Assembly: GCA_026418625.1 (NCBI GenBank)
Contig: JAOABA010000036.1
Span: 1 to 64,000, forward strand
Length of the DNA: 64,000 nucleotides
Reading direction: 5' to 3'
Source: Candidatus Kapaibacterium sp.
GTDB taxonomy: Bacteria; Bacteroidota; Ignavibacteria; Kapaibacteriales; UBA2268
Shown: positions 1 to 64,000 of the stretch, piece by piece
How the letters are laid out: the number at the start of each line of letters is the position of its first letter
Position numbering within the stretch: the first letter of the stretch is position 1
Made by a program: the position numbers and the translations under genes
Notes under the pieces: model-generated
Database searches by the model: none
The model's input: the letters and a program-made list of their open reading frames with translations, nothing else
Told to the model about the DNA's origin: nothing

Positions 1-127
1 TTATGCTCGCACTTTTCCCACCCCCATTATTCACAGGTCGTTTAAGGTTTTCTTTAATAGGGTTTTCAATAATCTTATTGCAAGAATTTAGTATAATCAT
101 CATCATTAGTAGTATTAACTTTTTCAT
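1..127 (-). CDS. partial lipoprotein, N-terminus only
   Basis: An open frame starts with ATG at 127-125 and runs off the left edge with no stop (42 residues visible). It begins MKKLILLMMMIILNSCNK: two lysines, a hydrophobic stretch and a lipobox (LNSC, Cys16), a typical signal peptidase II signal. The mature part seen so far is short, polar and Gly/Asn rich, so no family can be named. A longer frame that overlaps it on the same strand (75-269) has no recognisable features and is probably a shadow. The lipoprotein reading is well supported by the signal; the function is unknown. Confidence 0.6.
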   Translation of the reverse strand, partial: MKKLILLMMMIILNSCNKIIENPIKENLKRPVNNGGGKSASI

Positions 128-182
128 TATTTTTTCTTTCTGAATAGAACAAATTAATTGATATTATTGATTTTTTTATTAA

Positions 183-235
183 TTTGCCCTTTGATTTAAG
201 GGCAAAGACTTGAATTGCCTGTTTATCATAAACAG
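183..235. other. two consecutive perfect hairpins
   Basis: TTTGCCCTT (183-191) pairs with AAGGGCAAA (198-206), a 9-bp stem with a 6-nt loop. CTGTTTA (219-225) pairs with TAAACAG (229-235), a 7-bp stem with a 3-nt loop. With the terminator at 252-288 they form three stem-loops in about 105 nt. The stretch could be the 3' part of a small plus-strand RNA, or, read on the minus strand, a structured leader of the lipoprotein gene. I recognise no known riboswitch or RNA family. Confidence 0.4.
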
Positions 236-251
236 TCGCCCTTTTTCCTTG

Positions 252-288
252 CCGAACTGGTTGCTCCAATTACCGGTTCGGTTTTTTT
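252..288 (+). terminator. rho-independent terminator
   Basis: CCGAACTGGT (252-261) pairs with ACCGGTTCGG (272-281), 10 bp with one G-T pair and a 10-nt loop, followed by seven T (282-288). It is a strong plus-strand terminator, yet no plus-strand protein gene precedes it inside the window, which suggests a small RNA transcript ending here. Confidence 0.65.
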
Positions 289-360
289 AATGCAATCATA
301 GGCTAACCCTCCTTTCTGTTTCTTTTTTTAACCTGAAGTCAAATAACATTAACTAAACCG

Positions 361-395
361 GTGTTCGGTGTTCGGTGTTCGGTGTTCGGTGTTCC
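361..395. repeat. 7-bp tandem repeat (GTGTTCG)n
   Basis: Four perfect copies of GTGTTCG followed by a slightly altered fifth (GTGTTCCG). It is intergenic, so copy-number change would not shift a reading frame. Confidence 0.85.
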
Positions 396-598
396 GAAAA
401 CTTTTACACCAAACAATTGCAATCATAATAAAAAAAATTCTAATATCCAAATTAATTTTTATTAATATTTTTTAGATTTGTTATCAAGCAAGGAATGATA
501 TGAGTGACGAGAGTGTCTCTTCTGAGAAGGCAGGGGGCTCCATCAATAAGTCACTCCTGCGGATGAAGGAGTCTCGGGGGATTGAAGAGATTCCTGTA

Positions 599-740
599 TG
601 CACAGGAATGACAGGTGAGAAGGAGATTTCTCTTTGCGAGGTGGTGTAAAGACTGGTCATTCAGAGCCGAAGGCGAAGAATCCATATCATTTAACTTATT
701 GAAACATAATGGACTCTTCACTTCGTTCAGAGTGACAAAA
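599..740 (+). repeat. dispersed hairpin repeat, copy 1
   Basis: About 142 bp, matched at roughly 80-90 percent by 771-915. It contains two arms that are imperfect reverse complements of each other: 656-682 (core GAGCCGAAGGCGAAGA) and 712-736 (core TCTTCACTTCGTTC). The transcript could fold into a long hairpin. Related arms recur near 24.0 kb and 48.4 kb. Confidence 0.75.
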
Positions 741-770
741 AACCACTTTTTATACTTTTTACACAGCCTC

Positions 771-915
771 ATGCACAGGAATGACGGGGAAGAAGGAGAT
801 TCCTGTATGCGAGGCTTTGTAAAAACTAGTCATTCAGAGCCGAAGGTGAAGAATCCATATCACATAAGTCATTGAAATATATTAGACTCTTCACTTCGTT
901 CAGAGTGACAAAAAT
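771..915 (+). repeat. dispersed hairpin repeat, copy 2
   Basis: Direct-repeat partner of 599-740, starting ATGCACAGGAATGAC and ending GAGTGACAAAA. Arms lie at 829-855 and 885-909; the right arm is identical over 25 bp to that of copy 1. The two copies are 30 bp apart in the same orientation. Confidence 0.75.
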
Positions 916-1102
916 ACTATTTTTCAGATGTCCCACACCTTAGAGATGAGGGACATCTTTTGTTGCACAAACAGGGTTGTCTGTTCTATCGGAAGGCACT
1001 ATTTAAAAAATTTATTTTTTATTATTGGAAAGTAGTGGCTATTCAATTTTATGCAAAGGAATAACGGAGATTGAAGAAGATAGTGTCTTAAAGAATGACA
1101 AA

Positions 1103-1140
1103 CAGGGATGTTTGTTCTACGAATAGATCAAACATCCCTG
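1103..1140 (-). terminator. terminator-like hairpin after flgE
   Basis: CAGGGATGTTTG (1103-1114) and CAAACATCCCTG (1129-1140) form a perfect 12-bp stem with a 14-nt loop, 35 nt past the flgE stop. On the minus strand it is followed only by TTTGTC, so the T-tract is weak. The stem sequence resembles the inverted repeat at 23973/24137, so it may equally be part of the dispersed repeat family. Confidence 0.45.
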
Positions 1141-1175
1141 AGTAAGATTCTCAATTATGGGTTAAATTAATTAGA

Positions 1176-2498
1176 TTATCTCTTGAGCATATTTGTTTCA
1201 GCAAGCATCTGATCGCTGATTGTAATAGTTCTCGAAGCCGCTTCGAATGCTCTTTGAGTGATAATCATCTCTGTAAATTGCTCAGTTAAATCAACATTAG
1301 ATTGCTCTAATGCACCACCAACAACAAGTGTAGATGGAAAGATTTCACCTGCAGTACCAATGTTCGGCAACCCGCTATTTGGGGAAACTTCCATAAAATT
1401 ATTTCCATTTCTTATTAGACCTTGAGGATTTGTGAACTTAGCAACTGCCACCTGAGCAAGGATTTCGGATTGACCGTTTGTAAATGATCCCCAGATTTTG
1501 CCAGTAGTGTCAACGAAAAGTTCATTCAAATCACCAGCTTGATAACCGTCCTGCTCTGTTACGGTTGCGGTGTTAGGTCCAGCAAATTGAGTGAGTCCAG
1601 CAAGAAGATTACCAGTTTCTGCAAGGACAATCTTGACATTTTTGGGTGAAGTTGCATCAAATACATCGGTTCCAAGTGCTGTGTTTAAGTCCGAAGCATT
1701 CAAAGTGAAATCCAAAGGTGAATTAATTGTTCCATCTGTATTAAAAGTAATGGTATCGGTTGGTAAGGTAATATCAATTCCATCGAGTTTGGCACTCATA
1801 CTGAATTCATTGGGGTTGGCGGTTTTTGTGAAAGTGAGTGTAATCACGTGAGCGCCGCCCTGATTATCAAATATAGTTATACTCGTCTGTCGTTCTGAAT
1901 TTTCGGTTGAAGCAGAGTTCAAATTGCCCGAAACCTTTACTATTTCTGTTTGACGGGGTGCAGAAATTATATTAGGTGGAATGTTGATGTTTTTTAATGT
2001 CCTATTTAGAACATTAGCGCCATTGGAATCCTTGACCATCTTACCGTCAGCGTCAAGCTGCAGATTATAACCCATTAGAAAAGCTCCACTTGAGCTATCC
2101 ACCAGATTTCCGCTTTTGTCTCTCGAAATAGCTCCAGCCCTCGAAAACAGCTGCTTACCATTCATATTATAGATGAAAAAACCGTTGCCCTGCAAAGCCA
2201 AATCGAGTGGGCGATTGGTTGTTTCGATAGTCCCTTGTGCCATATTCTGGGTGATAGAGCCAATTTTTACTCCTAAACCCATCATTAAAGGATTAACTCC
2301 GCCCATACCCTTGCCTTCATTTTCATTGGGTGAAGAGCCGTATTTATAAATCTGATTGAATTGCTCGGCAAAATTTACGTGATTGGATTTATAGCCGGTT
2401 GTGTTAACATTTGCAATATTATTTGAAATAACATCAAATCTTTGTTGGTGAGCTCTGAGCGAGCTTGCACCAGTTGATAAAGAACGTGATAAAGCCAT
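1176..2498 (-). CDS. flgE: flagellar hook protein FlgE
   Basis: 440 residues. FlgE polymerises into the extracellular hook that joins rod and filament, exported by the flagellar type III system. The N-terminus has the rod/hook signature NNIANVNTTGYKS (about residues 26-38), a FlgE/F/G-type body with LDLALQGNGFF (about 103-113), and the C-terminal helix with EMIITQRAFEAASR. Length fits a hook protein with a modest variable middle domain. The start is well fixed: AAGGAGGG lies 7 nt before ATG. It is the last gene of the operon, separated from its neighbour by 111 bp containing an 8-bp hairpin (2541-2548/2561-2568). FlgF/FlgG are less likely given the FlgK/FliK/FlgD context. Confidence 0.93.
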   Translation of the reverse strand: MALSRSLSTGASSLRAHQQRFDVISNNIANVNTTGYKSNHVNFAEQFNQIYKYGSSPNENEGKGMGGVNPLMMGLGVKIGSITQNMAQGTIETTNRPLDLALQGNGFFIYNMNGKQLFSRAGAISRDKSGNLVDSSSGAFLMGYNLQLDADGKMVKDSNGANVLNRTLKNINIPPNIISAPRQTEIVKVSGNLNSASTENSERQTSITIFDNQGGAHVITLTFTKTANPNEFSMSAKLDGIDITLPTDTITFNTDGTINSPLDFTLNASDLNTALGTDVFDATSPKNVKIVLAETGNLLAGLTQFAGPNTATVTEQDGYQAGDLNELFVDTTGKIWGSFTNGQSEILAQVAVAKFTNPQGLIRNGNNFMEVSPNSGLPNIGTAGEIFPSTLVVGGALEQSNVDLTEQFTEMIITQRAFEAASRTITISDQMLAETNMLKR

Positions 2499-2609
2499 TT
2501 ATTTACCCTCCTTGGTTATTTTAAATTCATCCTGAAAAATTGATTTCCTTCGGTCGTTCGGGAAATCATTGAGCCTCTCACCCTTATTGGGTTAAGTCCA
2601 GCTCGTTAA

Positions 2610-2990
2610 TTATGCAAAAACAGCAGAGTCAATGTCTGTTACGACATTTTGCTCCAATTGATCGCGATTAACCACAGTAATTACTGTTCGATTTGGAATG
2701 CTTATTATAAAAGCCTTTTCGTCAAGAATCACTAAGGATTCCCTTGCTCCTTTTGATTCAGCTACTTTAACTGAATTCTGCAAACGCTCTATGTCCGCTT
2801 CGTTAAGCGTGATTTCCCTGCTGACTAATCTTGATTGAGCGTGGGAGGAAAACTTAATTTTACTTAATTCCTCTTTAAAAATTTCTTCGAAAGAGGAGCC
2901 TGAGACAGGATCTCTTTGAACAAAGTTTTTAGTTAGCTCATTTAAGCCACCTGCAGGGATAAAAGGAAGATTGACGCCATTAACATCCAT
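2610..2990 (-). CDS. flagellar operon protein, TIGR02530 type
   Basis: 126 residues, no signal or membrane segment. The central and C-terminal part matches the small protein that sits between flgD and flgE in many flagellar operons: HAQSRLVSREITL, then a helix leading to KGARESLVILDEKAFIISI, RTVITVVNRD and a terminal VVTDIDSAVFA (members typically end in an NIDSAV-like motif). The function is not established; the conserved position suggests a role in hook assembly. The start ATG has GGAG 6 nt upstream, overlapping the end of flgD. The family assignment is from memory of the motif, not a search. Confidence 0.8.
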   Translation of the reverse strand: MDVNGVNLPFIPAGGLNELTKNFVQRDPVSGSSFEEIFKEELSKIKFSSHAQSRLVSREITLNEADIERLQNSVKVAESKGARESLVILDEKAFIISIPNRTVITVVNRDQLEQNVVTDIDSAVFA

Positions 2991-3001
2991 AGTTTACTCC
3001 G

Positions 3002-3688
3002 TCAATTATCCATTTGAACATCAATAACATCATAAATTGCAACCTCTATGTCGTTAATGACAAGAACAGTGCCTTCGGGTTTGAACCTTACTGCCTGAAT
3101 TTTGCCATAAGTAAAGGTATCGGCAGTAAATGAAGAGCCATTTTTACTACTTGCTACAACCTGAACATTATAATTACCCGCTGGAAGAGTATTCCCGTTG
3201 TCGTCTTTTCCATCCCATTGGATTTTATGGGAGCCGCTTGTTAATTCAAGCTCTTTCAGGGTAATTGTTCTGACAAGGTTACCGGCTCCGTCACGAATTT
3301 CCACCGTTGCGGAAATTGCCTGACCGGGGAGATTATAACCAATAGGAACATTGTTTTCGCCATCAAATTTGAAATTTCTTGTTCCTACCGAAGCTGTCTT
3401 TCCAAGCAAACCGGGAAGAGCGGAGTTTGAGATGTTATGGGCTAATAGTTGATTAACCCCCAACTGTTCCTCAAGTAAAGCTCTGATGTCCGTCAACTGC
3501 TCCAATTGCGAAAAGAGAGCAAGCTGGGATGCAAATTCCTGATTGTCGTAAGGCTTCAATGGATTTTGATGTTTTAATTGAAGCGTTAATAGTTTTAGGA
3601 ATTCATCACGCCCGATATTACTGCTTTTTTGAACAGAAGCAGATTGCTCGAATAACTGTGACTGTGAATTTGTTATTCCCTGCATCAT
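3002..3688 (-). CDS. flgD: hook capping / scaffold protein FlgD
   Basis: 228 residues. FlgD caps the growing hook so FlgE subunits can assemble. The N-terminal signature is clear: GRDEFLKLLTLQLKHQNPLKP (about 27-47) followed by QEFASQLALFSQLEQL. The C-terminal half is the FlgD Ig/tudor region with a FLgD-type repeat (VEIRDGAGNLVRTI, then HKIQWDGKDDNGNTLPAGNY). Two consecutive ATG codons begin the gene; either could serve. It lies between fliK, which measures hook length, and the TIGR02530 gene, the usual hook block. Confidence 0.93.
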   Translation of the reverse strand: MMQGITNSQSQLFEQSASVQKSSNIGRDEFLKLLTLQLKHQNPLKPYDNQEFASQLALFSQLEQLTDIRALLEEQLGVNQLLAHNISNSALPGLLGKTASVGTRNFKFDGENNVPIGYNLPGQAISATVEIRDGAGNLVRTITLKELELTSGSHKIQWDGKDDNGNTLPAGNYNVQVVASSKNGSSFTADTFTYGKIQAVRFKPEGTVLVINDIEVAIYDVIDVQMDN

Positions 3689-3772
3689 CTTACAACCTTA
3701 TTTAGTTGATAAATAGGTAATCCAACAAATTCATTAATTTTAATGAATAAATGTTTACCCTCCTTATTAATA

Positions 3773-5182
3773 TTATAATACTTCTTTTTCATCTTCTTTG
3801 AAATTATTTAATGCTCTTAAATATTCTTTGATATCTTCTTTACTTTTCTTATCCTGTTGCTTTGCGAATTGGTTGTTATTACTGAATTTGTCCTCTCCTT
3901 CTTTCGATTTGAAACCAATATCAATTGAATCAGCAACAATTCCGTTCTGTGAGAGCTTTTCTTTCAAAGCACCTATTTGCTGTTCGATTGTTTTTATTGC
4001 TTCGCTGGTGTCAGCCATAATGTTAATTTTTGCTTTGTTGTCAGTCATTGTAATTTGAACAAATAGTGTGCCGAGAGATTCTGGTTTTATAACTAAATTG
4101 GCAGTGCTTGTTGTATTATCCGGTGTTGCTCTGACTAATTGCAAAGTAGTTTGAGTAAATTCCTGAATTCTTATCTGACCAAATTGATTATAAGTTGTTG
4201 TATTTTTTATATTTACTTGGTTAATATTTTTTGAATTAGTAGAAATTTCAGTGATATGTTCTTTAATAAAATCGTTTAAAATTTTCTTATCAGACAGTTC
4301 AGGATTATCCTTTTTTGTAAATTGAATTTTTGATTCAGATTTTTTTGGTTCTTTATCAGTAATTTCTGCATTTTTTTCTACTTTGTGTTGAATATTCTCA
4401 TCCGTTTTTTTGTTTTCCGAAGTTGGAAGATTAAATGATAATTTTACTTCAGGTTTTTCTGTTTTTGGAACTATTTCATTTGCAATTTTATTATTAATAT
4501 TCTCATTTTTTTGATCATTTAGCTTATCTGGAATTTTGTTCTTTTCTTTATCATTATTATCGTTTTCATTAATAGTAAAACTATTGTCTGTAAGTTCATT
4601 TTGTAGTGAAAATATTTTATTATTAGTATTTGCTATGTTATTGTTATTTAAAATATTTACTTCCTTCACTTCAGACTTTATATTTTTATTTAAACCAATA
4701 TTAATTGCTTGGAAAAATTCATTAATTACTTGCAATTTTGCTTCAATTTTATCGGGTATTTCCTTTTGAGGAATTTCATTTTCAGCAATATCAAAAAGTA
4801 ATTGAGGAACAATTGGAAACTGCTGATCTATATTCTCTTCTGAGTCATTATTATTTATATGATTAAAGAATATATCCTGATTGATTTTTTCACAATCGAT
4901 ATTATTTTCACAATTATTATTTAACTGGACTATTGGGAGATTTTTTTCAGTAAAAGGAGTAAATAAATTTTGATTATTTTTTATTTCCTTAGTTTTTGGG
5001 CTTAATTCAGATTTATTTTTTTTCTTGATTTTATGATTTTTCTGATTTGCATTTTTATCACTGGAAATGGCTATCTCTAATGATTTTTCAAATTTATTGG
5101 TCTTTTTTTCTGCCTGCTTACTATCAACCTTATGGTTAAATTTAGTCTTGGTTTGTATAATATTATTAAGTTTTTGAACCAT
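3773..5182 (-). CDS. fliK: flagellar hook-length control protein FliK
   Basis: 469 residues. The C-terminal ~100 residues are the FliK export-switch domain: LVIKPESLGTLFVQITM (about 365-381), then INIMADTSEAIKTIEQQ and LKEKLSQNGI. The N-terminal 330 residues are low-complexity, extremely rich in Asn, Lys and Glu, as expected for a molecular ruler whose sequence drifts freely. FliK sets hook length and switches export from hook to filament substrates. ATG follows AAGGATG with 6-nt spacing. The identity rests on the C-terminal domain plus position before flgD; the N-terminal part alone would be unrecognisable. Confidence 0.85.
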   Translation of the reverse strand: MVQKLNNIIQTKTKFNHKVDSKQAEKKTNKFEKSLEIAISSDKNANQKNHKIKKKNKSELSPKTKEIKNNQNLFTPFTEKNLPIVQLNNNCENNIDCEKINQDIFFNHINNNDSEENIDQQFPIVPQLLFDIAENEIPQKEIPDKIEAKLQVINEFFQAINIGLNKNIKSEVKEVNILNNNNIANTNNKIFSLQNELTDNSFTINENDNNDKEKNKIPDKLNDQKNENINNKIANEIVPKTEKPEVKLSFNLPTSENKKTDENIQHKVEKNAEITDKEPKKSESKIQFTKKDNPELSDKKILNDFIKEHITEISTNSKNINQVNIKNTTTYNQFGQIRIQEFTQTTLQLVRATPDNTTSTANLVIKPESLGTLFVQITMTDNKAKINIMADTSEAIKTIEQQIGALKEKLSQNGIVADSIDIGFKSKEGEDKFSNNNQFAKQQDKKSKEDIKEYLRALNNFKEDEKEVL

Positions 5183-5327
5183 TTCTGCATCCTTGCATTA
5201 AATTTAAATTCCTAATAAATCCTTTTCAATATTTTTTGATAATTTAATTAAAAAATCAAATATCAAATCATCGCTTAAGTTATTGTCAATGTTGGATTTA
5301 GAGGCTGATTAAATAATTAATCTAAAA

Positions 5328-6020
5328 TCATTTTGAATTATCTGACAAAGCCTTAATCATATCAGCATTGACCTCAGATTTCATTGCTTCAATTACCTTG
5401 CCAGCCTTCTTTTTTTGCATTGATTTTAAGATAAGAATTGCATCCTTTTTGTCAATTTTTTCGAGTATTTTTGCAACTTCGGACGGATTAGAGTTGTTAT
5501 ATATCTTGGCAAATTCAACCAAGCTTTTAATTTTTAGTGAATCATTACTTGATTTGTTTTGTTTTTGGATTTCATCCAACTGCTTAGCAAGGTATTCTTT
5601 ACTTTTTTTGTATTCGATGAGATTAGAGGAAAGTTTGATTAATGAATCTTTTAATATCTTAGTTAAATCATCTTGTCGATTAGCATTAATTATTTTCGAA
5701 TCCTTTTTTTCTTCAATTTTTTTTATGATGGTATTTAAAGAATCTCTCAACTTTTCATTTTTTTCTTTTAGTTTTTCTGTCTCGACCTGAAGAATAGCTT
5801 TGGAGAGATTAGCTTTCTGAAAATTTTCAAATTGGTTCTGGCTGATTTGGATTTTTATTAAATCATTTTGATTTTTTTCTGAATGAACTTTTGGGGATTT
5901 GTTTGGTTGTAAGCCAAGCCACTCGGGATGAAGCCTATAAACATAGACTATCAAAACAGGGGAAAGTAAAAATATCACCGAAATTGTGCAAATGAGCAAT
6001 ATTAACTTTTTGATAGTCAT
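5328..6020 (-). CDS. MotE/YlxF-like membrane protein with MgtE-N domain
   Basis: 230 residues: one N-terminal membrane segment (about 5-28), a Lys/Glu-rich coiled coil (about 60-155), and a C-terminal helical domain with SLVEFAKIYNNSNPSEVAKILEKI and AILILKSMQKKKAGKVIEAM (about 165-220). This layout is that of the MgtE-N-domain proteins placed between fliJ and fliK: MotE, a chaperone of the periplasmic motility protein MotC in rhizobia, and YlxF in Bacillus. The MgtE-N fold resembles FliG segments. Its ATG abuts the fliJ stop with no spacer, so the two are translationally coupled. The precise role here is unknown. Confidence 0.72.
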   Translation of the reverse strand: MTIKKLILLICTISVIFLLSPVLIVYVYRLHPEWLGLQPNKSPKVHSEKNQNDLIKIQISQNQFENFQKANLSKAILQVETEKLKEKNEKLRDSLNTIIKKIEEKKDSKIINANRQDDLTKILKDSLIKLSSNLIEYKKSKEYLAKQLDEIQKQNKSSNDSLKIKSLVEFAKIYNNSNPSEVAKILEKIDKKDAILILKSMQKKKAGKVIEAMKSEVNADMIKALSDNSK

Positions 6021-6470
6021 TTATTGTAATTTTGAATCTGAGTTATTAATATATTTAATATTAGCGATTTCATCAAGGATTTTTATTTCTTCTTTAGATA
6101 ATTCCTCTTTATGTTGGAGTTGTTTTTTATCTTTTAATTTAAGAAGGATTTTTTCTTCTTTCATAGCCTCGACAAGCTTTTGTCTTCTGAGATTTTCAAT
6201 TTCGATTAATTGATCTCTTTCCATTCTGAGCTTTTTAATTGTATCTTGAATGTATGTTTTGTGAGACCAAGAAGTTTGCAAAGAAGAAGCCGGTAAAACA
6301 CCTTTATTGGAGTATAATAAATTGTTCAGATAATTTTGATTTTTGTCGATTTCTTTTTCTTTAGCAAGTCGAGAAACGACAACAAGGTTCAGAGCTTCTT
6401 TTAGCTCTAAAACTTTTTGTGATTTAAGGTTTAAAACTTTCTCAAGCCTAAAATTGAACTTTTTTGCCAT
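6021..6470 (-). CDS. fliJ: flagellar export chaperone/stalk protein FliJ
   Basis: 149 residues, almost entirely coiled coil and highly charged, starting MAKKFNFRLEKVLNLKSQKV, the typical FliJ opening (F-x-L-x-x-V-L). FliJ is the central stalk inserted into the FliI hexamer and helps recycle export chaperones. It lies 3 bp downstream of fliI and directly before the MotE-like gene. FliJ proteins diverge strongly, so the call depends on length, coiled coil and the fliI neighbour. Confidence 0.85.
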   Translation of the reverse strand: MAKKFNFRLEKVLNLKSQKVLELKEALNLVVVSRLAKEKEIDKNQNYLNNLLYSNKGVLPASSLQTSWSHKTYIQDTIKKLRMERDQLIEIENLRRQKLVEAMKEEKILLKLKDKKQLQHKEELSKEEIKILDEIANIKYINNSDSKLQ

Positions 6471-6473
6471 TTA

Positions 6474-7811
6474 CTAACTTGCTATGATTCTTTTTAACCA
6501 CTCAATAGTATCGTCAAAATTTGAACTTTCTTCAATTTGCTGTTTTAGGAACTCATTGATATTATCATAAATAGCAACAGCACGGTCAATTTTCGGATTG
6601 ACTCCCTTCTGATAGGCACCAACACTAATCAAGTCTTCAGCACTGCGATAAGTTGCTAAATATTCTAATAATTTATTAGAGGTAGAGTAATGTTCAGATG
6701 ATATAACATCTTTTTTAACTCTACTTATACTTTCGAGAACATCAATTGCAGGATAATGACCGTTCGAAGCTAATTTTCTTGAGAGAACAATATGACCGTC
6801 AAGAATACCTCTTGCTGAGTCCGAAATTGGCTCGTTCAAATCATCACCCTCGACCAGAACCGTATAAAGCCCTGTAATAGAACCATTTTCAGAAGTTCCT
6901 GCTCTTTCCATTGTTTTCTGTAATAAGGCAAAAACTGAAGGAGTATAACCTTTGGTGGTAGGTGGTTCTCCAATTGTTAGTCCGACTTCTCTTTGTGCCA
7001 TTGCCAGACGAGTTACAGAGTCCATCATTAGCATTACATCCAAACCTCTATCGCGAAAATATTCTGCAACGGTTGTTGCAACGAGTGCTGCCTTAACACG
7101 GACGAGTGAAGGAGCATCGCTTGTAGAGACTATAACTATTGACCTGCGAAGACCTTCCTCACCTAAATCTTTTTCTAAAAATTCCCTAACTTCCCTGCCA
7201 CGCTCTCCGATTAATGCTATGACATTTATATCTGCTGAGGTATTTCGTGCTATCATCCCAAGCAGAGTAGATTTACCAACACCGCTACCGGCAAATATAC
7301 CAACCCTTTGACCTTTGCCTAATGTGAGAACTCCATCAATTGCCCTAATCCCAGTAGAAATAGGTTCCTGAATTCTTTTTCTGCTTAATGGGTTTGGAGG
7401 GTTAGAATAGATGCTTCTTCGTTCTTCGGTTGATATCCTACCTTTCATATCAATAGGTTCCCCAAGCCCATTCAAGACTCTACCAAGAAGGTTATCGCCA
7501 ACACCTATTGTAAGTGTCTCACCGGTTGCAACAATTTCCATTCCGGGAGAAATTTCAGTCAAATCCCCCAAAATCATTGATAGAATGCGATTGTCCTTGA
7601 AGCCTACAATTTCAGATTTTGAAACTTCCCTACCAAAATAATCACGTAGGACACAAACTTCACCAATTTTGGCTTTAGGACCTTCGCTTTCGAGAACTAA
7701 ACCCACAACTTTAACAATATTACCCTTCATTTGGATGGGTTCGAGATTTTTGATTGCTTTCTCGAAACGTGAAATCAAATCGGGTGTTATTTCTTCTTTG
7801 TAATTTTGCAT
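6474..7811 (-). CDS. fliI: flagellum-specific ATP synthase FliI
   Basis: 445 residues. This is the cytoplasmic ATPase of the flagellar type III export gate, related to the F1 beta subunit. Seen: P-loop GSGVGKST with Lys180, Walker B region LDVMLMMDSVTRLAMAQREV (about 253-272), GERGREVREF, and the family motif EPPTTKGYTPSVFALL. Length is typical. The N-terminal ~95 residues form the beta-barrel domain. It lies between fliH, its regulator, and fliJ, its stalk, with 12-bp and 3-bp spacers. Confidence 0.97.
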   Translation of the reverse strand: MQNYKEEITPDLISRFEKAIKNLEPIQMKGNIVKVVGLVLESEGPKAKIGEVCVLRDYFGREVSKSEIVGFKDNRILSMILGDLTEISPGMEIVATGETLTIGVGDNLLGRVLNGLGEPIDMKGRISTEERRSIYSNPPNPLSRKRIQEPISTGIRAIDGVLTLGKGQRVGIFAGSGVGKSTLLGMIARNTSADINVIALIGERGREVREFLEKDLGEEGLRRSIVIVSTSDAPSLVRVKAALVATTVAEYFRDRGLDVMLMMDSVTRLAMAQREVGLTIGEPPTTKGYTPSVFALLQKTMERAGTSENGSITGLYTVLVEGDDLNEPISDSARGILDGHIVLSRKLASNGHYPAIDVLESISRVKKDVISSEHYSTSNKLLEYLATYRSAEDLISVGAYQKGVNPKIDRAVAIYDNINEFLKQQIEESSNFDDTIEWLKRIIAS

Positions 7812-7823
7812 TTTGAAAAAGAT

Positions 7824-8744
7824 TTAGTCCGGAATATCTGAAAAATCTTCATTATCAATTTTTAATTCTGAGTTTTCGGTCTTTAAATCATCTTCAATGT
7901 TTTCATCAAAGAAATAATTGCTTTCATCTGGTGGAATTTTCAGAAGAGAGTTTTTGATTTTCTCAAGTTGAGCTTTGAAACTTGCATCAATAATTCCGCT
8001 GGAAGTCTCTATGATACAGCTTCCGGGGTCAACCTCATCGTTGGATACAATAAGAGTATTTTCCAATTTAGAATTGTCAGCTACGAGAGAACTCTTAACG
8101 TTTTTCAAAATCTCGAGTGTATATGGATGCAAATGGATTTTGAAAACCATATCATTATGAATAGCTTGAATGGCTTTTTTAGCTTGTTCAATTACTATTT
8201 CTGAATGGGCTGTAACCTCTCGCTGGAGTATATGTTCGGCAACCATAATTGCTAAGGGGACCAAATTTTGCTCAAGCTTTTTCAATTCATTTACAAATTT
8301 TGCCCTGAGATTTGTTAGCAATTTATCTATGTTACGAATCCAATGCTCTCTTTTTTCCAGCTCGATTTCGAATGTTTTTCTTGTCATTTGCCGGGCATCA
8401 TCGAAGCCTTTATCATAAGCGTGTTGAACTTCAACTTGGACTTCGCTGACTGGGACTAAATTTTTATTTAATTTTTCTAATGAAATTTGAATGGGTTTTG
8501 ATTGAAAAGGGATTGCTCTTTCTTCGTAAAAAATGGTTCTTTGAATTTTAGGAATAACGTTAAGTATCTCTGATAGATCAAAAGGTTCAGGTTCATTCGT
8601 TTCATTATTTATATCGAAGTTATAGTTTAGTTCGCTATCGGCGAACTCACTGAAAGGGACCAACCTATCAGTGCTGAAACTTTCCGCAGGAATAATTTCT
8701 GCACGCTTTAATTTATTGGGTAATTTTAATTTGAATTCATACAT
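7824..8744 (-). CDS. fliH: flagellar assembly protein FliH
   Basis: 306 residues. FliH binds FliI and docks it at the export gate. The central section has a long charged helix (about 110-165) leading into VAEHILQREVTAHSEIVIEQAKKAI and then IHLHPYTLEILK, a common FliH/YscL pattern, with IVSNDEVDPGSCIIETSSGIIDAS close to the end. It is longer than many FliH proteins because of an acidic N-terminal extension (about 1-90) and an acidic tail. Position between fliG and fliI supports the call. Confidence 0.88.
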   Translation of the reverse strand: MYEFKLKLPNKLKRAEIIPAESFSTDRLVPFSEFADSELNYNFDINNETNEPEPFDLSEILNVIPKIQRTIFYEERAIPFQSKPIQISLEKLNKNLVPVSEVQVEVQHAYDKGFDDARQMTRKTFEIELEKREHWIRNIDKLLTNLRAKFVNELKKLEQNLVPLAIMVAEHILQREVTAHSEIVIEQAKKAIQAIHNDMVFKIHLHPYTLEILKNVKSSLVADNSKLENTLIVSNDEVDPGSCIIETSSGIIDASFKAQLEKIKNSLLKIPPDESNYFFDENIEDDLKTENSELKIDNEDFSDIPD

Positions 8745-8758
8745 AGTTGATTCTTTTA

Positions 8759-9781
8759 TTAAACGAACACATCTTCTTTGCCTCTACCGCCGATGGCGAT
8801 TTCTTCCTGCTCTTCGAGCTTCTTAATAATGTCAACTATTCTCATTTGAGCTGCTTCGACTTCCTTCAATTTGACTGGACCCATAAATTCAAGTTCTTCC
8901 TTAACAACAGCTGCAGCTCTTTCGGACATACATTTGAAAATTTTAGTCTTGATTTTTTCATCTGAGACTTTAAGAGCAAGTGCAAGGTCCTTTTTGTCAA
9001 CATCTCTAAGAATCCTTTGAATTCCTTTATCATCAATTGTAATAATATCTTCAAATAGGAACATTAAGCGTTTAATTTCAATAGATAGATTGTAATCCTT
9101 ATCTTCGATACTTTCAAGCAAAGCTTTGGCGGTAGCATTTTTGCTTTTATTAAGAATATTAGCAACAAGTTGGGCACCACCTGCAACTGATAAATTTTGT
9201 GATAATGTTGCTTCGGCTATTTGATCAACAACGTGTTCCACCTGCGACAATAATTGCGGCGAAACCTTGCCAAGTTTGGCAATTCTGAATACAACTTCAC
9301 TTCTTAGATTATCCGGAAACTCTGCAATAACGTCAGCAGATTGATCAGGAGGAAGGTGCGAAAGTATCAAAGCTACTGTTTGAGGATGCTCCTTCGAAAG
9401 AAAATTAGCCAATTGTTGAGGGTCTGCCTTCTTCAGTATGTTGAAACCTCTAACAGTAGTGAGAACTCTAATCTTTTCGACTATTTCACGAGCTCTTTCG
9501 ATACCATAGCTTTTCTCGAGCAAAATTTGTGCATAATCAAATCCACCCTCAACGAGATAATTTTGAGCAGTCATTAGTTGATAAAATTCTTCTAATACTG
9601 ACTCAACTATGTTTTGGGGTAGATCTTTAAGGTTAGTAATTTCTACTGCAATCTGCTCGACTTCTTTCATATCAAGTTCTTTGAAAACTTTTGCAGAAAC
9701 ATCAACATCGAGCGACATCAAAAGAATAGCAGCCTTTTGTCTTCCTGTTAATTTCTCAAATGTCAATTGGTCATTTTTCAT
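8759..9781 (-). CDS. fliG: flagellar motor switch protein FliG
   Basis: 340 residues. FliG forms the top of the C-ring and interacts with the stator to make torque. Seen in order: N-terminal LTGRQKAAILLMSLDVDVSAKVFKEL domain that binds FliF; middle-domain motif EHPQTVALILSHLPPDQSADVI (about 133-154); and the C-terminal torque helix with alternating charges (RILRDVDKKDLALALK, then MSERAAAVVKEELEFMGPVKL). Length is standard. It follows fliF by 61 bp. Confidence 0.97.
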   Translation of the reverse strand: MKNDQLTFEKLTGRQKAAILLMSLDVDVSAKVFKELDMKEVEQIAVEITNLKDLPQNIVESVLEEFYQLMTAQNYLVEGGFDYAQILLEKSYGIERAREIVEKIRVLTTVRGFNILKKADPQQLANFLSKEHPQTVALILSHLPPDQSADVIAEFPDNLRSEVVFRIAKLGKVSPQLLSQVEHVVDQIAEATLSQNLSVAGGAQLVANILNKSKNATAKALLESIEDKDYNLSIEIKRLMFLFEDIITIDDKGIQRILRDVDKKDLALALKVSDEKIKTKIFKCMSERAAAVVKEELEFMGPVKLKEVEAAQMRIVDIIKKLEEQEEIAIGGRGKEDVFV

Positions 9782-9842
9782 ATTATTTTAAATTTTTTTT
9801 CTTTATAATTATCGGATAAACAATATATTTACCTTAAACATT

Positions 9843-11606
9843 TCAATTTTTGCTAATTTTTTCTTCGATATCACTATGAATCATACTTCTGAGCAGTTTG
9901 ACGGCTTCCAAAGTATTAGCTTCCATATATTCTTTAATTTTTCTTTTAATTTCGAGCTTCATAATCGCTTCTTCTCCCAAAGAGCTTAATTCTGGTGCCT
10001 CAATACTTTCGCCTCTGTATTCAACCATTGAAGCATTCGGAAATTGTTGGTTAAATCCATCGGTTTTTGCTAAGTGTCTTTCGGGCGATGAACCTTCGAG
10101 CAACAATTGATCCGGCAACTCAGCGGGTAATAGCATCAAATCATCATCATCAAGCATAATATCATCTAAATCAACTTTTTCGCTTCCAGATAAATCATCG
10201 GCAGAAATCATTCCATTTTCCGGAAGTGCATAAGCAATTCTGATTTTTTCTTTTATTTGTTTTGAATGAAGCAAGCGATACATTAGAAATATTGCAATTA
10301 AAATGGCAGCAACAAGCAATAATAGCTTGATGTTTTCATTATTTTCCCACCAGTTTTTTGGCAAAGACTCCTTTAATTCTTCCTCTAAATAAGTATTATC
10401 AAAAGGAACGTTAATAACGCTAATTTGGTCATTTCTTAACTGGTCATAACCGACAGCATTTTTGACAATATCAGTTAATTTCTGCATTTCTTCATCTGTT
10501 CTTGGTATGTATTGAATGACCTTTTGTCCATTTTTATCAACAACTTTAGTAGTGCCGTTTATCAAGGCTGCGACAGAAAGTCTTTTTATATTGCCAACCT
10601 CTTTAATAATTCTTTCAACAGTTTTAGGAATTTCATAATTAGAAATTTGATTTGATTGATTTTTTGACATACTTACAGTAGGATAGCTCAAAGAGTCGAT
10701 TGATTGGCTATTTTCAGAAATAGATTGTTCGCTTCTTGTAACTTGTTTTTCGGGATCAAAATCTGTAACTGTTTTTTCTATTTGCGTAAAATCGAGTTCT
10801 GCATTTACTCTAACTTCAGAATTTCCGCCGCCTAAAACTCCATCGAGCATAGATTGAACTTTACTCGAAAGGTAATTCTCGACATTTTTTTGTTGCTCAT
10901 ATTGTTGCGAAGTAAGTCCGGCTAATGTTCCGTCGTCTGTTGGTTTTTTAGAAAGTATATTACCTTTTTGATCAACAACGACAACATCTTTGGTTGACAT
11001 ACCTTCAACGCTACTTGCAACCAGATTTTGAATACCTGCAATGTCAATTTTATCTGTGCTTCTACCGGATTTAAGATGGAGAGTAACGGAGGCACTTGTT
11101 TTTTTCTGGTCTTTGTCAAATAAGGCACGTTCGGGAATAACAATATGCACTCTCGCTTTTTTTATTTCATCAATTGAGCCAATAGTTCTCGATAGTTCAC
11201 CTTCCAAAGCACGGCGATAATTAAGCTTTTGTACAAATTCAGACATTCCAAGATTTGTCTTGTCGAAGATTTCATAGCCAACTGTTCCGGATTCTGGCAA
11301 ACCCTCACCAGCAAGGGACAATCTTGTTTCATAGACTTTGGTTTTGTCAACTAAAATAGTAGAGCCGTTATCAGCTAATTGGTATTCAATTTTGCTTTCT
11401 TTCAATTTTTGGACAATTTTTGATGCGTCACCACTTTCGAGCGAAGAAAAGAGAACTGAGTATTCATTATTAGGTTTTGACATACTAAAAATTAAGAAGA
11501 TAAATATAATAACAGCGGCGACAGCACCGAACATAATTATCTTCTGAGTTAAACTGAGTTTTCCTAAAAATCCTTTAAACTGATCTAAAATCTGTAATTT
11601 TGCCAT
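9843..11606 (-). CDS. fliF: flagellar MS-ring protein FliF
   Basis: 587 residues. FliF builds the inner-membrane MS ring that nucleates the basal body. Two membrane segments are visible (about 22-44 and 425-446) flanking the periplasmic ring-building region, which includes YEIFDKTNLGMSEFVQKLNYRRALEGELSRTI and the KARVHIVIPERALF segment. The acidic C-terminal tail (about 470-587) includes the FliG-binding end. Length and topology are typical. It lies 14 bp after fliE. Confidence 0.96.
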   Translation of the reverse strand: MAKLQILDQFKGFLGKLSLTQKIIMFGAVAAVIIFIFLIFSMSKPNNEYSVLFSSLESGDASKIVQKLKESKIEYQLADNGSTILVDKTKVYETRLSLAGEGLPESGTVGYEIFDKTNLGMSEFVQKLNYRRALEGELSRTIGSIDEIKKARVHIVIPERALFDKDQKKTSASVTLHLKSGRSTDKIDIAGIQNLVASSVEGMSTKDVVVVDQKGNILSKKPTDDGTLAGLTSQQYEQQKNVENYLSSKVQSMLDGVLGGGNSEVRVNAELDFTQIEKTVTDFDPEKQVTRSEQSISENSQSIDSLSYPTVSMSKNQSNQISNYEIPKTVERIIKEVGNIKRLSVAALINGTTKVVDKNGQKVIQYIPRTDEEMQKLTDIVKNAVGYDQLRNDQISVINVPFDNTYLEEELKESLPKNWWENNENIKLLLLVAAILIAIFLMYRLLHSKQIKEKIRIAYALPENGMISADDLSGSEKVDLDDIMLDDDDLMLLPAELPDQLLLEGSSPERHLAKTDGFNQQFPNASMVEYRGESIEAPELSSLGEEAIMKLEIKRKIKEYMEANTLEAVKLLRSMIHSDIEEKISKN

Positions 11607-11620
11607 TTCTTTTCCTATTA

Positions 11621-11929
11621 TTAAACCTGCATTCTTAATACTTCTTTATACAAATCGAGAAACTTATTTCTTATTTCCATTAATAGTTGAAAACTGGTTT
11701 TGGCTTTTTCAGCCGAAATCATCACATCGTGAATGTCAACAGGTTCACCTTTGATAAATTTTTCGGTCATCGAAGCTGATTCTTTTTGCAAGGAGTCAAC
11801 ATCGTTGATGAAACCATTCAATGTGTCGGAAAACTTGGAATTTTGAGGGGTTATTTGATTTTCAAAACCAATTTTTTGCTGAACCTCAGGCAAAAATAGT
11901 TTTCTTGGAAGATTCTCTTCTATAATCAT
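11621..11929 (-). CDS. fliE: flagellar hook-basal body protein FliE
   Basis: 102 residues. FliE is the small rod-base protein that links the MS ring to the proximal rod and is an early export substrate. The C-terminal half has the family pattern: VDIHDVMISAEKAKTSFQLLMEIRNKFLDLYKEVLRMQV. The N-terminal 40 residues are variable. Its place next to fliF and near flgB/flgC is canonical. Confidence 0.92.
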   Translation of the reverse strand: MIIEENLPRKLFLPEVQQKIGFENQITPQNSKFSDTLNGFINDVDSLQKESASMTEKFIKGEPVDIHDVMISAEKAKTSFQLLMEIRNKFLDLYKEVLRMQV

Positions 11930-11976
11930 AAGAAATCCTTTCTATTATGCTCATTCCTTGAGAAAAAAAGCCTAAA

Positions 11977-12279
11977 TCAGGCTTTGCCATCAAATATAGA
12001 ACCTTTTCGGTAACTATAATTTTGCACTTTTCCGTTTCGGTTAAACAAAACGTGATTTTCTATTTGGCGGGAATTTTCTGGGAACATTCTGATAAAAAAG
12101 TTCCTTTCCCGCTTTGTAATAATTTTATTTGTATTATTTAAATCGAACTCACTTGGGCTTATTGACTTATCCGAGATAGTATGTTCTGAATAAGATACTA
12201 CTTTTGAGGTTTTATTCAAACCTCTTGAAGAACCTATTTCAGTATTATTATAAGCCTTTATTTGTTCAGTAATTTTCAT
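11977..12279 (-). CDS. unknown small protein between flgC and fliE
   Basis: 100 residues from the ATG at 12279 (an in-frame TTG two codons upstream is possible). No signal peptide, membrane segment or family I recognise. The N-terminal half is polar and Ser-rich; the C-terminal half is basic and looks ordered (TKRERNFFIRMFPENSRQI, then VLFNRNGKVQNYSYRKGSIFD). It is tightly packed in the operon, 25 bp after flgC and 47 bp before fliE, with codon use like its neighbours, so it is very likely real and flagellum-related. A rod-export or assembly role is guesswork. Confidence 0.72.
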   Translation of the reverse strand: MKITEQIKAYNNTEIGSSRGLNKTSKVVSYSEHTISDKSISPSEFDLNNTNKIITKRERNFFIRMFPENSRQIENHVLFNRNGKVQNYSYRKGSIFDGKA

Positions 12280-12304
12280 AGACAAGTAAATTAATTATTT
12301 TTTT

Positions 12305-12790
12305 CTATATTTCCAAAGAATCACGTGCTATATTTTTAGCTGCTTCAACAACATTTGTGTTAGCTTCGAAAGCTCTTTGAGCACTTATCATCTCAACCAT
12401 TTCAGTTACAATATTGATATTTGGCATTTTTACGTATCCGTTTTCGTCAGCATCAGGGTGTGAAGGGTCGTAAACCAATCTTGGAGGTGTATTGTCTTTT
12501 GCCGTATTTGCATTTAGCACTTTGTTAGTTCCAGATAAAGGTCCCCTACTAATGTTCGAAGAATGAAGAGGATCAGTTCCGATTAATTTAATCTGAGTCT
12601 TCAATTCATTCTCGAAAGGAGAATTAGCGACAGCACGAACAATAACCACCTCACGTTTGTAAGGTTCACCGTCAGGTCCTTTAGTGGTGTTTGCATTAGC
12701 AATATTATTAGCAACAGAGCTCAAACGCATTCTTTGAACCTGCATACCCTGACTACTTATTTCAAAACTTGCAAAAATATTTTCACTCAT
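12305..12790 (-). CDS. flgC: flagellar basal-body rod protein FlgC
   Basis: 161 residues from the ATG at 12790; the frame extends 16 residues further upstream but that part is hydrophobic, atypical and unlikely. FlgC is a proximal rod subunit. Seen: N-terminal MSENIFASFEISSQGM and LSSVANNIANANTTKGPDG, and C-terminal NINIVTEMVEMISAQRAFEANTNVVEAAK. The motif PDADENGYVKMPNINIV before it is diagnostic of FlgC. Length is slightly above typical. Confidence 0.95.
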   Translation of the reverse strand: MSENIFASFEISSQGMQVQRMRLSSVANNIANANTTKGPDGEPYKREVVIVRAVANSPFENELKTQIKLIGTDPLHSSNISRGPLSGTNKVLNANTAKDNTPPRLVYDPSHPDADENGYVKMPNINIVTEMVEMISAQRAFEANTNVVEAAKNIARDSLEI

Positions 12791-12880
12791 AATATTTTTT
12801 TTCAGTTGAAACTTAAATAAAATTTTTATAAAAAACAATACGTAGAAATACGTAATTTTATATATACCAAAAAGTTAATA

Positions 12881-13291
12881 TCACTCGCGCATTCCGTTAA
12901 TTGCGCTATTAAGTCCAGTGAAAAATCGCTTTACCATTCTCGAAGCGAACCTAAATCTTATCTGATTTTTAGCTAATTCAGCCATCTCTTTATCTAAATT
13001 AACATGGGACTCACCTGAAAAATAAATCTCTGGTTTCGGTAATTCAGCTTGAGTATTTTCAGGCTCAATCGAATTTGGATCAGGCTTTCCTATTGGAATA
13101 TGCATTTCATTTGTATTAGCACCCTTGACAGCGACTTCATTTTCGTTGAAAAATTCCTCGAATTTAACCCGCTCGGGTCTATAGTGAGGTGAAGTAGCAT
13201 TAGCAATGTTTTTTGCTATAGTCTTTTCCCTCAAGGCATAGGTATCCAGTCCGCGATTTAAGAGCGGCAGCCTGTTCTTGAAAAGAAACAT
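12881..13291 (-). CDS. flgB: flagellar basal-body rod protein FlgB
   Basis: 136 residues from ATG at 13291. A TTG four codons upstream (13303) has AGGGA just before it and may be the true start. FlgB is the most membrane-proximal rod subunit. Seen: LNRGLDTYALREKTIAKNIAN followed by ATSPHYRPERVKFEEFF, then C-terminal VNLDKEMAELAKNQIRFRFASRMV. It is the first gene of the flagellar operon and sits 30-50 nt after a sigma-54-like element. Confidence 0.94.
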   Translation of the reverse strand: MFLFKNRLPLLNRGLDTYALREKTIAKNIANATSPHYRPERVKFEEFFNENEVAVKGANTNEMHIPIGKPDPNSIEPENTQAELPKPEIYFSGESHVNLDKEMAELAKNQIRFRFASRMVKRFFTGLNSAINGMRE

Positions 13292-13342
13292 TTTGTAAAT
13301 CAATTTTCCCTACTATCCTTAATTATTTGACACTATCGCATC

Positions 13343-13359
13343 TACAATTAAAGTGCCAA
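13343..13359 (-). promoter_or_regulatory. candidate sigma-54 promoter for the flagellar operon
   Basis: Read on the minus strand: TTGGCACTTTAATTGTA. This matches the -24/-12 pattern TTGGCAC-N5-TTGCA with exact spacing between GG and the -12 pair; the only deviation in the core is GT instead of GC at -12. A start site would lie near 13333, about 30-40 nt before flgB. Sigma-54 control of rod/hook genes is common in other flagellated phyla; here it is inference. Confidence 0.42.
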
Positions 13360-13672
13360 TTTTAAAATCTGATGTCTTCAAATTTTTTAAAACACTCTAA
13401 TTTACTTATTTATCAAATTATTAGTGCAATCAGGGAATAATTTTTGTAAACTTTTAAATTGGAATTGTTAATTAGTATGGTTCTAATGTTTAGTGGTGAA
13501 TAATATACTTTGAGTTATTTTAGCCAAAAAAATTTTTGCTAATGCAATTAAAGGCACAAAAAAGAAAGGTTTTTAATAGATTTCAAAAAAAGTTTGTTAA
13601 CAACACTATGATTACATAGCAGATTGGTAAACTAATAATGTTAAGAAAAATAATTAAATTGGATTGTTTTAC

Positions 13673-13702
13673 TTGTATAGTTTCAAAATGATTTTAATTT
13701 TG
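13673..13702 (+). promoter_or_regulatory. Bacteroidota-type promoter of nifJ
   Basis: TTG (13673-13675), 19-nt spacer, TAATTTTG (13695-13702): a full match to the -33 TTG and -7 TAnnTTTG consensus of the Bacteroidota primary sigma factor. A start near 13709 leaves a ~43-nt leader before the ATG at 13752. Confidence 0.6.
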
Positions 13703-13751
13703 AAGTTTATGCAAAAACTGAAATTTGAAAATTCATTATTTTGGAGATAAT

Positions 13752-16700
13752 ATGACAAATAAAAGATTCCAGACGATTGACGGTAATGAGGCTGCAGCTT
13801 ATATTGCCTATAGAGTCAACGAAGTTATAGCAATATATCCGATAACACCATCTTCGAATATGGGCGAGTGGTGCGATGAATGGGCTGCTAAAGGTTACAA
13901 AAACATTTGGGGAGTAGTTCCTACTGTTGTTGAAATGCAAAGTGAGGGTGGTGCTGCAGGAGCAGTTCACGGTTCGCTTCAAGCAGGGGCTCTAACTACT
14001 ACTTTTACAGCAGCACAAGGATTACTATTAAAAATTCCGAATATGTTCAAAATTGCTGGTGAGCTGACTCCAACAGTATTCAACATTAGTGCGAGAGCTT
14101 TAGCTACACACGCTTTATCAATTTTTGGTGATCACAGTGACGTAATGTCAGCAAGAAGCACTGGCTTTGCTTTCTTAGCTTCAGATTCCGTTCAATGCGT
14201 TATGGATTTCGGTTTGATAGCACAAGCATCTACATTAGAGAGCAGAATACCTTTCCTTCATTTTTTTGATGGATTCCGAACTTCTCACGAAGAAATGAAG
14301 ATCGAAATTATTCCTGATGATATTATTCGTGAGATGATTAATGATGAATTAATAAGAAAACACAGAGAGAGATCTTTATCACCTGATCATCCTGTATTAA
14401 GAGGAACTGCACAAAACCCAGACGTATTCTTCCAAAACAGGGAAACGATTAATAGGTTTTACACAGCTTGTCCAGATATTGTCCAGAAAACAATGGACAA
14501 ATTTGCCGAATTAACTGGCAGACAATATCATTTGTTTGATTATTTTGGCGCACCGGATGCTGAAAGGGTTATAGTTCTTATGGCTTCAGCCTGCGAACCG
14601 ACACACGAAACTGTTGAATATCTAATGAAACAGGGTGAAAAGGTTGGTGTTATCAAAGTTAGGCTATATAGACCTTTCGATGTAAAGAGATTTATGGAAG
14701 CAATCCCGGCAACTGTTAAGAAAATTGCAGTTCTTGACAGAACAAAGGAACCCGGAGCAATTGGTGAGCCTTTATATCAGGATTGCATTAATGCTTTGGT
14801 GGAAGGTTTGAATAATGGTTGGGGAAATATTAAGACGATGCCTGTTGTTGTTGGTGGAAGATATGGTTTGTCCTCAAAGGAATTCACACCTGCTATGATA
14901 AAAGGTGTTTATGACCATTTATTGCAGGATAGACCAAAGAATCACTTTACAGTTGGTATAAATGATGATGTAACATTTACAAGCATACCCTATGATCCAG
15001 AGTTTTCTATTGAATCCGATAAAGTTATTAGAGCACTATTTTATGGTCTTGGATCAGATGGGACTGTTTCAGCAAATAAAAATTCAATCAAAATTATTGG
15101 TGAGAATACTGATTTCTATTCACAAGGTTACTATGTTTATGACTCAAAGAAAGCCGGAACTGTAACGGTTTCACACTTAAGATTTGGACCAGAAAAAATA
15201 CGCTCAACATATTTAATAACAAAAGCTAATTTCATAGCTTGTCATCAGACTGTGTTCCTTGAAAAGTTTGATATGCTGAAAAATCTTGCAGAAGGCGGAA
15301 CATTTTTAGTCAATGCACCATTTAGCAAGGATGAGTTATGGGATAGATTACCATTGACAGTTCAAAAGCACTTAATAGAGAAAAAAGCAAGGTTATTTAC
15401 AATTGATGCCCAAAAAGTTGCTGAAAGCAGTGGTATGGGAAGAAGAATTAACACAGTTATGCAGGTTTGTTTCTTTGCTATATCTGGCGTTCTGCCAAAA
15501 GAACAGGCAATTGAGTATATTAAAGAATCAATTAAAGTAACCTATGCAAAGAAAGGTGATGAAATTGTCAGGATGAACCTTCAGGCTGTGGATAATACTT
15601 TAGATAATTTATTTGAAGTGCCAATACCTAACCAAATTACAGCAAAATATGATATCAGACAACCAGTTCCCGAAAATGCTCCAAAATTTGTTAAGGAAGT
15701 TGTAGGAAAAATAATACTTGGTCAAGGAGACTCAATACCAGTGAGTGCATTTCCTGTTGATGGAACCTTCCCAACAGCAACTACGCAATACGAAAAGAGA
15801 AATATTGCTTTATCAATACCTGTTTGGGATGAAACTATATGTATTCAATGCGGTAAATGTGCAATGGTATGCCCCCACGCAACCATTCGACAAAATGTTT
15901 ATGATCCGAAATATTTAGAAAATGCACCTCCAACATTTAAATACACTGATGCGAGAGATAAAGAATATAAAGATTTAGGATGGAAATATACATTGCAAGT
16001 TGCACCCGAAGATTGCACTGGTTGTGGGGTTTGCGTTGAAGTCTGTCCAGTAAAGAATAAGACAAACGTGAAGTTGAAAGCAATCAATATGATGCCTCAA
16101 TTACCTTTGAGAGAAACTGAAGCAAAGAACTGGGAATTCTTCCTTTCGATACCACCAGTCAATCGAAATCTGATAAAAGTTAGCAATATCAGGCAGCAAC
16201 AATTTCAGGTGCCACTCTTTGAATTTTCAGGCGCCTGTGCTGGTTGTGGCGAGACACCATATATTAAATTAGCCTCTCAATTATTTGGCGATAGAATGAT
16301 AATAGCGAATGCAACTGGTTGTTCTTCAATATATGGTGGAAATCTGCCAACTACACCTTATGCAAAGAATTCTGAAGGAAGAGGACCTGCTTGGTCTAAT
16401 TCACTTTTCGAAGACAATGCTGAATTTGGATTTGGTTACAGGTTAGCAATTGATAAACAAGCAGATATTGCAAAATCCCTTTTAATCAAAATGGCTCCGG
16501 AAATCGGTGAAAACTTGGTAAATGAACTATTGAACGCAGACCAAAGAACCGAACCGGGAATTTTCGAACAAAGAGAACGAGTTGAGCTTCTGAAGAAAAA
16601 ATTGAGTAATATGAACACCGAAGATGCAAAAAAGCTGATGAGTGTTGCTGATTATCTTGTTCGAAAGAGTGTTTGGATTATTGGTGGAGATGGATGGGCT

Positions 16701-17342
16701 TATGACATTGGTTATGGTGGTTTAGATCACGTAATAGCAACAAATAAAGATGTTAATCTATTGGTTCTTGATACCGAAGTATATTCAAACACAGGTGGTC
16801 AATCATCAAAAGCGACACCAATTGGAGGAGTAGCTAAATTTGCAGCAGATGGTAAACCAACACTGAAGAAAGATCTTGGTTTGATGGCTATGGCTTATGG
16901 GACTGTCTATGTTGCATCTGTAGCTTTCGGAGCTCGTGATGAACATACTTTAAAAGCTTTCCTTGAAGCAGAGGCATATAACGGTCCTTCAATTATTATT
17001 GCATATAGCCATTGCATAGCTCATGGAATTAATATGGAAGAACCTCTTAAGCAGCATAGATTAGCAGTTGATTCTGGTCAGTGGTTGCTATACAGATATA
17101 ATCCTGATTTGCTTAAACAAGGACAAAACCCATTGATTCTTGACTCAAAAGAACCTAAGATACCGGTTTCTGAGTATATGAATTCCGAGACAAGATTTAA
17201 AATTCTCAATAAGACAAATCCTGAAGCAGCAAGACAATATTATAAGATAGCTCAGGAAAATGCTTTGAGAAGGTTTAAGTATTATCAATATTTAGCAGAA
17301 CGAAAATTCAACGGCTCGGCACATAATGAAAATATAATATAG
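13752..17342 (+). CDS. nifJ: pyruvate:ferredoxin (flavodoxin) oxidoreductase
   Basis: 1196 residues, single-chain PFOR, cytoplasmic. It oxidises pyruvate with CoA to acetyl-CoA and CO2, reducing ferredoxin or flavodoxin. Seen: N-terminal pyrimidine-binding region with IYPITPSS; ferredoxin domain with two 4Fe-4S motifs (Cys697/700/703/707 and Cys755/758/761/765); a third-cluster CxxC at Cys829/832 (ACAGCGE); and the TPP motif GDGWAYDIGYGG (about 979-990) with TEVYSNTGGQSSK. Length matches the family. The ATG at 13752 was chosen because GGAG precedes it; an upstream TTG (13725) lacks support. Followed after 52 bp by the FMN enzyme, a pairing seen in other genomes. Confidence 0.96.
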   Translation: MTNKRFQTIDGNEAAAYIAYRVNEVIAIYPITPSSNMGEWCDEWAAKGYKNIWGVVPTVVEMQSEGGAAGAVHGSLQAGALTTTFTAAQGLLLKIPNMFKIAGELTPTVFNISARALATHALSIFGDHSDVMSARSTGFAFLASDSVQCVMDFGLIAQASTLESRIPFLHFFDGFRTSHEEMKIEIIPDDIIREMINDELIRKHRERSLSPDHPVLRGTAQNPDVFFQNRETINRFYTACPDIVQKTMDKFAELTGRQYHLFDYFGAPDAERVIVLMASACEPTHETVEYLMKQGEKVGVIKVRLYRPFDVKRFMEAIPATVKKIAVLDRTKEPGAIGEPLYQDCINALVEGLNNGWGNIKTMPVVVGGRYGLSSKEFTPAMIKGVYDHLLQDRPKNHFTVGINDDVTFTSIPYDPEFSIESDKVIRALFYGLGSDGTVSANKNSIKIIGENTDFYSQGYYVYDSKKAGTVTVSHLRFGPEKIRSTYLITKANFIACHQTVFLEKFDMLKNLAEGGTFLVNAPFSKDELWDRLPLTVQKHLIEKKARLFTIDAQKVAESSGMGRRINTVMQVCFFAISGVLPKEQAIEYIKESIKVTYAKKGDEIVRMNLQAVDNTLDNLFEVPIPNQITAKYDIRQPVPENAPKFVKEVVGKIILGQGDSIPVSAFPVDGTFPTATTQYEKRNIALSIPVWDETICIQCGKCAMVCPHATIRQNVYDPKYLENAPPTFKYTDARDKEYKDLGWKYTLQVAPEDCTGCGVCVEVCPVKNKTNVKLKAINMMPQLPLRETEAKNWEFFLSIPPVNRNLIKVSNIRQQQFQVPLFEFSGACAGCGETPYIKLASQLFGDRMIIANATGCSSIYGGNLPTTPYAKNSEGRGPAWSNSLFEDNAEFGFGYRLAIDKQADIAKSLLIKMAPEIGENLVNELLNADQRTEPGIFEQRERVELLKKKLSNMNTEDAKKLMSVADYLVRKSVWIIGGDGWAYDIGYGGLDHVIATNKDVNLLVLDTEVYSNTGGQSSKATPIGGVAKFAADGKPTLKKDLGLMAMAYGTVYVASVAFGARDEHTLKAFLEAEAYNGPSIIIAYSHCIAHGINMEEPLKQHRLAVDSGQWLLYRYNPDLLKQGQNPLILDSKEPKIPVSEYMNSETRFKILNKTNPEAARQYYKIAQENALRRFKYYQYLAERKFNGSAHNENII

Positions 17343-17394
17343 AGCTAATTGAAATTGAAAATTACATTTAAATTATAAAAGAAGGAGAAATTAA

Positions 17395-18387
17395 ATGGAT
17401 ATAACAACAAAATATATGGGAATGACGCTACGTTCCCCAATCGTAGTATCGGCTTCTCCGCTTTCCGAAGATATTGGAAATATTAAAAAAATGGAAGATG
17501 CCGGTGCCGGTGCTGTTGTTCTTTATTCACTTTTCGAAGAGCAAATTATTCAAGAGCAGAAAGAGGTGTTCTATCACTCAACAGCTGGAACTTACAGCTT
17601 TGCAGAGGCTCTAACATATTTTCCTGAACCGGATGAATATAGAGTCGGTCCAGAGGGTTATCTTGATTTAATTCGAAAAGCAAAAGAATCTGTTAAAATA
17701 CCAATTATTGCAAGCCTTAATGGTTCAACCAATGGTGGTTGGATTGATTATGCAAAGAAAATGCAGGAAGCCGGGGCAGATGCCATCGAGTTAAATATAT
17801 ATTATATTCCTACTGATATGAACTTGACATCTCTGGATATTGAAAATAATTATATCGAGATAGTAAAGCACGTAAAATCGGCAGTCAGTATTCCTGTTGC
17901 AGTAAAATTAAGCCCATTTTTCACAAATATGGCTAATATGGCTAAGAAAATTGATGATTTAGGAGCAGATGCTCTTGTTCTTTTCAATAGATTTTATCAA
18001 CCGGATATTGATCTTGACTATCTTGAAGTAAAACCACAGATTCAGTTGAGTCATTCTTCCGCAGCAAGGCTTCCGATGAGATGGATTGCAATACTTAAAG
18101 GAAGAATTAAAGCTGACCTTGCAGCTACAAGCGGCATTCAATCTGCTGATGATGTGATTAAAATGCTTATGGCAGGGGCAAACGTTACAATGATGTGCTC
18201 AGCTCTTTTCAAGAACGGTATTTATCATATCAGCCAGGTTGAAAAAGAAATAATTGAATGGATGACAGAAAAAGAATACGAATCAGTTCAACAGATGCAG
18301 GGTAGTATGTCCCAGCTTAACGTTGCAGATCCTTCTGCGTTTGAAAGAGCTCAATATATGAAAGCTCTTACAGGTTATAGATTCTAA
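17395..18387 (+). CDS. dihydroorotate dehydrogenase-like FMN protein
   Basis: 330 residues, TIM-barrel flavoprotein related to class 1 dihydroorotate dehydrogenases. Seen: N-terminal RSPIVVSASPLSED, PIIASLNGSTNGGW, AVKLSPFFTNMANMA, LVLFNRFYQPDIDLD, and C-terminal ATSGIQSADDVIKMLMAGANVTMMCSAL, which places the phosphate-binding glycines. GGAG lies 8 nt before ATG. Proteins of this kind are often found beside nifJ; the substrate is not established, and true pyrimidine synthesis by this protein is not implied even though pyrE is present at 49.5 kb. It ends in a strong terminator, so nifJ and this gene form a two-gene unit. Confidence 0.85.
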   Translation: MDITTKYMGMTLRSPIVVSASPLSEDIGNIKKMEDAGAGAVVLYSLFEEQIIQEQKEVFYHSTAGTYSFAEALTYFPEPDEYRVGPEGYLDLIRKAKESVKIPIIASLNGSTNGGWIDYAKKMQEAGADAIELNIYYIPTDMNLTSLDIENNYIEIVKHVKSAVSIPVAVKLSPFFTNMANMAKKIDDLGADALVLFNRFYQPDIDLDYLEVKPQIQLSHSSAARLPMRWIAILKGRIKADLAATSGIQSADDVIKMLMAGANVTMMCSALFKNGIYHISQVEKEIIEWMTEKEYESVQQMQGSMSQLNVADPSAFERAQYMKALTGYRF

Positions 18388-18410
18388 TTATTCATCAAAT
18401 TTATTGATTT

Positions 18411-18449
18411 CGCTCGTTGAGACTCAAATATCAACGAGCTTTTTTTTTA
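18411..18449 (+). terminator. rho-independent terminator of the nifJ unit
   Basis: GCTCGTTGA (18412-18420) pairs perfectly with TCAACGAGC (18431-18439) around a 10-nt loop, followed by nine T (18440-18448). It is 24 nt after the stop codon. Confidence 0.9.
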
Positions 18450-18748
18450 TAATTGAGTTTTCAAACTCTTTGGTTTCTCTAAGTTTAAACTTTCTCTTAG
18501 AGACCGTAGAGTATTAAGCAAAGTTCACAAAGGTTTTTCAAGAAAATTGAATTTATTTTTTCAAAATGAATATCCAAGGTTAATCAAACTTAAAACGCAC
18601 TTTATTCTCTGCGTTTAATTTAATTATTGATATAAATTTTGTTTTTTGGAAAAAAAATATTATATTTAGTTTAATCGAAAAATTTTAAAAATTAATATAA
18701 ATTCTAAATTGAATGAATACAAAAATTCTTCATTAATTAGGGGGAAAA
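18450..18748. other. intergenic region before the 1733-residue protein
   Basis: AT-rich and gene-free. It holds small hairpins (GAGTTT/AAACTC at 18454-18467; TCTCTAAG/CTTAGAGA at 18475-18482 and 18495-18502) and degraded text resembling the 48-kb repeat (AAAGTTCACAAAGG near 18520). No full promoter consensus was found. Confidence 0.5.
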
Positions 18749-21700
18749 ATGAAATTCCTTTACCCAAATAAAAACTTGGTCTTTTCACTTTTTGTTCTTA
18801 TTCTGTTATTATCAATAAAAATTGATATTTATGCACAGAATTTTCAACCGGCAGGTATTAACCAAATATCTTTTATTGAACCGCGGCAACAGCCATACTC
18901 AACTTACTTCATATTAAATGGAAATATTCAAGGACTAAATACACCGAGATTTCTTAATGTTTTTGCTAAGTTACCTGAAAATCCGGACGTTTATGATTGG
19001 GTGATTCAAAATGTCCCTCTTGTTCCCTTTCCTCAGCCAGAATTAATGAGTTTTTGGTTCAACTTGACTTACCTTGGATTAGAGAACGGGATACAAGTTA
19101 ATCAGCTACTTATGGCTTATTTTGTAACCGACACTTTTTTGATAATGCCCCCACAGCCTTTTCCACCTTCTTTGTTTGTGCCAATGACAGTCAATCAGGC
19201 AGAATATAATGTTGGGAATGGTTATATAAGAGAACCATATAACATTGGTTTTTTTGATAAAGAACCTTTGATTTTTGACCAGATAAATGTTCAGGAAATG
19301 CTCGAAAATCTTCCGAACTTACTTCAATATCGTGGTTGCCGTGTCCCAAACATAGACTTGGATTCATCAGCTAACCCACCCGGTAGTGTGGCGGGTTATG
19401 CCGGGGATAAAAATGCTTGTGCTCCAGCAGCCGCAGCAAACAGTATGCAATGGCTCGAAACGGTGCACCCTGAAATAAAATCTAATTTGTCACTTCGCGA
19501 AAAATTGATCGAGCTTAGCAAAATGATGAACAGAGCAAACAATGACGGGGTTTCTACTGTTGATTTTATTAAGGGGAAACTTGATTTTATTGATAAATAT
19601 AAGCTACCAATAAAAGTAAAATTTCAAGCCCAAGATACAGATACGAATAATATAAAATCACCAAATAATAAATATAAGAATGAAGCAAGCAACAGGAATG
19701 CAAATAAATCAGAACCGACAAAATGGGCAGCTACTTGGGAGTTTCTATTTCAGGAAATCAAAGATGGAGAAGATGTTGAACTTCTCTTAGATTCTTATAC
19801 AGTTGATGAAGAAGGGCAAATAGTTCACACAGGTGGGCACGTTGTAACAGTATCAGGCGTTAGCCAGATAGGAGGAGTGAAAAGAGTTTGGGTAAAAGAT
19901 GATACTAAACAAGGGACATCCGGAGGCACTGAGCAAACCCCATTAACTTGGCTCTTAGTTAGCGAAAGAACAGGAATTCCATATTTGAAAGAATGGTCTG
20001 AAGGACCTGATGTTACAATAGTTACCGGTATTGTTTCCGAGAGTTTTGATCCAACCATACAACACACTTTCGATCCTAAGGCAACAACAATAGGCAGAAT
20101 ATCTTTCGAAGAGCCATTTATAGCTACTAATACAACAAGTGGATTAATGGGCTTTTATCTTTTTGAAAGTAATCAACTTAAATATATCAATGCTTTGGCA
20201 AGGACTTCCGAAACACAACAACCAGTATGGTTAGTTCAGAATATGCCGGTAATGCCTTTTCATAAAGATCATTGGGTTTCAACACCTGTTGAGCTTGGGG
20301 CATTGAATCTGACTGCAGGTGTCCCTATCCAAGTTCAATTTATTACAAGCGATACAAATCTTAGAGAAAAGCCAAGATGGAACAATGATTCATTTTTTGA
20401 TATTTTTTATAAAGATGAATTAACACATTATATCCCAGATGGAGCTGCTGAAATACCATCATTTATTGAAATATCAAATATGCTTCCACCTGTTTTTACT
20501 GGGACTCAAACTCCTAAAGACTCAGTTTACAGGGGTTGCACAGTTCCAAATATTGATTTAAATAATGAATCATATCCTCAATCAGCGAATTGGGCAGGTG
20601 ATTTAAACGCTTGCGGACCAGCTTCGGCAGCAAATAGTATGCACTGGCTTTCAGAAACACATCCGAAAATAACACAAGATTTGCCTCTTAGAGAGAAAAT
20701 GGAAGAGCTAAGCAGTATGATGAAACGACAAAATTCAAGAGGTGTGAACACTTATCAGTTAATTAAGGGAAAACTCGATTTTATTGATAAATATAAATTA
20801 CCAATTAAAGTTAAGTTCCAAAGTAAATGGTTTAAGAAAGATTCGAATGTTACCTCACCAAATGATAAGTATAAGCATTTTGCAGAAAATAAAAATAATT
20901 CCAATTATGCTTATCCAGAATGGGATTGGCTGGTTCAGGAAATGAAGAATGGCGAAGATGTTGAATTGCTATACGGCTATTACGATGGTGATGGAAATCG
21001 AAGGGGAGGTCATTGGGTTACTGTTACTGGTGTTATTGAATCAGGCGGAGAAAAAAGAATTTGGATAAAAGACGATATTCTTCAAAGTGGAGAAGGTTAT
21101 GGTAAAACTTATGATATGAGAGATTCAACTGGTGAGGAAGTTATTGGTTGGGGAACCAACTTAGCAGGAACACCTGTTTTAAGAAGATTTGGCTTTGGCG
21201 ACTGGCAGTTAAGGGTTGAAAGCTTGGTTTCAGAAAGTTATGATGAAAATGTCTCATTTGAACCTCCTAAAACAAATTTAAAAATTACACTGCTTGAACC
21301 GGGAACTGACCCATTTGATTTTAATCCATTTGGCGCTTATATATCTGACATTTATCCAAAAAATGATAATTTGTTTTATCGAAACATATTATTGCGAAAC
21401 CCTGAAAATGACTCTGTTGATTGGGTTGTTCGCAATATGCCAATTATGCCATTTGAAAATCCAAGGAGAATTTCAATCGGGATTAACTTAAAAAAACTGT
21501 TTGTAAATGATAGATTGCCGGACAGTTTAGATTACTTTATTTATGATTTTCTTGATTCCACTTATCCAAAGTTTCCTGAAATTGATTGGAAAAGGATAAA
21601 TATACAAAAATCAAAATATGAAGTTTCAATTGGTATAACTGATCCAGATACAGCAAAGATACATATTCCATTTTCTTATGATTCGATTTATCATCCTTTA

Positions 21701-23950
21701 ATTAAAATAACTGAACGTTTAAAAGATTCGGTTTATATTGGTTGCAATATGCCAAATGTTGATCTCGATTCTACGGCAAATCCTGCAACGGATACTTATG
21801 CAGGGGATAAAAATGCCTGCGGTCCGGCTGCAGCGGCAAACAGTTTGCACTGGCTCGATAAGGTCCATAAACTAAATACCAATAAAACTTTGAGGGAAAA
21901 GCTCGAAGAATTAAGTAAATATATGGAAAGACAAAAGGAAAAAGGCGTTACTAATGACCAAATGATTAAAGGAAAGCTGAAATTCATAGCTGAAAACAAA
22001 CTTCCAATAGAAGTAAAGTTCCAGAGTTTCAGGCACAAAAAGGATTCTATTGTTTCAATTAAGGATAAAGACGGTAAAGAAATACAGGCAAAAAATAAAA
22101 ATACAAAAGACAATGGTTATCCAACTTGGGATTGGCTCGTCCAAGAAATGAAAGATGGTGAAGATGTCGAATTGATTTATGGTAGGTATGATTCTACCGG
22201 AAAAAGGCTTGGTGGACACGTTGTAACAGTTACGGGAGTTCTTGATGATAAGGGTGTGAAGAGAATTTGGTTCAAGGACGATACCCGCCAGACAAGTTCA
22301 GGATTGAGAAATAATCCAGATGACAGTCTTGAAACAGGGGAGGAAGTTGCAACTTGGGAAACTATCCCCGGTGATATTCCCGTAATCACACGTTGGGGTT
22401 CGAAAAGCAGACGTATAGAAGCAATAATTTCAGAGAGTTATGTTGAGCCTGTTTCACCACCAAAACCAATTATTAATGATATAAAACTCGAGAGAATAAA
22501 GTTTGATGATGGTTCTGCAAAGAAACTCGATTTTCTGCTGCTTACATATAATTTTACTTCGACAGACAAAACAAATTATATGAACATCATCCAGAAAACA
22601 AATGATGAAAATTATGATTGTTGGTGGTGGGGTAAAAATATTATTATTCCTAAGGGTATATCTGGTGGTGTAAATGCAGCATTGATTACTAATACTTGTG
22701 CAATTAGAAAAGCGGGTAAAACGGCTGACATACCGAACGAAAGCGAAGAATATGAAGTGTCAATTATATTCAGTGATTCTATTTTGACAGTCCTGCCGCA
22801 AAAGGATAGCGTTTACAAATTAACTCTGACTGAAAGAACTATCAGTTCCTTCAATGATTTAACGGATAATGTTTTGGGTTATGGCTTTAAACCAGACTTT
22901 ATACCGACTTATTTTATACCGAGTAATCCTGAGTTGAACTATAATGTTGCCGGGTTTATAAACATTGATCTTGATTCAACTATTAGCCCAACAGTTGATC
23001 CGAGCTATGCCGGAGATTACAACGCAGGAAATCCTGCCGCAGCCTCAATTTCATTTGAATGGCTTAAGAGGAATTATACACAAATTAACGACAATACTAA
23101 TGCAAGAACTAAGATTGAATTGCTTAGCAAATTTATGAACAGGCAGAAAAGCAAGGGTTCAACTGCTGTGGATATGATTAAGGGCAAACTTGCTTTGATT
23201 GACAGTCTAAGATTACCGGTTTCAGTAAAATTCCAGCTTGTAGATTACGGCAACGACTCAATTGTTTCTCCAAACAGGACTTTCGGGCATTTCGCTAAGA
23301 ATAACAATGTTATGGCTGGTTATCCAACTTGGGAATTCATTAACTCAGAAATTAAAAACGGAAGAACGGTTGAGATTATGATGCAATGGATTGACAAAGA
23401 AGGCAGACTATTAGGAAGCAAATCCGCAGTTGTTGGAGGAACCTCAAACGCAAACGGACTAAATACAATCTGGTTACTCGAAGACTTGGATCACTCTAAA
23501 TCGGGTGGCACTATACTTGCTCAATCAATATTTATGGAGACTGCAACCGCAATTTCGAGGTCATATTTGTTTGACCGATCGCTGGGTGATACTGTTTGCT
23601 GGGTTGTTGGAGCTGTTTCGCAAGGTTATGATCCAAATATGACATTCCTTGATGTGCATTCTGAATTAACTCAAGCAGATTTCAACATTTCAATATCTCG
23701 AAATCCTGTTAATTTAAATGAATCAGCTGATTTGATATTGAATGCTCCTGAAGACGGTAAAATCAGTATAAAGCTTTATAGCATCAAGGGTGAAGAAATT
23801 GCAGAGCTAATGAATGATTGGGTTACATTGGGCAGACACGAGATTAACTTAGCAGGAAAATTAAACAAGAATTTGGCTTCGGGAATGTATTATATTGCAA
23901 CAATCTTGAACGGAAGAACGATAGCTTTGCCAATTATCATACTTAATTAA
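18749..23950 (+). CDS. secreted four-module C39-like cysteine-peptidase-type protein with T9SS signal
   Basis: 1733 residues. Signal peptide 1-29 (ends IDIYAQ). Four tandem modules of about 398-403 residues follow; each pairs a beta-rich region (motif QNMPVMPF and variants) with a papain/C39-like domain, and ends in a SESYD-type motif (about 431, 829, 1227, 1623). Modules 1-3 keep the candidate catalytic set: Cys224/622/1024 in NACGPAAAANS, His364/755/1157 in GGHVVTVTGV, and Asp in KDD about 20 residues later. Module 4 has Gly1427 for Cys and Lys1558 for His, so it should be inactive. The last ~90 residues (NPVNLNESADL to the end) are a type IX sorting domain, so the protein should be released or surface-attached. 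ATG follows AGGGGG. Peptidase activity is inferred from motifs; a binding or structural role is possible. Confidence 0.8.
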   Translation: MKFLYPNKNLVFSLFVLILLLSIKIDIYAQNFQPAGINQISFIEPRQQPYSTYFILNGNIQGLNTPRFLNVFAKLPENPDVYDWVIQNVPLVPFPQPELMSFWFNLTYLGLENGIQVNQLLMAYFVTDTFLIMPPQPFPPSLFVPMTVNQAEYNVGNGYIREPYNIGFFDKEPLIFDQINVQEMLENLPNLLQYRGCRVPNIDLDSSANPPGSVAGYAGDKNACAPAAAANSMQWLETVHPEIKSNLSLREKLIELSKMMNRANNDGVSTVDFIKGKLDFIDKYKLPIKVKFQAQDTDTNNIKSPNNKYKNEASNRNANKSEPTKWAATWEFLFQEIKDGEDVELLLDSYTVDEEGQIVHTGGHVVTVSGVSQIGGVKRVWVKDDTKQGTSGGTEQTPLTWLLVSERTGIPYLKEWSEGPDVTIVTGIVSESFDPTIQHTFDPKATTIGRISFEEPFIATNTTSGLMGFYLFESNQLKYINALARTSETQQPVWLVQNMPVMPFHKDHWVSTPVELGALNLTAGVPIQVQFITSDTNLREKPRWNNDSFFDIFYKDELTHYIPDGAAEIPSFIEISNMLPPVFTGTQTPKDSVYRGCTVPNIDLNNESYPQSANWAGDLNACGPASAANSMHWLSETHPKITQDLPLREKMEELSSMMKRQNSRGVNTYQLIKGKLDFIDKYKLPIKVKFQSKWFKKDSNVTSPNDKYKHFAENKNNSNYAYPEWDWLVQEMKNGEDVELLYGYYDGDGNRRGGHWVTVTGVIESGGEKRIWIKDDILQSGEGYGKTYDMRDSTGEEVIGWGTNLAGTPVLRRFGFGDWQLRVESLVSESYDENVSFEPPKTNLKITLLEPGTDPFDFNPFGAYISDIYPKNDNLFYRNILLRNPENDSVDWVVRNMPIMPFENPRRISIGINLKKLFVNDRLPDSLDYFIYDFLDSTYPKFPEIDWKRINIQKSKYEVSIGITDPDTAKIHIPFSYDSIYHPLIKITERLKDSVYIGCNMPNVDLDSTANPATDTYAGDKNACGPAAAANSLHWLDKVHKLNTNKTLREKLEELSKYMERQKEKGVTNDQMIKGKLKFIAENKLPIEVKFQSFRHKKDSIVSIKDKDGKEIQAKNKNTKDNGYPTWDWLVQEMKDGEDVELIYGRYDSTGKRLGGHVVTVTGVLDDKGVKRIWFKDDTRQTSSGLRNNPDDSLETGEEVATWETIPGDIPVITRWGSKSRRIEAIISESYVEPVSPPKPIINDIKLERIKFDDGSAKKLDFLLLTYNFTSTDKTNYMNIIQKTNDENYDCWWWGKNIIIPKGISGGVNAALITNTCAIRKAGKTADIPNESEEYEVSIIFSDSILTVLPQKDSVYKLTLTERTISSFNDLTDNVLGYGFKPDFIPTYFIPSNPELNYNVAGFINIDLDSTISPTVDPSYAGDYNAGNPAAASISFEWLKRNYTQINDNTNARTKIELLSKFMNRQKSKGSTAVDMIKGKLALIDSLRLPVSVKFQLVDYGNDSIVSPNRTFGHFAKNNNVMAGYPTWEFINSEIKNGRTVEIMMQWIDKEGRLLGSKSAVVGGTSNANGLNTIWLLEDLDHSKSGGTILAQSIFMETATAISRSYLFDRSLGDTVCWVVGAVSQGYDPNMTFLDVHSELTQADFNISISRNPVNLNESADLILNAPEDGKISIKLYSIKGEEIAELMNDWVTLGRHEINLAGKLNKNLASGMYYIATILNGRTIALPIIILN

Positions 23951-23972
23951 GAGATAGGGTTGAAATTTTTAA

Positions 23973-24149
23973 ACAAGGATGTTTGCGCTATTTATGTGGA
24001 TGTGTTAGAACAAAAAAATAGTTCTAAGTCACTCTGAACGAAGTGAAGAGTCCATTATATTTGAATAAGTTACAAAATATAGATTCCTCGTCAGCGGCTT
24101 AGAATTACTGCTTTTTACACAGCTTCTTATGTAGATCAAACATCCTTGT
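23973..24149 (-). repeat. dispersed repeat, reversed copy, bounded by 13-bp inverted repeats
   Basis: ACAAGGATGTTTG (23973-23985) is the exact reverse complement of 24137-24149. Between them, 24028-24052 is the exact reverse complement of the 25-bp right arm at 712-736, and 24080-24130 is a diverged form of the arm at 805-855. The element is therefore a member of the 0.6-0.9 kb family in the opposite orientation. No transposase is present, so it is MITE- or REP-like. Confidence 0.65.
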
Positions 24150-24253
24150 ATGTTTTTAAAAGGATAAAGTTTCATTTTCTTGAACTATAAGGTAATATCA
24201 AAAGCAATTCGGGTTAACAATAAAGTTTAGAATATTTTAAAATTAAATAAACA

Positions 24254-24261
24254 TATTTTTG
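24254..24261 (+). promoter_or_regulatory. -7 element upstream of the FKBP gene
   Basis: TATTTTTG fits TAnnTTTG exactly and lies 37 nt before the ATG. The best -33 candidate (TTTA at 24226-24229) is 24 nt away, longer than usual, so the call is tentative. Confidence 0.35.
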
Positions 24262-24298
24262 GAATAAACGTCAAAACTTTTTTTTAATAGGAGAAAAT

Positions 24299-25105
24299 AT
24301 GAAGAAATTTTTAACTCTATTTGTGTTAATAGCACTTACATTATCAGCCTGTGATAACAGTTCAGGAGATGGTGGTTACAAAAATCCGGGAAGTTTCAAG
24401 ACCTTTTACGACAGTCTTAGTTATTCAATTGCCCACGAAATAGGGTTTAGTATGCACAAAGACAGCCTTGAGATTAACAAAGACTTTTTCATCAAAGGCT
24501 TTTTGGAAGGCATCAAAGGGGATTCATCACTGATTAGCAAGCTTGCCAGTGACGATTTAAGGTTAAGATTTCAGAATATGATGTTCAAAAAACAAGAACA
24601 AAAGCGTAAAGATGAGGAAGAAAAGTTAAAACAAGACGCTGAAGCTAATAAGAAAAAATCCGAAGAGTTTTTAGCTGAAAATAAAAAGAAACCGGGAGTC
24701 ATTACAACACCAAGCGGACTTCAATACATAGTGATAAAAGAAGGAACTGGCAAAAGTCCTAAGGATGAAGACCTTGTAACGGTTCATCTTAAAGGTTATC
24801 ATATGAATGGTTTCGAGTTTGATAATACTTATGGCAAAGAACCAGTTCAAATGGTGGTAGGACAACAAATTCCGGGCTGGAAGGAGGCATTTAAGTTGAT
24901 GAAAGAAGGTGCTATTTACAAAGTATTTATTTCACCAGAACTTGGTTGGGGTGACAGAGGAGCACCACCACAAATTCCACCGGGCTCGGCAGTTTATTTT
25001 GAGATTGAGCTTTTAAAAGTTGGAGGGAAACCACCAGATATCAATAATCCTCAGCCAGTTAAACCTGTTCAGCCACCACCACAAGCACCGGATGTGAAGA
25101 AATAG
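24299..25105 (+). CDS. FKBP-type peptidyl-prolyl isomerase lipoprotein
   Basis: 268 residues. Signal peptide with lipobox LSAC (Cys18), so membrane-anchored, facing the periplasm. Residues about 35-130 form the helical FkpA-type dimerisation region ending in a charged coil (KKQEQKRKDEEEKLKQ). The FKBP domain follows (about 140-240): GLQYIVIKEGTG, VTVHLKGY, FDNTY, QIPGWKEAF, ELGWGDRGAPPQIPPGSAVYFEIELL, the usual proline-isomerase pocket residues. The tail is Pro-rich (about 243-268), possibly wall-spanning. It should help fold exported proteins. ATG has GGAG 5 nt upstream. Monocistronic, with its own hairpin terminator. Confidence 0.93.
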   Translation: MKKFLTLFVLIALTLSACDNSSGDGGYKNPGSFKTFYDSLSYSIAHEIGFSMHKDSLEINKDFFIKGFLEGIKGDSSLISKLASDDLRLRFQNMMFKKQEQKRKDEEEKLKQDAEANKKKSEEFLAENKKKPGVITTPSGLQYIVIKEGTGKSPKDEDLVTVHLKGYHMNGFEFDNTYGKEPVQMVVGQQIPGWKEAFKLMKEGAIYKVFISPELGWGDRGAPPQIPPGSAVYFEIELLKVGGKPPDINNPQPVKPVQPPPQAPDVKK

Positions 25106-25154
25106 TGATTAGATTTGATATAAAGATATTTTTTGTTTTATTCAAAATCAGAAA

Positions 25155-25245
25155 GAGGCTGTCTCGCAAATAACAATCAAATATGTTTGAATACTAATTA
25201 GTAGAGATTTTAAAAAAAATTGTTTGTGAGATAGCCCCTTTTTTA
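25155..25245 (+). terminator. long-loop terminator-like hairpin
   Basis: GGCTGTCTCGCAAA (25157-25170) pairs with TTTGTGAGATAGCC (25223-25236), 14 bp with two G-T pairs, around a ~52-nt loop, then CC and six T. The loop is long for a classical terminator; it may be a remnant of a repeat. It lies between fkpA and the convergent permease gene. Confidence 0.5.
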
Positions 25246-25342
25246 AAATTATAACGGATTCTTCTAAACTTCGTTTGTCGATATGACTTATTAATACTTT
25301 TATTTCACATATTCATTTCGAATTTTTTATGTATCATAAGGT

Positions 25343-26800
25343 TTAGATATTGTTTTGATTTTTTCTTACTGAACTGAAATTCATCATAAATAGATTTTTG
25401 ATATATCGAAAAATATTCAAAGAAGCAGATTCATTATTTACTTTTATTAATATTATAACAGCAAATACTGCAATAATAAAATTTCCAGCCCACATACTTA
25501 TGAAAGGTGAGATTAAACCTCTATCAGCGAGTTTTTCGCCACCAATAAGGCAAGCCCAGTAAAATATATAAAAACCAAGGCTGATTGCAGCACTTATTCC
25601 AAAGTTTCCATTCTTTGTTATTATTCCGAGAGGACATCCGATTAAAACGAACAAAATGCAGGCAAATGGTATTGCATATTTTTTATGTATTTCAACCTCG
25701 TAGGATTTAGCTCTCTGATAATAATCCCTTGCTTGGAAGAAATCACTTAGAATAGAGGATTTGAGTGTTGATATTCTACGTTCTGCGTCAATAAGTCCTG
25801 TTTTAATATTCTCAGCAATGATTTTTGTTCCGGAAATATCAATCAAAGTGGAATCGGCATTAATTCTTGGTTTTCCGTAATTGTAAGCAGGTATTAACTT
25901 TTCCTCTGAGGGACTGATTCCAACGAGATAGTTATAAAATTTTTGTGCGTTTTCTAAAATTTTCTTTTCACTAATAGATGCAGTTTTTTTTGCCTCATCA
26001 ACAATTTTTTGCATATCAGAAATTTTCATTTCACGGTCACCTCTTGAAATCATTCCTTCAGCAGTTCGTTCGAATGCAAATCCGGACGCAGGGATGATAA
26101 CCTGATATTCCTTGAACTTAATCAATCTGTAATCTTTATAGTCATTTTGAGATAGTTGATGAGCTTCACCATTAAAAAGGTCAATAATGATTTTAGTATA
26201 GCTTGAATTGAATCGCACAGAGCCTGAGTCAGCCGAAGCAATGCTCAATCTATTTCCCTTTGTTCTATCATAAATAGTTAAAGCTTTAAGGTGACCTGTA
26301 ATCGAATCAATTTTTCTAGCTAAAATAGTATAGCCATCAAGTTGGGTGCTGAATTGACCTGCTTCGAGTGAAAAAGTTGGTTTTTTACGTTCAATATCAC
26401 TTAGTAATACTTTGGCTTGGTGATTTGCTTCGGGTAGGACATTATCATTGAACCAAAAAAGAAAAATTGTCATTAAAATTCCTGTAACAATAACAGGAGA
26501 CATCATTTTTAGAAGACTTCCTCCACTTGATTTAATAATTGTTATTTCGTTAGTCGAGGACAGATTTCCAAAAGACATTAAAGCTGCAAAAAGAACACCC
26601 ATAGGGATTGCCAGAACAATCATCCAAGCTACGTTTAAGGCAATCAGCTGAAAAATCACCCAAGTTTCGAGACCTTTTATAACTAAATCATTAAGATATT
26701 TTGATAGAAATTGGAAAAGGAACAGAAAAACAACAGTCAAAGACCCAAAAAGGAAAGGACCTATTTGAAATCTGAGTATATAAAGACTAATGTAGCTCAT
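25343..26800 (-). CDS. LptF/LptG-family lipopolysaccharide export permease
   Basis: 485 residues. YjgP/YjgQ-type permease that, with the LptB ATPase, extracts LPS from the inner membrane toward the Lpt bridge. Seen: three N-terminal membrane segments (about 10-32, 52-75, 98-118) with the family motif AIPMGVLFAALMSFGNLSS and NEITIIKSSGGS, a periplasmic beta-jellyroll (about 125-340), and three more membrane segments near the C-terminus starting KKYAIPFACILFVLIGCPLGI. It has a long helical insert (about 235-330). LptF and LptG cannot be told apart here. It is divergent from secG. Confidence 0.92.
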   Translation of the reverse strand: MSYISLYILRFQIGPFLFGSLTVVFLFLFQFLSKYLNDLVIKGLETWVIFQLIALNVAWMIVLAIPMGVLFAALMSFGNLSSTNEITIIKSSGGSLLKMMSPVIVTGILMTIFLFWFNDNVLPEANHQAKVLLSDIERKKPTFSLEAGQFSTQLDGYTILARKIDSITGHLKALTIYDRTKGNRLSIASADSGSVRFNSSYTKIIIDLFNGEAHQLSQNDYKDYRLIKFKEYQVIIPASGFAFERTAEGMISRGDREMKISDMQKIVDEAKKTASISEKKILENAQKFYNYLVGISPSEEKLIPAYNYGKPRINADSTLIDISGTKIIAENIKTGLIDAERRISTLKSSILSDFFQARDYYQRAKSYEVEIHKKYAIPFACILFVLIGCPLGIITKNGNFGISAAISLGFYIFYWACLIGGEKLADRGLISPFISMWAGNFIIAVFAVIILIKVNNESASLNIFRYIKNLFMMNFSSVRKNQNNI

Positions 26801-26881
26801 TTAAATAATAAATTAAAAATAAAAACAAACGAGACATAAATAAATTTAATATCAATTTTTTTAAATAATCAAGAATAATCA

Positions 26882-26912
26882 TTGATAAAATAAAAATAAA
26901 TTTCTAATTTTG
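26882..26912 (+). promoter_or_regulatory. Bacteroidota-type promoter of secG
   Basis: TTG (26882-26884), 20-nt spacer, TAATTTTG (26905-26912). The expected start near 26918 leaves a ~34-nt leader. Confidence 0.55.
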
Positions 26913-26951
26913 TAGTTCTTTATTTTGAAATTTATTAAAAGTGGAAAAATT

Positions 26952-27275
26952 ATGTTTTCTTTAATAGCTATATTGTTAATAATAATTTCTATAGTATTGA
27001 TAGCTGCGGTTTTAATTCAACCGGGCAAAGGTGATTTATCAGCAAGCTTTGGAGGTCTTGGTAGCCAATTTGGAACAATGTTCGGTATGCAACGAACAGT
27101 TGATTTTGTTCAGAAATTAACAAGATGGTTAGCGGTAGCTATATTAGTATTAGTACTAATTGCAAATAAGTTCTTTTTAGGACCAAAAGCAGAAGAAATA
27201 AAGCCTGTTACACAGGGAGCAAAACCACCTGTTAATACAATGGCTCCACCACCAATAGAAGCACCAAAACAGTAG
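26952..27275 (+). CDS. secG: preprotein translocase subunit SecG
   Basis: 107 residues from the ATG at 26952 (an upstream TTG at 26925 would add nine unlikely residues). Two membrane segments (about 1-20 and 50-70) bracket the conserved loop LIQPGKGDLSASFGGLGSQFG, which is diagnostic of SecG. SecG assists SecYEG-mediated protein export. The C-terminus is a Pro/Ala-rich tail, common in Bacteroidota SecG. Monocistronic. Confidence 0.95.
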   Translation: MFSLIAILLIIISIVLIAAVLIQPGKGDLSASFGGLGSQFGTMFGMQRTVDFVQKLTRWLAVAILVLVLIANKFFLGPKAEEIKPVTQGAKPPVNTMAPPPIEAPKQ

Positions 27276-27581
27276 TTTTAATTATAGCAGAATAATAACA
27301 ATTGGGGAATGAATAAAGTCAGTCCCCTTTTTATTTTCCAAAGAAATTCAAAACATTAAGAAAGAATTTTACATAGAATTTGCTTAAATTTTTGATTATA
27401 AAGAATAGTATTGGTTTTAATTTTTTAAATTGTAAAAACCATTATAGTTTTTAACTTAATTTATAAGAAAATATAGATATAAAGGTTTGTAAATTAAAAT
27501 TATAGAATTGTATATTTCTTAACAAAAAATTAACAAAAATCCACTTAAATTACATTTTTAAAAACAACAAAATCATAATTA
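27276..27581. other. intergenic region secG / pit
   Basis: About 306 bases, very AT-rich. Apart from the weak terminator at 27304-27332 I see nothing firm: no gene, no full promoter consensus, and no Shine-Dalgarno before the transporter ATG. Confidence 0.5.
27304..27332 (+). terminator. weak terminator after secG
   Basis: GGGGA (27304-27308) and TCCCC (27323-27327) form a 5-bp stem with a 14-nt loop, followed by TTTTT. Confidence 0.4.
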
Positions 27582-29858
27582 ATGGAAATCTACTTATTTT
27601 TTGTCGTAGTTCTGCTAATCTTAGGAGCGATAGATTTAAACGTAGGAATAGCAAACGATGCAGTAAACTTTCTTAATTCAGCGGTCGGTTCCAAAGCCTC
27701 AACATTCCGGAAGGCATTAATAGTAGCAGCATTAGGTGTATTAATCGGAGTAACATTTTCAAGCGGTATGATGGAAATTGCTCGAAAGGGTATTTTCAAT
27801 CCTCAATTTTTTACAATGCCAGAATTATTAATAATATTTCTTGCGGTGATGTTTGCCGATATTATACTGCTTGATTTCTTTAATACTTTTGGTCTTCCCA
27901 CCTCAACGACTGTTTCATTAGTATCCGGAATGTTTGGTGGAGCAATGACAATGGCTATCATAAAAACTTTGGATGCCAATCAGGATCTTTCATTGGTATT
28001 TACTTACCTAAATACATCTAAAATATTGAGTATTTATACTGCTATCTTGGTTTCAATATTATTTGCATTCTTCTTTGGATTTATTATACAATTTATATCA
28101 AGGATAATTTTTACATTTAAATTTAGAGTAAAATATAAGAAATATGGTGCGATTTGGGGCGGTATTGCATTAACGCTAATTAATTATTTTATTATTATTG
28201 AAGGAATTGAAGGAGCTTCATTTGCAACACCAGAATTAGTCAAGTTTATCGAGATAAATGTTTGGTATGTGCTTGGAGGAACTTTTTTATTTTGGACTAT
28301 AGTTTTACAAATAATAAACACATTTACAAAGTTTAATTCACTGAAACTAATAGTTTTAATTGGAACATTTGCCTTAGCTTGGGCATTTGCAGCAAACGAT
28401 TTAGTTAATTTTATTGGTGCACCGTTGGCAGGTATGGCTGCTTATCAGGCAGCTGGGAATTATTCTGATCCCTTAAATGTTCTAATGACCGATCTCTCAA
28501 AACCAGCAAAGGCAGATACATTGATTTTGCTATTAGCTGGTGTAATAATGATTACAACATTATTTCTGTCCAAGAAAGCAAGATCAGTTACAAGAACAGA
28601 AGTCTCATTAGGAAGGCAAGAAGAAGGAGTTGAATTGTATGAATCTTATCCAATAGCCAGAGCATTGGTCAGGATCATATTAAGTATTAATAATTTCTTT
28701 TTAAAACTTATTCCTACAAAAATCAGGAATTGGGTTCGAGGTAGGCTGGATACATCAAGGCTTGAGCTTGAAAGAGACGCAGAAGGCAACGAAGCCTCGT
28801 TTGATTTGGTTAGAGCAACTGTTAATTTAATGGTAGCATCAGCATTAATTTCAGTGGGAACGCATTTGAAATTACCTCTTTCGACCACTTATGTAACTTT
28901 TATAGTTGCAATGTCAACTGCTTTAGCTGATAGGGCTTGGGGAACTGAAAGTGCAGTTTATAGAGTTTCAGGAGTGATGACAGTCATTGGTGGCTGGTTG
29001 TTGACTGCAATAATAGCTTCTTTGATTGCAGCAATAATTTCAGTAACAATTTACTATACAAGTATTTTTGGAGTAGTATTATTTCTTGGTCTTGTTGCAT
29101 TTCTATTTATCAGAACAGCTCTTATTCACAAGAAAAGAGATGAAGAAATCAAATTAGCTGAGGAAAGACTAAAAATTAAAGTTGAGAAATTTTCTGAGGC
29201 AAGTGATTATCTTGCAAGAAACCTCATTGATTTTACTAGCAAACTCAAAGAATCAATTAATACTGGATACACAGGGGCTATAAAGAGAAATTTAAAAATA
29301 TTAAAGAAGTTTAAAAAACAGAGTAAAGAACTTAGAGAACTATCAGATACTATTTCTAAGGATATGTTGAATATTGTCCAGAGTTTCGATGAATCTGCAT
29401 TGGAGTCAGGGCATCATTTTGCAAATGTATTAAGTGCTATAAATACTATTTCTGATAGTAACAGTCATTTTGCAAGCATCGTTTATAATTATGTTGATAA
29501 TAATCATAAGATGTTTGGAGATGCACACATTAGCGATTTGAAAAAAGTAAACAAGATGTTGGTTAAAGTTATTGATACTTTAGAAGAATCAATAAAAAAT
29601 GGAAATTACTTCTCGAAAGATAAGTTAAAAGAAATGAGAACAGAATTTCAGCAAACCTCTGATAAAATGCTGATTTCTCACATAAAAGGAATAAAACAAA
29701 ATGGAATTACCCCAAGAATGATTAATATCATTCTTCACATAATTAAGGATACACAACATATAATGGAACAGTTAGTCGAATTAACTGATTCTTACAAACA
29801 AATTCAGACTGACCTGAAAACTAAAATTAATGAATTAGAAAAAAATGAAAAAAGCTAA
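27582..29858 (+). CDS. PiT-family inorganic phosphate transporter fused to PhoU-like domain
   Basis: 758 residues. The membrane part (about 1-525, roughly 12 segments) has the two Pit repeats: NDAVNFLNSAVGSKAS near the N-terminus with FGLPTSTTVSLVSGMFGG, and AANDLVNFIGAPLAG (about 270-285) with LKLPLSTTYVTFIVAMS. It imports phosphate using a cation gradient. The last ~230 residues (about 528-758) are soluble, charged and helical, resembling PhoU, a likely regulator of flux. Such long Pit proteins are common in Bacteroidota, where single-domain versions are 330-500 residues. Its stop overlaps the stop of the convergent GYD gene by 4 bp. Confidence 0.9.
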   Translation: MEIYLFFVVVLLILGAIDLNVGIANDAVNFLNSAVGSKASTFRKALIVAALGVLIGVTFSSGMMEIARKGIFNPQFFTMPELLIIFLAVMFADIILLDFFNTFGLPTSTTVSLVSGMFGGAMTMAIIKTLDANQDLSLVFTYLNTSKILSIYTAILVSILFAFFFGFIIQFISRIIFTFKFRVKYKKYGAIWGGIALTLINYFIIIEGIEGASFATPELVKFIEINVWYVLGGTFLFWTIVLQIINTFTKFNSLKLIVLIGTFALAWAFAANDLVNFIGAPLAGMAAYQAAGNYSDPLNVLMTDLSKPAKADTLILLLAGVIMITTLFLSKKARSVTRTEVSLGRQEEGVELYESYPIARALVRIILSINNFFLKLIPTKIRNWVRGRLDTSRLELERDAEGNEASFDLVRATVNLMVASALISVGTHLKLPLSTTYVTFIVAMSTALADRAWGTESAVYRVSGVMTVIGGWLLTAIIASLIAAIISVTIYYTSIFGVVLFLGLVAFLFIRTALIHKKRDEEIKLAEERLKIKVEKFSEASDYLARNLIDFTSKLKESINTGYTGAIKRNLKILKKFKKQSKELRELSDTISKDMLNIVQSFDESALESGHHFANVLSAINTISDSNSHFASIVYNYVDNNHKMFGDAHISDLKKVNKMLVKVIDTLEESIKNGNYFSKDKLKEMRTEFQQTSDKMLISHIKGIKQNGITPRMINIILHIIKDTQHIMEQLVELTDSYKQIQTDLKTKINELEKNEKS

Positions 29859-30151
29859 ATTTCCTCAATAAGTTTTAAAAAATCTTTATAGGGTATTGCC
29901 ATTAAACTTTGAGCATCGAAGGCACCATAATCTCTGCTAATTAAGGAGACCTTTGCAGCAGTTTCCTCATCTGGTGCTTCATAAATATCAAGAAAATCGA
30001 ATGGACCAAGAACAGCATAATGGGCGATAAATTTGACCTCTGGGCATTTTTCTTTTACACGGTCTAACCAGCTACGTCCAATTTTGGCTCTTTCCTTCAT
30101 TTTTTTAGATTCTTCGGGCGAAAGCTTTGTCATTAAAATGAATGTTTTCAT
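29855..30151 (-). CDS. GYD domain-containing protein
   Basis: 98 residues, soluble. The sequence MKTFILMTKLSPEESKKMKERAKIG, then VLGPFDFLDIYEAPDEETAAKVSLI, matches the small GYD/ferredoxin-like alpha-beta proteins (here GPFDFLDI takes the place of G-x-Y-D). Function is unknown across the family; members are often near redox or nitrogen genes, as here, beside the nos region but in opposite orientation. It has its own perfect upstream promoter, so it is expressed separately from pit. Confidence 0.8.
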   Translation of the reverse strand: MKTFILMTKLSPEESKKMKERAKIGRSWLDRVKEKCPEVKFIAHYAVLGPFDFLDIYEAPDEETAAKVSLISRDYGAFDAQSLMAIPYKDFLKLIEEI

Positions 30152-30180
30152 AGCAACCTCTCTTAATGATTAATGATTTT

Positions 30181-30211
30181 CAAATTTATAATTAAAAAAA
30201 ATAATAACAAA
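30181..30211 (-). promoter_or_regulatory. Bacteroidota-type promoter of the GYD gene
   Basis: On the minus strand: TTTG (30211-30208), 19-nt spacer, TAAATTTG (30188-30181). This is an exact match to TTTG-N19-TAnnTTTG, with a predicted start about 23 nt before the ATG at 30151. Confidence 0.6.
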
Positions 30212-30223
30212 AAAATTTTTTTC

Positions 30224-30254
30224 TTGACTATTAACTTTTTTTATATTATATTCG
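30224..30254 (+). promoter_or_regulatory. promoter of the Rrf2 regulator gene
   Basis: TTGACT (30224-30229), 17 nt, TATATT (30247-30252) fits a sigma-70 promoter; read the Bacteroidota way it is TTG-N20-TATATTCG (one mismatch to TAnnTTTG). The 18-bp palindrome starts at the end of the -7/-10 box, over the expected start site. Confidence 0.55.
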
Positions 30255-30269
30255 GACAAATAAATCTGA
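30252..30269. promoter_or_regulatory. candidate Rrf2 operator, site 1
   Basis: TCGGACAAATAAATCTGA, 20 nt before the rrf2 ATG. It differs by one base from site 2 at 30724-30741. The shared form is an imperfect palindrome of the shape TCRGAT-N6-ATCYGA (this copy has C at the sixth base). Binding by the neighbouring Rrf2 protein is inference. Confidence 0.55.
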
Positions 30270-30289
30270 TTATATTTTAAAAAGGTATT

Positions 30290-30706
30290 ATGGCGGCTTT
30301 ATCAAAGTCATGTTTGTATGGAATTTTAGCAACAAGCTACTTGTCAGTTAACACCGGCAAGGATAAAAAAATTACCGTTTCAAAAATCGCTGAAGATTTA
30401 GGAATATCTTTTCACTATCTTGCTAAGATTATTCAAACGCTTAGTTTTAACGGAATCGTGAAAACAAAAAGGGGGGCTAATGGTGGGATAGAGTTAGCTC
30501 GTGATGCCAATCAGATAACAGTATCGCAAGTAATTGATTCATTGGATAATCCGAAGTTTGATATGCTAATAGTTGATAATGGCACACATCTGAAAGAAAA
30601 GAATTCATCAGATAGTATAAATAAATTATATGAAAAGTTTATTGAGATGTACAAAAATTCAACAATAAGAGAGTTTAGCTCATTGATAACATTAGAAAAC
30701 AATTAA
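30290..30706 (+). CDS. Rrf2-family transcriptional regulator
   Basis: 138 residues. N-terminal winged helix: KSCLYGILATSYL, ITVSKIAEDLGISFHYLAKIIQTLSFNGIVKTKRGANGGIEL, the typical Rrf2 recognition helix and wing (about 27-70). Unlike NsrR, IscR or RirA it lacks the three-cysteine Fe-S motif; its only Cys is residue 8. It therefore probably senses its signal without a classical Fe-S cluster. It is 53 bp upstream of the cytochrome/nos genes and carries the same palindrome in its own upstream region, suggesting autoregulation together with control of the nos island. Confidence 0.9.
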   Translation: MAALSKSCLYGILATSYLSVNTGKDKKITVSKIAEDLGISFHYLAKIIQTLSFNGIVKTKRGANGGIELARDANQITVSQVIDSLDNPKFDMLIVDNGTHLKEKNSSDSINKLYEKFIEMYKNSTIREFSSLITLENN

Positions 30707-30723
30707 ATTTTTTTTATTAATAA

Positions 30724-30741
30724 TCGGATAAATAAATCTGA
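30724..30741. promoter_or_regulatory. candidate Rrf2 operator, site 2
   Basis: TCGGATAAATAAATCTGA, 18 nt before the cytochrome c ATG. It matches site 1 at 17 of 18 positions and at nearly the same distance from a start codon. Ten of its bases on the two half-sites are symmetric (TC.GAT / ATC.GA). Confidence 0.55.
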
Positions 30742-30759
30742 AATATAGAAGGAATAATT

Positions 30760-31230
30760 ATGAAAACAGAAAAAATCTCAAGAAAGGAAGAATTAATTAA
30801 GAAAATCGGGGAGCAAAAAGTCATCTTATTTTTTGCATTGCTTATCATTGGGTCTTTTTTGGTTTTAACCTCTTGTGGAGAACAGGAAGAAGAAGTAAAA
30901 GAAGAATTTTTGGTCATTAAGGGAACTAAAATTGGAGAGTTCAATCCAGAAAAGGCAGAAAAGGGAGCAAAGATTTTTGCAGAAAAATGTGCCGCTTGCC
31001 ATAAATACGAAGAGAAATTTGTTGGACCGCCGCTGGGCAATGTTTTTAAAAGACGTTCACCGGATTATATTATGAGTCAGATTCTTGATCCTGAAAAAAT
31101 GACTCATAACAATGATACAACCAAAGCATTACTGAAACAATATATGACTCAGATGCCTAACCAACATTTGTCTCACGAAGAAGCTTTAATGATTTTAGAA
31201 CATTTAAGAGCAAAAGCTGAAGGGAAATAA
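30760..31230 (+). CDS. c-type cytochrome lipoprotein, nos cluster
   Basis: 156 residues. N-terminal cytoplasmic stretch, hydrophobic segment (about 21-37) and lipobox LTSC (Cys39). One haem-binding motif CAACH (Cys77, Cys80, His81); Met132 in QMPNQHLS is the likely second axial ligand, a class I monohaem pattern. Pre-motif AEKGAKIFAEKCAACH and PPLGNVFKR are typical. Position directly before nosZ suggests it passes electrons to nitrous oxide reductase at the membrane or periplasm. ATG has AAGGA 7 nt upstream. Confidence 0.88.
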   Translation: MKTEKISRKEELIKKIGEQKVILFFALLIIGSFLVLTSCGEQEEEVKEEFLVIKGTKIGEFNPEKAEKGAKIFAEKCAACHKYEEKFVGPPLGNVFKRRSPDYIMSQILDPEKMTHNNDTTKALLKQYMTQMPNQHLSHEEALMILEHLRAKAEGK

Positions 31231-31278
31231 GAAATCGATAACAAGATATTTTTTTTAACTTTAGAAAGGATTAAATTT

Positions 31279-33240
31279 ATGAAAAAAAGTGTATTCACTT
31301 ACTTAATCATAGTAATTTCAATATCAATGATGTTTTTACTATGGGGCTGTCCTTCGAGTAAGCAAGGAACTGTTTCTGGTGATGTCGCATCCAAAGTTTA
31401 TGTCCCACCGGGAGAATATGATGAATTCTATGGATTTTTTTCTGGGGGATTTAGCGGTCAGCTTTCTGTTTATGGAATACCGAGCGGAAGATTATTCAGA
31501 GTGATTCCAGTGTTTTCTCAAGATCCTGAAAAAGGTTGGGGATATAGTGAGGAAACCAAGCCTATGCTGATGACATCCCACGGATTTATTCCTTGGGACG
31601 ATGCTCACCATCCGGAATTATCTCAAACAGACGGTATGGCTGATGGAAGATGGATTTTTATAAATGGAAATAATACACCAAGAATTGCTCGAATTGATTT
31701 GACAACTTTTAGAACAGCCGAGATAATAGAGCTTCCAAACAGTGCCGGAAATCATTCATCACCATTCGGAACTGAAAACACTGAATATGTTGTAGCAGGA
31801 ACTAGATTCAGTATCCCTATTCCTAATGATGATGTATCAATAAATGAATATAAAGATAAGTTCAAAGGGGCAATATCTTTTGTTAAGGTCGATCAAAAGA
31901 CTGGCGAAATGGATATTGCTTTTCAAGTCTTGATGCCCGGATATGATTATGACCTTGCCAGAGCGGGAAAAGGTAAATCACACGGTTGGTGCTTTTTCTC
32001 AATGTATAATTCGGAACAAGCCAATACAATAAAAGAAGTCAATTCAAGCCAAAATGATAAGGATTTTGTTGCTGCAATTAACTGGAAAAAAGCAGAAGAA
32101 TACATTGCACAGAAAAAATATAAAGAATTCAATTCACCGTATGCACATAATGTTTTTAATGAAGAAACCCAGACAGCTACTTCAACAATGAAAAACAAGG
32201 TAAAAGTTCTTATACCCGAAGAGTGTCCCGGATTAGTGTATTTTATGCCAACACCAAAATCACCTCACGGTTGTGATGTTGATCCAACTGGTGAATATAT
32301 AGTTGCGGGTGGTAAATTGGCAGCTATCATTCCTGTTTTTTCTTATACAAAAATGTTGAAGGCAATCGATGATAAAAAATTTGATAAAACCATAGATGGA
32401 ATTCCAGTTTTGAATTATGATGCCGTTATAGCCGGTGAAGTTCAAGAACCCGGCCTTGGTCCTCTGCACACTGAATTCGATGACAAGGGAAATGCTTATA
32501 CTTCGATGTTTGTATCATCTGAAATTACAAAATGGAGTTTGAAAGATTTCAAGGTTTTAGACAGGATTCCAACCTACTATTCAATCGGTCATCTTTTGGT
32601 TCCCGGTGGCAATACAAAAAAACCTTATGGAAAATATGTTATAGCTTTAAATAAAATTACTAAAGACAGATATCTACCAACAGGTCCAGAATTAACACAA
32701 TCAGCCCAATTGATTGATATTTCCGGTGATAAGATGAAGCTTTTACTTGATTTCCCAACAATAGGAGAGCCACATTATGCACAAGCAATAGCTGCTTCTA
32801 TGATAAAAGACAAATCTTTGAAATTCTACAAAATGGAGAACAACAAACATCCTTATAAAACATCAAAAGAGGAAGATGCCAAAGTAGAAAGAAATGGTAA
32901 TGTTGTCAGGATTTATATGACCACTATCAGATCTCATTTTGCACCAGATAATATTGAGGGAATCAAAGTTGGAGATGAAGTATATTTTCATATAACAAAT
33001 CTTGAACAAGACTGGGATGTGCCACACGGATTTGCTATCAAGGGAGCCGAAAATTCTGAAATACTAATAATGCCGGGTGAAACATTAACATTAAAATGGA
33101 CTCCGAAGAAACCGGGAGTATATCCTTTTTATTGTACTGATTTTTGTTCAGCTTTACATCAGGAAATGCAAGGATATGTCAGGGTATCTCCCGCAAATTC
33201 TCAAATCAAGTTAGCTTGGAACAATCAGAATAAGAAATAA
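31279..33240 (+). CDS. nosZ: nitrous oxide reductase, clade II (Sec/lipoprotein type)
   Basis: 653 residues. It reduces N2O to N2 in the periplasm with electrons entering at CuA and reaction at the CuZ tetranuclear site. All seven candidate CuZ histidines are present: His110, 111 (DAHHPE), 159, 330, 397, 438 and 499. CuA ligands: His583, Cys619, Cys623, His627 and Met630 (CTDFCSALHQEM). The signal is Sec-type, ending in WGC (Cys24), not a twin-arginine signal; with clade II gene order this marks an atypical NosZ. Trp before the lipobox Gly is slightly unusual. A hairpin terminator follows, separating nosZ from the accessory genes. Confidence 0.97.
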   Translation: MKKSVFTYLIIVISISMMFLLWGCPSSKQGTVSGDVASKVYVPPGEYDEFYGFFSGGFSGQLSVYGIPSGRLFRVIPVFSQDPEKGWGYSEETKPMLMTSHGFIPWDDAHHPELSQTDGMADGRWIFINGNNTPRIARIDLTTFRTAEIIELPNSAGNHSSPFGTENTEYVVAGTRFSIPIPNDDVSINEYKDKFKGAISFVKVDQKTGEMDIAFQVLMPGYDYDLARAGKGKSHGWCFFSMYNSEQANTIKEVNSSQNDKDFVAAINWKKAEEYIAQKKYKEFNSPYAHNVFNEETQTATSTMKNKVKVLIPEECPGLVYFMPTPKSPHGCDVDPTGEYIVAGGKLAAIIPVFSYTKMLKAIDDKKFDKTIDGIPVLNYDAVIAGEVQEPGLGPLHTEFDDKGNAYTSMFVSSEITKWSLKDFKVLDRIPTYYSIGHLLVPGGNTKKPYGKYVIALNKITKDRYLPTGPELTQSAQLIDISGDKMKLLLDFPTIGEPHYAQAIAASMIKDKSLKFYKMENNKHPYKTSKEEDAKVERNGNVVRIYMTTIRSHFAPDNIEGIKVGDEVYFHITNLEQDWDVPHGFAIKGAENSEILIMPGETLTLKWTPKKPGVYPFYCTDFCSALHQEMQGYVRVSPANSQIKLAWNNQNKK

Positions 33241-33248
33241 TTTTATTA

Positions 33249-33282
33249 AGAACCTTCTCTCATAAGGGAAGGTTCTTTCTTT
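33249..33282 (+). terminator. terminator between nosZ and the nos accessory genes
   Basis: AGAACCTTCTC (33249-33259) pairs with GGGAAGGTTCT (33266-33276), 11 bp with one G-T pair and a 6-nt loop, then TTCTTT. Partial termination would make NosZ more abundant than NosL/D/F/Y. Confidence 0.75.
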
Positions 33283-33322
33283 AATTTAAATTTAGGACAA
33301 AATTAACTGAAATGGTTAGATT

Positions 33323-34360
33323 ATGAAAAACAAAGCAAGAATATTGATGTTGATAGCCTCTTTGATTCTGATAGGGATATATTTTTTGCCAATTTGGAAT
33401 ATTAGTTTAGAGGCACCTCAATTTCCTGAAGGTCTTGGATTATATATTAATGTTTCTTCAATAGAGGGACATAAAGAAAATGATTTGAATAGCATAAACA
33501 ATTTAAATCATTACATTGGTATGAAAAAGATCGAGCCCGATTCGATTGCTGAGCTAAAAATAATGCCATTTATTATAGCTTTTTTTATTACTTTTGGTAT
33601 TGTTACTTCATTATTAAGCAAGAAATGGTTGATTCTTATATGGGTTGTTTTACTTTTAGGAATAAGTATAGTAGGTATATATGATTTTTATTTATGGGGT
33701 TATGATTATGGACATAATCTTGACCCTAAAGCGATTATCAAGATACCGGGACAATCATATCAGCCACCTGTTTTTGGAACAAAGCAACTTTTGAATTTTA
33801 CGGCACACTCTTATCCTGCGGCAGGAGGTATTTTACTTGGAGTGTCTCTTCTTCTTGGTATAACAGCCTTTTTTTTAGCAAAGAAAAATCTACAATCAGT
33901 GCAGAACAATAAATTGGTATTGGTTTTTCTCTTTGGAGCATTTTTTATGTCCTGTAATCCAGAACCCAAGGCCATAGAGTTTGGATTTGACAATTGCCAT
34001 AAATGCGGAATGACTATAGCTGATGAAAAATGGGGCGCAGAAATAGTAACACATAAAGGAAAAGTATATAAATTCGATGCAGTTGAATGTATGGTAGCTT
34101 ATTATTTAGAGGAAAAAAAGTTTAATAGAGATGATGAGATTCATTCATTTTGGACAATTAATTACTTACAGGCAAAAGAGTTAATTGATGCAACAACGGC
34201 TTTTTACTTAAAAAGTCCAGAATATCAGTCTCCAATGGCTTTTAATGCACCATCTTTCAAAACTCAAGAAGAAAGAGATAAAGCCATAAAAACTGAAATG
34301 GATATACCGATGGACTGGATTGCTCTTGTTGAAGCCATTAGAAAAGAATGGATGGATTAA
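33323..34360 (+). CDS. nosL: membrane protein fused to NosL copper chaperone domain
   Basis: 345 residues. The N-terminal ~200 residues are a membrane protein (segments near 5-25, 84-104, 107-127, 165-187) with no family I can name; NosB-like proteins of clade II clusters are a possibility. A second hydrophobic stretch (about 197-208) ends in FMSC with Cys211, which looks like a NosL lipoprotein signal kept inside the chain. Residues 212-345 are NosL: FDNCHKCGMTI (Cys225, Cys228, Met230), KVYKFDAVECMVAYY, and a later YLKSPEYQSPM, the copper-binding chaperone for NosZ. It is one uninterrupted frame. ATG follows a weak Shine-Dalgarno. Confidence 0.85.
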   Translation: MKNKARILMLIASLILIGIYFLPIWNISLEAPQFPEGLGLYINVSSIEGHKENDLNSINNLNHYIGMKKIEPDSIAELKIMPFIIAFFITFGIVTSLLSKKWLILIWVVLLLGISIVGIYDFYLWGYDYGHNLDPKAIIKIPGQSYQPPVFGTKQLLNFTAHSYPAAGGILLGVSLLLGITAFFLAKKNLQSVQNNKLVLVFLFGAFFMSCNPEPKAIEFGFDNCHKCGMTIADEKWGAEIVTHKGKVYKFDAVECMVAYYLEEKKFNRDDEIHSFWTINYLQAKELIDATTAFYLKSPEYQSPMAFNAPSFKTQEERDKAIKTEMDIPMDWIALVEAIRKEWMD

Positions 34361-34373
34361 GGGCAATTATTAA

Positions 34374-35618
34374 ATGATTTTGAAATTAATAAATATAATT
34401 TTTTGTCTTTGTTTAATTAATTCAGTCGAATTGATTGCTGGAATTATTTATGTCAATCCAAAAGATAATTCTGGAATACAAACAGCTGTTGATAAGGCTA
34501 AGGATGGTGATACAATTATTATCAATAAAGGGGTTTATAAACAAAACAGTATAGTTATCAAAAGAAATTTGACAGTGATTGGAAAAGGTGAAGCAATAAT
34601 CGACGGGAGTATTGCTGATGGGAGTATCATATACGTTGAATCTACAAAAGTTCATATTAAGGGTTTATTTTTCAAAAATGTAAAAAGGACAGCAATAAAA
34701 GATAATGCTGCTATCAGGTTGAATAATTCAGAAGGCTCTGTCATTGAAAATAACAAAATATTAAATGGATTTTTTGGAATTTATCTGGCAAGGTGTAATG
34801 ATTTTAAAATTTTTGGTAATAAAATATACGGTTATTCAAAGACTGAGAGTTCTTCAGGGAATGGAATTCATCTTTTCCGATGCACTACTGCAGTAATTAA
34901 AGATAATTATATAGAGAATCACCGTGACGGAATATATCTTGAATTTGTATCAAAGGCTAATATTATGCAAAATCATAGTCTGCTTAATTTAAGATATGGG
35001 CTTCATTTTATGTTTTCTGATGGATGTGATTACGAAAGAAACAAATTCGAGAGAAACGGAGCTGGTGTTGCTGTTATGTATTCAAAAAATGTAAATATGA
35101 GAAACAATCAATTTCATAATAATTGGGGTAGTTCGGCTTATGGGCTTTTACTGAAAGATATTAGAGATGGAGAAATAATAAATAATAAATTTGATAACAA
35201 TACTGTTGGTGTTTATATGGAAGGTTCTAATAGATTGGATTTTAAAAGGAATGATTTCATAAAAAACGGTTGGGCATTGAAAATTATGGGTAATTGTGTG
35301 GATAATCATTTTAATCAGAATAATTTTATTTCGAATACTTTTGAGGTTGCGACTAACAGTAAGCAAAGCTATAGTTATTTTGATAATAATTATTGGTCGG
35401 GTTATACCGGATATGATATTAATAGAGATGGGATAGGAGATGTTCCGTATTCACCCGTTACTTTATTCTCCGTTGTGTCATCAAATAATCCTGAAGCACT
35501 GATATTGCTTCATAGCTTTTTTATCCAAATTCTTGAGGTAGCCGAAAAAGTATTTCCGTCTCTAACACCAGAGACATTGAAAGATAAGAAACCACTAATG
35601 AAAAGAATAAATGATTAA
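34374..35618 (+). CDS. nosD: periplasmic NosD, right-handed beta-helix protein
   Basis: 414 residues. Signal peptide about 1-23. The body consists of repeated beta-helix turns rich in Asn, Ile and Gly (GVYKQNSIVIKRNLTVIGKG, then IRLNNSEGSVIENNKILNG and later turns), as in NosD and carbohydrate-binding parallel beta-helices. NosD works with NosFY to deliver sulfur or copper for CuZ assembly. A short hydrophobic segment near the C-terminus may anchor it. Its end overlaps the nosF start by 8 bp, so they are translated together. Confidence 0.92.
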   Translation: MILKLINIIFCLCLINSVELIAGIIYVNPKDNSGIQTAVDKAKDGDTIIINKGVYKQNSIVIKRNLTVIGKGEAIIDGSIADGSIIYVESTKVHIKGLFFKNVKRTAIKDNAAIRLNNSEGSVIENNKILNGFFGIYLARCNDFKIFGNKIYGYSKTESSSGNGIHLFRCTTAVIKDNYIENHRDGIYLEFVSKANIMQNHSLLNLRYGLHFMFSDGCDYERNKFERNGAGVAVMYSKNVNMRNNQFHNNWGSSAYGLLLKDIRDGEIINNKFDNNTVGVYMEGSNRLDFKRNDFIKNGWALKIMGNCVDNHFNQNNFISNTFEVATNSKQSYSYFDNNYWSGYTGYDINRDGIGDVPYSPVTLFSVVSSNNPEALILLHSFFIQILEVAEKVFPSLTPETLKDKKPLMKRIND

Positions 35619-36324
35619 GATAGATAAATTAGAAAAGAAATATGGGAAAGTAACTGCTCTGGAAAGTGTCAGCTTTGATGTTCAGTCTGGAAAAATCGTT
35701 GCAATTGCTGGTCCGAATGGTTCGGGTAAATCAACATTGGTTAAAATCATTCTTGGACTTGTCAGAATGGATAATGGAGAGATATATATAAATGACGAGA
35801 AGTTAAATTCGCATTTTCAATATAGAAAACAGGTTGGCTATCTGCCTCAAATAGGGCGTTATCCAGAAAATCTTACAGTTAAGGAAGTAATATCAATGAT
35901 AAAAGATATTGGTGGAGGTGAAGAAACATTTGAAGCAGAACTGATTGATGAGTTTGAGTTACAGGAGCATCTTAACAAAGAAGTCAGGACATTATCCGGC
36001 GGAACAAAGCAGAAATTGGGAATTATACTTGCCTTTATGTTTAAAAAGGATTTGCTTATTCTTGATGAACCAACCTCAGGATTGGATCCAATTTCAGCCG
36101 GAAAATTGAAAAAATTGATTAAGGAAAGAAATTCCGAAGGAAGCACAGTTTTATTGATTTCACATATTATGAGCGAAGTTGAAGAACTTGCTGATGAGAT
36201 CATTTATTTTCTTAACGGACAGATCAGTTTTCGGGAAAAAGTAAGGAAATTAATTGAAAAGACAGCTGGAATTAACCTTGAGAATAGTATAGCAATATTT
36301 CTTAACAAAGGAGTGAGTTATTAA
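35611..36324 (+). CDS. nosF: NosF, ABC transporter ATPase
   Basis: 237 residues, cytoplasmic. P-loop GPNGSGKST (Lys40), signature LSGGTKQKLGI, Walker B DLLILDEPTSGLDP and the switch His in LLISHIMSE. Energises the NosDFY complex for CuZ maturation. It overlaps nosD by 8 bp and is followed 2 bp later by nosY. Confidence 0.94.
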   Translation: MIKIDKLEKKYGKVTALESVSFDVQSGKIVAIAGPNGSGKSTLVKIILGLVRMDNGEIYINDEKLNSHFQYRKQVGYLPQIGRYPENLTVKEVISMIKDIGGGEETFEAELIDEFELQEHLNKEVRTLSGGTKQKLGIILAFMFKKDLLILDEPTSGLDPISAGKLKKLIKERNSEGSTVLLISHIMSEVEELADEIIYFLNGQISFREKVRKLIEKTAGINLENSIAIFLNKGVSY

Positions 36325-36326
36325 TA

Positions 36327-37103
36327 ATGTTTATAAAATTATTTAAGTATTCAATAAGAGATGTTGCAAGGAGTAAATGGCTATTGCTTTATGGCTTGTT
36401 TTTCTTGTTACTTACGGAATTCCTTATTTGGTTTTCGAGTGATACGTCAAGAGCTGTAGTCAGCCTTCTGAATGTGATAATTATCATCATACCATTAGTA
36501 AGTATAATATTTGGGACGATATATACATATAATTCAAGGGAATTTGTTGAGTTATTACTTTCACAACCTATTAGTCGAAAAAGCCTTTATCATTCGATAT
36601 ATTTAGGTTTGACAATACCATTGGTAATGGCGTATCTTATTGGAATAGCAATTCCACTTATCATCCAAACAGATATTGACATAAGCATACTTCTTATTAT
36701 TTTGGTCTCAGGAATTGCTTTAACTTTTATTTTTGTTGGAATTGCCTTTACAATGGCATTATCTTTTGATGACAAGGTTAAAGGGATGGGATTTTCATTT
36801 ATTATCTGGTTGAGTCTAAGTCTTATTTATGATGCTTCGATTTTACTTTTGATTTGGCTATTGGGTGATTATCCTCTTGAATCCGCTTTGATTATTGTTA
36901 GTTCAGCAAATCCAATAGACCTGTCAAGGATAATGGTAATGCTGAAATTCGATGTTGCGGCTTTAATGGGTTACACTGGAGCTATTTTCCAGCGTTTTTT
37001 TGGAGGATTAACGGGAATAATTTATTCGATTAGTGTTTTATTGATTTGGATTGTTGCTCTTTACTTCATTGGAAGAATTAAATTTAATAGGAAGAATTTT
37101 TGA
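36327..37103 (+). CDS. nosY: NosY, ABC transporter permease
   Basis: 258 residues, six membrane segments (about 17-35, 50-70, 92-112, 120-145, 158-180, 228-250). Sequence features such as FGTIYTYNSREFVELLLSQPISRKSLYHS and MALSFDDKVKGMGF are typical of NosY/ABC-2 type permeases. It pairs with NosF and NosD. The last gene of the island; the perfect palindromic terminator at 37162-37183 follows. Confidence 0.93.
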   Translation: MFIKLFKYSIRDVARSKWLLLYGLFFLLLTEFLIWFSSDTSRAVVSLLNVIIIIIPLVSIIFGTIYTYNSREFVELLLSQPISRKSLYHSIYLGLTIPLVMAYLIGIAIPLIIQTDIDISILLIILVSGIALTFIFVGIAFTMALSFDDKVKGMGFSFIIWLSLSLIYDASILLLIWLLGDYPLESALIIVSSANPIDLSRIMVMLKFDVAALMGYTGAIFQRFFGGLTGIIYSISVLLIWIVALYFIGRIKFNRKNF

Positions 37104-37161
37104 ATTATTTTTCTGATTTGATAAGTAATAATCTTTAAAAATATATAGAATTAATTTAAAA

Positions 37162-37183
37162 AAAAGGGGCTTAAGCCCCTTTT
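37162..37183. terminator. bidirectional terminator
   Basis: A perfect 22-bp palindrome, AAAAGGGGCTT then AAGCCCCTTTT, lies between the convergent nosY and DUF1015 genes. Both strands end in T-runs, so it can stop both transcripts. The DUF1015 stop is 4 bp away. Confidence 0.85.
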
Positions 37184-37186
37184 AAT

Positions 37187-38428
37187 TTAATCAAGAAAAT
37201 GAATAAATAGACCATCGCGTAATTTTGGCTCGAACCAAGTGGATTTTGGTGGCATTATTTTACCACTATCTGCAATTTTCATAAGTTCATCAACCGAAGT
37301 TGGAAACATACTGAAAGCTAATTTCATTTCACCTGAGTTTACCCTTTTTTCAAGCTCGCCAAGACCACGAATACCACCAACAAAATCAATCCTCTTGCTT
37401 GTTCTTGGGTCATCAATACCTAAAATAGGAGCAAGAATTTTGTTTTGTAATATTGCAACGTCAAGGCTCTCCACCGGGTCAGGATTAGAAAGCAGTTCCT
37501 GATTAAGTGATATTTTATACCATTGATTTTCGATATATAATCCGATTTCACCTTTTTTTGTTGGTTTAAATTGGTTCGGTGTTGGCTCAACAGAAGCTAA
37601 TTCTTTGATTTTGTTCAGGAATTCATCTTTGGTTAAGCCATTTAAATCTTTCACAACTCTATTATAATCCAAAATCTTAAGGTGACTTGCAGGGAAAAGA
37701 ACAGCTAAAAAGAAATTATATTCCTCTTCGCCTGTATGATTAGGATTTGCCTGTTGTCTTTCTCGTCCAACAATAGCAGCAGCCGCGGAACGATGATGTC
37801 CATCTGCAACATAAAGATAGTCAATTTCTGAGAAAATTTTACTTATTTGGTCAATGTAATTTTTATCTTTGATAACCCAAGTTTTATGTGTTATGCCATC
37901 AGGAGCGACAAAGTCATTTTCAGGTTTATTTTTAATAACCTCATCTACAATTTTATTGATAGCATCATTATCACGATAGGTTAGAAATATTGGTCCAGTG
38001 TGAGCATTTGTAACACGAACGTGGTTTGAACGATCTTCTTCTTTGTCTTTCCTTGTTTTTTCGTGCTTTTTGATTATGTCGTTCCAATAATCATCAACTG
38101 ATGCACAACCAACTAAACCATATTGAGTTCTGCCGTCCATAGTTTGAGAATAGACATAATAGTAGGGCTGCTCATCTTGAAAAAGAACACCGTCATTAAT
38201 CAATTTCCATAAATTTTCTTTGCCCTTTTGATAAACAAGAGGGTCATAAAGCGAAATTGAAGGGTCAAGATCAATTTCTGGCTTTCCTACGTGAAGGAAG
38301 GAAAGAGGATGTCCTTTTGCTTCTTCACGAGCTTCTTCCGAACTTAAAACATCATAAGGTTTGGCAGCAACTTCGGCTGCAAATTCCGGTTTTGGTCTAT
38401 ACGCTCTGAAAGGTCTTAATACTGCCAT
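37187..38428 (-). CDS. DUF1015 family protein
   Basis: 413 residues, cytoplasmic, no signal. Matches the DUF1015 family by MAVLRPFRAYRPKPEFAAEVAAKPYDVLSSEEA, the VADGHHRSAAA motif (about 208-218), and the long conserved helical end. The family function is not established; the conserved HHRS suggests nucleotide or metal binding. It is downstream of serA with a 29-bp gap, an arrangement seen in related genomes, so a link to serine metabolism is plausible but unproven. Confidence 0.9.
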   Translation of the reverse strand: MAVLRPFRAYRPKPEFAAEVAAKPYDVLSSEEAREEAKGHPLSFLHVGKPEIDLDPSISLYDPLVYQKGKENLWKLINDGVLFQDEQPYYYVYSQTMDGRTQYGLVGCASVDDYWNDIIKKHEKTRKDKEEDRSNHVRVTNAHTGPIFLTYRDNDAINKIVDEVIKNKPENDFVAPDGITHKTWVIKDKNYIDQISKIFSEIDYLYVADGHHRSAAAAIVGRERQQANPNHTGEEEYNFFLAVLFPASHLKILDYNRVVKDLNGLTKDEFLNKIKELASVEPTPNQFKPTKKGEIGLYIENQWYKISLNQELLSNPDPVESLDVAILQNKILAPILGIDDPRTSKRIDFVGGIRGLGELEKRVNSGEMKLAFSMFPTSVDELMKIADSGKIMPPKSTWFEPKLRDGLFIHFLD

Positions 38429-38457
38429 AAAACTCCCAAAAGAAATATTAGAATTAA

Positions 38458-39366
38458 TTATTGCTTTAAAACATTAACAACTTTGGTTGCGATTTCAATA
38501 CCAACTCTATCCTGAGCTTCATCGGTAGAAGCACCAATATGAGGTGTTACGGAAACTCTTGGATGCTTTATTAAATCCATTTGAGCTTCTGTTGGTGGTT
38601 CATTTTCGAAAACATCAATACCAGCGTATCTTACTGTGCCGTTATTCAAAGCATCAAGTAAGTCCTTTTCAGAAACAACGCCACCACGAGCGCAATTAAT
38701 AATAACAACGCCTTTTTTAACTTTTGCAAATTCTGGTGCTCCGAGTGCCGGTGGCTCTCCTTTGATTTTCGGGAGATGAAGCGAAATGAAATCAGATGTA
38801 GCAAGAAGTTCATCTTTGCTGACTAATTTAACATCTAAATCAATTTCTTTAACAAACGGGTCATAAGCAATAACCTTCATTCCAAGTCCGATAGCTCGTT
38901 TTGCAGTTTCTTTTCCAATATTTCCGATGCCAATTAATCCAAGAGTTTTACCGGTTAATTCCATACCGTGAGCATATTCTTTTTTGGGCCACTTGCCTTC
39001 TCTCATTTCGATATTGCTAATATTGATAAAACGGCAAACTGCAAACATATGACCAATTGCAAGTTCTGCAACTGAAATTGATGATGCACCGGGAGTATTG
39101 AGAACGGGAATGCCTTTTTCTATGGCGTAAGCAACATCAATATTATCAAGACCAACTCCACCACGTGCGATGGCTTTGAGTTTGGTTCCAGCGTCAATAA
39201 CTTCTTTGGTTACTTTTGTGGCTGAACGAACCATAATTGCATCGTAATCAGCTATTTTAGTTAAAAGTTCTTCAGGTGAAAATTTAATAATATCAACCTG
39301 AAAACCTGCTTCTTCAAGAATTTTTTTTCCTGAATCTTCGATACCATCACTAACTAATATTCTCAT
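38458..39366 (-). CDS. serA: D-3-phosphoglycerate dehydrogenase / D-2-hydroxyacid dehydrogenase
   Basis: 302 residues, the short form without an ACT or intervening domain. Rossmann NAD motif GLIGIGNIGKETA (about 141-153), catalytic Arg in NCARGG, Glu in FENEPP, and His in TPHIGAS. It catalyses the first step of serine synthesis, oxidising 3-phosphoglycerate. The family also includes glyoxylate and lactate dehydrogenases, but the GGVGLDNIDVAYAIEKGI segment and context favour SerA. AAAGGAGA sits 5 nt before the ATG. Confidence 0.85.
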   Translation of the reverse strand: MRILVSDGIEDSGKKILEEAGFQVDIIKFSPEELLTKIADYDAIMVRSATKVTKEVIDAGTKLKAIARGGVGLDNIDVAYAIEKGIPVLNTPGASSISVAELAIGHMFAVCRFINISNIEMREGKWPKKEYAHGMELTGKTLGLIGIGNIGKETAKRAIGLGMKVIAYDPFVKEIDLDVKLVSKDELLATSDFISLHLPKIKGEPPALGAPEFAKVKKGVVIINCARGGVVSEKDLLDALNNGTVRYAGIDVFENEPPTEAQMDLIKHPRVSVTPHIGASTDEAQDRVGIEIATKVVNVLKQ

Positions 39367-39376
39367 TTTATCTCCT

Positions 39377-39408
39377 TTTGTATTAAATTATTTACAAAAA
39401 TACATTTG
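39377..39408 (+). promoter_or_regulatory. Bacteroidota-type promoter, plus strand
   Basis: TTTG (39377-39380), 20-nt spacer, TACATTTG (39401-39408), a full consensus. The next plus-strand gene starts 200 nt later at 39608, so the leader would be long; the match may also be chance in AT-rich DNA overlapping the serA promoter. Confidence 0.35.
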
Positions 39409-39415
39409 TTAAATT

Positions 39416-39444
39416 CAAAATTAAGTAATAATGCAAAACTCAAA
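39416..39444 (-). promoter_or_regulatory. Bacteroidota-type promoter of serA
   Basis: Minus strand: TTTG (39444-39441), 17-nt spacer, TAATTTTG (39423-39416). The start would be about 45 nt before the serA ATG. Confidence 0.5.
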
Positions 39445-39607
39445 AATTAATTTATTTTCAGGAATCAGTTAATTGTAACTATTTCTGTAATATAATGATA
39501 GACAGAATTGAGATTTGTGTTTTTTAAAATCAAAATTATAACTAAATTAAATTTTGTTAAATGTATTTTATGTTAATTATTTAAAGAGTATTAAACGTAG
39601 GATTTTT

Positions 39608-40570
39608 ATGAAAAAAGAAATCAAGAAACTTTTGGTTACGGGTGCATCAGGGCAAATAGGTTCAGAGCTTATTCCCGTTTTAAGAAATAAGTATGGTGAT
39701 AATAATGTTATTGCTACTGATTTAAAAATACCAACGAATAACAAGCTTTTTGAATCAGGTCCATTCCATTTACTTGATGTTAGAAATTATGAAACGTTAG
39801 AAAGCATAATTAAAAATTACAATATTGATACTATAATTCACCTTGCTGCAATTCTTTCAGGAATCGGCGAGGATAAGCCTGAAATGTGTTGGGATATAAA
39901 TATGGGTGGAACTGTCAATACACTTAATCTTGCTGTTAAATATGAAATGGCAAGGGTTTTCATACCAAGTTCCATTGCAGTATGGGGACCCGGTATGCCA
40001 AAGAAGGCTCCACAGGATTCAGTTCTTCAACCAACCACAATGTATGGCATAACTAAAGTTGCTGGTGAACTGATAGGTGATTACTACATTAAAAAATTTG
40101 GTCTCGATGTTCGAGGTGTCAGATATCCGGGTATTATTTCATCGGAGACACCTCCGGGTGGCGGAACAACTGACTATGCTGTTGCAATTTATTACGATGC
40201 TATAAAATACAACAAATTTGTTTGCTTTGTTAATGAGGAAACTACCTTACCAATGATGTATATGCCGGATTGTATTAAGGCAGTTCTTGATTTATTGGAT
40301 GCTCCTTTCGAAAAATTAAAACATCATACTAATTTCAATGTTGGTTCAATGAGTTTCAATGTCAGGCAATTGGTCGAATCAATAAGAAAATATAAGCCGA
40401 ATTTCGAAATAAAATATGAGCCGGATTTTCATCAGGAAATAGCTGATTCTTGGCCCGATGATGTTGATGACAGTGCCGCTCGTGAGGAATGGGGCTGGAA
40501 ACCAGATTGGGATCTTGATTCGATGACAAAAGATATGATAACAAAGCTCGAAGCAAGATTGCTCAAATAA
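39608..40570 (+). CDS. L-threonine 3-dehydrogenase, SDR/epimerase type
   Basis: 320 residues from ATG 39608 (the frame extends upstream only through a TTG). Extended SDR with GASGQIGSEL (NAD binding), SSIAVWGPG, and catalytic MYGITKVAGE (Tyr/Lys). The segment VRYPGIISSETPPGGGTTDYA is characteristic of SDR-type threonine dehydrogenases, which oxidise threonine to 2-amino-3-oxobutyrate using NAD. A UDP-sugar epimerase is the alternative, but PGGGTTDY and YPGIIS favour threonine. The partner ligase kbl is not in the window. Confidence 0.85.
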   Translation: MKKEIKKLLVTGASGQIGSELIPVLRNKYGDNNVIATDLKIPTNNKLFESGPFHLLDVRNYETLESIIKNYNIDTIIHLAAILSGIGEDKPEMCWDINMGGTVNTLNLAVKYEMARVFIPSSIAVWGPGMPKKAPQDSVLQPTTMYGITKVAGELIGDYYIKKFGLDVRGVRYPGIISSETPPGGGTTDYAVAIYYDAIKYNKFVCFVNEETTLPMMYMPDCIKAVLDLLDAPFEKLKHHTNFNVGSMSFNVRQLVESIRKYKPNFEIKYEPDFHQEIADSWPDDVDDSAAREEWGWKPDWDLDSMTKDMITKLEARLLK

Positions 40571-40621
40571 TTTTACTAATTTAGAATTGTTATTTTATCC
40601 AATTAACAATTTTATTTTATT

Positions 40622-41467
40622 ATGAAATACTTAGTCCTTGGCTCAAAAGGTCAGTTAGGCAAGGAGTTTGTCAAATATTTCACAAAAGTTGAAGCTGAGT
40701 ATAAAGCTTTCGATATAGATGAAATAGATATTTCTAATAGAGATATGGTTTTTCAGCTATGTCAGTCTTTTAAACCTAATGTAATAATAAATTGTGCTGC
40801 ATATAATCTTGTTGATAATGCTGAAACAAATCCTGATGAAGCTTACAAATCAAATTCTAAGGGTGTAGAAAATCTTGCTATAATATCGAATGAAACTGGT
40901 TCTAATCTTGTTCATTATAGCACTGATTATGTTTTTGACGGGAAAAAAGAGACAGGTCTATATACAGAGCAAGATGAACCAAATCCGCTTAGTGTTTATG
41001 CTAAGAGCAAGTATGATGGTGAAATGAAAATTAAGGAAAATACTGATAACTATCTTATACTGAGGCTTAGCTGGGTTTTTGGTGATGGTCAGCAGAATTT
41101 CATTTATAAATTGCTTCAGTGGGCTGAGAAAAATAATATTCTAAAAATCGCATTTGATGAAGTTTCAGTGCCAACCTATACCCATACAATCGTTGAAGCA
41201 ACATTGAAGGCTCTGAGCAATCAATTAAAGGGATTATATCATTTGACTAATTCGGGCTATGCTTCAAGGTATGAATGGGCAAAATATATTATAAAAAAAT
41301 TGAATAAGAAAAACATTTTATATCCAGTTTCCAAAGATATTTTCAATTTACCTGCGAAAAGACCCGGGTTTTCAGCGATGAGCAATGAACTTCTTTCGAA
41401 TACTATAAAAATCGAAATTCCATTTTGGGAAAAAGCAGTCGATGATTATTTAAGCAAATATTTATGA
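40622..41467 (+). CDS. rfbD: dTDP-4-dehydrorhamnose reductase (RmlD/RfbD)
   Basis: 281 residues. NADPH-dependent reductase for the last step of dTDP-L-rhamnose synthesis. Seen: N-terminal GSKGQLGKEF, INCAAYNLVDNAE, YSTDYVFDG and catalytic YAKSKYDGE, followed by RLSWVFGDG and PTYTHTI. Rhamnose would go to LPS or other glycans; the rest of the rml genes are outside the window. It lies 6 bp before a glycosyltransferase. Confidence 0.9.
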   Translation: MKYLVLGSKGQLGKEFVKYFTKVEAEYKAFDIDEIDISNRDMVFQLCQSFKPNVIINCAAYNLVDNAETNPDEAYKSNSKGVENLAIISNETGSNLVHYSTDYVFDGKKETGLYTEQDEPNPLSVYAKSKYDGEMKIKENTDNYLILRLSWVFGDGQQNFIYKLLQWAEKNNILKIAFDEVSVPTYTHTIVEATLKALSNQLKGLYHLTNSGYASRYEWAKYIIKKLNKKNILYPVSKDIFNLPAKRPGFSAMSNELLSNTIKIEIPFWEKAVDDYLSKYL

Positions 41468-41473
41468 GAGTTA

Positions 41474-42193
41474 ATGAAAGTATTAATAATAGTTCCGGCT
41501 TATAATGAAGCTATTATTATCAAATCGGTTCTTGAATCAATCATCAACGAGAACCCAAATTGGGATATTCTTGTAATCAACGATGGCTCATCTGATAAAA
41601 CGGGTGAGATTGCCTCAGAATTAAAAAAGGTTAAAGTTGTTAATTTGCCCTGCAACCTTGGTATAGGAGGTGCAGTTGAGACTGGGTTTAAGTATGCTTT
41701 CTTCAATAATTATGATTTTGCAGTTCAATTTGATGGAGACGGTCAGCATAAAGCAAGTGAAATCAATAAAATTCTTCAGCCTTTGATTGAGGGGAGTGCA
41801 GATGTTGTAATTGGTTCAAGGTTTCTTGTCAAAAGCTCAAATTGGAAACCAAATTTTTCCAGAAGGTTAGGTATAAAAATTTTTTCCCTTGTTAACTCTC
41901 TTTTAATTAAACAAAAAATCACTGACAATACCTCCGGTTTCAGGGCTTATAACAGAAAAGCCATTGAATTTTTAGCCCGTGATAATTACCCAACTGACTA
42001 TCCAGAACCTGAAGCCATAATTTTGCTTGGAAAGAATGGTTTCAAGATGATGGAAGTTTTTGTAGAAATGCAGGAAAGAGCAGAAGGAAAAAGCTCAATT
42101 TCGGGACTGAAACAATTTTATTATATGTTTAAAGTTCTGCTTTCAATTTTGGTCAGTTCAATAAGAGCACCAATCGAAAAAAAGCCCAATTAA
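41474..42193 (+). CDS. family 2 glycosyltransferase, polyprenol-phosphate type
   Basis: 239 residues, GT-A fold, no C-terminal membrane part. Seen: VPAYNEA, INDGSSDKTG, LPCNLGIGGAVETGFKYA, and FDGDGQHKASEI with the DxD metal-binding site; TDNTSGFRAYNRKAI matches DPM/ArnC-like enzymes that move a sugar to polyprenol phosphate. Donor and acceptor cannot be stated. Co-transcribed with rfbD. Confidence 0.87.
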   Translation: MKVLIIVPAYNEAIIIKSVLESIINENPNWDILVINDGSSDKTGEIASELKKVKVVNLPCNLGIGGAVETGFKYAFFNNYDFAVQFDGDGQHKASEINKILQPLIEGSADVVIGSRFLVKSSNWKPNFSRRLGIKIFSLVNSLLIKQKITDNTSGFRAYNRKAIEFLARDNYPTDYPEPEAIILLGKNGFKMMEVFVEMQERAEGKSSISGLKQFYYMFKVLLSILVSSIRAPIEKKPN

Positions 42194-42264
42194 AAAACTT
42201 AAAAATATTAGTAACTTTTCTTTGAATTAATTCGTCTATAGCAAAGTTAATTTTTGGAAATGAT

Positions 42265-45200
42265 ATGTTTTTAAATATATTGAGGTTTATACCTCTTTTT
42301 TTATTTTTTGTTATATATAATTCTAATTCAGAAATAAAGCTTGAAGCTTTTAAGTTCAACAATACTGTTACAGTTGATACAACTGAATATCCTATTTTCT
42401 CTATAAAAATCAAAGCCTTGAAGAATAACATTCCATTTATTTTTGATAAAAATAATATTATTCTTCTCGAAAATGTGAATCCGGTTATTCCTATTTCAAT
42501 ATCACAACCAGATAATAGCCAATATCAGACAGTAAGGTGGATTACAAAGATTAATGGACCGAGTTCGAAAAATGATTTTTATTCAACACCTCACAGATTG
42601 ACTGTTTTTGTTTTTTCCGGCTCAGAATTAGGAACTCTGGCAACAAGCTTTGATAAAATTTATTTATCAGTAGTTAGCATAACTAACAGCCGTGATAGAT
42701 TTGAACCGGATATGTATTTCGGCAACTTGAAGAAAGGTGAGGATACGACCAGAGGAATTATAGTTAATTCTCCAATAGCAAATGTAGTCAATAATAGAGA
42801 AATACCCGTAAAGATTGACTCAATTAAGACACATTCAAAATACTTTACTTATGAATGGTTTGGTTCGAGTATAGACAGCACAAGACCACCAAAGCAATTA
42901 TATTCGCCTTTCTATTATAGAGCCGCAATCAAGTTCAAACCTGATGATACAACTTACTACCGAGATAAGTTTACTGTTTATTTTGAAGGTGGTCGCAAGG
43001 AAGAAATTAATCTTATCGGAAACCAATTTAATATACCCCGAACAACGGTTTTACAATTAATTAGACCGAATGGCGGCGAAATTCTTCTTCCCTGCCAGCA
43101 ATATGAGATTAAATGGAAAGGTGCTGTGAAGGGCATTCCAACCTCAGTTTACTTAAGTCTGGATAATGGTGCAACTTGGGAACAGATTGCCTCAACAATT
43201 GATAGTGTTTTCTTTTGGCAGGTGCCGGATTTACCTACTAACAGGGCATTGATTAAGGTTAAGCAGGAATTTACTAATACGACGACTAAAACATTAAAAG
43301 AAGATGATATACCCGTTAGAAAAATAGCATATAGAAGTGATGGGCAAAGAGTTTTGTCTGTAAATGATGCTGGATTTCTTAAAGAATGGGACCTTCAAGT
43401 AGGAACATCCACTATGACTAAAAGAATTAGTCAATTGCTCTATCCTGCTGAAAAATTAGTTCCACTTGGTCTTGATTATTTTGATTATGACACAAAATTA
43501 TTTGTAGTTTACCGAAAAGAAAGTTATTATGGACAGCCTTCTCAGGATTCAATAGCCTTTTACAAAATTGATGAAAATCAGCCATATTTGAAAATACAAA
43601 TCCCTGATAATTTTGGGGTGAAGAAAGCAATTCTCGATGCTAAAAGAGAAAAAATAGCAATTATTCCACAGTCTGGGATGAATATATTATTATATTCTGC
43701 AAAAGATGGTTCAACCATTAAGACACTGACTTTCGAAAAACCAATAGCAGCATTCACATTTAATTCAATTCTCGATGAATCAGCCGTTGCACTCTTGAAT
43801 GGTGATGTCCAGATATTAAAGAATGAGGATTTTTCAGTAAAGGATAAGCTTTCATTTGAGGACTTACCATTGATTTATGAACTTGGACTATCTCCAGATG
43901 GCGAGATGTTGGCTATTGGATGTTCAGCACCTCTTTCAGTTGGAACAAACACAAATAGGAACGAAATCCACGTAGTAAATATCAAAAACAAACTCATAAT
44001 AAGAACTGGAAGAAAGTCTGCTAGTAATCCGGTAGCATTGGAATTTGGACCAACATCTGCACACTTAATTGTTGGCTCAACAGCTCAACCTCAGATTGCT
44101 TTTTGGGATTTACCCGGCGATGAATTTATCGGAAGTATGAGCGGAAATGATAATATTTTGACCGACTTCAAATTTTCACCTGACGGGCATTCAATTGCAA
44201 CATCAGCAGCTTCAGGGGAAAATCTAAATATCCGCTTCTTTACCTATCCAGAAGAAGATCCTTCTAATGGCACATTCAGAATTGTTCGTCCTGAGTATAA
44301 TTTTAAAGATATAACACTCGAACCTGCATATCTGGGTTCAGATAATGAAAGAAAAGTTAAAAGTGTAATTTGCAATACTGGCGAGGTTCCTCTTGGCATT
44401 GATCACTCTTGGCTTGTTTCAGGGAGACATTTCAAGATTAAAAATATAATAACACCAGACAGCATTTACCCCGGTCAATGCCTTGATGTTGAATTTTACT
44501 ATCATCCACTTGATACAGGCAAAATCACTGATACACTTGTTGTTACCTCCTGCACTAAATGGTTCTTTATCAAAATTGAAAGTATCGGGTTGAAAAGAAA
44601 CATAGCTTTTCTGAATAACATTTTCGATTTTGGGGAAATTTGCGTTGGGGATACGATAACAAAAACTATTGATTTATTCAGAAATGATGACCCCGTTCCT
44701 TTGAAGGTCAATTTCATTGCGATTGATGATCAAATTTCTTCATCATTTAGGGTAATTTCGAAAATTCAAGACACTATTTTGCAACCGGGAGAAATACTGA
44801 AAGTTGAGATTAGATTTCATCCCGCTGAATTTGGTGAAATATTGAGAAATGTTTATGTTTTCCATTCTGACCAGACCTTTATGTCCCCAAATACAACATT
44901 TCACGGGCGAGGGTTGGGAACAATTTTCGATTTCAGTCATTCGAACCTGATGTTTATTCCTGAAATAAAAAATCGTAAACTAAAAATAATAAATAATTCA
45001 AAAAACACCACAAATATCGTTAATGCAATTTTCTCACAAGATGGATTTTATAGGATTTTAACACCGTTACCTATAAAAATTGCCGCTGGTGCAGAAGCAG
45101 AAATTGAAATTGAAGCGATAAATATATCTCCAAATCCGGTTTCATTAAGATTCGAGGCTACTCCTTGTAATTCAATTAGTTCAATATTAGTTGAAGCCTA

Positions 45201-45897
45201 TTCAGGTATTTCTGAATTGACTATCCCAAAAATTGAAGCTGACCCAAAAGGTAGAGCCACTATTCCTATTAACTTTAGCAATACCGAAAATAGACCTTAT
45301 CAAGGGGTTCGATTCTTTGAAACTGAAATTTCAATTAATCCACGTTTATTCCTTCCCGACACTGTCAGAAGTGATTTTGGCGATGTAAAATTAGTTAGGA
45401 ATGAGATAATTGATGGCAGAAGAATTATTGGTATTAAAGTCGAGGGTGATTTTTCTAATTTTGGTAAGGTAGCCGAGATATCAGGCTATGCAGGGTTAGC
45501 TGAAACTGACACTTCTGCCATTGAGTTTATTCAAACTGGGAAATTCTGGGGTTCAGCAGTTCAAACTAAGTTTAATAACGGCATTTTCCAATTGATAAAT
45601 CTTTGCGATGACAGAAGGATTCTTCAAAATCAAGATATTTTTAAGAACTTTAATATTATTCCGAACCCTGTGTTTGATGCCTTCAATCTTGAATTCGAGA
45701 GCTTAGAAAGTGGAATGGCATCTATTGAGATATTTAATAAATTGGGTTCTTTGGTTCTAAAACAAACTAATATTGAGGTGAGTAAGGGTGTGAATTCCAC
45801 CAAAGTCAATGCTTCTCTGCTCAATTCAGGCTCTTATAAACTTGTGGTAAAAATGAGGTCATCATTTGTTGCAAAAGATTTAATAATTATCAGATAA
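42265..45897 (+). CDS. large secreted protein with WD40-like and ASH domains and T9SS signal
   Basis: 1210 residues. Signal peptide about 1-21. N-terminal beta-rich region (about 22-330, with an LIRPNGGEIL motif typical of Ig-like modules), a WD40-like beta-propeller (about 345-655: IAYRSDGQRVLSVNDAGFLKEWD, LSPDGEMLAIG, FSPDGHSIATSA), then two ASH/choice-of-anchor-D repeats (about 680-890: FDFGEICVGDT and similar). The end (about 1130-1210, IPNPVFDAFNLEFES to DLIIIR) is a type IX sorting domain. A binding or scaffold role at the cell surface is likely; no catalytic motif was seen. The next gene starts 8 bp on. Confidence 0.82.
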   Translation: MFLNILRFIPLFLFFVIYNSNSEIKLEAFKFNNTVTVDTTEYPIFSIKIKALKNNIPFIFDKNNIILLENVNPVIPISISQPDNSQYQTVRWITKINGPSSKNDFYSTPHRLTVFVFSGSELGTLATSFDKIYLSVVSITNSRDRFEPDMYFGNLKKGEDTTRGIIVNSPIANVVNNREIPVKIDSIKTHSKYFTYEWFGSSIDSTRPPKQLYSPFYYRAAIKFKPDDTTYYRDKFTVYFEGGRKEEINLIGNQFNIPRTTVLQLIRPNGGEILLPCQQYEIKWKGAVKGIPTSVYLSLDNGATWEQIASTIDSVFFWQVPDLPTNRALIKVKQEFTNTTTKTLKEDDIPVRKIAYRSDGQRVLSVNDAGFLKEWDLQVGTSTMTKRISQLLYPAEKLVPLGLDYFDYDTKLFVVYRKESYYGQPSQDSIAFYKIDENQPYLKIQIPDNFGVKKAILDAKREKIAIIPQSGMNILLYSAKDGSTIKTLTFEKPIAAFTFNSILDESAVALLNGDVQILKNEDFSVKDKLSFEDLPLIYELGLSPDGEMLAIGCSAPLSVGTNTNRNEIHVVNIKNKLIIRTGRKSASNPVALEFGPTSAHLIVGSTAQPQIAFWDLPGDEFIGSMSGNDNILTDFKFSPDGHSIATSAASGENLNIRFFTYPEEDPSNGTFRIVRPEYNFKDITLEPAYLGSDNERKVKSVICNTGEVPLGIDHSWLVSGRHFKIKNIITPDSIYPGQCLDVEFYYHPLDTGKITDTLVVTSCTKWFFIKIESIGLKRNIAFLNNIFDFGEICVGDTITKTIDLFRNDDPVPLKVNFIAIDDQISSSFRVISKIQDTILQPGEILKVEIRFHPAEFGEILRNVYVFHSDQTFMSPNTTFHGRGLGTIFDFSHSNLMFIPEIKNRKLKIINNSKNTTNIVNAIFSQDGFYRILTPLPIKIAAGAEAEIEIEAINISPNPVSLRFEATPCNSISSILVEAYSGISELTIPKIEADPKGRATIPINFSNTENRPYQGVRFFETEISINPRLFLPDTVRSDFGDVKLVRNEIIDGRRIIGIKVEGDFSNFGKVAEISGYAGLAETDTSAIEFIQTGKFWGSAVQTKFNNGIFQLINLCDDRRILQNQDIFKNFNIIPNPVFDAFNLEFESLESGMASIEIFNKLGSLVLKQTNIEVSKGVNSTKVNASLLNSGSYKLVVKMRSSFVAKDLIIIR

Positions 45898-45905
45898 AAA
45901 TTTTA

Positions 45906-47864
45906 ATGAAGTCAATCAAAGCTTTTAATATATTATTACTTTTTGTCCTTTTATTTTTAATTAATATAAACTTTTCTTTTTCACAGAAGAAATATACTGG
46001 TTTAGAAGTTGGTCTTGGATTAGGTCCAAATTTCAATTTTCACAATTCATCATTTACCCATTTCGAAGGCTATCCAAATTGTTGTAGTGAATTTAAATCC
46101 GGCTTTGGAATTGGATATTCAATAAACACTTTTCTAACATATTACCCCAATACAAAAATTTTTGACAAAAAATGGGGCTTAAATTTTGGACTTTCTTATG
46201 ATGATATAAGTGGAACAATGAGCGTAGAGGACTTCTTCGCAAATATCATAGTTGGTAATGAGGTCAAAAAAGGGATTTCTGAGCATAAACTCGTTACTGA
46301 TTTGAACTTAATTTCATTCGCGCCAGAAATGTTAATTACACCGGTTGAAACTTTTCCATTAGAAGTGGCAGTTGGTTTTAGGGCTGGATTTTTTTCGAAG
46401 ACCAATTTTAACTATAATGAGACACTTATATCTCCCGAGGGTGCAACTTTTGAAAATTATTCAAGGACAAGAAATAGCAACGAAGGAAAGATTCCGAATA
46501 TTAATCCGCTGAATTTAGCATTATCTTTAGGAGCAAATTATAAACTGCTTGAATTTTCCAATTTCAAAGTTTTTACATCTTTAAGATTTTATTATGGATT
46601 GACCAATGTTGTAAAAAATCTGGATTGGAAGATTAATAATTTGCAATTAGGGTTGAATATAGCTTATAAGATACCGAAAGCTGAATCAATTCCTCCACTA
46701 CCTGCACCAATGCCGAATTATCCTGAGCCACCTAAAGCTGCAGAGTTAGATGCAAAGTTATTGGTTTTTTCGTCAGGGCTCAGACTAAATGATGGTGATA
46801 CAATTAAGTTAGATGTCTTAAAAGAGATTACAACACAATCTTTTCCATTGCTTCCAATTATTTTCTTTGAAAAGAATTCTGCTACGATTCCAGAGATAAT
46901 TATTAAACCGCCGCACCTTAATAAACAGTATTCTTTGAATAAAGAAATTTTGAGCGGGATTGTTGAGATCTTAAAGAACTCACCTAATAGTAAGATTACT
47001 ATTATTGCTTCTTCAACAAGCGGCGAAAATGAGAATATTGCAAGGAAGAGATTTGATGAAGTGGCTAACTACCTTGAACAATCAGGAATTGACAAAAAGA
47101 GAATAGATTTTGTTGAAAAAAGGATTGAACCTCAGAAAAATAATTCAAAAGAAAACGAAGATGAAAATTATTTTGTTCAATTTCAACTTAATTCAAATCA
47201 AAAGCCTAATATCACAGAAAGAAATGAAAAAATCAATTTAGTTCAGGACTTAGAGTTAGAAATAAAGACTGAATCCTCTGACCCAAAATTTTTAAAAGAA
47301 ATAACCGGCAAAGTCTGTTTGAATGATATTATGCTTGATAATTTTTATTCGGATACTTATAAATTTAAGTTGAATGAAGCCGGTAAATTTGCGATTGCGA
47401 ACGGAGGCAATTTCAAACTGCACATTAATGCTATTTATAATGATATATCAGGAAATGCAAAAGTTAGTAATGTAAATTTAATTTTGAAACCCATAAACAA
47501 TATTAGTTACAAAGCGATCTCAATCTTTGACGCAAACTCAAATGGAAAATATAGCGAATTTATTCTCGGATATTTCAATTTTAATGAATCGGAATTTTCT
47601 TATATTGATGAAACGGTCAAGGAGACAGTTCTTGAGAATTTTGGTAAGGGTAAAAAAATTGAAATCCTTCCATATACCGATAATATAGGAACACCAGAGT
47701 ATAACAAATCATTGGCGGGAAAGAGGGCTGATGCAGCGTTGAGATTACTGAAGATTGACCGAAATAAGGCAATATTAAATATCACCGGTGACTATCCATT
47801 CAATAATGACAAACCCCACGAAAGGATATATAATAGATCCGTTTTTGTTAGGATTTATGAATAA
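45906..47864 (+). CDS. outer-membrane protein with two OmpA-like domains
   Basis: 652 residues. Signal peptide about 1-27 (ends FSFSQ). Residues 28-260 look like an outer-membrane barrel (GLEVGLGLGPNFNF, LGANYKLLEF, LQLGLNIAYKI). A Pro-rich linker leads to a first OmpA-like region (about 315-430: IIFFEKNSATIPE, KITIIASSTSGENENIARKR), a beta spacer, and a second one at the end (about 575-650: IEILPYTDNIGTPEYNKSLAGKRADAA). The second keeps the peptidoglycan-type NxxLAxxRA signature. It is tightly coupled to the T9SS protein, suggesting they form a surface complex. Confidence 0.82.
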   Translation: MKSIKAFNILLLFVLLFLININFSFSQKKYTGLEVGLGLGPNFNFHNSSFTHFEGYPNCCSEFKSGFGIGYSINTFLTYYPNTKIFDKKWGLNFGLSYDDISGTMSVEDFFANIIVGNEVKKGISEHKLVTDLNLISFAPEMLITPVETFPLEVAVGFRAGFFSKTNFNYNETLISPEGATFENYSRTRNSNEGKIPNINPLNLALSLGANYKLLEFSNFKVFTSLRFYYGLTNVVKNLDWKINNLQLGLNIAYKIPKAESIPPLPAPMPNYPEPPKAAELDAKLLVFSSGLRLNDGDTIKLDVLKEITTQSFPLLPIIFFEKNSATIPEIIIKPPHLNKQYSLNKEILSGIVEILKNSPNSKITIIASSTSGENENIARKRFDEVANYLEQSGIDKKRIDFVEKRIEPQKNNSKENEDENYFVQFQLNSNQKPNITERNEKINLVQDLELEIKTESSDPKFLKEITGKVCLNDIMLDNFYSDTYKFKLNEAGKFAIANGGNFKLHINAIYNDISGNAKVSNVNLILKPINNISYKAISIFDANSNGKYSEFILGYFNFNESEFSYIDETVKETVLENFGKGKKIEILPYTDNIGTPEYNKSLAGKRADAALRLLKIDRNKAILNITGDYPFNNDKPHERIYNRSVFVRIYE

Positions 47865-47890
47865 GCTTGAAAAGAAATTGATAATTCAAG

Positions 47891-48340
47891 TTTCACGCAA
47901 AGTTCGCAGAGGAATAACAGAGTTCGCAAAGAAAATTAATACCAATTATTTATAAAAATAATTTTTCAACTTACTAAACTTTTTTGTTTCACGCAGAGTT
48001 CGCAAAGGAATCACAGAGTTCGCAAAGGAATCACAGAGTTCGCAGAGAGAATAAATCCCAATTATTCATAAAAATAATATCTCAACTTACTAAACTTTTT
48101 TGTTTCACGCAGAGTTCGCAGAGGAAACGCAGAGTTCGTAGAGAAAATTAATACCATTTAATTATAAAAATAATATCTCAACTTACTAAACTTTTTTGTT
48201 TCACGCAGAGTTCGCAGAGGGATCGCAGAGATCGCAAAGAAAATAAATCCTTATTATAAAAAAAATGAGTGAAATTCCTCAAATTATCATACTTTTTTGT
48301 TTCACGCAGAGTTCGCAGAGGAAACGCAGAGTTCGTAGAG
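47891..48340 (+). repeat. five-copy ~100-bp tandem repeat array
   Basis: Units start TTTCACGC at 47891, 47987, 48103, 48199 and 48300 (spacing 96, 116, 96, 101). Each begins with two or three copies of a ~20-bp subunit (CACGCAGAGTTCGCAGAG, last one often GTAGAG), then AT-rich text ending ACTTACTAAACTTTTTTG. The 116-bp unit has one extra 20-bp subunit. Single copies recur at 54765-54835. Confidence 0.85.
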
Positions 48341-48403
48341 ATGATAAATCCCAATTATTCATAAAAATAGAAATGATTATTTGAAATAATTATATTTGGA
48401 TAT

Positions 48404-48474
48404 CATTATGGCGAACGAAGTGAGGAAGAATCCAGTAAATCATAAATAGATGCTTCACTTCGTTCAGAGTGACA
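48404..48474 (+). repeat. short copy of the dispersed hairpin repeat
   Basis: GAACGAAGTGA (48413-48423) is the reverse complement of TCACTTCGTTC (48454-48464). The right arm matches the 0.7-kb and 24-kb copies. The element is shortened to about 70 bp. Confidence 0.65.
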
Positions 48475-48515
48475 TTAAAATTTTTATTATTTCTCTAGTG
48501 CATAATATAGGATTA

Positions 48516-49373
48516 TTATCCTTTTTGTGTTAAAATCACACCTGAAATAGTCAAAATCCCACCGAGGACAAATGGAATAGTTATTATTTGGTCAAAAAAG
48601 AATACTGCCATTAAAGTAGTCAAAACGGGTTGCAAATTATTAAAGACAGAGACTTTACTTGCTTCAAGTTTTTTCAGAGAGTAATACCAAAGTGCATATC
48701 CGACACCAGAAGTAATGACACCAAGATAGAATATTTTAAGAAAATCAACAGAAGTAATTTTTGATATTTCAGTAATATGTCCAAAGGCTCCGAAGATAGG
48801 CAGATATAATAAAAGACCGAAAACCATAGTTACTGCGGATGCATAAATAGCACCGTATTTTTGGACATATTTCTTACCAAGAACAGTATAAACAGCCCAC
48901 GATAGACTTGCAAGAAGGGCTAAACCGTTGCCAAGGAAATTATCAGATTTCAAATCGAGTCCTTTTTCAAAAAGAACAAACACCGTTCCAATGAAGGCGA
49001 TTAAAATCCCCAAAAGTTTAAGTTTTGTTGCCTTTTCCCTTAAGAAAATTAAAGCTATTACGATGACAAAAGCAGGAGTGAGAGCATAAGCAAGGGCTAC
49101 ATTAGCTGGGGATGTGAATTCAAGGCTTTTGAAGAAAAGGAACTGATTCATTGGGATATTTATAAATCCAAGAATTAGGAAGGGGATTAAATCCTTTTTT
49201 TCTATTCTAAAAAGTTTTGATTTTCTGAATATTAAGGTTGAAACATAAGCAAGAGAGGCTATACTAGCCCTTAAAAGCAAAATCAATGTTGGGCTAAGAG
49301 TCAGGACTAAACTCTTAGCTACTATATGAGTAGTTGAAGCAATTAATTGCTGCAATATCAATATCCAATACAT
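48516..49373 (-). CDS. EamA/DMT-family membrane transporter
   Basis: 285 residues with ten membrane segments in two EamA halves (about 1-135 and 145-285). Seen: SPTLILLLRASIASLAYV, a conserved NIPMNQFLFFKSLEFTSPANVALAYALTP segment, FIGTVFVLFEKG, and LGVITSGVGYALWYYSLKKLEASKVSVFNNLQPV, typical of drug/metabolite exporters. The substrate is unknown, perhaps amino acids or metabolites given the peptidase and pyrE neighbours. Last gene of the minus-strand cluster, 78 bp after pyrE. Confidence 0.9.
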   Translation of the reverse strand: MYWILILQQLIASTTHIVAKSLVLTLSPTLILLLRASIASLAYVSTLIFRKSKLFRIEKKDLIPFLILGFINIPMNQFLFFKSLEFTSPANVALAYALTPAFVIVIALIFLREKATKLKLLGILIAFIGTVFVLFEKGLDLKSDNFLGNGLALLASLSWAVYTVLGKKYVQKYGAIYASAVTMVFGLLLYLPIFGAFGHITEISKITSVDFLKIFYLGVITSGVGYALWYYSLKKLEASKVSVFNNLQPVLTTLMAVFFFDQIITIPFVLGGILTISGVILTQKG

Positions 49374-49451
49374 TGATTAAAAGAAATAAATAAATCGAAA
49401 AGCTTAACTCGATTAGAGAGAAAAATTGTTTTAAGCTCGAATTTAAAAGTT

Positions 49452-49982
49452 CTAAGTATTAGAGAAGTCCTTCAGCTCTGACATAGTAAATAAAGAAATA
49501 AGCTTTACCCCTGCATTTGAAAGATTTTCTTTTCCGCCTGATTCTCTATCAATGACACAGACGGCATACTCAATTAAAGCACCTTCTTTTCTTAAGTCTT
49601 CGACACTTTTGATAATCTGTCCACCGCTTGTAACAACATCTTCAACCACTAATACTCTTTTATTGTTAATATTGACTCCTTCAGCTAACTTTTTAGTTCC
49701 ATATTCTTTAGCTTTTTTTCTAACAAAAACTTGTGATTTGCCCAATTTTTGGGATAAAATTGTTGCAATAGGTATTCCACCAGTTTCCAAACCAGCTAAA
49801 ATATCGAAATCATTCGGAATGATATCTATCATTTGATTAGCTATTTCATTTAATAAATCTGGTTGGCTTTCAAATTGGTATTTATCAAAATATTCATTAC
49901 TTACAGTTCCAGACCTAAGGACAAATGTGCCTGTCAGGTAAGAAGCTTTAAAAATTTCTTTTGCTAAATCTTGTTTGTTCAT
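49452..49982 (-). CDS. pyrE: orotate phosphoribosyltransferase
   Basis: 176 residues. PRPP-binding motif RVLVVEDVVTSGGQ (about 108-121), LAGLETGGIPIAT, and FVRKKAKEYGTKK. It joins orotate to PRPP in pyrimidine synthesis. Slightly shorter than typical (about 190-215) but all key motifs are present. ATG is 9 bp from the M28 peptidase stop, so the two are probably co-transcribed. Confidence 0.93.
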   Translation of the reverse strand: MNKQDLAKEIFKASYLTGTFVLRSGTVSNEYFDKYQFESQPDLLNEIANQMIDIIPNDFDILAGLETGGIPIATILSQKLGKSQVFVRKKAKEYGTKKLAEGVNINNKRVLVVEDVVTSGGQIIKSVEDLRKEGALIEYAVCVIDRESGGKENLSNAGVKLISLFTMSELKDFSNT

Positions 49983-49991
49983 AATTTTTTT

Positions 49992-51350
49992 CTATAAATC
50001 AGCATATAAAAAAACGGCAATAGCGATAGCAGCAATACATTTATTCAAGTCTTTTGGATCGATTTTGTCAGGAGTATCAGAGTCAGCGTGATGATACCAG
50101 AAATATTTGCCACTGTCGTTAGTGTTGAACGTCATAGCAGGGACACCAAGTTTAAACATAGGGTCAATATCAACTCCCCAGCCACCTTTGTAAAAATTAA
50201 AGGAAGGCTCGACTTGAGTAATAAAAGGTTGAAAAGTATTGACAATTTCAAATAAAGAGTCAGGACCTCTAAATCCAATGGACTTTGGGGGAAAAATACC
50301 AGCGTCAAATTCAAACATTAAATGGTGCTTTTCGTGCTTGTGTTTTTCAGCATATACTTTTCCACCACGAGCACCATTTTCTTCATTTGCCCACATTACA
50401 GCTCTAATAGTTCTTCTTGGTTTCAAGCCGAGTTTTTTAATTAATTTAACAGCTTCCCAAGTGGCTATACAACCTCCAGCATCGTCGTGAGCGCCGGTTC
50501 CGGCGTCCCAAGAATCAATGTGTCCACCAATTGCAATAATTTCATCGGGATAGACACTTCCTTTGACTTCACCCATTACATTATAGGAAAGCTTATCCGG
50601 TTCAGTTCTTGCTTCAAGGTATAGATAGATTACTGGGTTTTGCCCTCGATTTTGCATTCTTTGAAGCATTTCGGCGTCCTCAAGAGTTATCGCTCCGTGC
50701 GGAATTTTTGGTATAGAATCAACATACTCAGCAAAAGATCCAGTGTGAGGAAGTTGAAAACCAATGGGAGAAACCGATCTGACAAGACTGGCAACAGCTC
50801 CTACTTCAGCAGCTTTCAAATGACCTAACCATCTGAACTGGACAGCTTGACCATAATTCACGAATGGAACGTTATATACAACAATTTTTCCTTTAGCATC
50901 CTTTGCTTTTTTTTGTAAGTCCTCAAAAGAATTAACAACAAGGACAGAAGCTGTTATGCCTTCTTTAGGTGTTGCAATAGAGCCACCATAGCTCATAAAG
51001 TTCATTTTAGCTTTTCGGGGTGAGATTAAGCTACAGGATTCATTACCTCTAATCCACACTGGAACCATAACTTCATCCCGTTGGATATTTTCTAATCCAT
51101 CTTTTTTCATCTCGTCAACAATCCAGTTAAGAGCATTTTCGAGATTATGACTGCCACTTAATCTTGGTCCGAAGGTATCACACATATAAGCAAGGCGTTC
51201 CCAAGCAGAGCTGTCTTTCATAGCTTCGTCAATTATTTTTTTGACAATGCCAGAATATTTATTATCTAAATTAACAAGATTATTCTCTGCTTTTAAACTT
51301 GTTAGGTTAACTAAGGCTAAAAAATATAAAAGATATATTACATATTTCAC
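49992..51350 (-). CDS. M28-family zinc metallopeptidase, secreted
   Basis: 452 residues from the GTG at 51350, chosen because AAGGTG precedes it at 5 nt and the resulting protein starts with a signal peptide (MKYVIYLLYFLALVNLTSLKA). The open frame extends 48 residues further upstream, but that part overlaps the dipeptidase gene and is a shadow. Zinc-site motifs: GGHIDSWDAGTGAHDDAGG and WANEENGARGG; the middle carries a PA-domain insert (about 105-220). Resembles the plasma glutamate carboxypeptidase branch. It probably removes N-terminal residues from peptides outside the inner membrane. GTG starts 4 bp after the C69 stop. Confidence 0.88.
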   Translation of the reverse strand: MKYVIYLLYFLALVNLTSLKAENNLVNLDNKYSGIVKKIIDEAMKDSSAWERLAYMCDTFGPRLSGSHNLENALNWIVDEMKKDGLENIQRDEVMVPVWIRGNESCSLISPRKAKMNFMSYGGSIATPKEGITASVLVVNSFEDLQKKAKDAKGKIVVYNVPFVNYGQAVQFRWLGHLKAAEVGAVASLVRSVSPIGFQLPHTGSFAEYVDSIPKIPHGAITLEDAEMLQRMQNRGQNPVIYLYLEARTEPDKLSYNVMGEVKGSVYPDEIIAIGGHIDSWDAGTGAHDDAGGCIATWEAVKLIKKLGLKPRRTIRAVMWANEENGARGGKVYAEKHKHEKHHLMFEFDAGIFPPKSIGFRGPDSLFEIVNTFQPFITQVEPSFNFYKGGWGVDIDPMFKLGVPAMTFNTNDSGKYFWYHHADSDTPDKIDPKDLNKCIAAIAIAVFLYADL

Positions 51351-51354
51351 AATA

Positions 51355-53043
51355 TCACCTTGAGTCAGTTCCTCCGCCTTTAATAGCCCCGGGTAAATTT
51401 GCGTCTGGGGTAGCAACTTTTTCTCGCCATTCAACTTTGTGATAACCGGGTCTTTCCTGAATAACTCTGCGATAAAACTCATCACCATAACCAACGCCTT
51501 TGGGGGATCTTCCGTGATTTTCGTTTACATTGTTTATGTAACCATCGTTATATTTCATCACGAGATCTTTCCAAAGCTTTTGCCAAGTTGAGATTGTTTT
51601 TGCAACTTGATTATTTGAATATTCAGTAAGAAATTCAATAGCTAAGTCAGGATTTTTGTTGAACAACTCAAGAGCTGCTTTTTCAATAGCGGGTTGATAA
51701 TCAAAAAATTTGTTTTCGAGCGAACTTTGAACTTCCTGAATATCTTTGATTATGTATGAATATTTTGTATAAGCTAAATTGGCAACAAGATTAAAAATCC
51801 AGAAAGCTGAGTTAATATCAAATTCTGCAATACTGGCTATTCTAAAAGTTTCTGGCGGTTTAGTAATTGAGCAGTAAAGTGGCATATAAACATTAGAATA
51901 ATTGTCATCCACACCATACCAATGAATACCGCCAATTTGTCTCGGCAGCCAAGAGCGCATTTGAGAGACAAACGCAAAGCCTGTTTGTTGAGTTGAAATC
52001 GGTCTGTCCCAAGCATATTGAGTAGTATCGCCTTCAATTTTCCAAGTGAGCCCTTTCCAGCGAACAGGACAGCCAAAGGGACCTGCTTCGATACCTTTTG
52101 TTTGGTCGAATTCGGTTCCATCGAAATGATCTCTCATTAAAGCAATAACATCTTTTACTGAGAGTTTCTTATCGGGTTTAATGAACAGAGGGTATGGTTC
52201 GGCTCCTCTTACGGCTCTGAAATAATCTGGTGACAAGTTGAGAGAAGGAGCAGCTCTTCTGAAAATACTCCAAACTCTTCCTTCGCAAAACATTAAAGAA
52301 CCGGGGTCAGCAGGTGCGTAAACATCAGCAAATCGAAAAGGACCATCAGAGTCTTTGTAATAACCTTTGCTTTTTGCAAATTCAATAACATCAGGTGCAT
52401 AAAGGCAATTTTTAGGATCGTTCAAAGGGAATTCTCTGATGCGTGGATGGTTAGCGTGAGCAGAAATATAACCATCGGGAACTCTCATTGCTACCCAGAC
52501 TGCACCGGTTCTTCCGGGTCCTTTTCCAATCATATCCATAACCCAAGCTTCATTTGGATCGGCAATTGAGAATGATTCGCCTGAGCTATAGTAACCATAT
52601 TCTTTAACTAAATCGGTCATAACTTTGATTGCTTCTCTTGCAGTTTTAGAGCGTTGCAAAGCGATTTGCATCAATGAGCCGTAATCTATAAGACCTAAAG
52701 AGCCTCGGAGTTCGGGTCGTCCTCCAAAGGTTGTCTCACCAATTGAGACCTGATATTCATTTATCAAGCCAACAACAAGATAAGTGCTATCAACCTGTTT
52801 TATCTTTCCTAAATATTTATGTGTGTCCCAATCATAGATATCTAATGAATCATTGGGATTATGCCGTTTTGCGGGTGAGTAGTAGAGCCTTTCCATAAAA
52901 CCACCGGCATCTGCATTATAAGATATCATAACAGAGCCGTCAACAGAAGCACCCTTAGAAACGAGCAAGTTAGTACAGGTCTGAGAGCTATAATTTATGA
53001 TAAAAAATAATATTACAATTGATATATAAAAATAAATTTTCAT
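51355..53043 (-). CDS. C69-family dipeptidase, secreted
   Basis: 562 residues. Signal peptide about 1-22, then CTNLLVSKGASVDGSVM: the Cys (Cys23) becomes the N-terminal nucleophile after processing, as in C69 Ntn-hydrolases. Other family marks: NEYQVSIGETTFGGR, YGYYSSGESFSIADPNEAWVMDMIGKG and AHANHPRIREF. It hydrolyses dipeptides, probably in the periplasm. First gene of a minus-strand set with the M28 peptidase, pyrE and an exporter, consistent with peptide use. Length is normal for the longer C69 forms. Confidence 0.92.
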   Translation of the reverse strand: MKIYFYISIVILFFIINYSSQTCTNLLVSKGASVDGSVMISYNADAGGFMERLYYSPAKRHNPNDSLDIYDWDTHKYLGKIKQVDSTYLVVGLINEYQVSIGETTFGGRPELRGSLGLIDYGSLMQIALQRSKTAREAIKVMTDLVKEYGYYSSGESFSIADPNEAWVMDMIGKGPGRTGAVWVAMRVPDGYISAHANHPRIREFPLNDPKNCLYAPDVIEFAKSKGYYKDSDGPFRFADVYAPADPGSLMFCEGRVWSIFRRAAPSLNLSPDYFRAVRGAEPYPLFIKPDKKLSVKDVIALMRDHFDGTEFDQTKGIEAGPFGCPVRWKGLTWKIEGDTTQYAWDRPISTQQTGFAFVSQMRSWLPRQIGGIHWYGVDDNYSNVYMPLYCSITKPPETFRIASIAEFDINSAFWIFNLVANLAYTKYSYIIKDIQEVQSSLENKFFDYQPAIEKAALELFNKNPDLAIEFLTEYSNNQVAKTISTWQKLWKDLVMKYNDGYINNVNENHGRSPKGVGYGDEFYRRVIQERPGYHKVEWREKVATPDANLPGAIKGGGTDSR

Positions 53044-53081
53044 AAAATACCCAAATAATAAAATAAAGTTTAATAATTATA

Positions 53082-53089
53082 CAAACTTA
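53082..53089 (-). promoter_or_regulatory. -7 element upstream of the C69 gene
   Basis: Minus strand TAAGTTTG fits TAnnTTTG and lies 39 nt before the ATG; no TTTG at proper spacing, the nearest being 27 nt away. Confidence 0.3.
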
Positions 53090-53136
53090 CTATTTAATAA
53101 AAATTTATGAGATAATCAAATTTGAATTTTATTTCT

Positions 53137-53166
53137 TTTGAACTTTAGGTTTTTTGTTTACTTTTG
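53137..53166 (+). promoter_or_regulatory. Bacteroidota-type promoter of the MFS gene
   Basis: TTTG (53137-53140), 18-nt spacer, TACTTTTG (53159-53166); predicted start about 20 nt before the ATG at 53193. Confidence 0.55.
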
Positions 53167-53192
53167 CTATTTTCCATTATTCAATAGTAAAA

Positions 53193-54611
53193 ATGATGAG
53201 CGAAAATGTAGTAAGATTATTAAATGAATCAAAAGTAGCAAGATGGACAGCACTTTTGCTTGTTGCATTCACAATGCTTTCAGCGTATTTCTTTGTTGAT
53301 ATGATTGCTCCTTTGCAATCATTGCTCGAAATAAATTACAAATGGGAACCATCAGTTTACGGGTTCTTTTCAGGTTCAGAATATATGCTGAATGTATTAG
53401 GATTTTTAATCATATCCGGTATAATACTGGATAAGATGGGAATTCGATTCACAGGTTTAACAGCCGCTATTGTAATGCTGACCGGCGGTTTGATAAAATT
53501 ATATGCTCTCACACCTGCTTTCTACGAAGGTGGTTTTGGTTATGATTTCTTTAATTCATTTTGGACTAATATGCCACCGACGGCAAAATTAGCATCAATT
53601 GGATATGCAATTTTTGGAATAGGGGTAGAGATGGTTGGTATAACCGTCAGTAGAGCAATTGTAAAATGGTTTCGTGGTAAAGAGTTAGCATTAGCAATGG
53701 GTATGGAGATGGCAACTGCCAGACTTGGTGCATCAGTAGCATTTTTCTTTTCAGCGAATATCGCTGGAGTCAAAGTTGTTAATGGAGTTATTCAAGGAAA
53801 TGTATTAAATTCTGTTTACGTTGGAGTTGCTCTATTGTCAATAGGTTTTTTGACTTTTTTAACATATACGTTTATGGATAAAAAGTTAGATAATCAAATA
53901 AAAGATGCAGGAAATAATGAACCTTCCAGTGAATTTAAATTAAGCGATATAGGCAAAATCCTGACAAACAAGGCTTTTATCCTGATTTCTTTGCTTTGTG
54001 TTTTGTTTTATTCAGGTGTTTTTCCATTCTTGAAATATGCGGTTAATATGATGCAAAATAAGTTAGGAGTTTCTGCTGAAATTGGTGGCTATATTTCAGG
54101 TTTGTTGCCTGTTGGCACTATTATTCTAACTCCACTAATTGGTGCTTATTTGGATAACAAGGGGAAAGGTGCAACAATTATGATTGGTGGAGCAACTTTA
54201 TTAACCATTGCCCATCTTACTTATGCTATAATACCGTTAAATATGGTTCTAGCAGTTGCTGCAATTATGGTGCTTGGGGTGGCTTTTTCCTTGGTTCCAG
54301 CTTCTATGTGGCCATCAATACCTAAAATAGTCGAAGATCGCTATCTTGGTTCAGCTTATGCTCTCATTTTCTGGATTCAGAATATTGGATTGATGACATT
54401 GCCTTGGCTGGTCGGAGTTGTTTTGCAACAAGCTAATCCGGGTGTAAGCGAGAGAATTGCCGCTGGAGATACAACTGCGGTTTATGATTATACTTTTCCA
54501 ATGCTGATGTTTGCTGGTTTGGGTATATGTGCTATTATACTTGGATTTTTGCTTCGAGTTGAGGACAAGAAAAAAGGGTATGGATTAGAGTTGCCAAACA
54601 TCAAAAAATAG
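53193..54611 (+). CDS. MFS transporter
   Basis: 472 residues from the ATG at 53193 (a second ATG follows at 53196; the upstream TTG at 53154 lies inside the promoter). Twelve membrane segments in two halves with a cytoplasmic loop at about 230-250. The A-loop motif is present as GIILDKMGIRFTG in the first half and GAYLDNKGKG in the second. The substrate is unknown; the neighbouring peptidases suggest an organic nutrient. Single-gene unit divergent from the peptidase operon. Confidence 0.88.
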   Translation: MMSENVVRLLNESKVARWTALLLVAFTMLSAYFFVDMIAPLQSLLEINYKWEPSVYGFFSGSEYMLNVLGFLIISGIILDKMGIRFTGLTAAIVMLTGGLIKLYALTPAFYEGGFGYDFFNSFWTNMPPTAKLASIGYAIFGIGVEMVGITVSRAIVKWFRGKELALAMGMEMATARLGASVAFFFSANIAGVKVVNGVIQGNVLNSVYVGVALLSIGFLTFLTYTFMDKKLDNQIKDAGNNEPSSEFKLSDIGKILTNKAFILISLLCVLFYSGVFPFLKYAVNMMQNKLGVSAEIGGYISGLLPVGTIILTPLIGAYLDNKGKGATIMIGGATLLTIAHLTYAIIPLNMVLAVAAIMVLGVAFSLVPASMWPSIPKIVEDRYLGSAYALIFWIQNIGLMTLPWLVGVVLQQANPGVSERIAAGDTTAVYDYTFPMLMFAGLGICAIILGFLLRVEDKKKGYGLELPNIKK

Positions 54612-54959
54612 ACTCTTAATTTATATTATTGATTAATTTTTTTCCAAGCGTAAATTAGAGCGGCTCTTGAAAAATAAGAGTGTTTGATAATACATTTAAA
54701 TCAAATTATTGAAGTATCTATTATTTTTTTTAATAGGTATTACAATATAATTAAGGGTTAATATTTTCACGCAGAGTTCGCAGAGAATGAATTCTTGATT
54801 ATTCAATTATAATTCAACCGCAGAGAACGCAGAGTATTTTAATTGATTATTGTGTGATATCTATATTTAAAAAAAATATTTCGAAATTAAAAAAAACACG
54901 CTGCGAATTATGTTTGAAACTATGTGGTCTCTGTGAGAAAGAAAATATTTCCTTGAATT
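54612..54959. other. intergenic region between convergent genes
   Basis: 348 bp, gene-free. It includes single copies of the 48-kb repeat (54765-54785 and 54818-54835) and a short hairpin CTCTT/AAGAG (about 54665-54681). Confidence 0.6.
54765..54835 (+). repeat. isolated copies of the 48-kb subunit repeat
   Basis: 54765-54785 carries the sequence CACGCAGAGTTCGCAGAG and 54818-54835 a related CCGCAGAGAACGCAGAGT. They sit 6.5 kb from the main array in the same orientation. Confidence 0.75.
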
Positions 54960-56687
54960 TTAGAACTTTTTAAAATTTTTACCTGTCCAAGCGATGTCAA
55001 TTGTGCTTTTGCTTCGCTTTTTAAAAAACAATTCGGCAAAACCTGATTTCTCTTTGTAATTGGGATTATTAAGAATTTTTAAAATATATTCATCATTTTC
55101 AACGAAGATGCTGTCAATATCAAATCTATCGGTGAATTGATGTTTTAGTATGCCACCCTTCAAAGTGAATGTGAAGATTGAATCATTAATGATATTAAAT
55201 GACAAGGAATAATCTTTATCACATTCGATTCTAAGTGGAGCTTTTACATTGACATTCTCTTTATTTATTGAATAATGCACTGCTTGCTCAACGCCGAGTT
55301 TCATAGCGTTGATACCTTCGATTTTGTCTGGTATACCCCATAGTGTTAATGTGTCAGATGAGGAAGTTTCAATATATTTTAGGGAATTCAAGACTTTTGT
55401 AACTTCATCTGAAGCTAAATTCCATTTTTTGGCGTTGTCATAATTAAATATTAAAGATATAAGAATATAAAATGCTACAAAGAGGTAGAACAAATTTAAT
55501 GTATAGAGTTTTAATTTATTTTTGGACAAGCTTTCTTTTAATGTTAAATTTTCAATTTTAGAATCAATTTCAAAGATAATGGCTGCCAATAGAATGATAA
55601 TTCCAATAAAAGGAAAAAAGCTATACCACCTCATATAAATAGGTAAAACAGGAATGACAGAAAAAAAATAGAATAATAAACCAAAAAGACAAAGTTTTTT
55701 GGGTTTGTCTGAAGTGGCTATAATGAAACAAGAATATGATGGTTTAAATTTAAATATCAAGAATACAAGATGAAATGTTATAATTAGGATAATAAATATC
55801 AGTGTAATAAAAATAAAATTTAATTCTTTATTTTGAATGAATTCCAAGAATAATTCGGGATGAATGAGAGATGTTATAAGATAGAGGAAGAAGTTTGATA
55901 TTAAATCTAAAAAATTAATATTTGCAAAATTTGAGGAATTAAATGGACTTCCTCCGATTAAGAATGCTCTTAACAAAAAGTATATTGCTATATATGATGC
56001 AATTAAAATTGTAGTAATTAAATGAAGCTTAATTTTTTTAGGCTCTGATAAAAACATCAAAAGACCGAGACTTATTAGAAAAAAAGAGTGTTCTTTTGAA
56101 AAAATAGATAAGAAAGTAAAAAGAGCTAAAAAAAAGTAATAAAAGAAATTATTATTTTTCTCAATAAAAAGGATTTTTAGGTAAAAATAAATGCTAAGCA
56201 AAATGAAAAGAGTCATAAATAAGTCATATCTACAAGCAATCCATGCAATCGGTAAGTCGTGAGAAGGCAAAACAAAGAATACCATAGATGAAAGAAAACT
56301 AATATTTGATTTTACTCTTAAAATTTTCAGAATTAGAAAAATTAAATGGCATATGAGACTATATATCACTATATTTTGCAACAAAAAAGGAAAAGCTTTG
56401 AAGCCAAACAAAAAAATTGTAAGAGAGTTAAGAAAATTTACGATTGGGCGCCAATAGAATAGAATCGGCTCTTTTTCATAAAATGGTTTGAAAATGTCAG
56501 AAAAGCTATTTGGCATGAGCCATTGTAAAATTTGAAAATCATCATTCAGGAAATTATTAAATAGTATTGGATGCCACAGAATAAGAGAAAGAGAAATGAA
56601 AAACAAAAGGATATAAATATCTTTGCTAAAAATTTTCTGGAAAAAAGTGTTGATTTCTAATTTAATTAATGAAAATTTTTGATTCAT
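54960..56687 (-). CDS. multi-pass membrane protein, GT-C glycosyltransferase-like
   Basis: 575 residues. About eleven membrane segments occupy residues 25-420; the rest (about 430-575) is a soluble, likely periplasmic, domain. The first loop holds FLNDDFQILQW, an acidic motif at the site where GT-C enzymes keep their catalytic D/E. Phe, Leu and Ile make up much of the chain. No named family is certain; a polyprenol-sugar-using transferase for glycans or proteins is the best guess. Monocistronic, convergent with the MFS gene. Confidence 0.65.
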   Translation of the reverse strand: MNQKFSLIKLEINTFFQKIFSKDIYILLFFISLSLILWHPILFNNFLNDDFQILQWLMPNSFSDIFKPFYEKEPILFYWRPIVNFLNSLTIFLFGFKAFPFLLQNIVIYSLICHLIFLILKILRVKSNISFLSSMVFFVLPSHDLPIAWIACRYDLFMTLFILLSIYFYLKILFIEKNNNFFYYFFLALFTFLSIFSKEHSFFLISLGLLMFLSEPKKIKLHLITTILIASYIAIYFLLRAFLIGGSPFNSSNFANINFLDLISNFFLYLITSLIHPELFLEFIQNKELNFIFITLIFIILIITFHLVFLIFKFKPSYSCFIIATSDKPKKLCLFGLLFYFFSVIPVLPIYMRWYSFFPFIGIIILLAAIIFEIDSKIENLTLKESLSKNKLKLYTLNLFYLFVAFYILISLIFNYDNAKKWNLASDEVTKVLNSLKYIETSSSDTLTLWGIPDKIEGINAMKLGVEQAVHYSINKENVNVKAPLRIECDKDYSLSFNIINDSIFTFTLKGGILKHQFTDRFDIDSIFVENDEYILKILNNPNYKEKSGFAELFFKKRSKSTIDIAWTGKNFKKF

Positions 56688-56797
56688 AATAAATTGATTA
56701 AAAATACCAAAAGAATTAAAAAAGAATTAAATATAAATTAGAAAATAGTAATTTAAATAAAAACAACAACATAATTACATAAGAAAACCGATTTTCC

Positions 56798-56828
56798 TTG
56801 TAAATCATTAATTTTTTTTGGAATTTTG
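56798..56828 (+). promoter_or_regulatory. promoter candidate for the aminotransferase-pckA operon
   Basis: TTG (56798-56800), 20-nt spacer, GAATTTTG (56821-56828), one mismatch to TAnnTTTG; 33 nt before the ATG. Confidence 0.4.
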
Positions 56829-56860
56829 ACGTTTATTTTTTATGAAAATAGGAAAAATAT

Positions 56861-58078
56861 ATGAGTTTAAGCTTAATTGGTAAATCAATAAGCGTTTCAG
56901 CAACGCTGAAGCTTAATGAAACAGCCGCAATTCTTCGTGAGAAAGGTGAGCCTGTGATTCACCTTGGCGGCGGTGAACCAAAATCAAAAGCTCCGGTTGA
57001 TGCATTGATTGCTGCGGCTAATCTGCTAAATTCCGGGGAAATACGATATACACCACCAGATGGTATTCCAGCTTTAAAGAAAGCAATAATAAGATATACT
57101 GAAGAATTTTATGACAGGATAGTAGAACCAGAAAATATAATAGCTTCAAGCGGTGCCAAACAGGCAATTATGGTATGCCTCCAAGCAATATTAAATCCAC
57201 AGGAAGAAGTATTATATCCAGCACCTTATTGGGTCAGTTATCCTGAAATGGCAAAGCTTTGTGGTGCAATACCCGTCCCAGTATATTCTGAAGATGGAAC
57301 TTTCTATCCAAGATTGCAGGATATTGAGCAAAGGGTAACATCTTACACAAAGGCAATAATAATTAACAGCCCAAATAATCCAACAGGGGCAATGTATTCT
57401 GAAAAATTCATTTCAGAAATAGTTGAATTCTGCGAAAAGAAAGGTATTTGGTTAATAATGGATGATATTTATCACAGGCTTATATTTGACGGTCGAAAAC
57501 CTATTAATTGTTATAAATTTGCAAAGGATTTGACCGAGAATTCGAAGCTTGTGGTCATAAACGGTGTTTCGAAACAATATGCTATGACAGGGTTCAGAAT
57601 TGGTTGGGCAGTTGGTAACAAAAAGCTTATCGCAGCAATGACAAATATACAAGCACATCAAACCTCTGGTCCATCGGTAATTACCCAAGTAGCAGCAGCG
57701 GCAGCTATCAACGGAGTTCAATCTCAAGTCGAGAGTTTAAGGCTGACACTGGAAAACAACAGAAACATAATGATGGACAGATTGAATGCGTTTAACGGAG
57801 TTAAAGCATATAAACCAGATGGAACTTTCTATTGTTTTGCAGATTTTAGCTATTATATGAAAGATTCCACAAAATTAGCACAATTCCTTTTGGACAAAGT
57901 CAGAGTGGCTGTTGTTCCCGGTATAGAGTTTGGTCTTGAGGGATATTTAAGACTTTCTACCTGCGGAACAGTAAAAGACATAACAGAAGGAATTGAAAGA
58001 ATAAAATGGGCGCTCGATCCTGATGCCCCAAATGAACTATATATTGGTGAAAGAAAATTAGTGAGGGACTGGTTATGA
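56861..58078 (+). CDS. PLP-dependent aminotransferase, aspartate-type
   Basis: 405 residues, fold type I, class I aminotransferase. Seen: HLGGGEPKSKAP, YTPPDGIPALKKAI, NSPNNPTGAMYS, and the PLP lysine Lys238 in NGVSKQYAMTGFRIGW, with the substrate-binding Arg in YLRLSTCG near the end. It probably interconverts aspartate and oxaloacetate. Its stop overlaps the pckA start (ATGA), so the two are translationally coupled and the product oxaloacetate would go to PckA. Other amino acid substrates cannot be ruled out. Confidence 0.9.
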   Translation: MSLSLIGKSISVSATLKLNETAAILREKGEPVIHLGGGEPKSKAPVDALIAAANLLNSGEIRYTPPDGIPALKKAIIRYTEEFYDRIVEPENIIASSGAKQAIMVCLQAILNPQEEVLYPAPYWVSYPEMAKLCGAIPVPVYSEDGTFYPRLQDIEQRVTSYTKAIIINSPNNPTGAMYSEKFISEIVEFCEKKGIWLIMDDIYHRLIFDGRKPINCYKFAKDLTENSKLVVINGVSKQYAMTGFRIGWAVGNKKLIAAMTNIQAHQTSGPSVITQVAAAAAINGVQSQVESLRLTLENNRNIMMDRLNAFNGVKAYKPDGTFYCFADFSYYMKDSTKLAQFLLDKVRVAVVPGIEFGLEGYLRLSTCGTVKDITEGIERIKWALDPDAPNELYIGERKLVRDWL

Positions 58079-59727
58079 AATATTTAGAATTCGAAACACC
58101 TGCCTCGAAACAGGCAACAGAATTAGCAAGTGATTTTAAGTTAAGCAATCACGGGCTATTAAAACTCGACAGAGTATTTTGGAATCTGCCAACACCTGCT
58201 CTCTATGAAGAAGCCATTTTTAGAGGTGAAGCACATATGGTTTATGGCGGTCCGCTAATTGTTAATACTGGCAAGTGGTCTGCTCGGGCAGCTAATGATA
58301 AATTCATTGTTAGAGAGGCTTCCACAGAAGATAAAATTTGGTGGGGGGTATATAATAGACCTTTCAGTCAGGAAAAATTTGATGGGCTTCTTGCCAGACT
58401 TCAGGCATTTTTGCAGGGTGAGGAATTATTTGTTCAGGACTGTTATGTAGGAGCCGATCCAAATTACAGAATGCCAATACGAATTATTACTGATTCAGCT
58501 TGGCAAAGCCTTTTTGCACGTAATATGTTCCTAACAATAAGAAACAGAGATGAGTTGAAAAAGCACGTTCCGGAATTTACTTTGATTGCTGCACCCTCAT
58601 TTACCTGCGATCCAAGAATAGACGGAACAAGAAGTGAAACAGCCATTATAATAAATTTTGCACAAAGATTAGCAATTGTTGCAAATTCAAGCTATGGTGG
58701 AGAGATAAAAAAGAGCATTTTCACAATAATGAATTTTCTTTTGCCTCAACAAGGAGTAATGGCTATGCATTGCTCGGCAAATGTTGGGAAAGCAGGGGAT
58801 GTAGCATTATTCTTCGGGCTTAGTGGAACAGGAAAAACGACACTATCAGCAGACCCGAATAGAAGGCTAATCGGCGACGATGAACACGGCTGGAGCGACG
58901 AGGGAGTCTTCAATTTCGAGGGAGGTTGCTATGCAAAAGTAATAAGACTTTCAGCTGAGCACGAGCCACAAATCTATTCCTGCACAAGACGATTTGGGAC
59001 AATACTTGAAAATGTTGTTTGGGATCCAGCATCAAGAAAAATTGATCTTGATGATGATAAATTAACAGAAAATACGAGGGCTTCTTACCCATTGGAATTC
59101 ATTCCAAATGTTGTCGAAGAAAAAATGGTTCATACTCATCCCAAAAATGTAATATTTCTTACTTGCGATGCATCTGGAGTTCTTCCACCAATAGCAAGGC
59201 TTGATATGAATCAGGCAATGTATCATTTTATCAGTGGATACACATCAAAAATTGCTGGGACAGAGATTGGTTTGGGAATAGAGCCGGAAATTACATTTAG
59301 TGCTTGTTTTGGAGCTCCATTTATGGTTCATCATCCATTTTATTATGCAAATTTGTTGAAACAAAAAATGGAGAAACACGGAGCAAAATGTTGGTTAGTT
59401 AATACTGGCTGGGTAGGTGGAAAATTTGGAGTTGGCAAAAGAATCAGCATAAGGCACACAAGAAACCTACTTAATGCAGCTCTTGATGGCAAATTGGATG
59501 ATGTTCAATATCGAAAGGATAAACTTTTTGGTTTCGAAGTTCCACTGACTTGTCCGGATGTTCCCGAAGATGTTCTTGAACCTTCAAATTCTTGGGGCAA
59601 CAAAGAGGAATATTGGACCAGATATGATTCGCTTGCCGCACGTTATATAGAAAATTTCAAACTTTTCTCGGAAGGCTGTCCTGATGAAGTAATACAAGCA
59701 GGACCCAAGAGATTATCACAGCTTTAA
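58075..59727 (+). CDS. pckA: phosphoenolpyruvate carboxykinase (ATP)
   Basis: 550 residues. Converts oxaloacetate and ATP to PEP, ADP and CO2, the entry to gluconeogenesis. P-loop GLSGTGKTTLSADP with Lys254 and Thr255, followed by GDDEHGWSDEGVFNFEGGCYAK, which holds metal and substrate ligands; RIDGTRSETA and EFIPNVVEEKMVHTHPKNVIFLTCDA are also present. ATP-type by sequence, not GTP-type. It overlaps the aminotransferase gene by 4 bp and ends in a strong terminator. Confidence 0.96.
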   Translation: MKYLEFETPASKQATELASDFKLSNHGLLKLDRVFWNLPTPALYEEAIFRGEAHMVYGGPLIVNTGKWSARAANDKFIVREASTEDKIWWGVYNRPFSQEKFDGLLARLQAFLQGEELFVQDCYVGADPNYRMPIRIITDSAWQSLFARNMFLTIRNRDELKKHVPEFTLIAAPSFTCDPRIDGTRSETAIIINFAQRLAIVANSSYGGEIKKSIFTIMNFLLPQQGVMAMHCSANVGKAGDVALFFGLSGTGKTTLSADPNRRLIGDDEHGWSDEGVFNFEGGCYAKVIRLSAEHEPQIYSCTRRFGTILENVVWDPASRKIDLDDDKLTENTRASYPLEFIPNVVEEKMVHTHPKNVIFLTCDASGVLPPIARLDMNQAMYHFISGYTSKIAGTEIGLGIEPEITFSACFGAPFMVHHPFYYANLLKQKMEKHGAKCWLVNTGWVGGKFGVGKRISIRHTRNLLNAALDGKLDDVQYRKDKLFGFEVPLTCPDVPEDVLEPSNSWGNKEEYWTRYDSLAARYIENFKLFSEGCPDEVIQAGPKRLSQL

Positions 59728-59750
59728 TTAAATAAAAATATCAAAATAAG

Positions 59751-59788
59751 CGACCCTTATGAAATTTCATAAGGGTTGTTTTTTTTAT
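59751..59788 (+). terminator. rho-independent terminator after pckA
   Basis: ACCCTTATGAAA (59753-59764) pairs with TTTCATAAGGGT (59765-59776), with outer G-T and C-G pairs; eight T follow TTG. It is 24 nt after the stop. Confidence 0.85.
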
Positions 59789-59824
59789 TGTAATAAAAAA
59801 ATAAGAAAATTCAGAAAATTAAGT

Positions 59825-59832
59825 TAATTTTG
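59825..59832 (+). promoter_or_regulatory. -7 element upstream of guaB
   Basis: TAATTTTG fits the consensus and lies 73 nt before the ATG; no TTTG at a suitable distance upstream. Confidence 0.3.
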
Positions 59833-59905
59833 AATAATACAGATTTAAATTTTTTAAAAATGTAATCAAAAAGTTACTGAAGAAATAATTTAGAATGAAA
59901 TTAAT

Positions 59906-61375
59906 ATGACAGACAAAATTAAGAAATCTGAAGGCATTACTTATGATGATATTTTGTTGCTTCCTAACTATTCAGAAGTATTGCCAAGAGATACAATTTT
60001 AACTACAAAATTGACAAATTCTATTAGTTTGAACATACCTTTACTTTCCGCAGCAATGGACACAGTAACAGAAGCGAATATGGCTATTGCTATAGCAAGG
60101 GAAGGAGGTTTGGGGGTGATTCACAAAAATATGACAATAGAGCAACAAGCTGACAATGTTGATAGAGTGAAGCGTTCAGAAAGCGGAATGATTCTCAATC
60201 CTATAACATTGACAATGGAAAGTAAGGTAAAAGACGCTCTTGAATTAATGTCAAAATTTCATATATCTGGAATTCCAATTGTTGATCAGCAGAATCATTT
60301 GCTTGGTATAATAACAAACAGGGATTTAAGGTTTGATCCAAATCCCGAGGACTCAATTGTAGATTATATGACCAAAGAACGCTTGGTGACAGCCCCAGTA
60401 GGAACAACACTTGAGGATGCTGAAATAATACTTCAAAAACATAGAATAGAAAAACTTCCGGTCGTAGATAAAGATGGTATAATCTTAGGATTGATAACTT
60501 TCAAAGATATACAGAAAAAAAAGAAACATCCTGTTGCTTGCAAGGATGATCATGGAAGATTAAGGGTTGGTGCAGCAGTTGGTATATCATCTGAAACTGT
60601 GGATAGAGTTTCAGCTTTGACAGCCGTTGGTGTTGACGCTATTTTCATTGACACCGCTCATGCTCATTCCAAAGGTGTTATCGAGATGGTAAAGAGCATA
60701 AAAACAAAATTTCCAAATTTACAGGTTATTGCAGGTAATATTGCAACAGCTGAGGCTGCAGAAGCTCTCATAAAAGTTGGTGCCGATGCCCTTAAGGTGG
60801 GTATAGGACCGGGTTCAATCTGCACAACAAGAATAATTGCAGGTATAGGGGTTCCTCAGGTTACTGCAATAATGGAGGTTGCCTCAGTTGCTGCCAAAGA
60901 AAATATACCAATAATAGCAGATGGTGGAATAAAACAAACAGGGGACATAGCTAAAGCAATAGCTGCTGGCGCTGATTCTGTTATGATAGGTGGCTTATTC
61001 GCTGGACACGAGGAAAGTCCGGGTGAAAAAATCCTTTATGAAGGAAGAGCATATAAAATTTATCGTGGTATGGGCTCATTGGGAGCTATGAATCAGGGGT
61101 CAGCCGACAGATACTTTCAGGATGTTGAGGAAGAAATCAGCAAACTTGTTCCAGAAGGAATTGAAGGAAGGGTTCCATATAAAGGAAGCGTTAGCGATAC
61201 AATTTATCAGATGGTCGGTGGATTAAGGTCAGCAATGGGTTATTGTGGATGTAAAACTATTGAAGAATTAAAAACCAAAACAACATTTATCAGAATGACT
61301 GAAGCAGGGCTGAAAGAATCACATCCGCATAATGTCAGTATTACAAAAGAATCTCCTAATTACTTTGTAAAATAA
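59906..61375 (+). CDS. guaB: IMP dehydrogenase
   Basis: 489 residues. Converts IMP to XMP with NAD, the committed step to GMP. TIM barrel with [24 protein letters not shown] near the N-terminus, a CBS-domain pair (about 95-210) as a regulatory insert, and the catalytic loop [15 protein letters not shown] with Cys306. The flap region [18 protein letters not shown] (about 391-408) is typical. Length is standard. It is followed 28 bp later by an M24 peptidase. Confidence 0.97.
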
Positions 61376-61403
61376 TTTTGTATAATAAATTAATTGTTAA
61401 ATT

Positions 61404-62537
61404 ATGAGCAAAAAGAATACTGTTTTGACAGAAGAGGTTCCTCAAAATTACCCAAAATTGGTTGATAACAGACTAAGACAGCTTAGATTCTCGTTAGAGG
61501 ATGAAAAAGTTGATGCACTTGTTTTGACTTATCTTCCAAATATTAGATATTTAACAAATTTCTCTGGGACCCAAGCAACTGTTTTTATGGACAAGGAAAA
61601 TATCTATTTTATTACAGATGATAGATATGAAGAACAAATAAAAACAGAGTTATATCCATTGCCTGAATTAAAAACATATATAAGTAGAGATCCATGGGCT
61701 ATTGCTTTAGATAAAGGTATTTTAGACAATGTTGAATCTCTTGCATTTGAGTCAGACAGAGTATCTTATCACGAAGCAGTCGAAATCAGGAACAGAATAA
61801 GACCTGTTAAATTCAAACCAGTTAATTTATTGGCTGAAAGGTTTACTATACCAAAAGATCCAGTCGAACTCGATTATATTCAGCAGGCTTGCACAATAGC
61901 AGAAAAGACTTATGAAAAAATCTTGGAATACATCAAACCCGGAGTTTCAGAAATTGATATAGCTATTGAAATTGCTTATCAATCAAGAAAACTGGGTTCG
62001 GAAGGGGATCCATTCAATATAATTGCAGTCAGCGGTGCTCGAGGATGCCTAATTCACGGAACACCAAGCGATAAAAAAATCAAAACAGGTGATATTGTAA
62101 TACTCGATTTTGGTTGCAAAGTAAACGGTTTTTGCTCTGATATAACAAGAACTATTGCAGTTGGGAAAGCAACAAAAGAACAAAAACAAATATATAAATT
62201 AATTTATGAAGCCCAATCAACAGCAATTAATGAAGTAAGACCCTCGATGAACGGTAAGATTCTTGATGCTTTTGCTCGAAATATTATAGAAAAGGAAGGT
62301 CTTGGTAATTATTTCCAACACTCTCTTGGTCACGGTATTGGATTAGTGCCTCACGAATTGCCAATAATCACTTTCAGGAAAGATGACCAGATAATTCCCG
62401 AAAACTGTGTCCTTGCAATTGAACCCGGAGTTTATTTGCCAGATAAATTCGGTATGAGAGTCGAAGATGAAATTTTTGTTACTCGAAATGGGGCAACACG
62501 ATTAACTAATGCTCCATCTGAACTACTTGTGATTTGA
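61404..62537 (+). CDS. M24-family aminopeptidase (Xaa-Pro type)
   Basis: 377 residues, cytoplasmic. N-terminal creatinase-like domain (about 20-145) and C-terminal pita-bread catalytic domain: HGTPSDKKIKTGDIVILDFG, FCSDITRTIAVG, HSLGHGIGLVPHELP and CVLAIEPGVYLPDKFGMRVEDEI, giving the usual Asp, Asp, His, Glu, Glu metal ligands. It cleaves an N-terminal residue before proline. A prolidase is the alternative. Consistent with the peptide-using gene content nearby. Confidence 0.92.
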   Translation: MSKKNTVLTEEVPQNYPKLVDNRLRQLRFSLEDEKVDALVLTYLPNIRYLTNFSGTQATVFMDKENIYFITDDRYEEQIKTELYPLPELKTYISRDPWAIALDKGILDNVESLAFESDRVSYHEAVEIRNRIRPVKFKPVNLLAERFTIPKDPVELDYIQQACTIAEKTYEKILEYIKPGVSEIDIAIEIAYQSRKLGSEGDPFNIIAVSGARGCLIHGTPSDKKIKTGDIVILDFGCKVNGFCSDITRTIAVGKATKEQKQIYKLIYEAQSTAINEVRPSMNGKILDAFARNIIEKEGLGNYFQHSLGHGIGLVPHELPIITFRKDDQIIPENCVLAIEPGVYLPDKFGMRVEDEIFVTRNGATRLTNAPSELLVI

Positions 62538-62564
62538 TTTCGAAAAGGATAGAATTAGGATTTG

Positions 62565-63827
62565 ATGTTTAGCAAAAATGTTCTTGTCATTGCCTATTAT
62601 TTCCCTCCAATGGGATTAAGCGGGGTGCAAAGAACTGTAAAATTTGTTAAATATTTACCTGATTTTGGCTGGAAACCTTTTGTTTTGACAACTGGTTCAA
62701 GCAGATATTTTGCATTTGATGAGTCTTTACTCAACGATTTCAAAGACAAACCAGTTGAAATTTTCAGGACTTATACAAAAAAAAGTCAGAAGCAGGATTA
62801 TAAAATTCAAAATTTTCCAAATTATACTATTCAAAAAATTGGAAGGGTTATAACTCAAGCCATATATCAGCCTGACAGATTTATTAAATGGAAAAAATCT
62901 GCAATCGAACTTGGCGAAAAAATAATCAAAGAAAATAAAATTGATGCAATATTTGCAACAGCTCCCCCATTTACGGATTTTTTAGTTGCACTGGAATTAT
63001 CCGAAAAATATGATATCCCATTTATAATGGATTATCGCGATGTTTGGGTTGATAATCCCTTTCATTATTATTTAACTCCATTTCACAAATCTTACAGTAT
63101 AAAATTAGAAGAAAATCTTTTAAAGAAAACAAGTAAAGCGATTGTAACCAACAGATTTGCAAAAGAAATTATTTTACGAAGATATAAATTTATTTCTCAC
63201 GATGATATAGCAATAATACCACACGGATATGATCCGGATGATTTCAAAGAAATTGAATTTCATCACAATCCGAATTTTTTCACTATAACTCATTCGGGAC
63301 TTTTTCAGGATGACAGAAATCCTAAATATTTCCTTAAAGCAGTCAGTCAATTCCTGAAGAATAATCCATCAGCTATTGATAAATTAAGATTACGATTTAT
63401 AGGATTGATGAGAAAAAGCCATCAAAAGCTATTGAAAAAATATAATCTTCAAAAAATTACCACTTTAACGGGGAATTTGAGTCATAGAGAATCTATAAAG
63501 AATCTTCTTGAGTCTGACCTGCTTTGGTTGGTGGTTAATGATATTTATCGGTCGCCGGGGAAGCTTTTCGAGTATTTCGGTGCAGAAAAGCCAATTCTGA
63601 TTTGTGCTCCTGAGGGTATTATGAGGAAAACAGCACTTGAATCAAAAGCTGCAATCGGAGTAGATCCCAAGGATGTCAATGAAATTGAAAAAGCTTTGTC
63701 AACTTTCTATAATTTATGGACAAAGAATACATTGCCTAAGCCTTCTCCGGAATTTATTGAATTATATAACAGAAAAAAATTAACACAAGATTTAGCAAAG
63801 GAACTGACTCTTATTTCAGAGCTTTAA
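62565..63827 (+). CDS. family 4-like glycosyltransferase
   Basis: 420 residues from the ATG at 62565 (a TTG directly before it is the only upstream option; TTAGGA precedes). GT-B fold: N-terminal NVLVIAYYFPPMGLSGVQRTVKFVKYL, mid-chain PFIMDYRDVW, and a C-terminal sugar-nucleotide region with IIPHGYDPDDF, TITHSGLF and PGKLFEYFGAEKPIL. Donor and acceptor are unknown; surface glycan synthesis is likely. 27 bp after the M24 gene. Confidence 0.87.
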   Translation: MFSKNVLVIAYYFPPMGLSGVQRTVKFVKYLPDFGWKPFVLTTGSSRYFAFDESLLNDFKDKPVEIFRTYTKKSQKQDYKIQNFPNYTIQKIGRVITQAIYQPDRFIKWKKSAIELGEKIIKENKIDAIFATAPPFTDFLVALELSEKYDIPFIMDYRDVWVDNPFHYYLTPFHKSYSIKLEENLLKKTSKAIVTNRFAKEIILRRYKFISHDDIAIIPHGYDPDDFKEIEFHHNPNFFTITHSGLFQDDRNPKYFLKAVSQFLKNNPSAIDKLRLRFIGLMRKSHQKLLKKYNLQKITTLTGNLSHRESIKNLLESDLLWLVVNDIYRSPGKLFEYFGAEKPILICAPEGIMRKTALESKAAIGVDPKDVNEIEKALSTFYNLWTKNTLPKPSPEFIELYNRKKLTQDLAKELTLISEL

Positions 63828-64000
63828 TCAGATTGTAAATTTATAACCCAATCCTAAAACATTAGAGTGAATTGCTTTATTCGTATTATACTCCTGCTCT
63901 CTCATAAAGAAAATGTCTATTTGATGTTGCTTTTCAAGCTTAAATTTTGAACCGATGTAGTATCTCCCTTGGGTTAACCTATCTCCTTTTTCGTAGAAAA
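63828..64000 (-). CDS. partial outer-membrane protein, DUF2490-like, C-terminus
   Basis: The minus strand is open from the right edge to a TGA at 63830-63828 (56 complete codons visible). It reads YEKGDRLTQGRYYIGSKFKL, then EKQHQIDIFFMREQEYN and SNVLGLGYKFTI at the end. Alternating hydrophobic residues and a terminal aromatic strand indicate a beta-barrel; the R-Y-Y-G-x-K-F-K pattern and closing VLGLGYKF resemble DUF2490 proteins. It was not listed in any longer frame because the gene continues outside the window. It is convergent with the GT4 gene, stops directly adjacent. Confidence 0.65.
   Translation of the reverse strand, partial: FYEKGDRLTQGRYYIGSKFKLEKQHQIDIFFMREQEYNTNKAIHSNVLGLGYKFTI

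What the first reader, a model, noticed from the sequence alone, without database searches (positions are those of the whole stretch)
18749..23950. Four tandem C39-like peptidase-type modules with a dead fourth copy, exported by T9SS
The protein repeats a ~400-residue unit four times. Units 1-3 keep Cys (224, 622, 1024), His (364, 755, 1157) and a following Asp in the order expected for papain/C39-like cysteine peptidases; unit 4 has Gly1427 and Lys1558 instead. A secreted multi-unit enzyme with one degenerate unit suggests domain duplication followed by a switch to a binding or structural role. Each unit also carries its own beta-rich front domain. I know no described family with this architecture.
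Basis: partly seen in the sequence, partly recalled or inferred. Interest (0 to 1): 0.75.

Follow-up and report, generated by a model that had tools for sequence, protein, structure and literature searches.

The report
Three-headed secreted protease, fourth head inactive
An uncultured bacterium appears to export one long protein made of four copies of the same papain-like protein-cutting module, three with an intact active site and the last one stripped of it but still well preserved, which suggests a cutting machine with a built-in non-cutting part.

Summary
The 1733-aa ORF at 18749-23950 (+) has four homologous ~400-aa units (28-44% identical over the BLAST-aligned parts). Units 1-3 have Cys, His and Asp; unit 4 has Gly1427 and Lys1558 but keeps the Asp. 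AlphaFold models of unit 3 (pLDDT 86) and unit 4 (82) give a beta-sandwich plus a papain-like domain (VIA Z 13-14 to IdeS/Mac-1, T-Mac and staphopain). Profile comparison aligns Cys, His and Asp with C39_2 peptidases: probability 80% with 16 sequences, 5-89% in random subsets, shuffled controls at most 0.8%. No Pfam or NCBIfam model claims the domain. In the window's order 15 of 123 genomes have the family, 12 with tandem units, 6 of these ending in a dead unit; four units were found only in the window's genus (2 genomes). Unit 4 still looks constrained (dN/dS 0.08, synonymous sites saturated). T9SS export is supported. Most likely: a secreted multi-headed cysteine endopeptidase whose terminal unit is a non-catalytic binding or spacing module. 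Activity, substrate and the role of unit 4 are untested.

The parts
18749..18838 (+). signal peptide (aa 1-30, cleavage site approximate)
   Evidence: read by eye from the translation: basic start, hydrophobic stretch, then Ala-Gln
18839..19318 (+). unit 1, beta-rich front domain (aa 31-190)
   Evidence: aligns with the fronts of units 2 and 3; not modelled
19319..20059 (+). unit 1, papain-like domain, Cys224 / His364 / Asp385 intact (aa 191-437)
20060..20515 (+). unit 2, beta-rich front domain (aa 438-589)
   Evidence: not modelled
20516..21253 (+). unit 2, papain-like domain, Cys622 / His755 / Asp776 intact (aa 590-835)
21254..21721 (+). unit 3, beta-sandwich front domain (aa 836-991)
   Evidence: AlphaFold model m0483d8d34ae4
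21722..22465 (+). unit 3, papain-like domain, Cys1024 / His1157 / Asp1178 intact (aa 992-1239)
22478..22933 (+). unit 4, beta-sandwich front domain (aa 1244-1395)
   Evidence: AlphaFold model m756e1e531b04
22934..23644 (+). unit 4, papain-like domain without catalytic Cys and His (Gly1427, Lys1558; Asp1579 kept) (aa 1396-1632)
23702..23947 (+). T9SS type A sorting domain (aa about 1652-1733), below curated cut-offs

Best explanation
A secreted, probably surface-held, multi-headed cysteine endopeptidase. Sec signal peptide and T9SS tail take it across the outer membrane. Each of units 1-3 is a beta-sandwich domain followed by a papain-like (clan CA) domain in which Cys attacks the peptide bond, His acts as base and Asp orients the His. 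Unit 4, next to the sorting tail, keeps the fold but has lost nucleophile and base, apparently in one burst of change; it now serves as a non-catalytic module that binds substrate or a partner, or spaces the three active heads from the cell surface. Shown: four units, residues, relatives, domain order. Predicted: fold (model). Inferred: peptidase activity, surface location, role of unit 4. Sub-claims: papain-like cysteine hydrolase about 0.9; endopeptidase about 0.75; unit 4 non-catalytic and functional about 0.8; binding rather than pure spacer about 0.55.
For: Fold: models of units 3 and 4. Foldseek best hits are the Treponema Mac-like protease (E 1.9e-6) and staphopains (1e-4 to 5e-4). VIA Z 14.4 IdeS/Mac-1, 13.7 T-Mac, 13.6 staphopain C, about 12 for C1 papains. 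Triad: of 54 units compared, 48 have Cys and His at the catalytic columns and all 54 keep the Asp. In the set not chosen by a Cys-bearing pattern, 26 of 31 units have Cys and His, and the other 5 are terminal units. Profile comparison to C39_2 with the three catalytic residues aligned. Unit 4: same fold (Z 14.2 to T-Mac); stem branch about 2.0 against 0.37-0.61 for units 1-3, but tip branches since the split from L055 of the same order as theirs (0.11 and 0.15 against 0.04-0.16); dN/dS 0.084 against 0.044-0.066. Export.
Against: No member has been assayed. The papain oxyanion Gln has no conserved counterpart just before Cys (the rule itself is recalled). No coordinates, so the Cys-His distance is unmeasured. 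The structural matches also include phytochelatin synthase and an entry titled lyase. The C39_2 profile match is unstable: 5-89% over random subsets. Own sorting domain scores under the curated cut-offs. dS of 1.6-2.2 is saturated, so dN/dS is approximate. No conserved neighbour gene gives a substrate.
Confidence: 0.75

Rival explanations
1. Unit 4 is a decaying relic: it lost catalysis by drift and has no function beyond length.
For: Its stem branch is the longest among the window's units, and its dN/dS is the highest of the four point values (0.084 against 0.044-0.066; bootstrap ranges of units 3 and 4 overlap, 0.041-0.094 and 0.050-0.124).
Against: It is kept full length and in frame in both genomes of the genus and is predicted to fold; 80% aa identity in the catalytic part with dN/dS far below 1; Gly, Lys, Arg, Thr and His at the former Cys, His, Glu, Asp and Gln columns are identical in both genomes.
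Confidence: 0.12
2. The active units are not proteases but acyl-transfer or other enzymes on the same fold (transglutaminase, cyclase, amidase or lyase).
For: Phytochelatin synthase (Z about 12) and an entry titled CD lyase (Z 13.6) are among the structural matches; conserved Asp1139, Gln1181 and Glu1229 have no assigned role.
Against: The highest-ranked matches are mostly endopeptidases (IdeS, T-Mac, staphopain).
Confidence: 0.15
3. Unit 4 is an intramolecular regulator (inhibitor or activator) of units 1-3 rather than a substrate binder or spacer.
For: Precedent for catalysis-dead papain-like proteins with a regulatory role in the malarial SERA family (listing and abstract starts only). All six dead units found are the last unit of their protein.
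Against: Single-unit members and tandem members with every unit intact exist, so regulation by a dead unit is not required by the family.
Confidence: 0.15
4. The dead terminal units arose once, before the 2-unit and 4-unit architectures separated.
For: AU test does not reject one clade (p 0.34); 9 of 41 conserved columns are changed in all six dead units.
Against: The best tree places them in two clades; 2% and 4% of 200 bootstrap trees join them; long branches make this unsure.
Confidence: 0.4

Closest known systems
Mac/IdeS family (MEROPS C66, PF09028), incl. T-Mac / TDE0362 of Treponema denticola
   Same: Among the best structural matches (VIA Z 13.6-14.4); Cys-His-Asp/Asn order; T-Mac also has a beta-sandwich domain before the protease domain (PMC11833123: section 10 and passages read).
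   Different: One catalytic unit in those described in the passages; PF09028 is not among the families listed for 43 members at E 10; their active-site Lys (Lys84 / Lys379 in the paper) has no conserved Lys upstream of Cys here. No link to immune evasion was looked for or seen.
Peptidase_C39_2 (PF13529)
   Same: Closest by sequence profile: Cys, GH.V and Asp motifs in register, probability 80% with 16 sequences; weak hits in 7 of 43 members.
   Different: Below the curated cut-off (unit 3: 13.2 of 24 bits); catalytic domain of about 240 aa against a 143-position model; tandem and with a beta-sandwich front.
Staphopains (C47)
   Same: Secreted bacterial papain-like fold, Z 12.9-13.6.
   Different: Single unit (recalled); no sequence-level match found.
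Human polyserases 1-3 (serine proteases)
   Same: Tandem protease domains in one chain; in polyserase-2 domains 2 and 3 lack catalytic residues (PMC1435904: abstract and passages).
   Different: Unrelated fold and catalytic mechanism; an analogy of architecture only.
Plasmodium SERA5-type papain-like pseudoproteases
   Same: Papain-like domain without the catalytic Cys that keeps a function (search listing and abstract starts only).
   Different: Separate proteins, eukaryotic; nucleophile changed to Ser.

Membership tests
Papain-like superfamily (clan CA) | papain fold: Cys at the start of a long helix, His and Asp/Asn in the beta lobe | tested here: met
   predicted models and structural matches
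Papain-like superfamily (clan CA) | catalytic residues in order Cys, His, Asp/Asn | tested here: met
   units 1-3 and 48 of 54 units compared; unit 4 fails for Cys and His
Papain-like superfamily (clan CA) | peptidase activity blocked by E-64 or loss of Cys | not testable with these tools
   needs protein
Peptidase_C39_2 (PF13529) | score above Pfam gathering cut-off (24 bits) | tested here: not met
   unit 3 13.2 bits, E 0.13; 7 of 43 members listed at E up to 10, best E 0.0035
Peptidase_C39_2 (PF13529) | homology with catalytic residues in register | tested here: met
   hhalign 79.75% with 16 C39_2 sequences, 26% with a hand-picked 9; 5-89% over 20 random subsets of 9 and 5-84% over 20 of 12; 100 column shuffles of the 16 at most 0.5%, reversed 0.1%, 30 shuffles of the 9 at most 0.77%. 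Cys, His and Asp aligned. Moderate, not strong.
C66 (IdeS/Mac-1, PF09028) | Pfam model match | tested here: not met
   absent among the 12 families listed for 43 members at E 10; that the copy holds PF09028 is assumed
C66 (IdeS/Mac-1, PF09028) | active-site Lys upstream of Cys (Lys84 / Lys379) | tested here: not met
   no Lys among the conserved columns within 45 residues before Cys1024; a spatially equivalent Lys could not be checked without coordinates
C66 (IdeS/Mac-1, PF09028) | fold similarity above other papain-like families | tested here: inconclusive
   Z 14.4 against 13.6 staphopain: tied within 1
Staphopain (C47) | sequence-level match in Pfam or PDB | tested here: not met
   no staphopain model among listed families; PDB profile search gave one hit only, an unrelated protein at E 2.2
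T9SS cargo | Sec signal peptide and type A CTD | tested here: met
   signal peptide by eye; CTD below cut-off in this protein but aligned to three over-threshold own-genome tails; PF18962 over cut-off in 4 of 7 relatives scanned, below in 2, absent in 1
T9SS cargo | T9SS machinery in the genome | tested here: met
   SprA, PorV and PorU over their cut-offs

The most novel reading that the evidence does not exclude
The terminal dead unit is a repurposed, re-charged cleft (Cys to Gly, His to Lys, Glu to Arg, Gln to His, the same in both genomes of the genus) that captures a ligand, substrate or the cell's own surface and feeds or restrains the three active heads: a bacterial 'poly-papain' with a built-in pseudopeptidase, from an undescribed protease family whose last unit was lost to catalysis in at least one and perhaps two lineages.
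Probability: 0.25. Interest if true: 0.65.

Novelty: new variant of a known kind. Interest (0 to 1): 0.47.

Why it matters
It is an unclassified family of secreted papain-like enzymes in a poorly cultured part of Bacteroidota, with a natural series of one-, two-, three- and four-unit proteins and both live and dead terminal units. That series would let one ask directly why proteases are multiplied on one chain and what a dead protease domain is kept for.

Tried and rejected
Disulfide masking of the catalytic Cys: the second Cys (197/597/999) is lost together with the catalytic Cys in unit 4, but several single-unit members lack it and keep the catalytic Cys, so an obligatory disulfide was dropped. 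Alternative active site in unit 4: Cys1617 is shared with many intact units and His1582 replaces a Gln; no new dyad is apparent. Clustering of unit-4 losses around the triad in sequence: not significant (4 of 12 near against 7 of 29 elsewhere, p 0.70). Conserved gene neighbourhood: 35 loci compared. Runs of shared neighbours appear only in two groups of close relatives (L035/L036/L061 and L047/L048/L051); besides these, single families are shared by 3 to 5 loci (for example an Rrf2-like regulator, named by eye, in the window, L040 and L072). The one 35-locus cluster merges the protein itself with others, probably through T9SS tails, so a recurring T9SS neighbour would be hidden in it. Phage or plasmid spread: tblastn of the unit-3 catalytic domain at E 1e-5 found nothing in either collection. 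Solved structure by sequence: none. In the dN/dS run YN00 failed in 10 of 14 regions and the bootstrap gave a range in 5 of 14; NG86 values are used. C39-family structures do not appear in the 50-row structural lists; that excludes nothing.

Full report
What is there. The window lies in contig C26 of a 3.3-Mb, 58-contig genome. The closest named relative is a MAG titled Candidatus Kapabacteria (L055, 89% identity in the query stretch). The ORF at 18749-23950 (+) encodes 1733 aa: signal peptide, four units, sorting tail. All six pairs of units match by BLASTP, E 4e-38 or better. Units 1-3 carry Cys224/622/1024, His364/755/1157 and Asp385/776/1178. Unit 4 has Gly1427 and Lys1558 but keeps Asp1579. 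Upstream are a pyruvate:ferredoxin oxidoreductase-like and a dihydroorotate dehydrogenase-like gene, downstream an FKBP-like lipoprotein (these names are my reading of the translations, from no search). L055 shares the two upstream genes; among 35 loci compared, no neighbour recurs widely (with the limits told under Tried and rejected). The rest of the own genome holds no second copy, only tail matches.

What it is. No Pfam or NCBIfam model covers the units: whole protein, five pieces of it in Pfam, three pieces in NCBIfam. With 43 family members scanned one by one, Peptidase_C39_2 appears in 7 of 43, best E 0.0035; eleven other families appear in 1-3 members each, best E 0.0003. A profile of 21 catalytic domains (A1) has invariant Asn, Cys, Asn-Ser, Arg, Lys, Glu-Asp-Val, His, Asp and Gln. 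AlphaFold of unit 3 with 43 rows gave pLDDT 86.3 and pTM 0.88: seven strands of a front beta domain, one more strand, then a helix that begins at the catalytic Cys, further helices, then the strands that carry His and precede Asp. Foldseek against the PDB: T. denticola C0362 (T-Mac) E 1.9e-6, staphopains 1e-4 to 5e-4, 7 matches at E 0.001 or better. VIA: IdeS/Mac-1 Z 14.4 (rmsd 3.2, 192 aligned), IdeC 14.0, T-Mac 13.7, staphopain C 13.6, mite and plant papains about 12. Z values within 1 are ties, so no single family is singled out.

Against C39_2. I took 17 of the 26 loci that a Pfam search for PF13529 gave (two of the 16 finally used, L120 and L123, are under Pfam's cut-off), and dropped L125, whose frame had stops. 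With the 16 left, hhalign gave 79.75% with Cys, His and Asp in register; a hand-picked 9 gave 26%. Random subsets of 9 gave 5-89% and of 12 gave 5-84% (20 each); 100 column shuffles of the 16 gave at most 0.5%, the reversed alignment 0.1%, and 30 shuffles of the 9 at most 0.77%. So the likeness is above the controls in every draw, but of moderate strength.

Relatives. In 294 genomes sampled from the class, 21 have a match. In 395 sampled from the phylum, 14 have one, all of the window's own class; how many of the 395 lie outside the class is not shown. The scan of named genomes gave 30 loci, most titled Ignavibacteria or Ignavibacteriales, Melioribacter(aceae), Kapabacteria, Chlorobi or simply Bacteroidetes or bacterium, but also Bacteroidales (L062), Bacteroidia (L082, L083) and candidate division KSB1 (L065); I did not check those titles. 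In the window's order (123 held genomes), 15 have a match: two proteins with 4 units, one with 3, nine with 2 and three with 1. The four-unit form was found only in the window's genus: the own genome and G606, whose frame length (1738 aa) and contig coordinates coincide with L055. Of the 12 tandem proteins in the order, 6 end in a unit without catalytic Cys and His (own, G606 as read from L055, G194, G117, G056, G253); no dead unit was found in another place. In the search that did not depend on a Cys-bearing pattern, 31 units from the window and 20 regions of 18 further genomes (of the 20 matched; G206 and G262 were not fetched) were aligned: 26 with Cys and His, 5 without. In the larger set of 54 units (window, named loci, plus seven unnamed loci; L084 left out), 48 have both and 6 have neither, and all 54 keep the Asp. 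Loci were chosen by a pattern that contains the Cys, so that count leans towards intact. Single-unit proteins are common outside the order, two of them (L063, L079) cut off by a contig end.

The dead unit. Unit 4 folds the same way in the model (pLDDT 82.4, 28 rows; VIA Z 14.2 to T-Mac, 13.5 to staphopain C, and 12.3 to a natural papain-fold protein without the catalytic Cys, 2b1m). In the tree its stem is long (2.0 against 0.37-0.61 for the other three units), while tip lengths since the split from L055 are ordinary (0.11 and 0.15 against 0.04 to 0.16). This looks like a burst of change followed by constraint. dN/dS against L055 by NG86: 0.044, 0.057, 0.066 and 0.084 for units 1-4, and 0.32 for the tail; bootstrap 5-95% for unit 3 0.041-0.094 and unit 4 0.050-0.124. 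dS is 1.6-2.2 for the units, so saturated; YN00 failed in 10 of 14 regions. Of 41 columns conserved in the 45 intact units used, unit 4 of the window and of L055 both changed 11, the other four dead units all changed 18, and 9 are shared: Cys1024, Asn1031, Glu1138, Asp1139, His1157, Lys1176, Gln1181, Glu1229, Ser1230 (expected 4.8, p 0.004; without Cys and His, which define the class, 7, p 0.015). If the dead units share one origin, which an AU test does not reject (p 0.34), this overlap is partly shared descent. A test for clustering of the losses near the triad in sequence was negative (p 0.70). For the counts and the tree I left out L052, L054 (very divergent) and L053 (near-copy of L081); the tree has all 54.

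Export. The genome holds at least 150 matches to the T9SS tail model (242 candidates, 150 scored; this protein is not among them) and SprA, PorV and PorU over their cut-offs. This protein's own tail scores below cut-off (16.8 of 23 bits; PF18962 E 0.01) but aligns with three tails of the same genome that pass. In seven relatives scanned, PF18962 was over its cut-off in four (L054, L049, L043, L053), below it in two (L052, L038) and absent in one (L050).

How it most likely works. The protein is exported, held at or near the cell surface, and cuts proteins with three papain-like heads. The front beta domains may position the heads or substrates; for T-Mac the authors raise, as a possibility, that the beta-sandwich before the protease domain recognises substrate (PMC11833123, section 10 and passages). 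Unit 4 is best read as a non-catalytic binding or spacing module. The oxyanion-hole residue is unclear: no conserved Gln just before Cys (the Gln rule is recalled) and no conserved Lys as in IdeS/T-Mac.

Novelty. Tandem proteases with dead domains are known in human polyserases (PMC1435904, abstract and passages), and papain-like pseudoproteases in Plasmodium (listing and abstract starts; abstract and outline of PMC8167364). A 2023 classification of papain-like families was searched by six terms (PMC10318531, 12 of 20 places shown): the word 'tandem' does not occur, and the passages name inactive families elsewhere in the superfamily. Six literature searches listed no paper that I recognised from title or abstract start as describing this family; listings were capped and the library lacks most subscription journals. 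I call it a new variant of a known kind: an undescribed family in a known superfamily, with an unusual architecture.

Noticed in passing
L084:2455-4405: A family member in a Melioribacteraceae MAG is split over three reading frames; frameshifts or assembly errors.
   Followed up: no
L106, L107: Peptidase_C39_2 proteins over the Pfam cut-off that end in what looks by eye like a T9SS tail, in the same class.
   Followed up: no
L052, L054: Very divergent members, catalytic Cys/His/Asp kept, with long unrelated fronts.
   Followed up: partly
L038:8438-11524 (+) and other two-unit members: Two-unit proteins have their first catalytic domain at about aa 300-333 against 191 in the window's protein, so an extra N-terminal stretch of about 110-140 aa.
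   Followed up: no
window 45655-45882 (+): Another T9SS sorting domain, in a 1223-aa open frame of the same window.
   Followed up: no
window about 8000-13300 (-): Genes that read like flagellar parts (FliG, FliF, FlgB/C-like, by eye).
   Followed up: no
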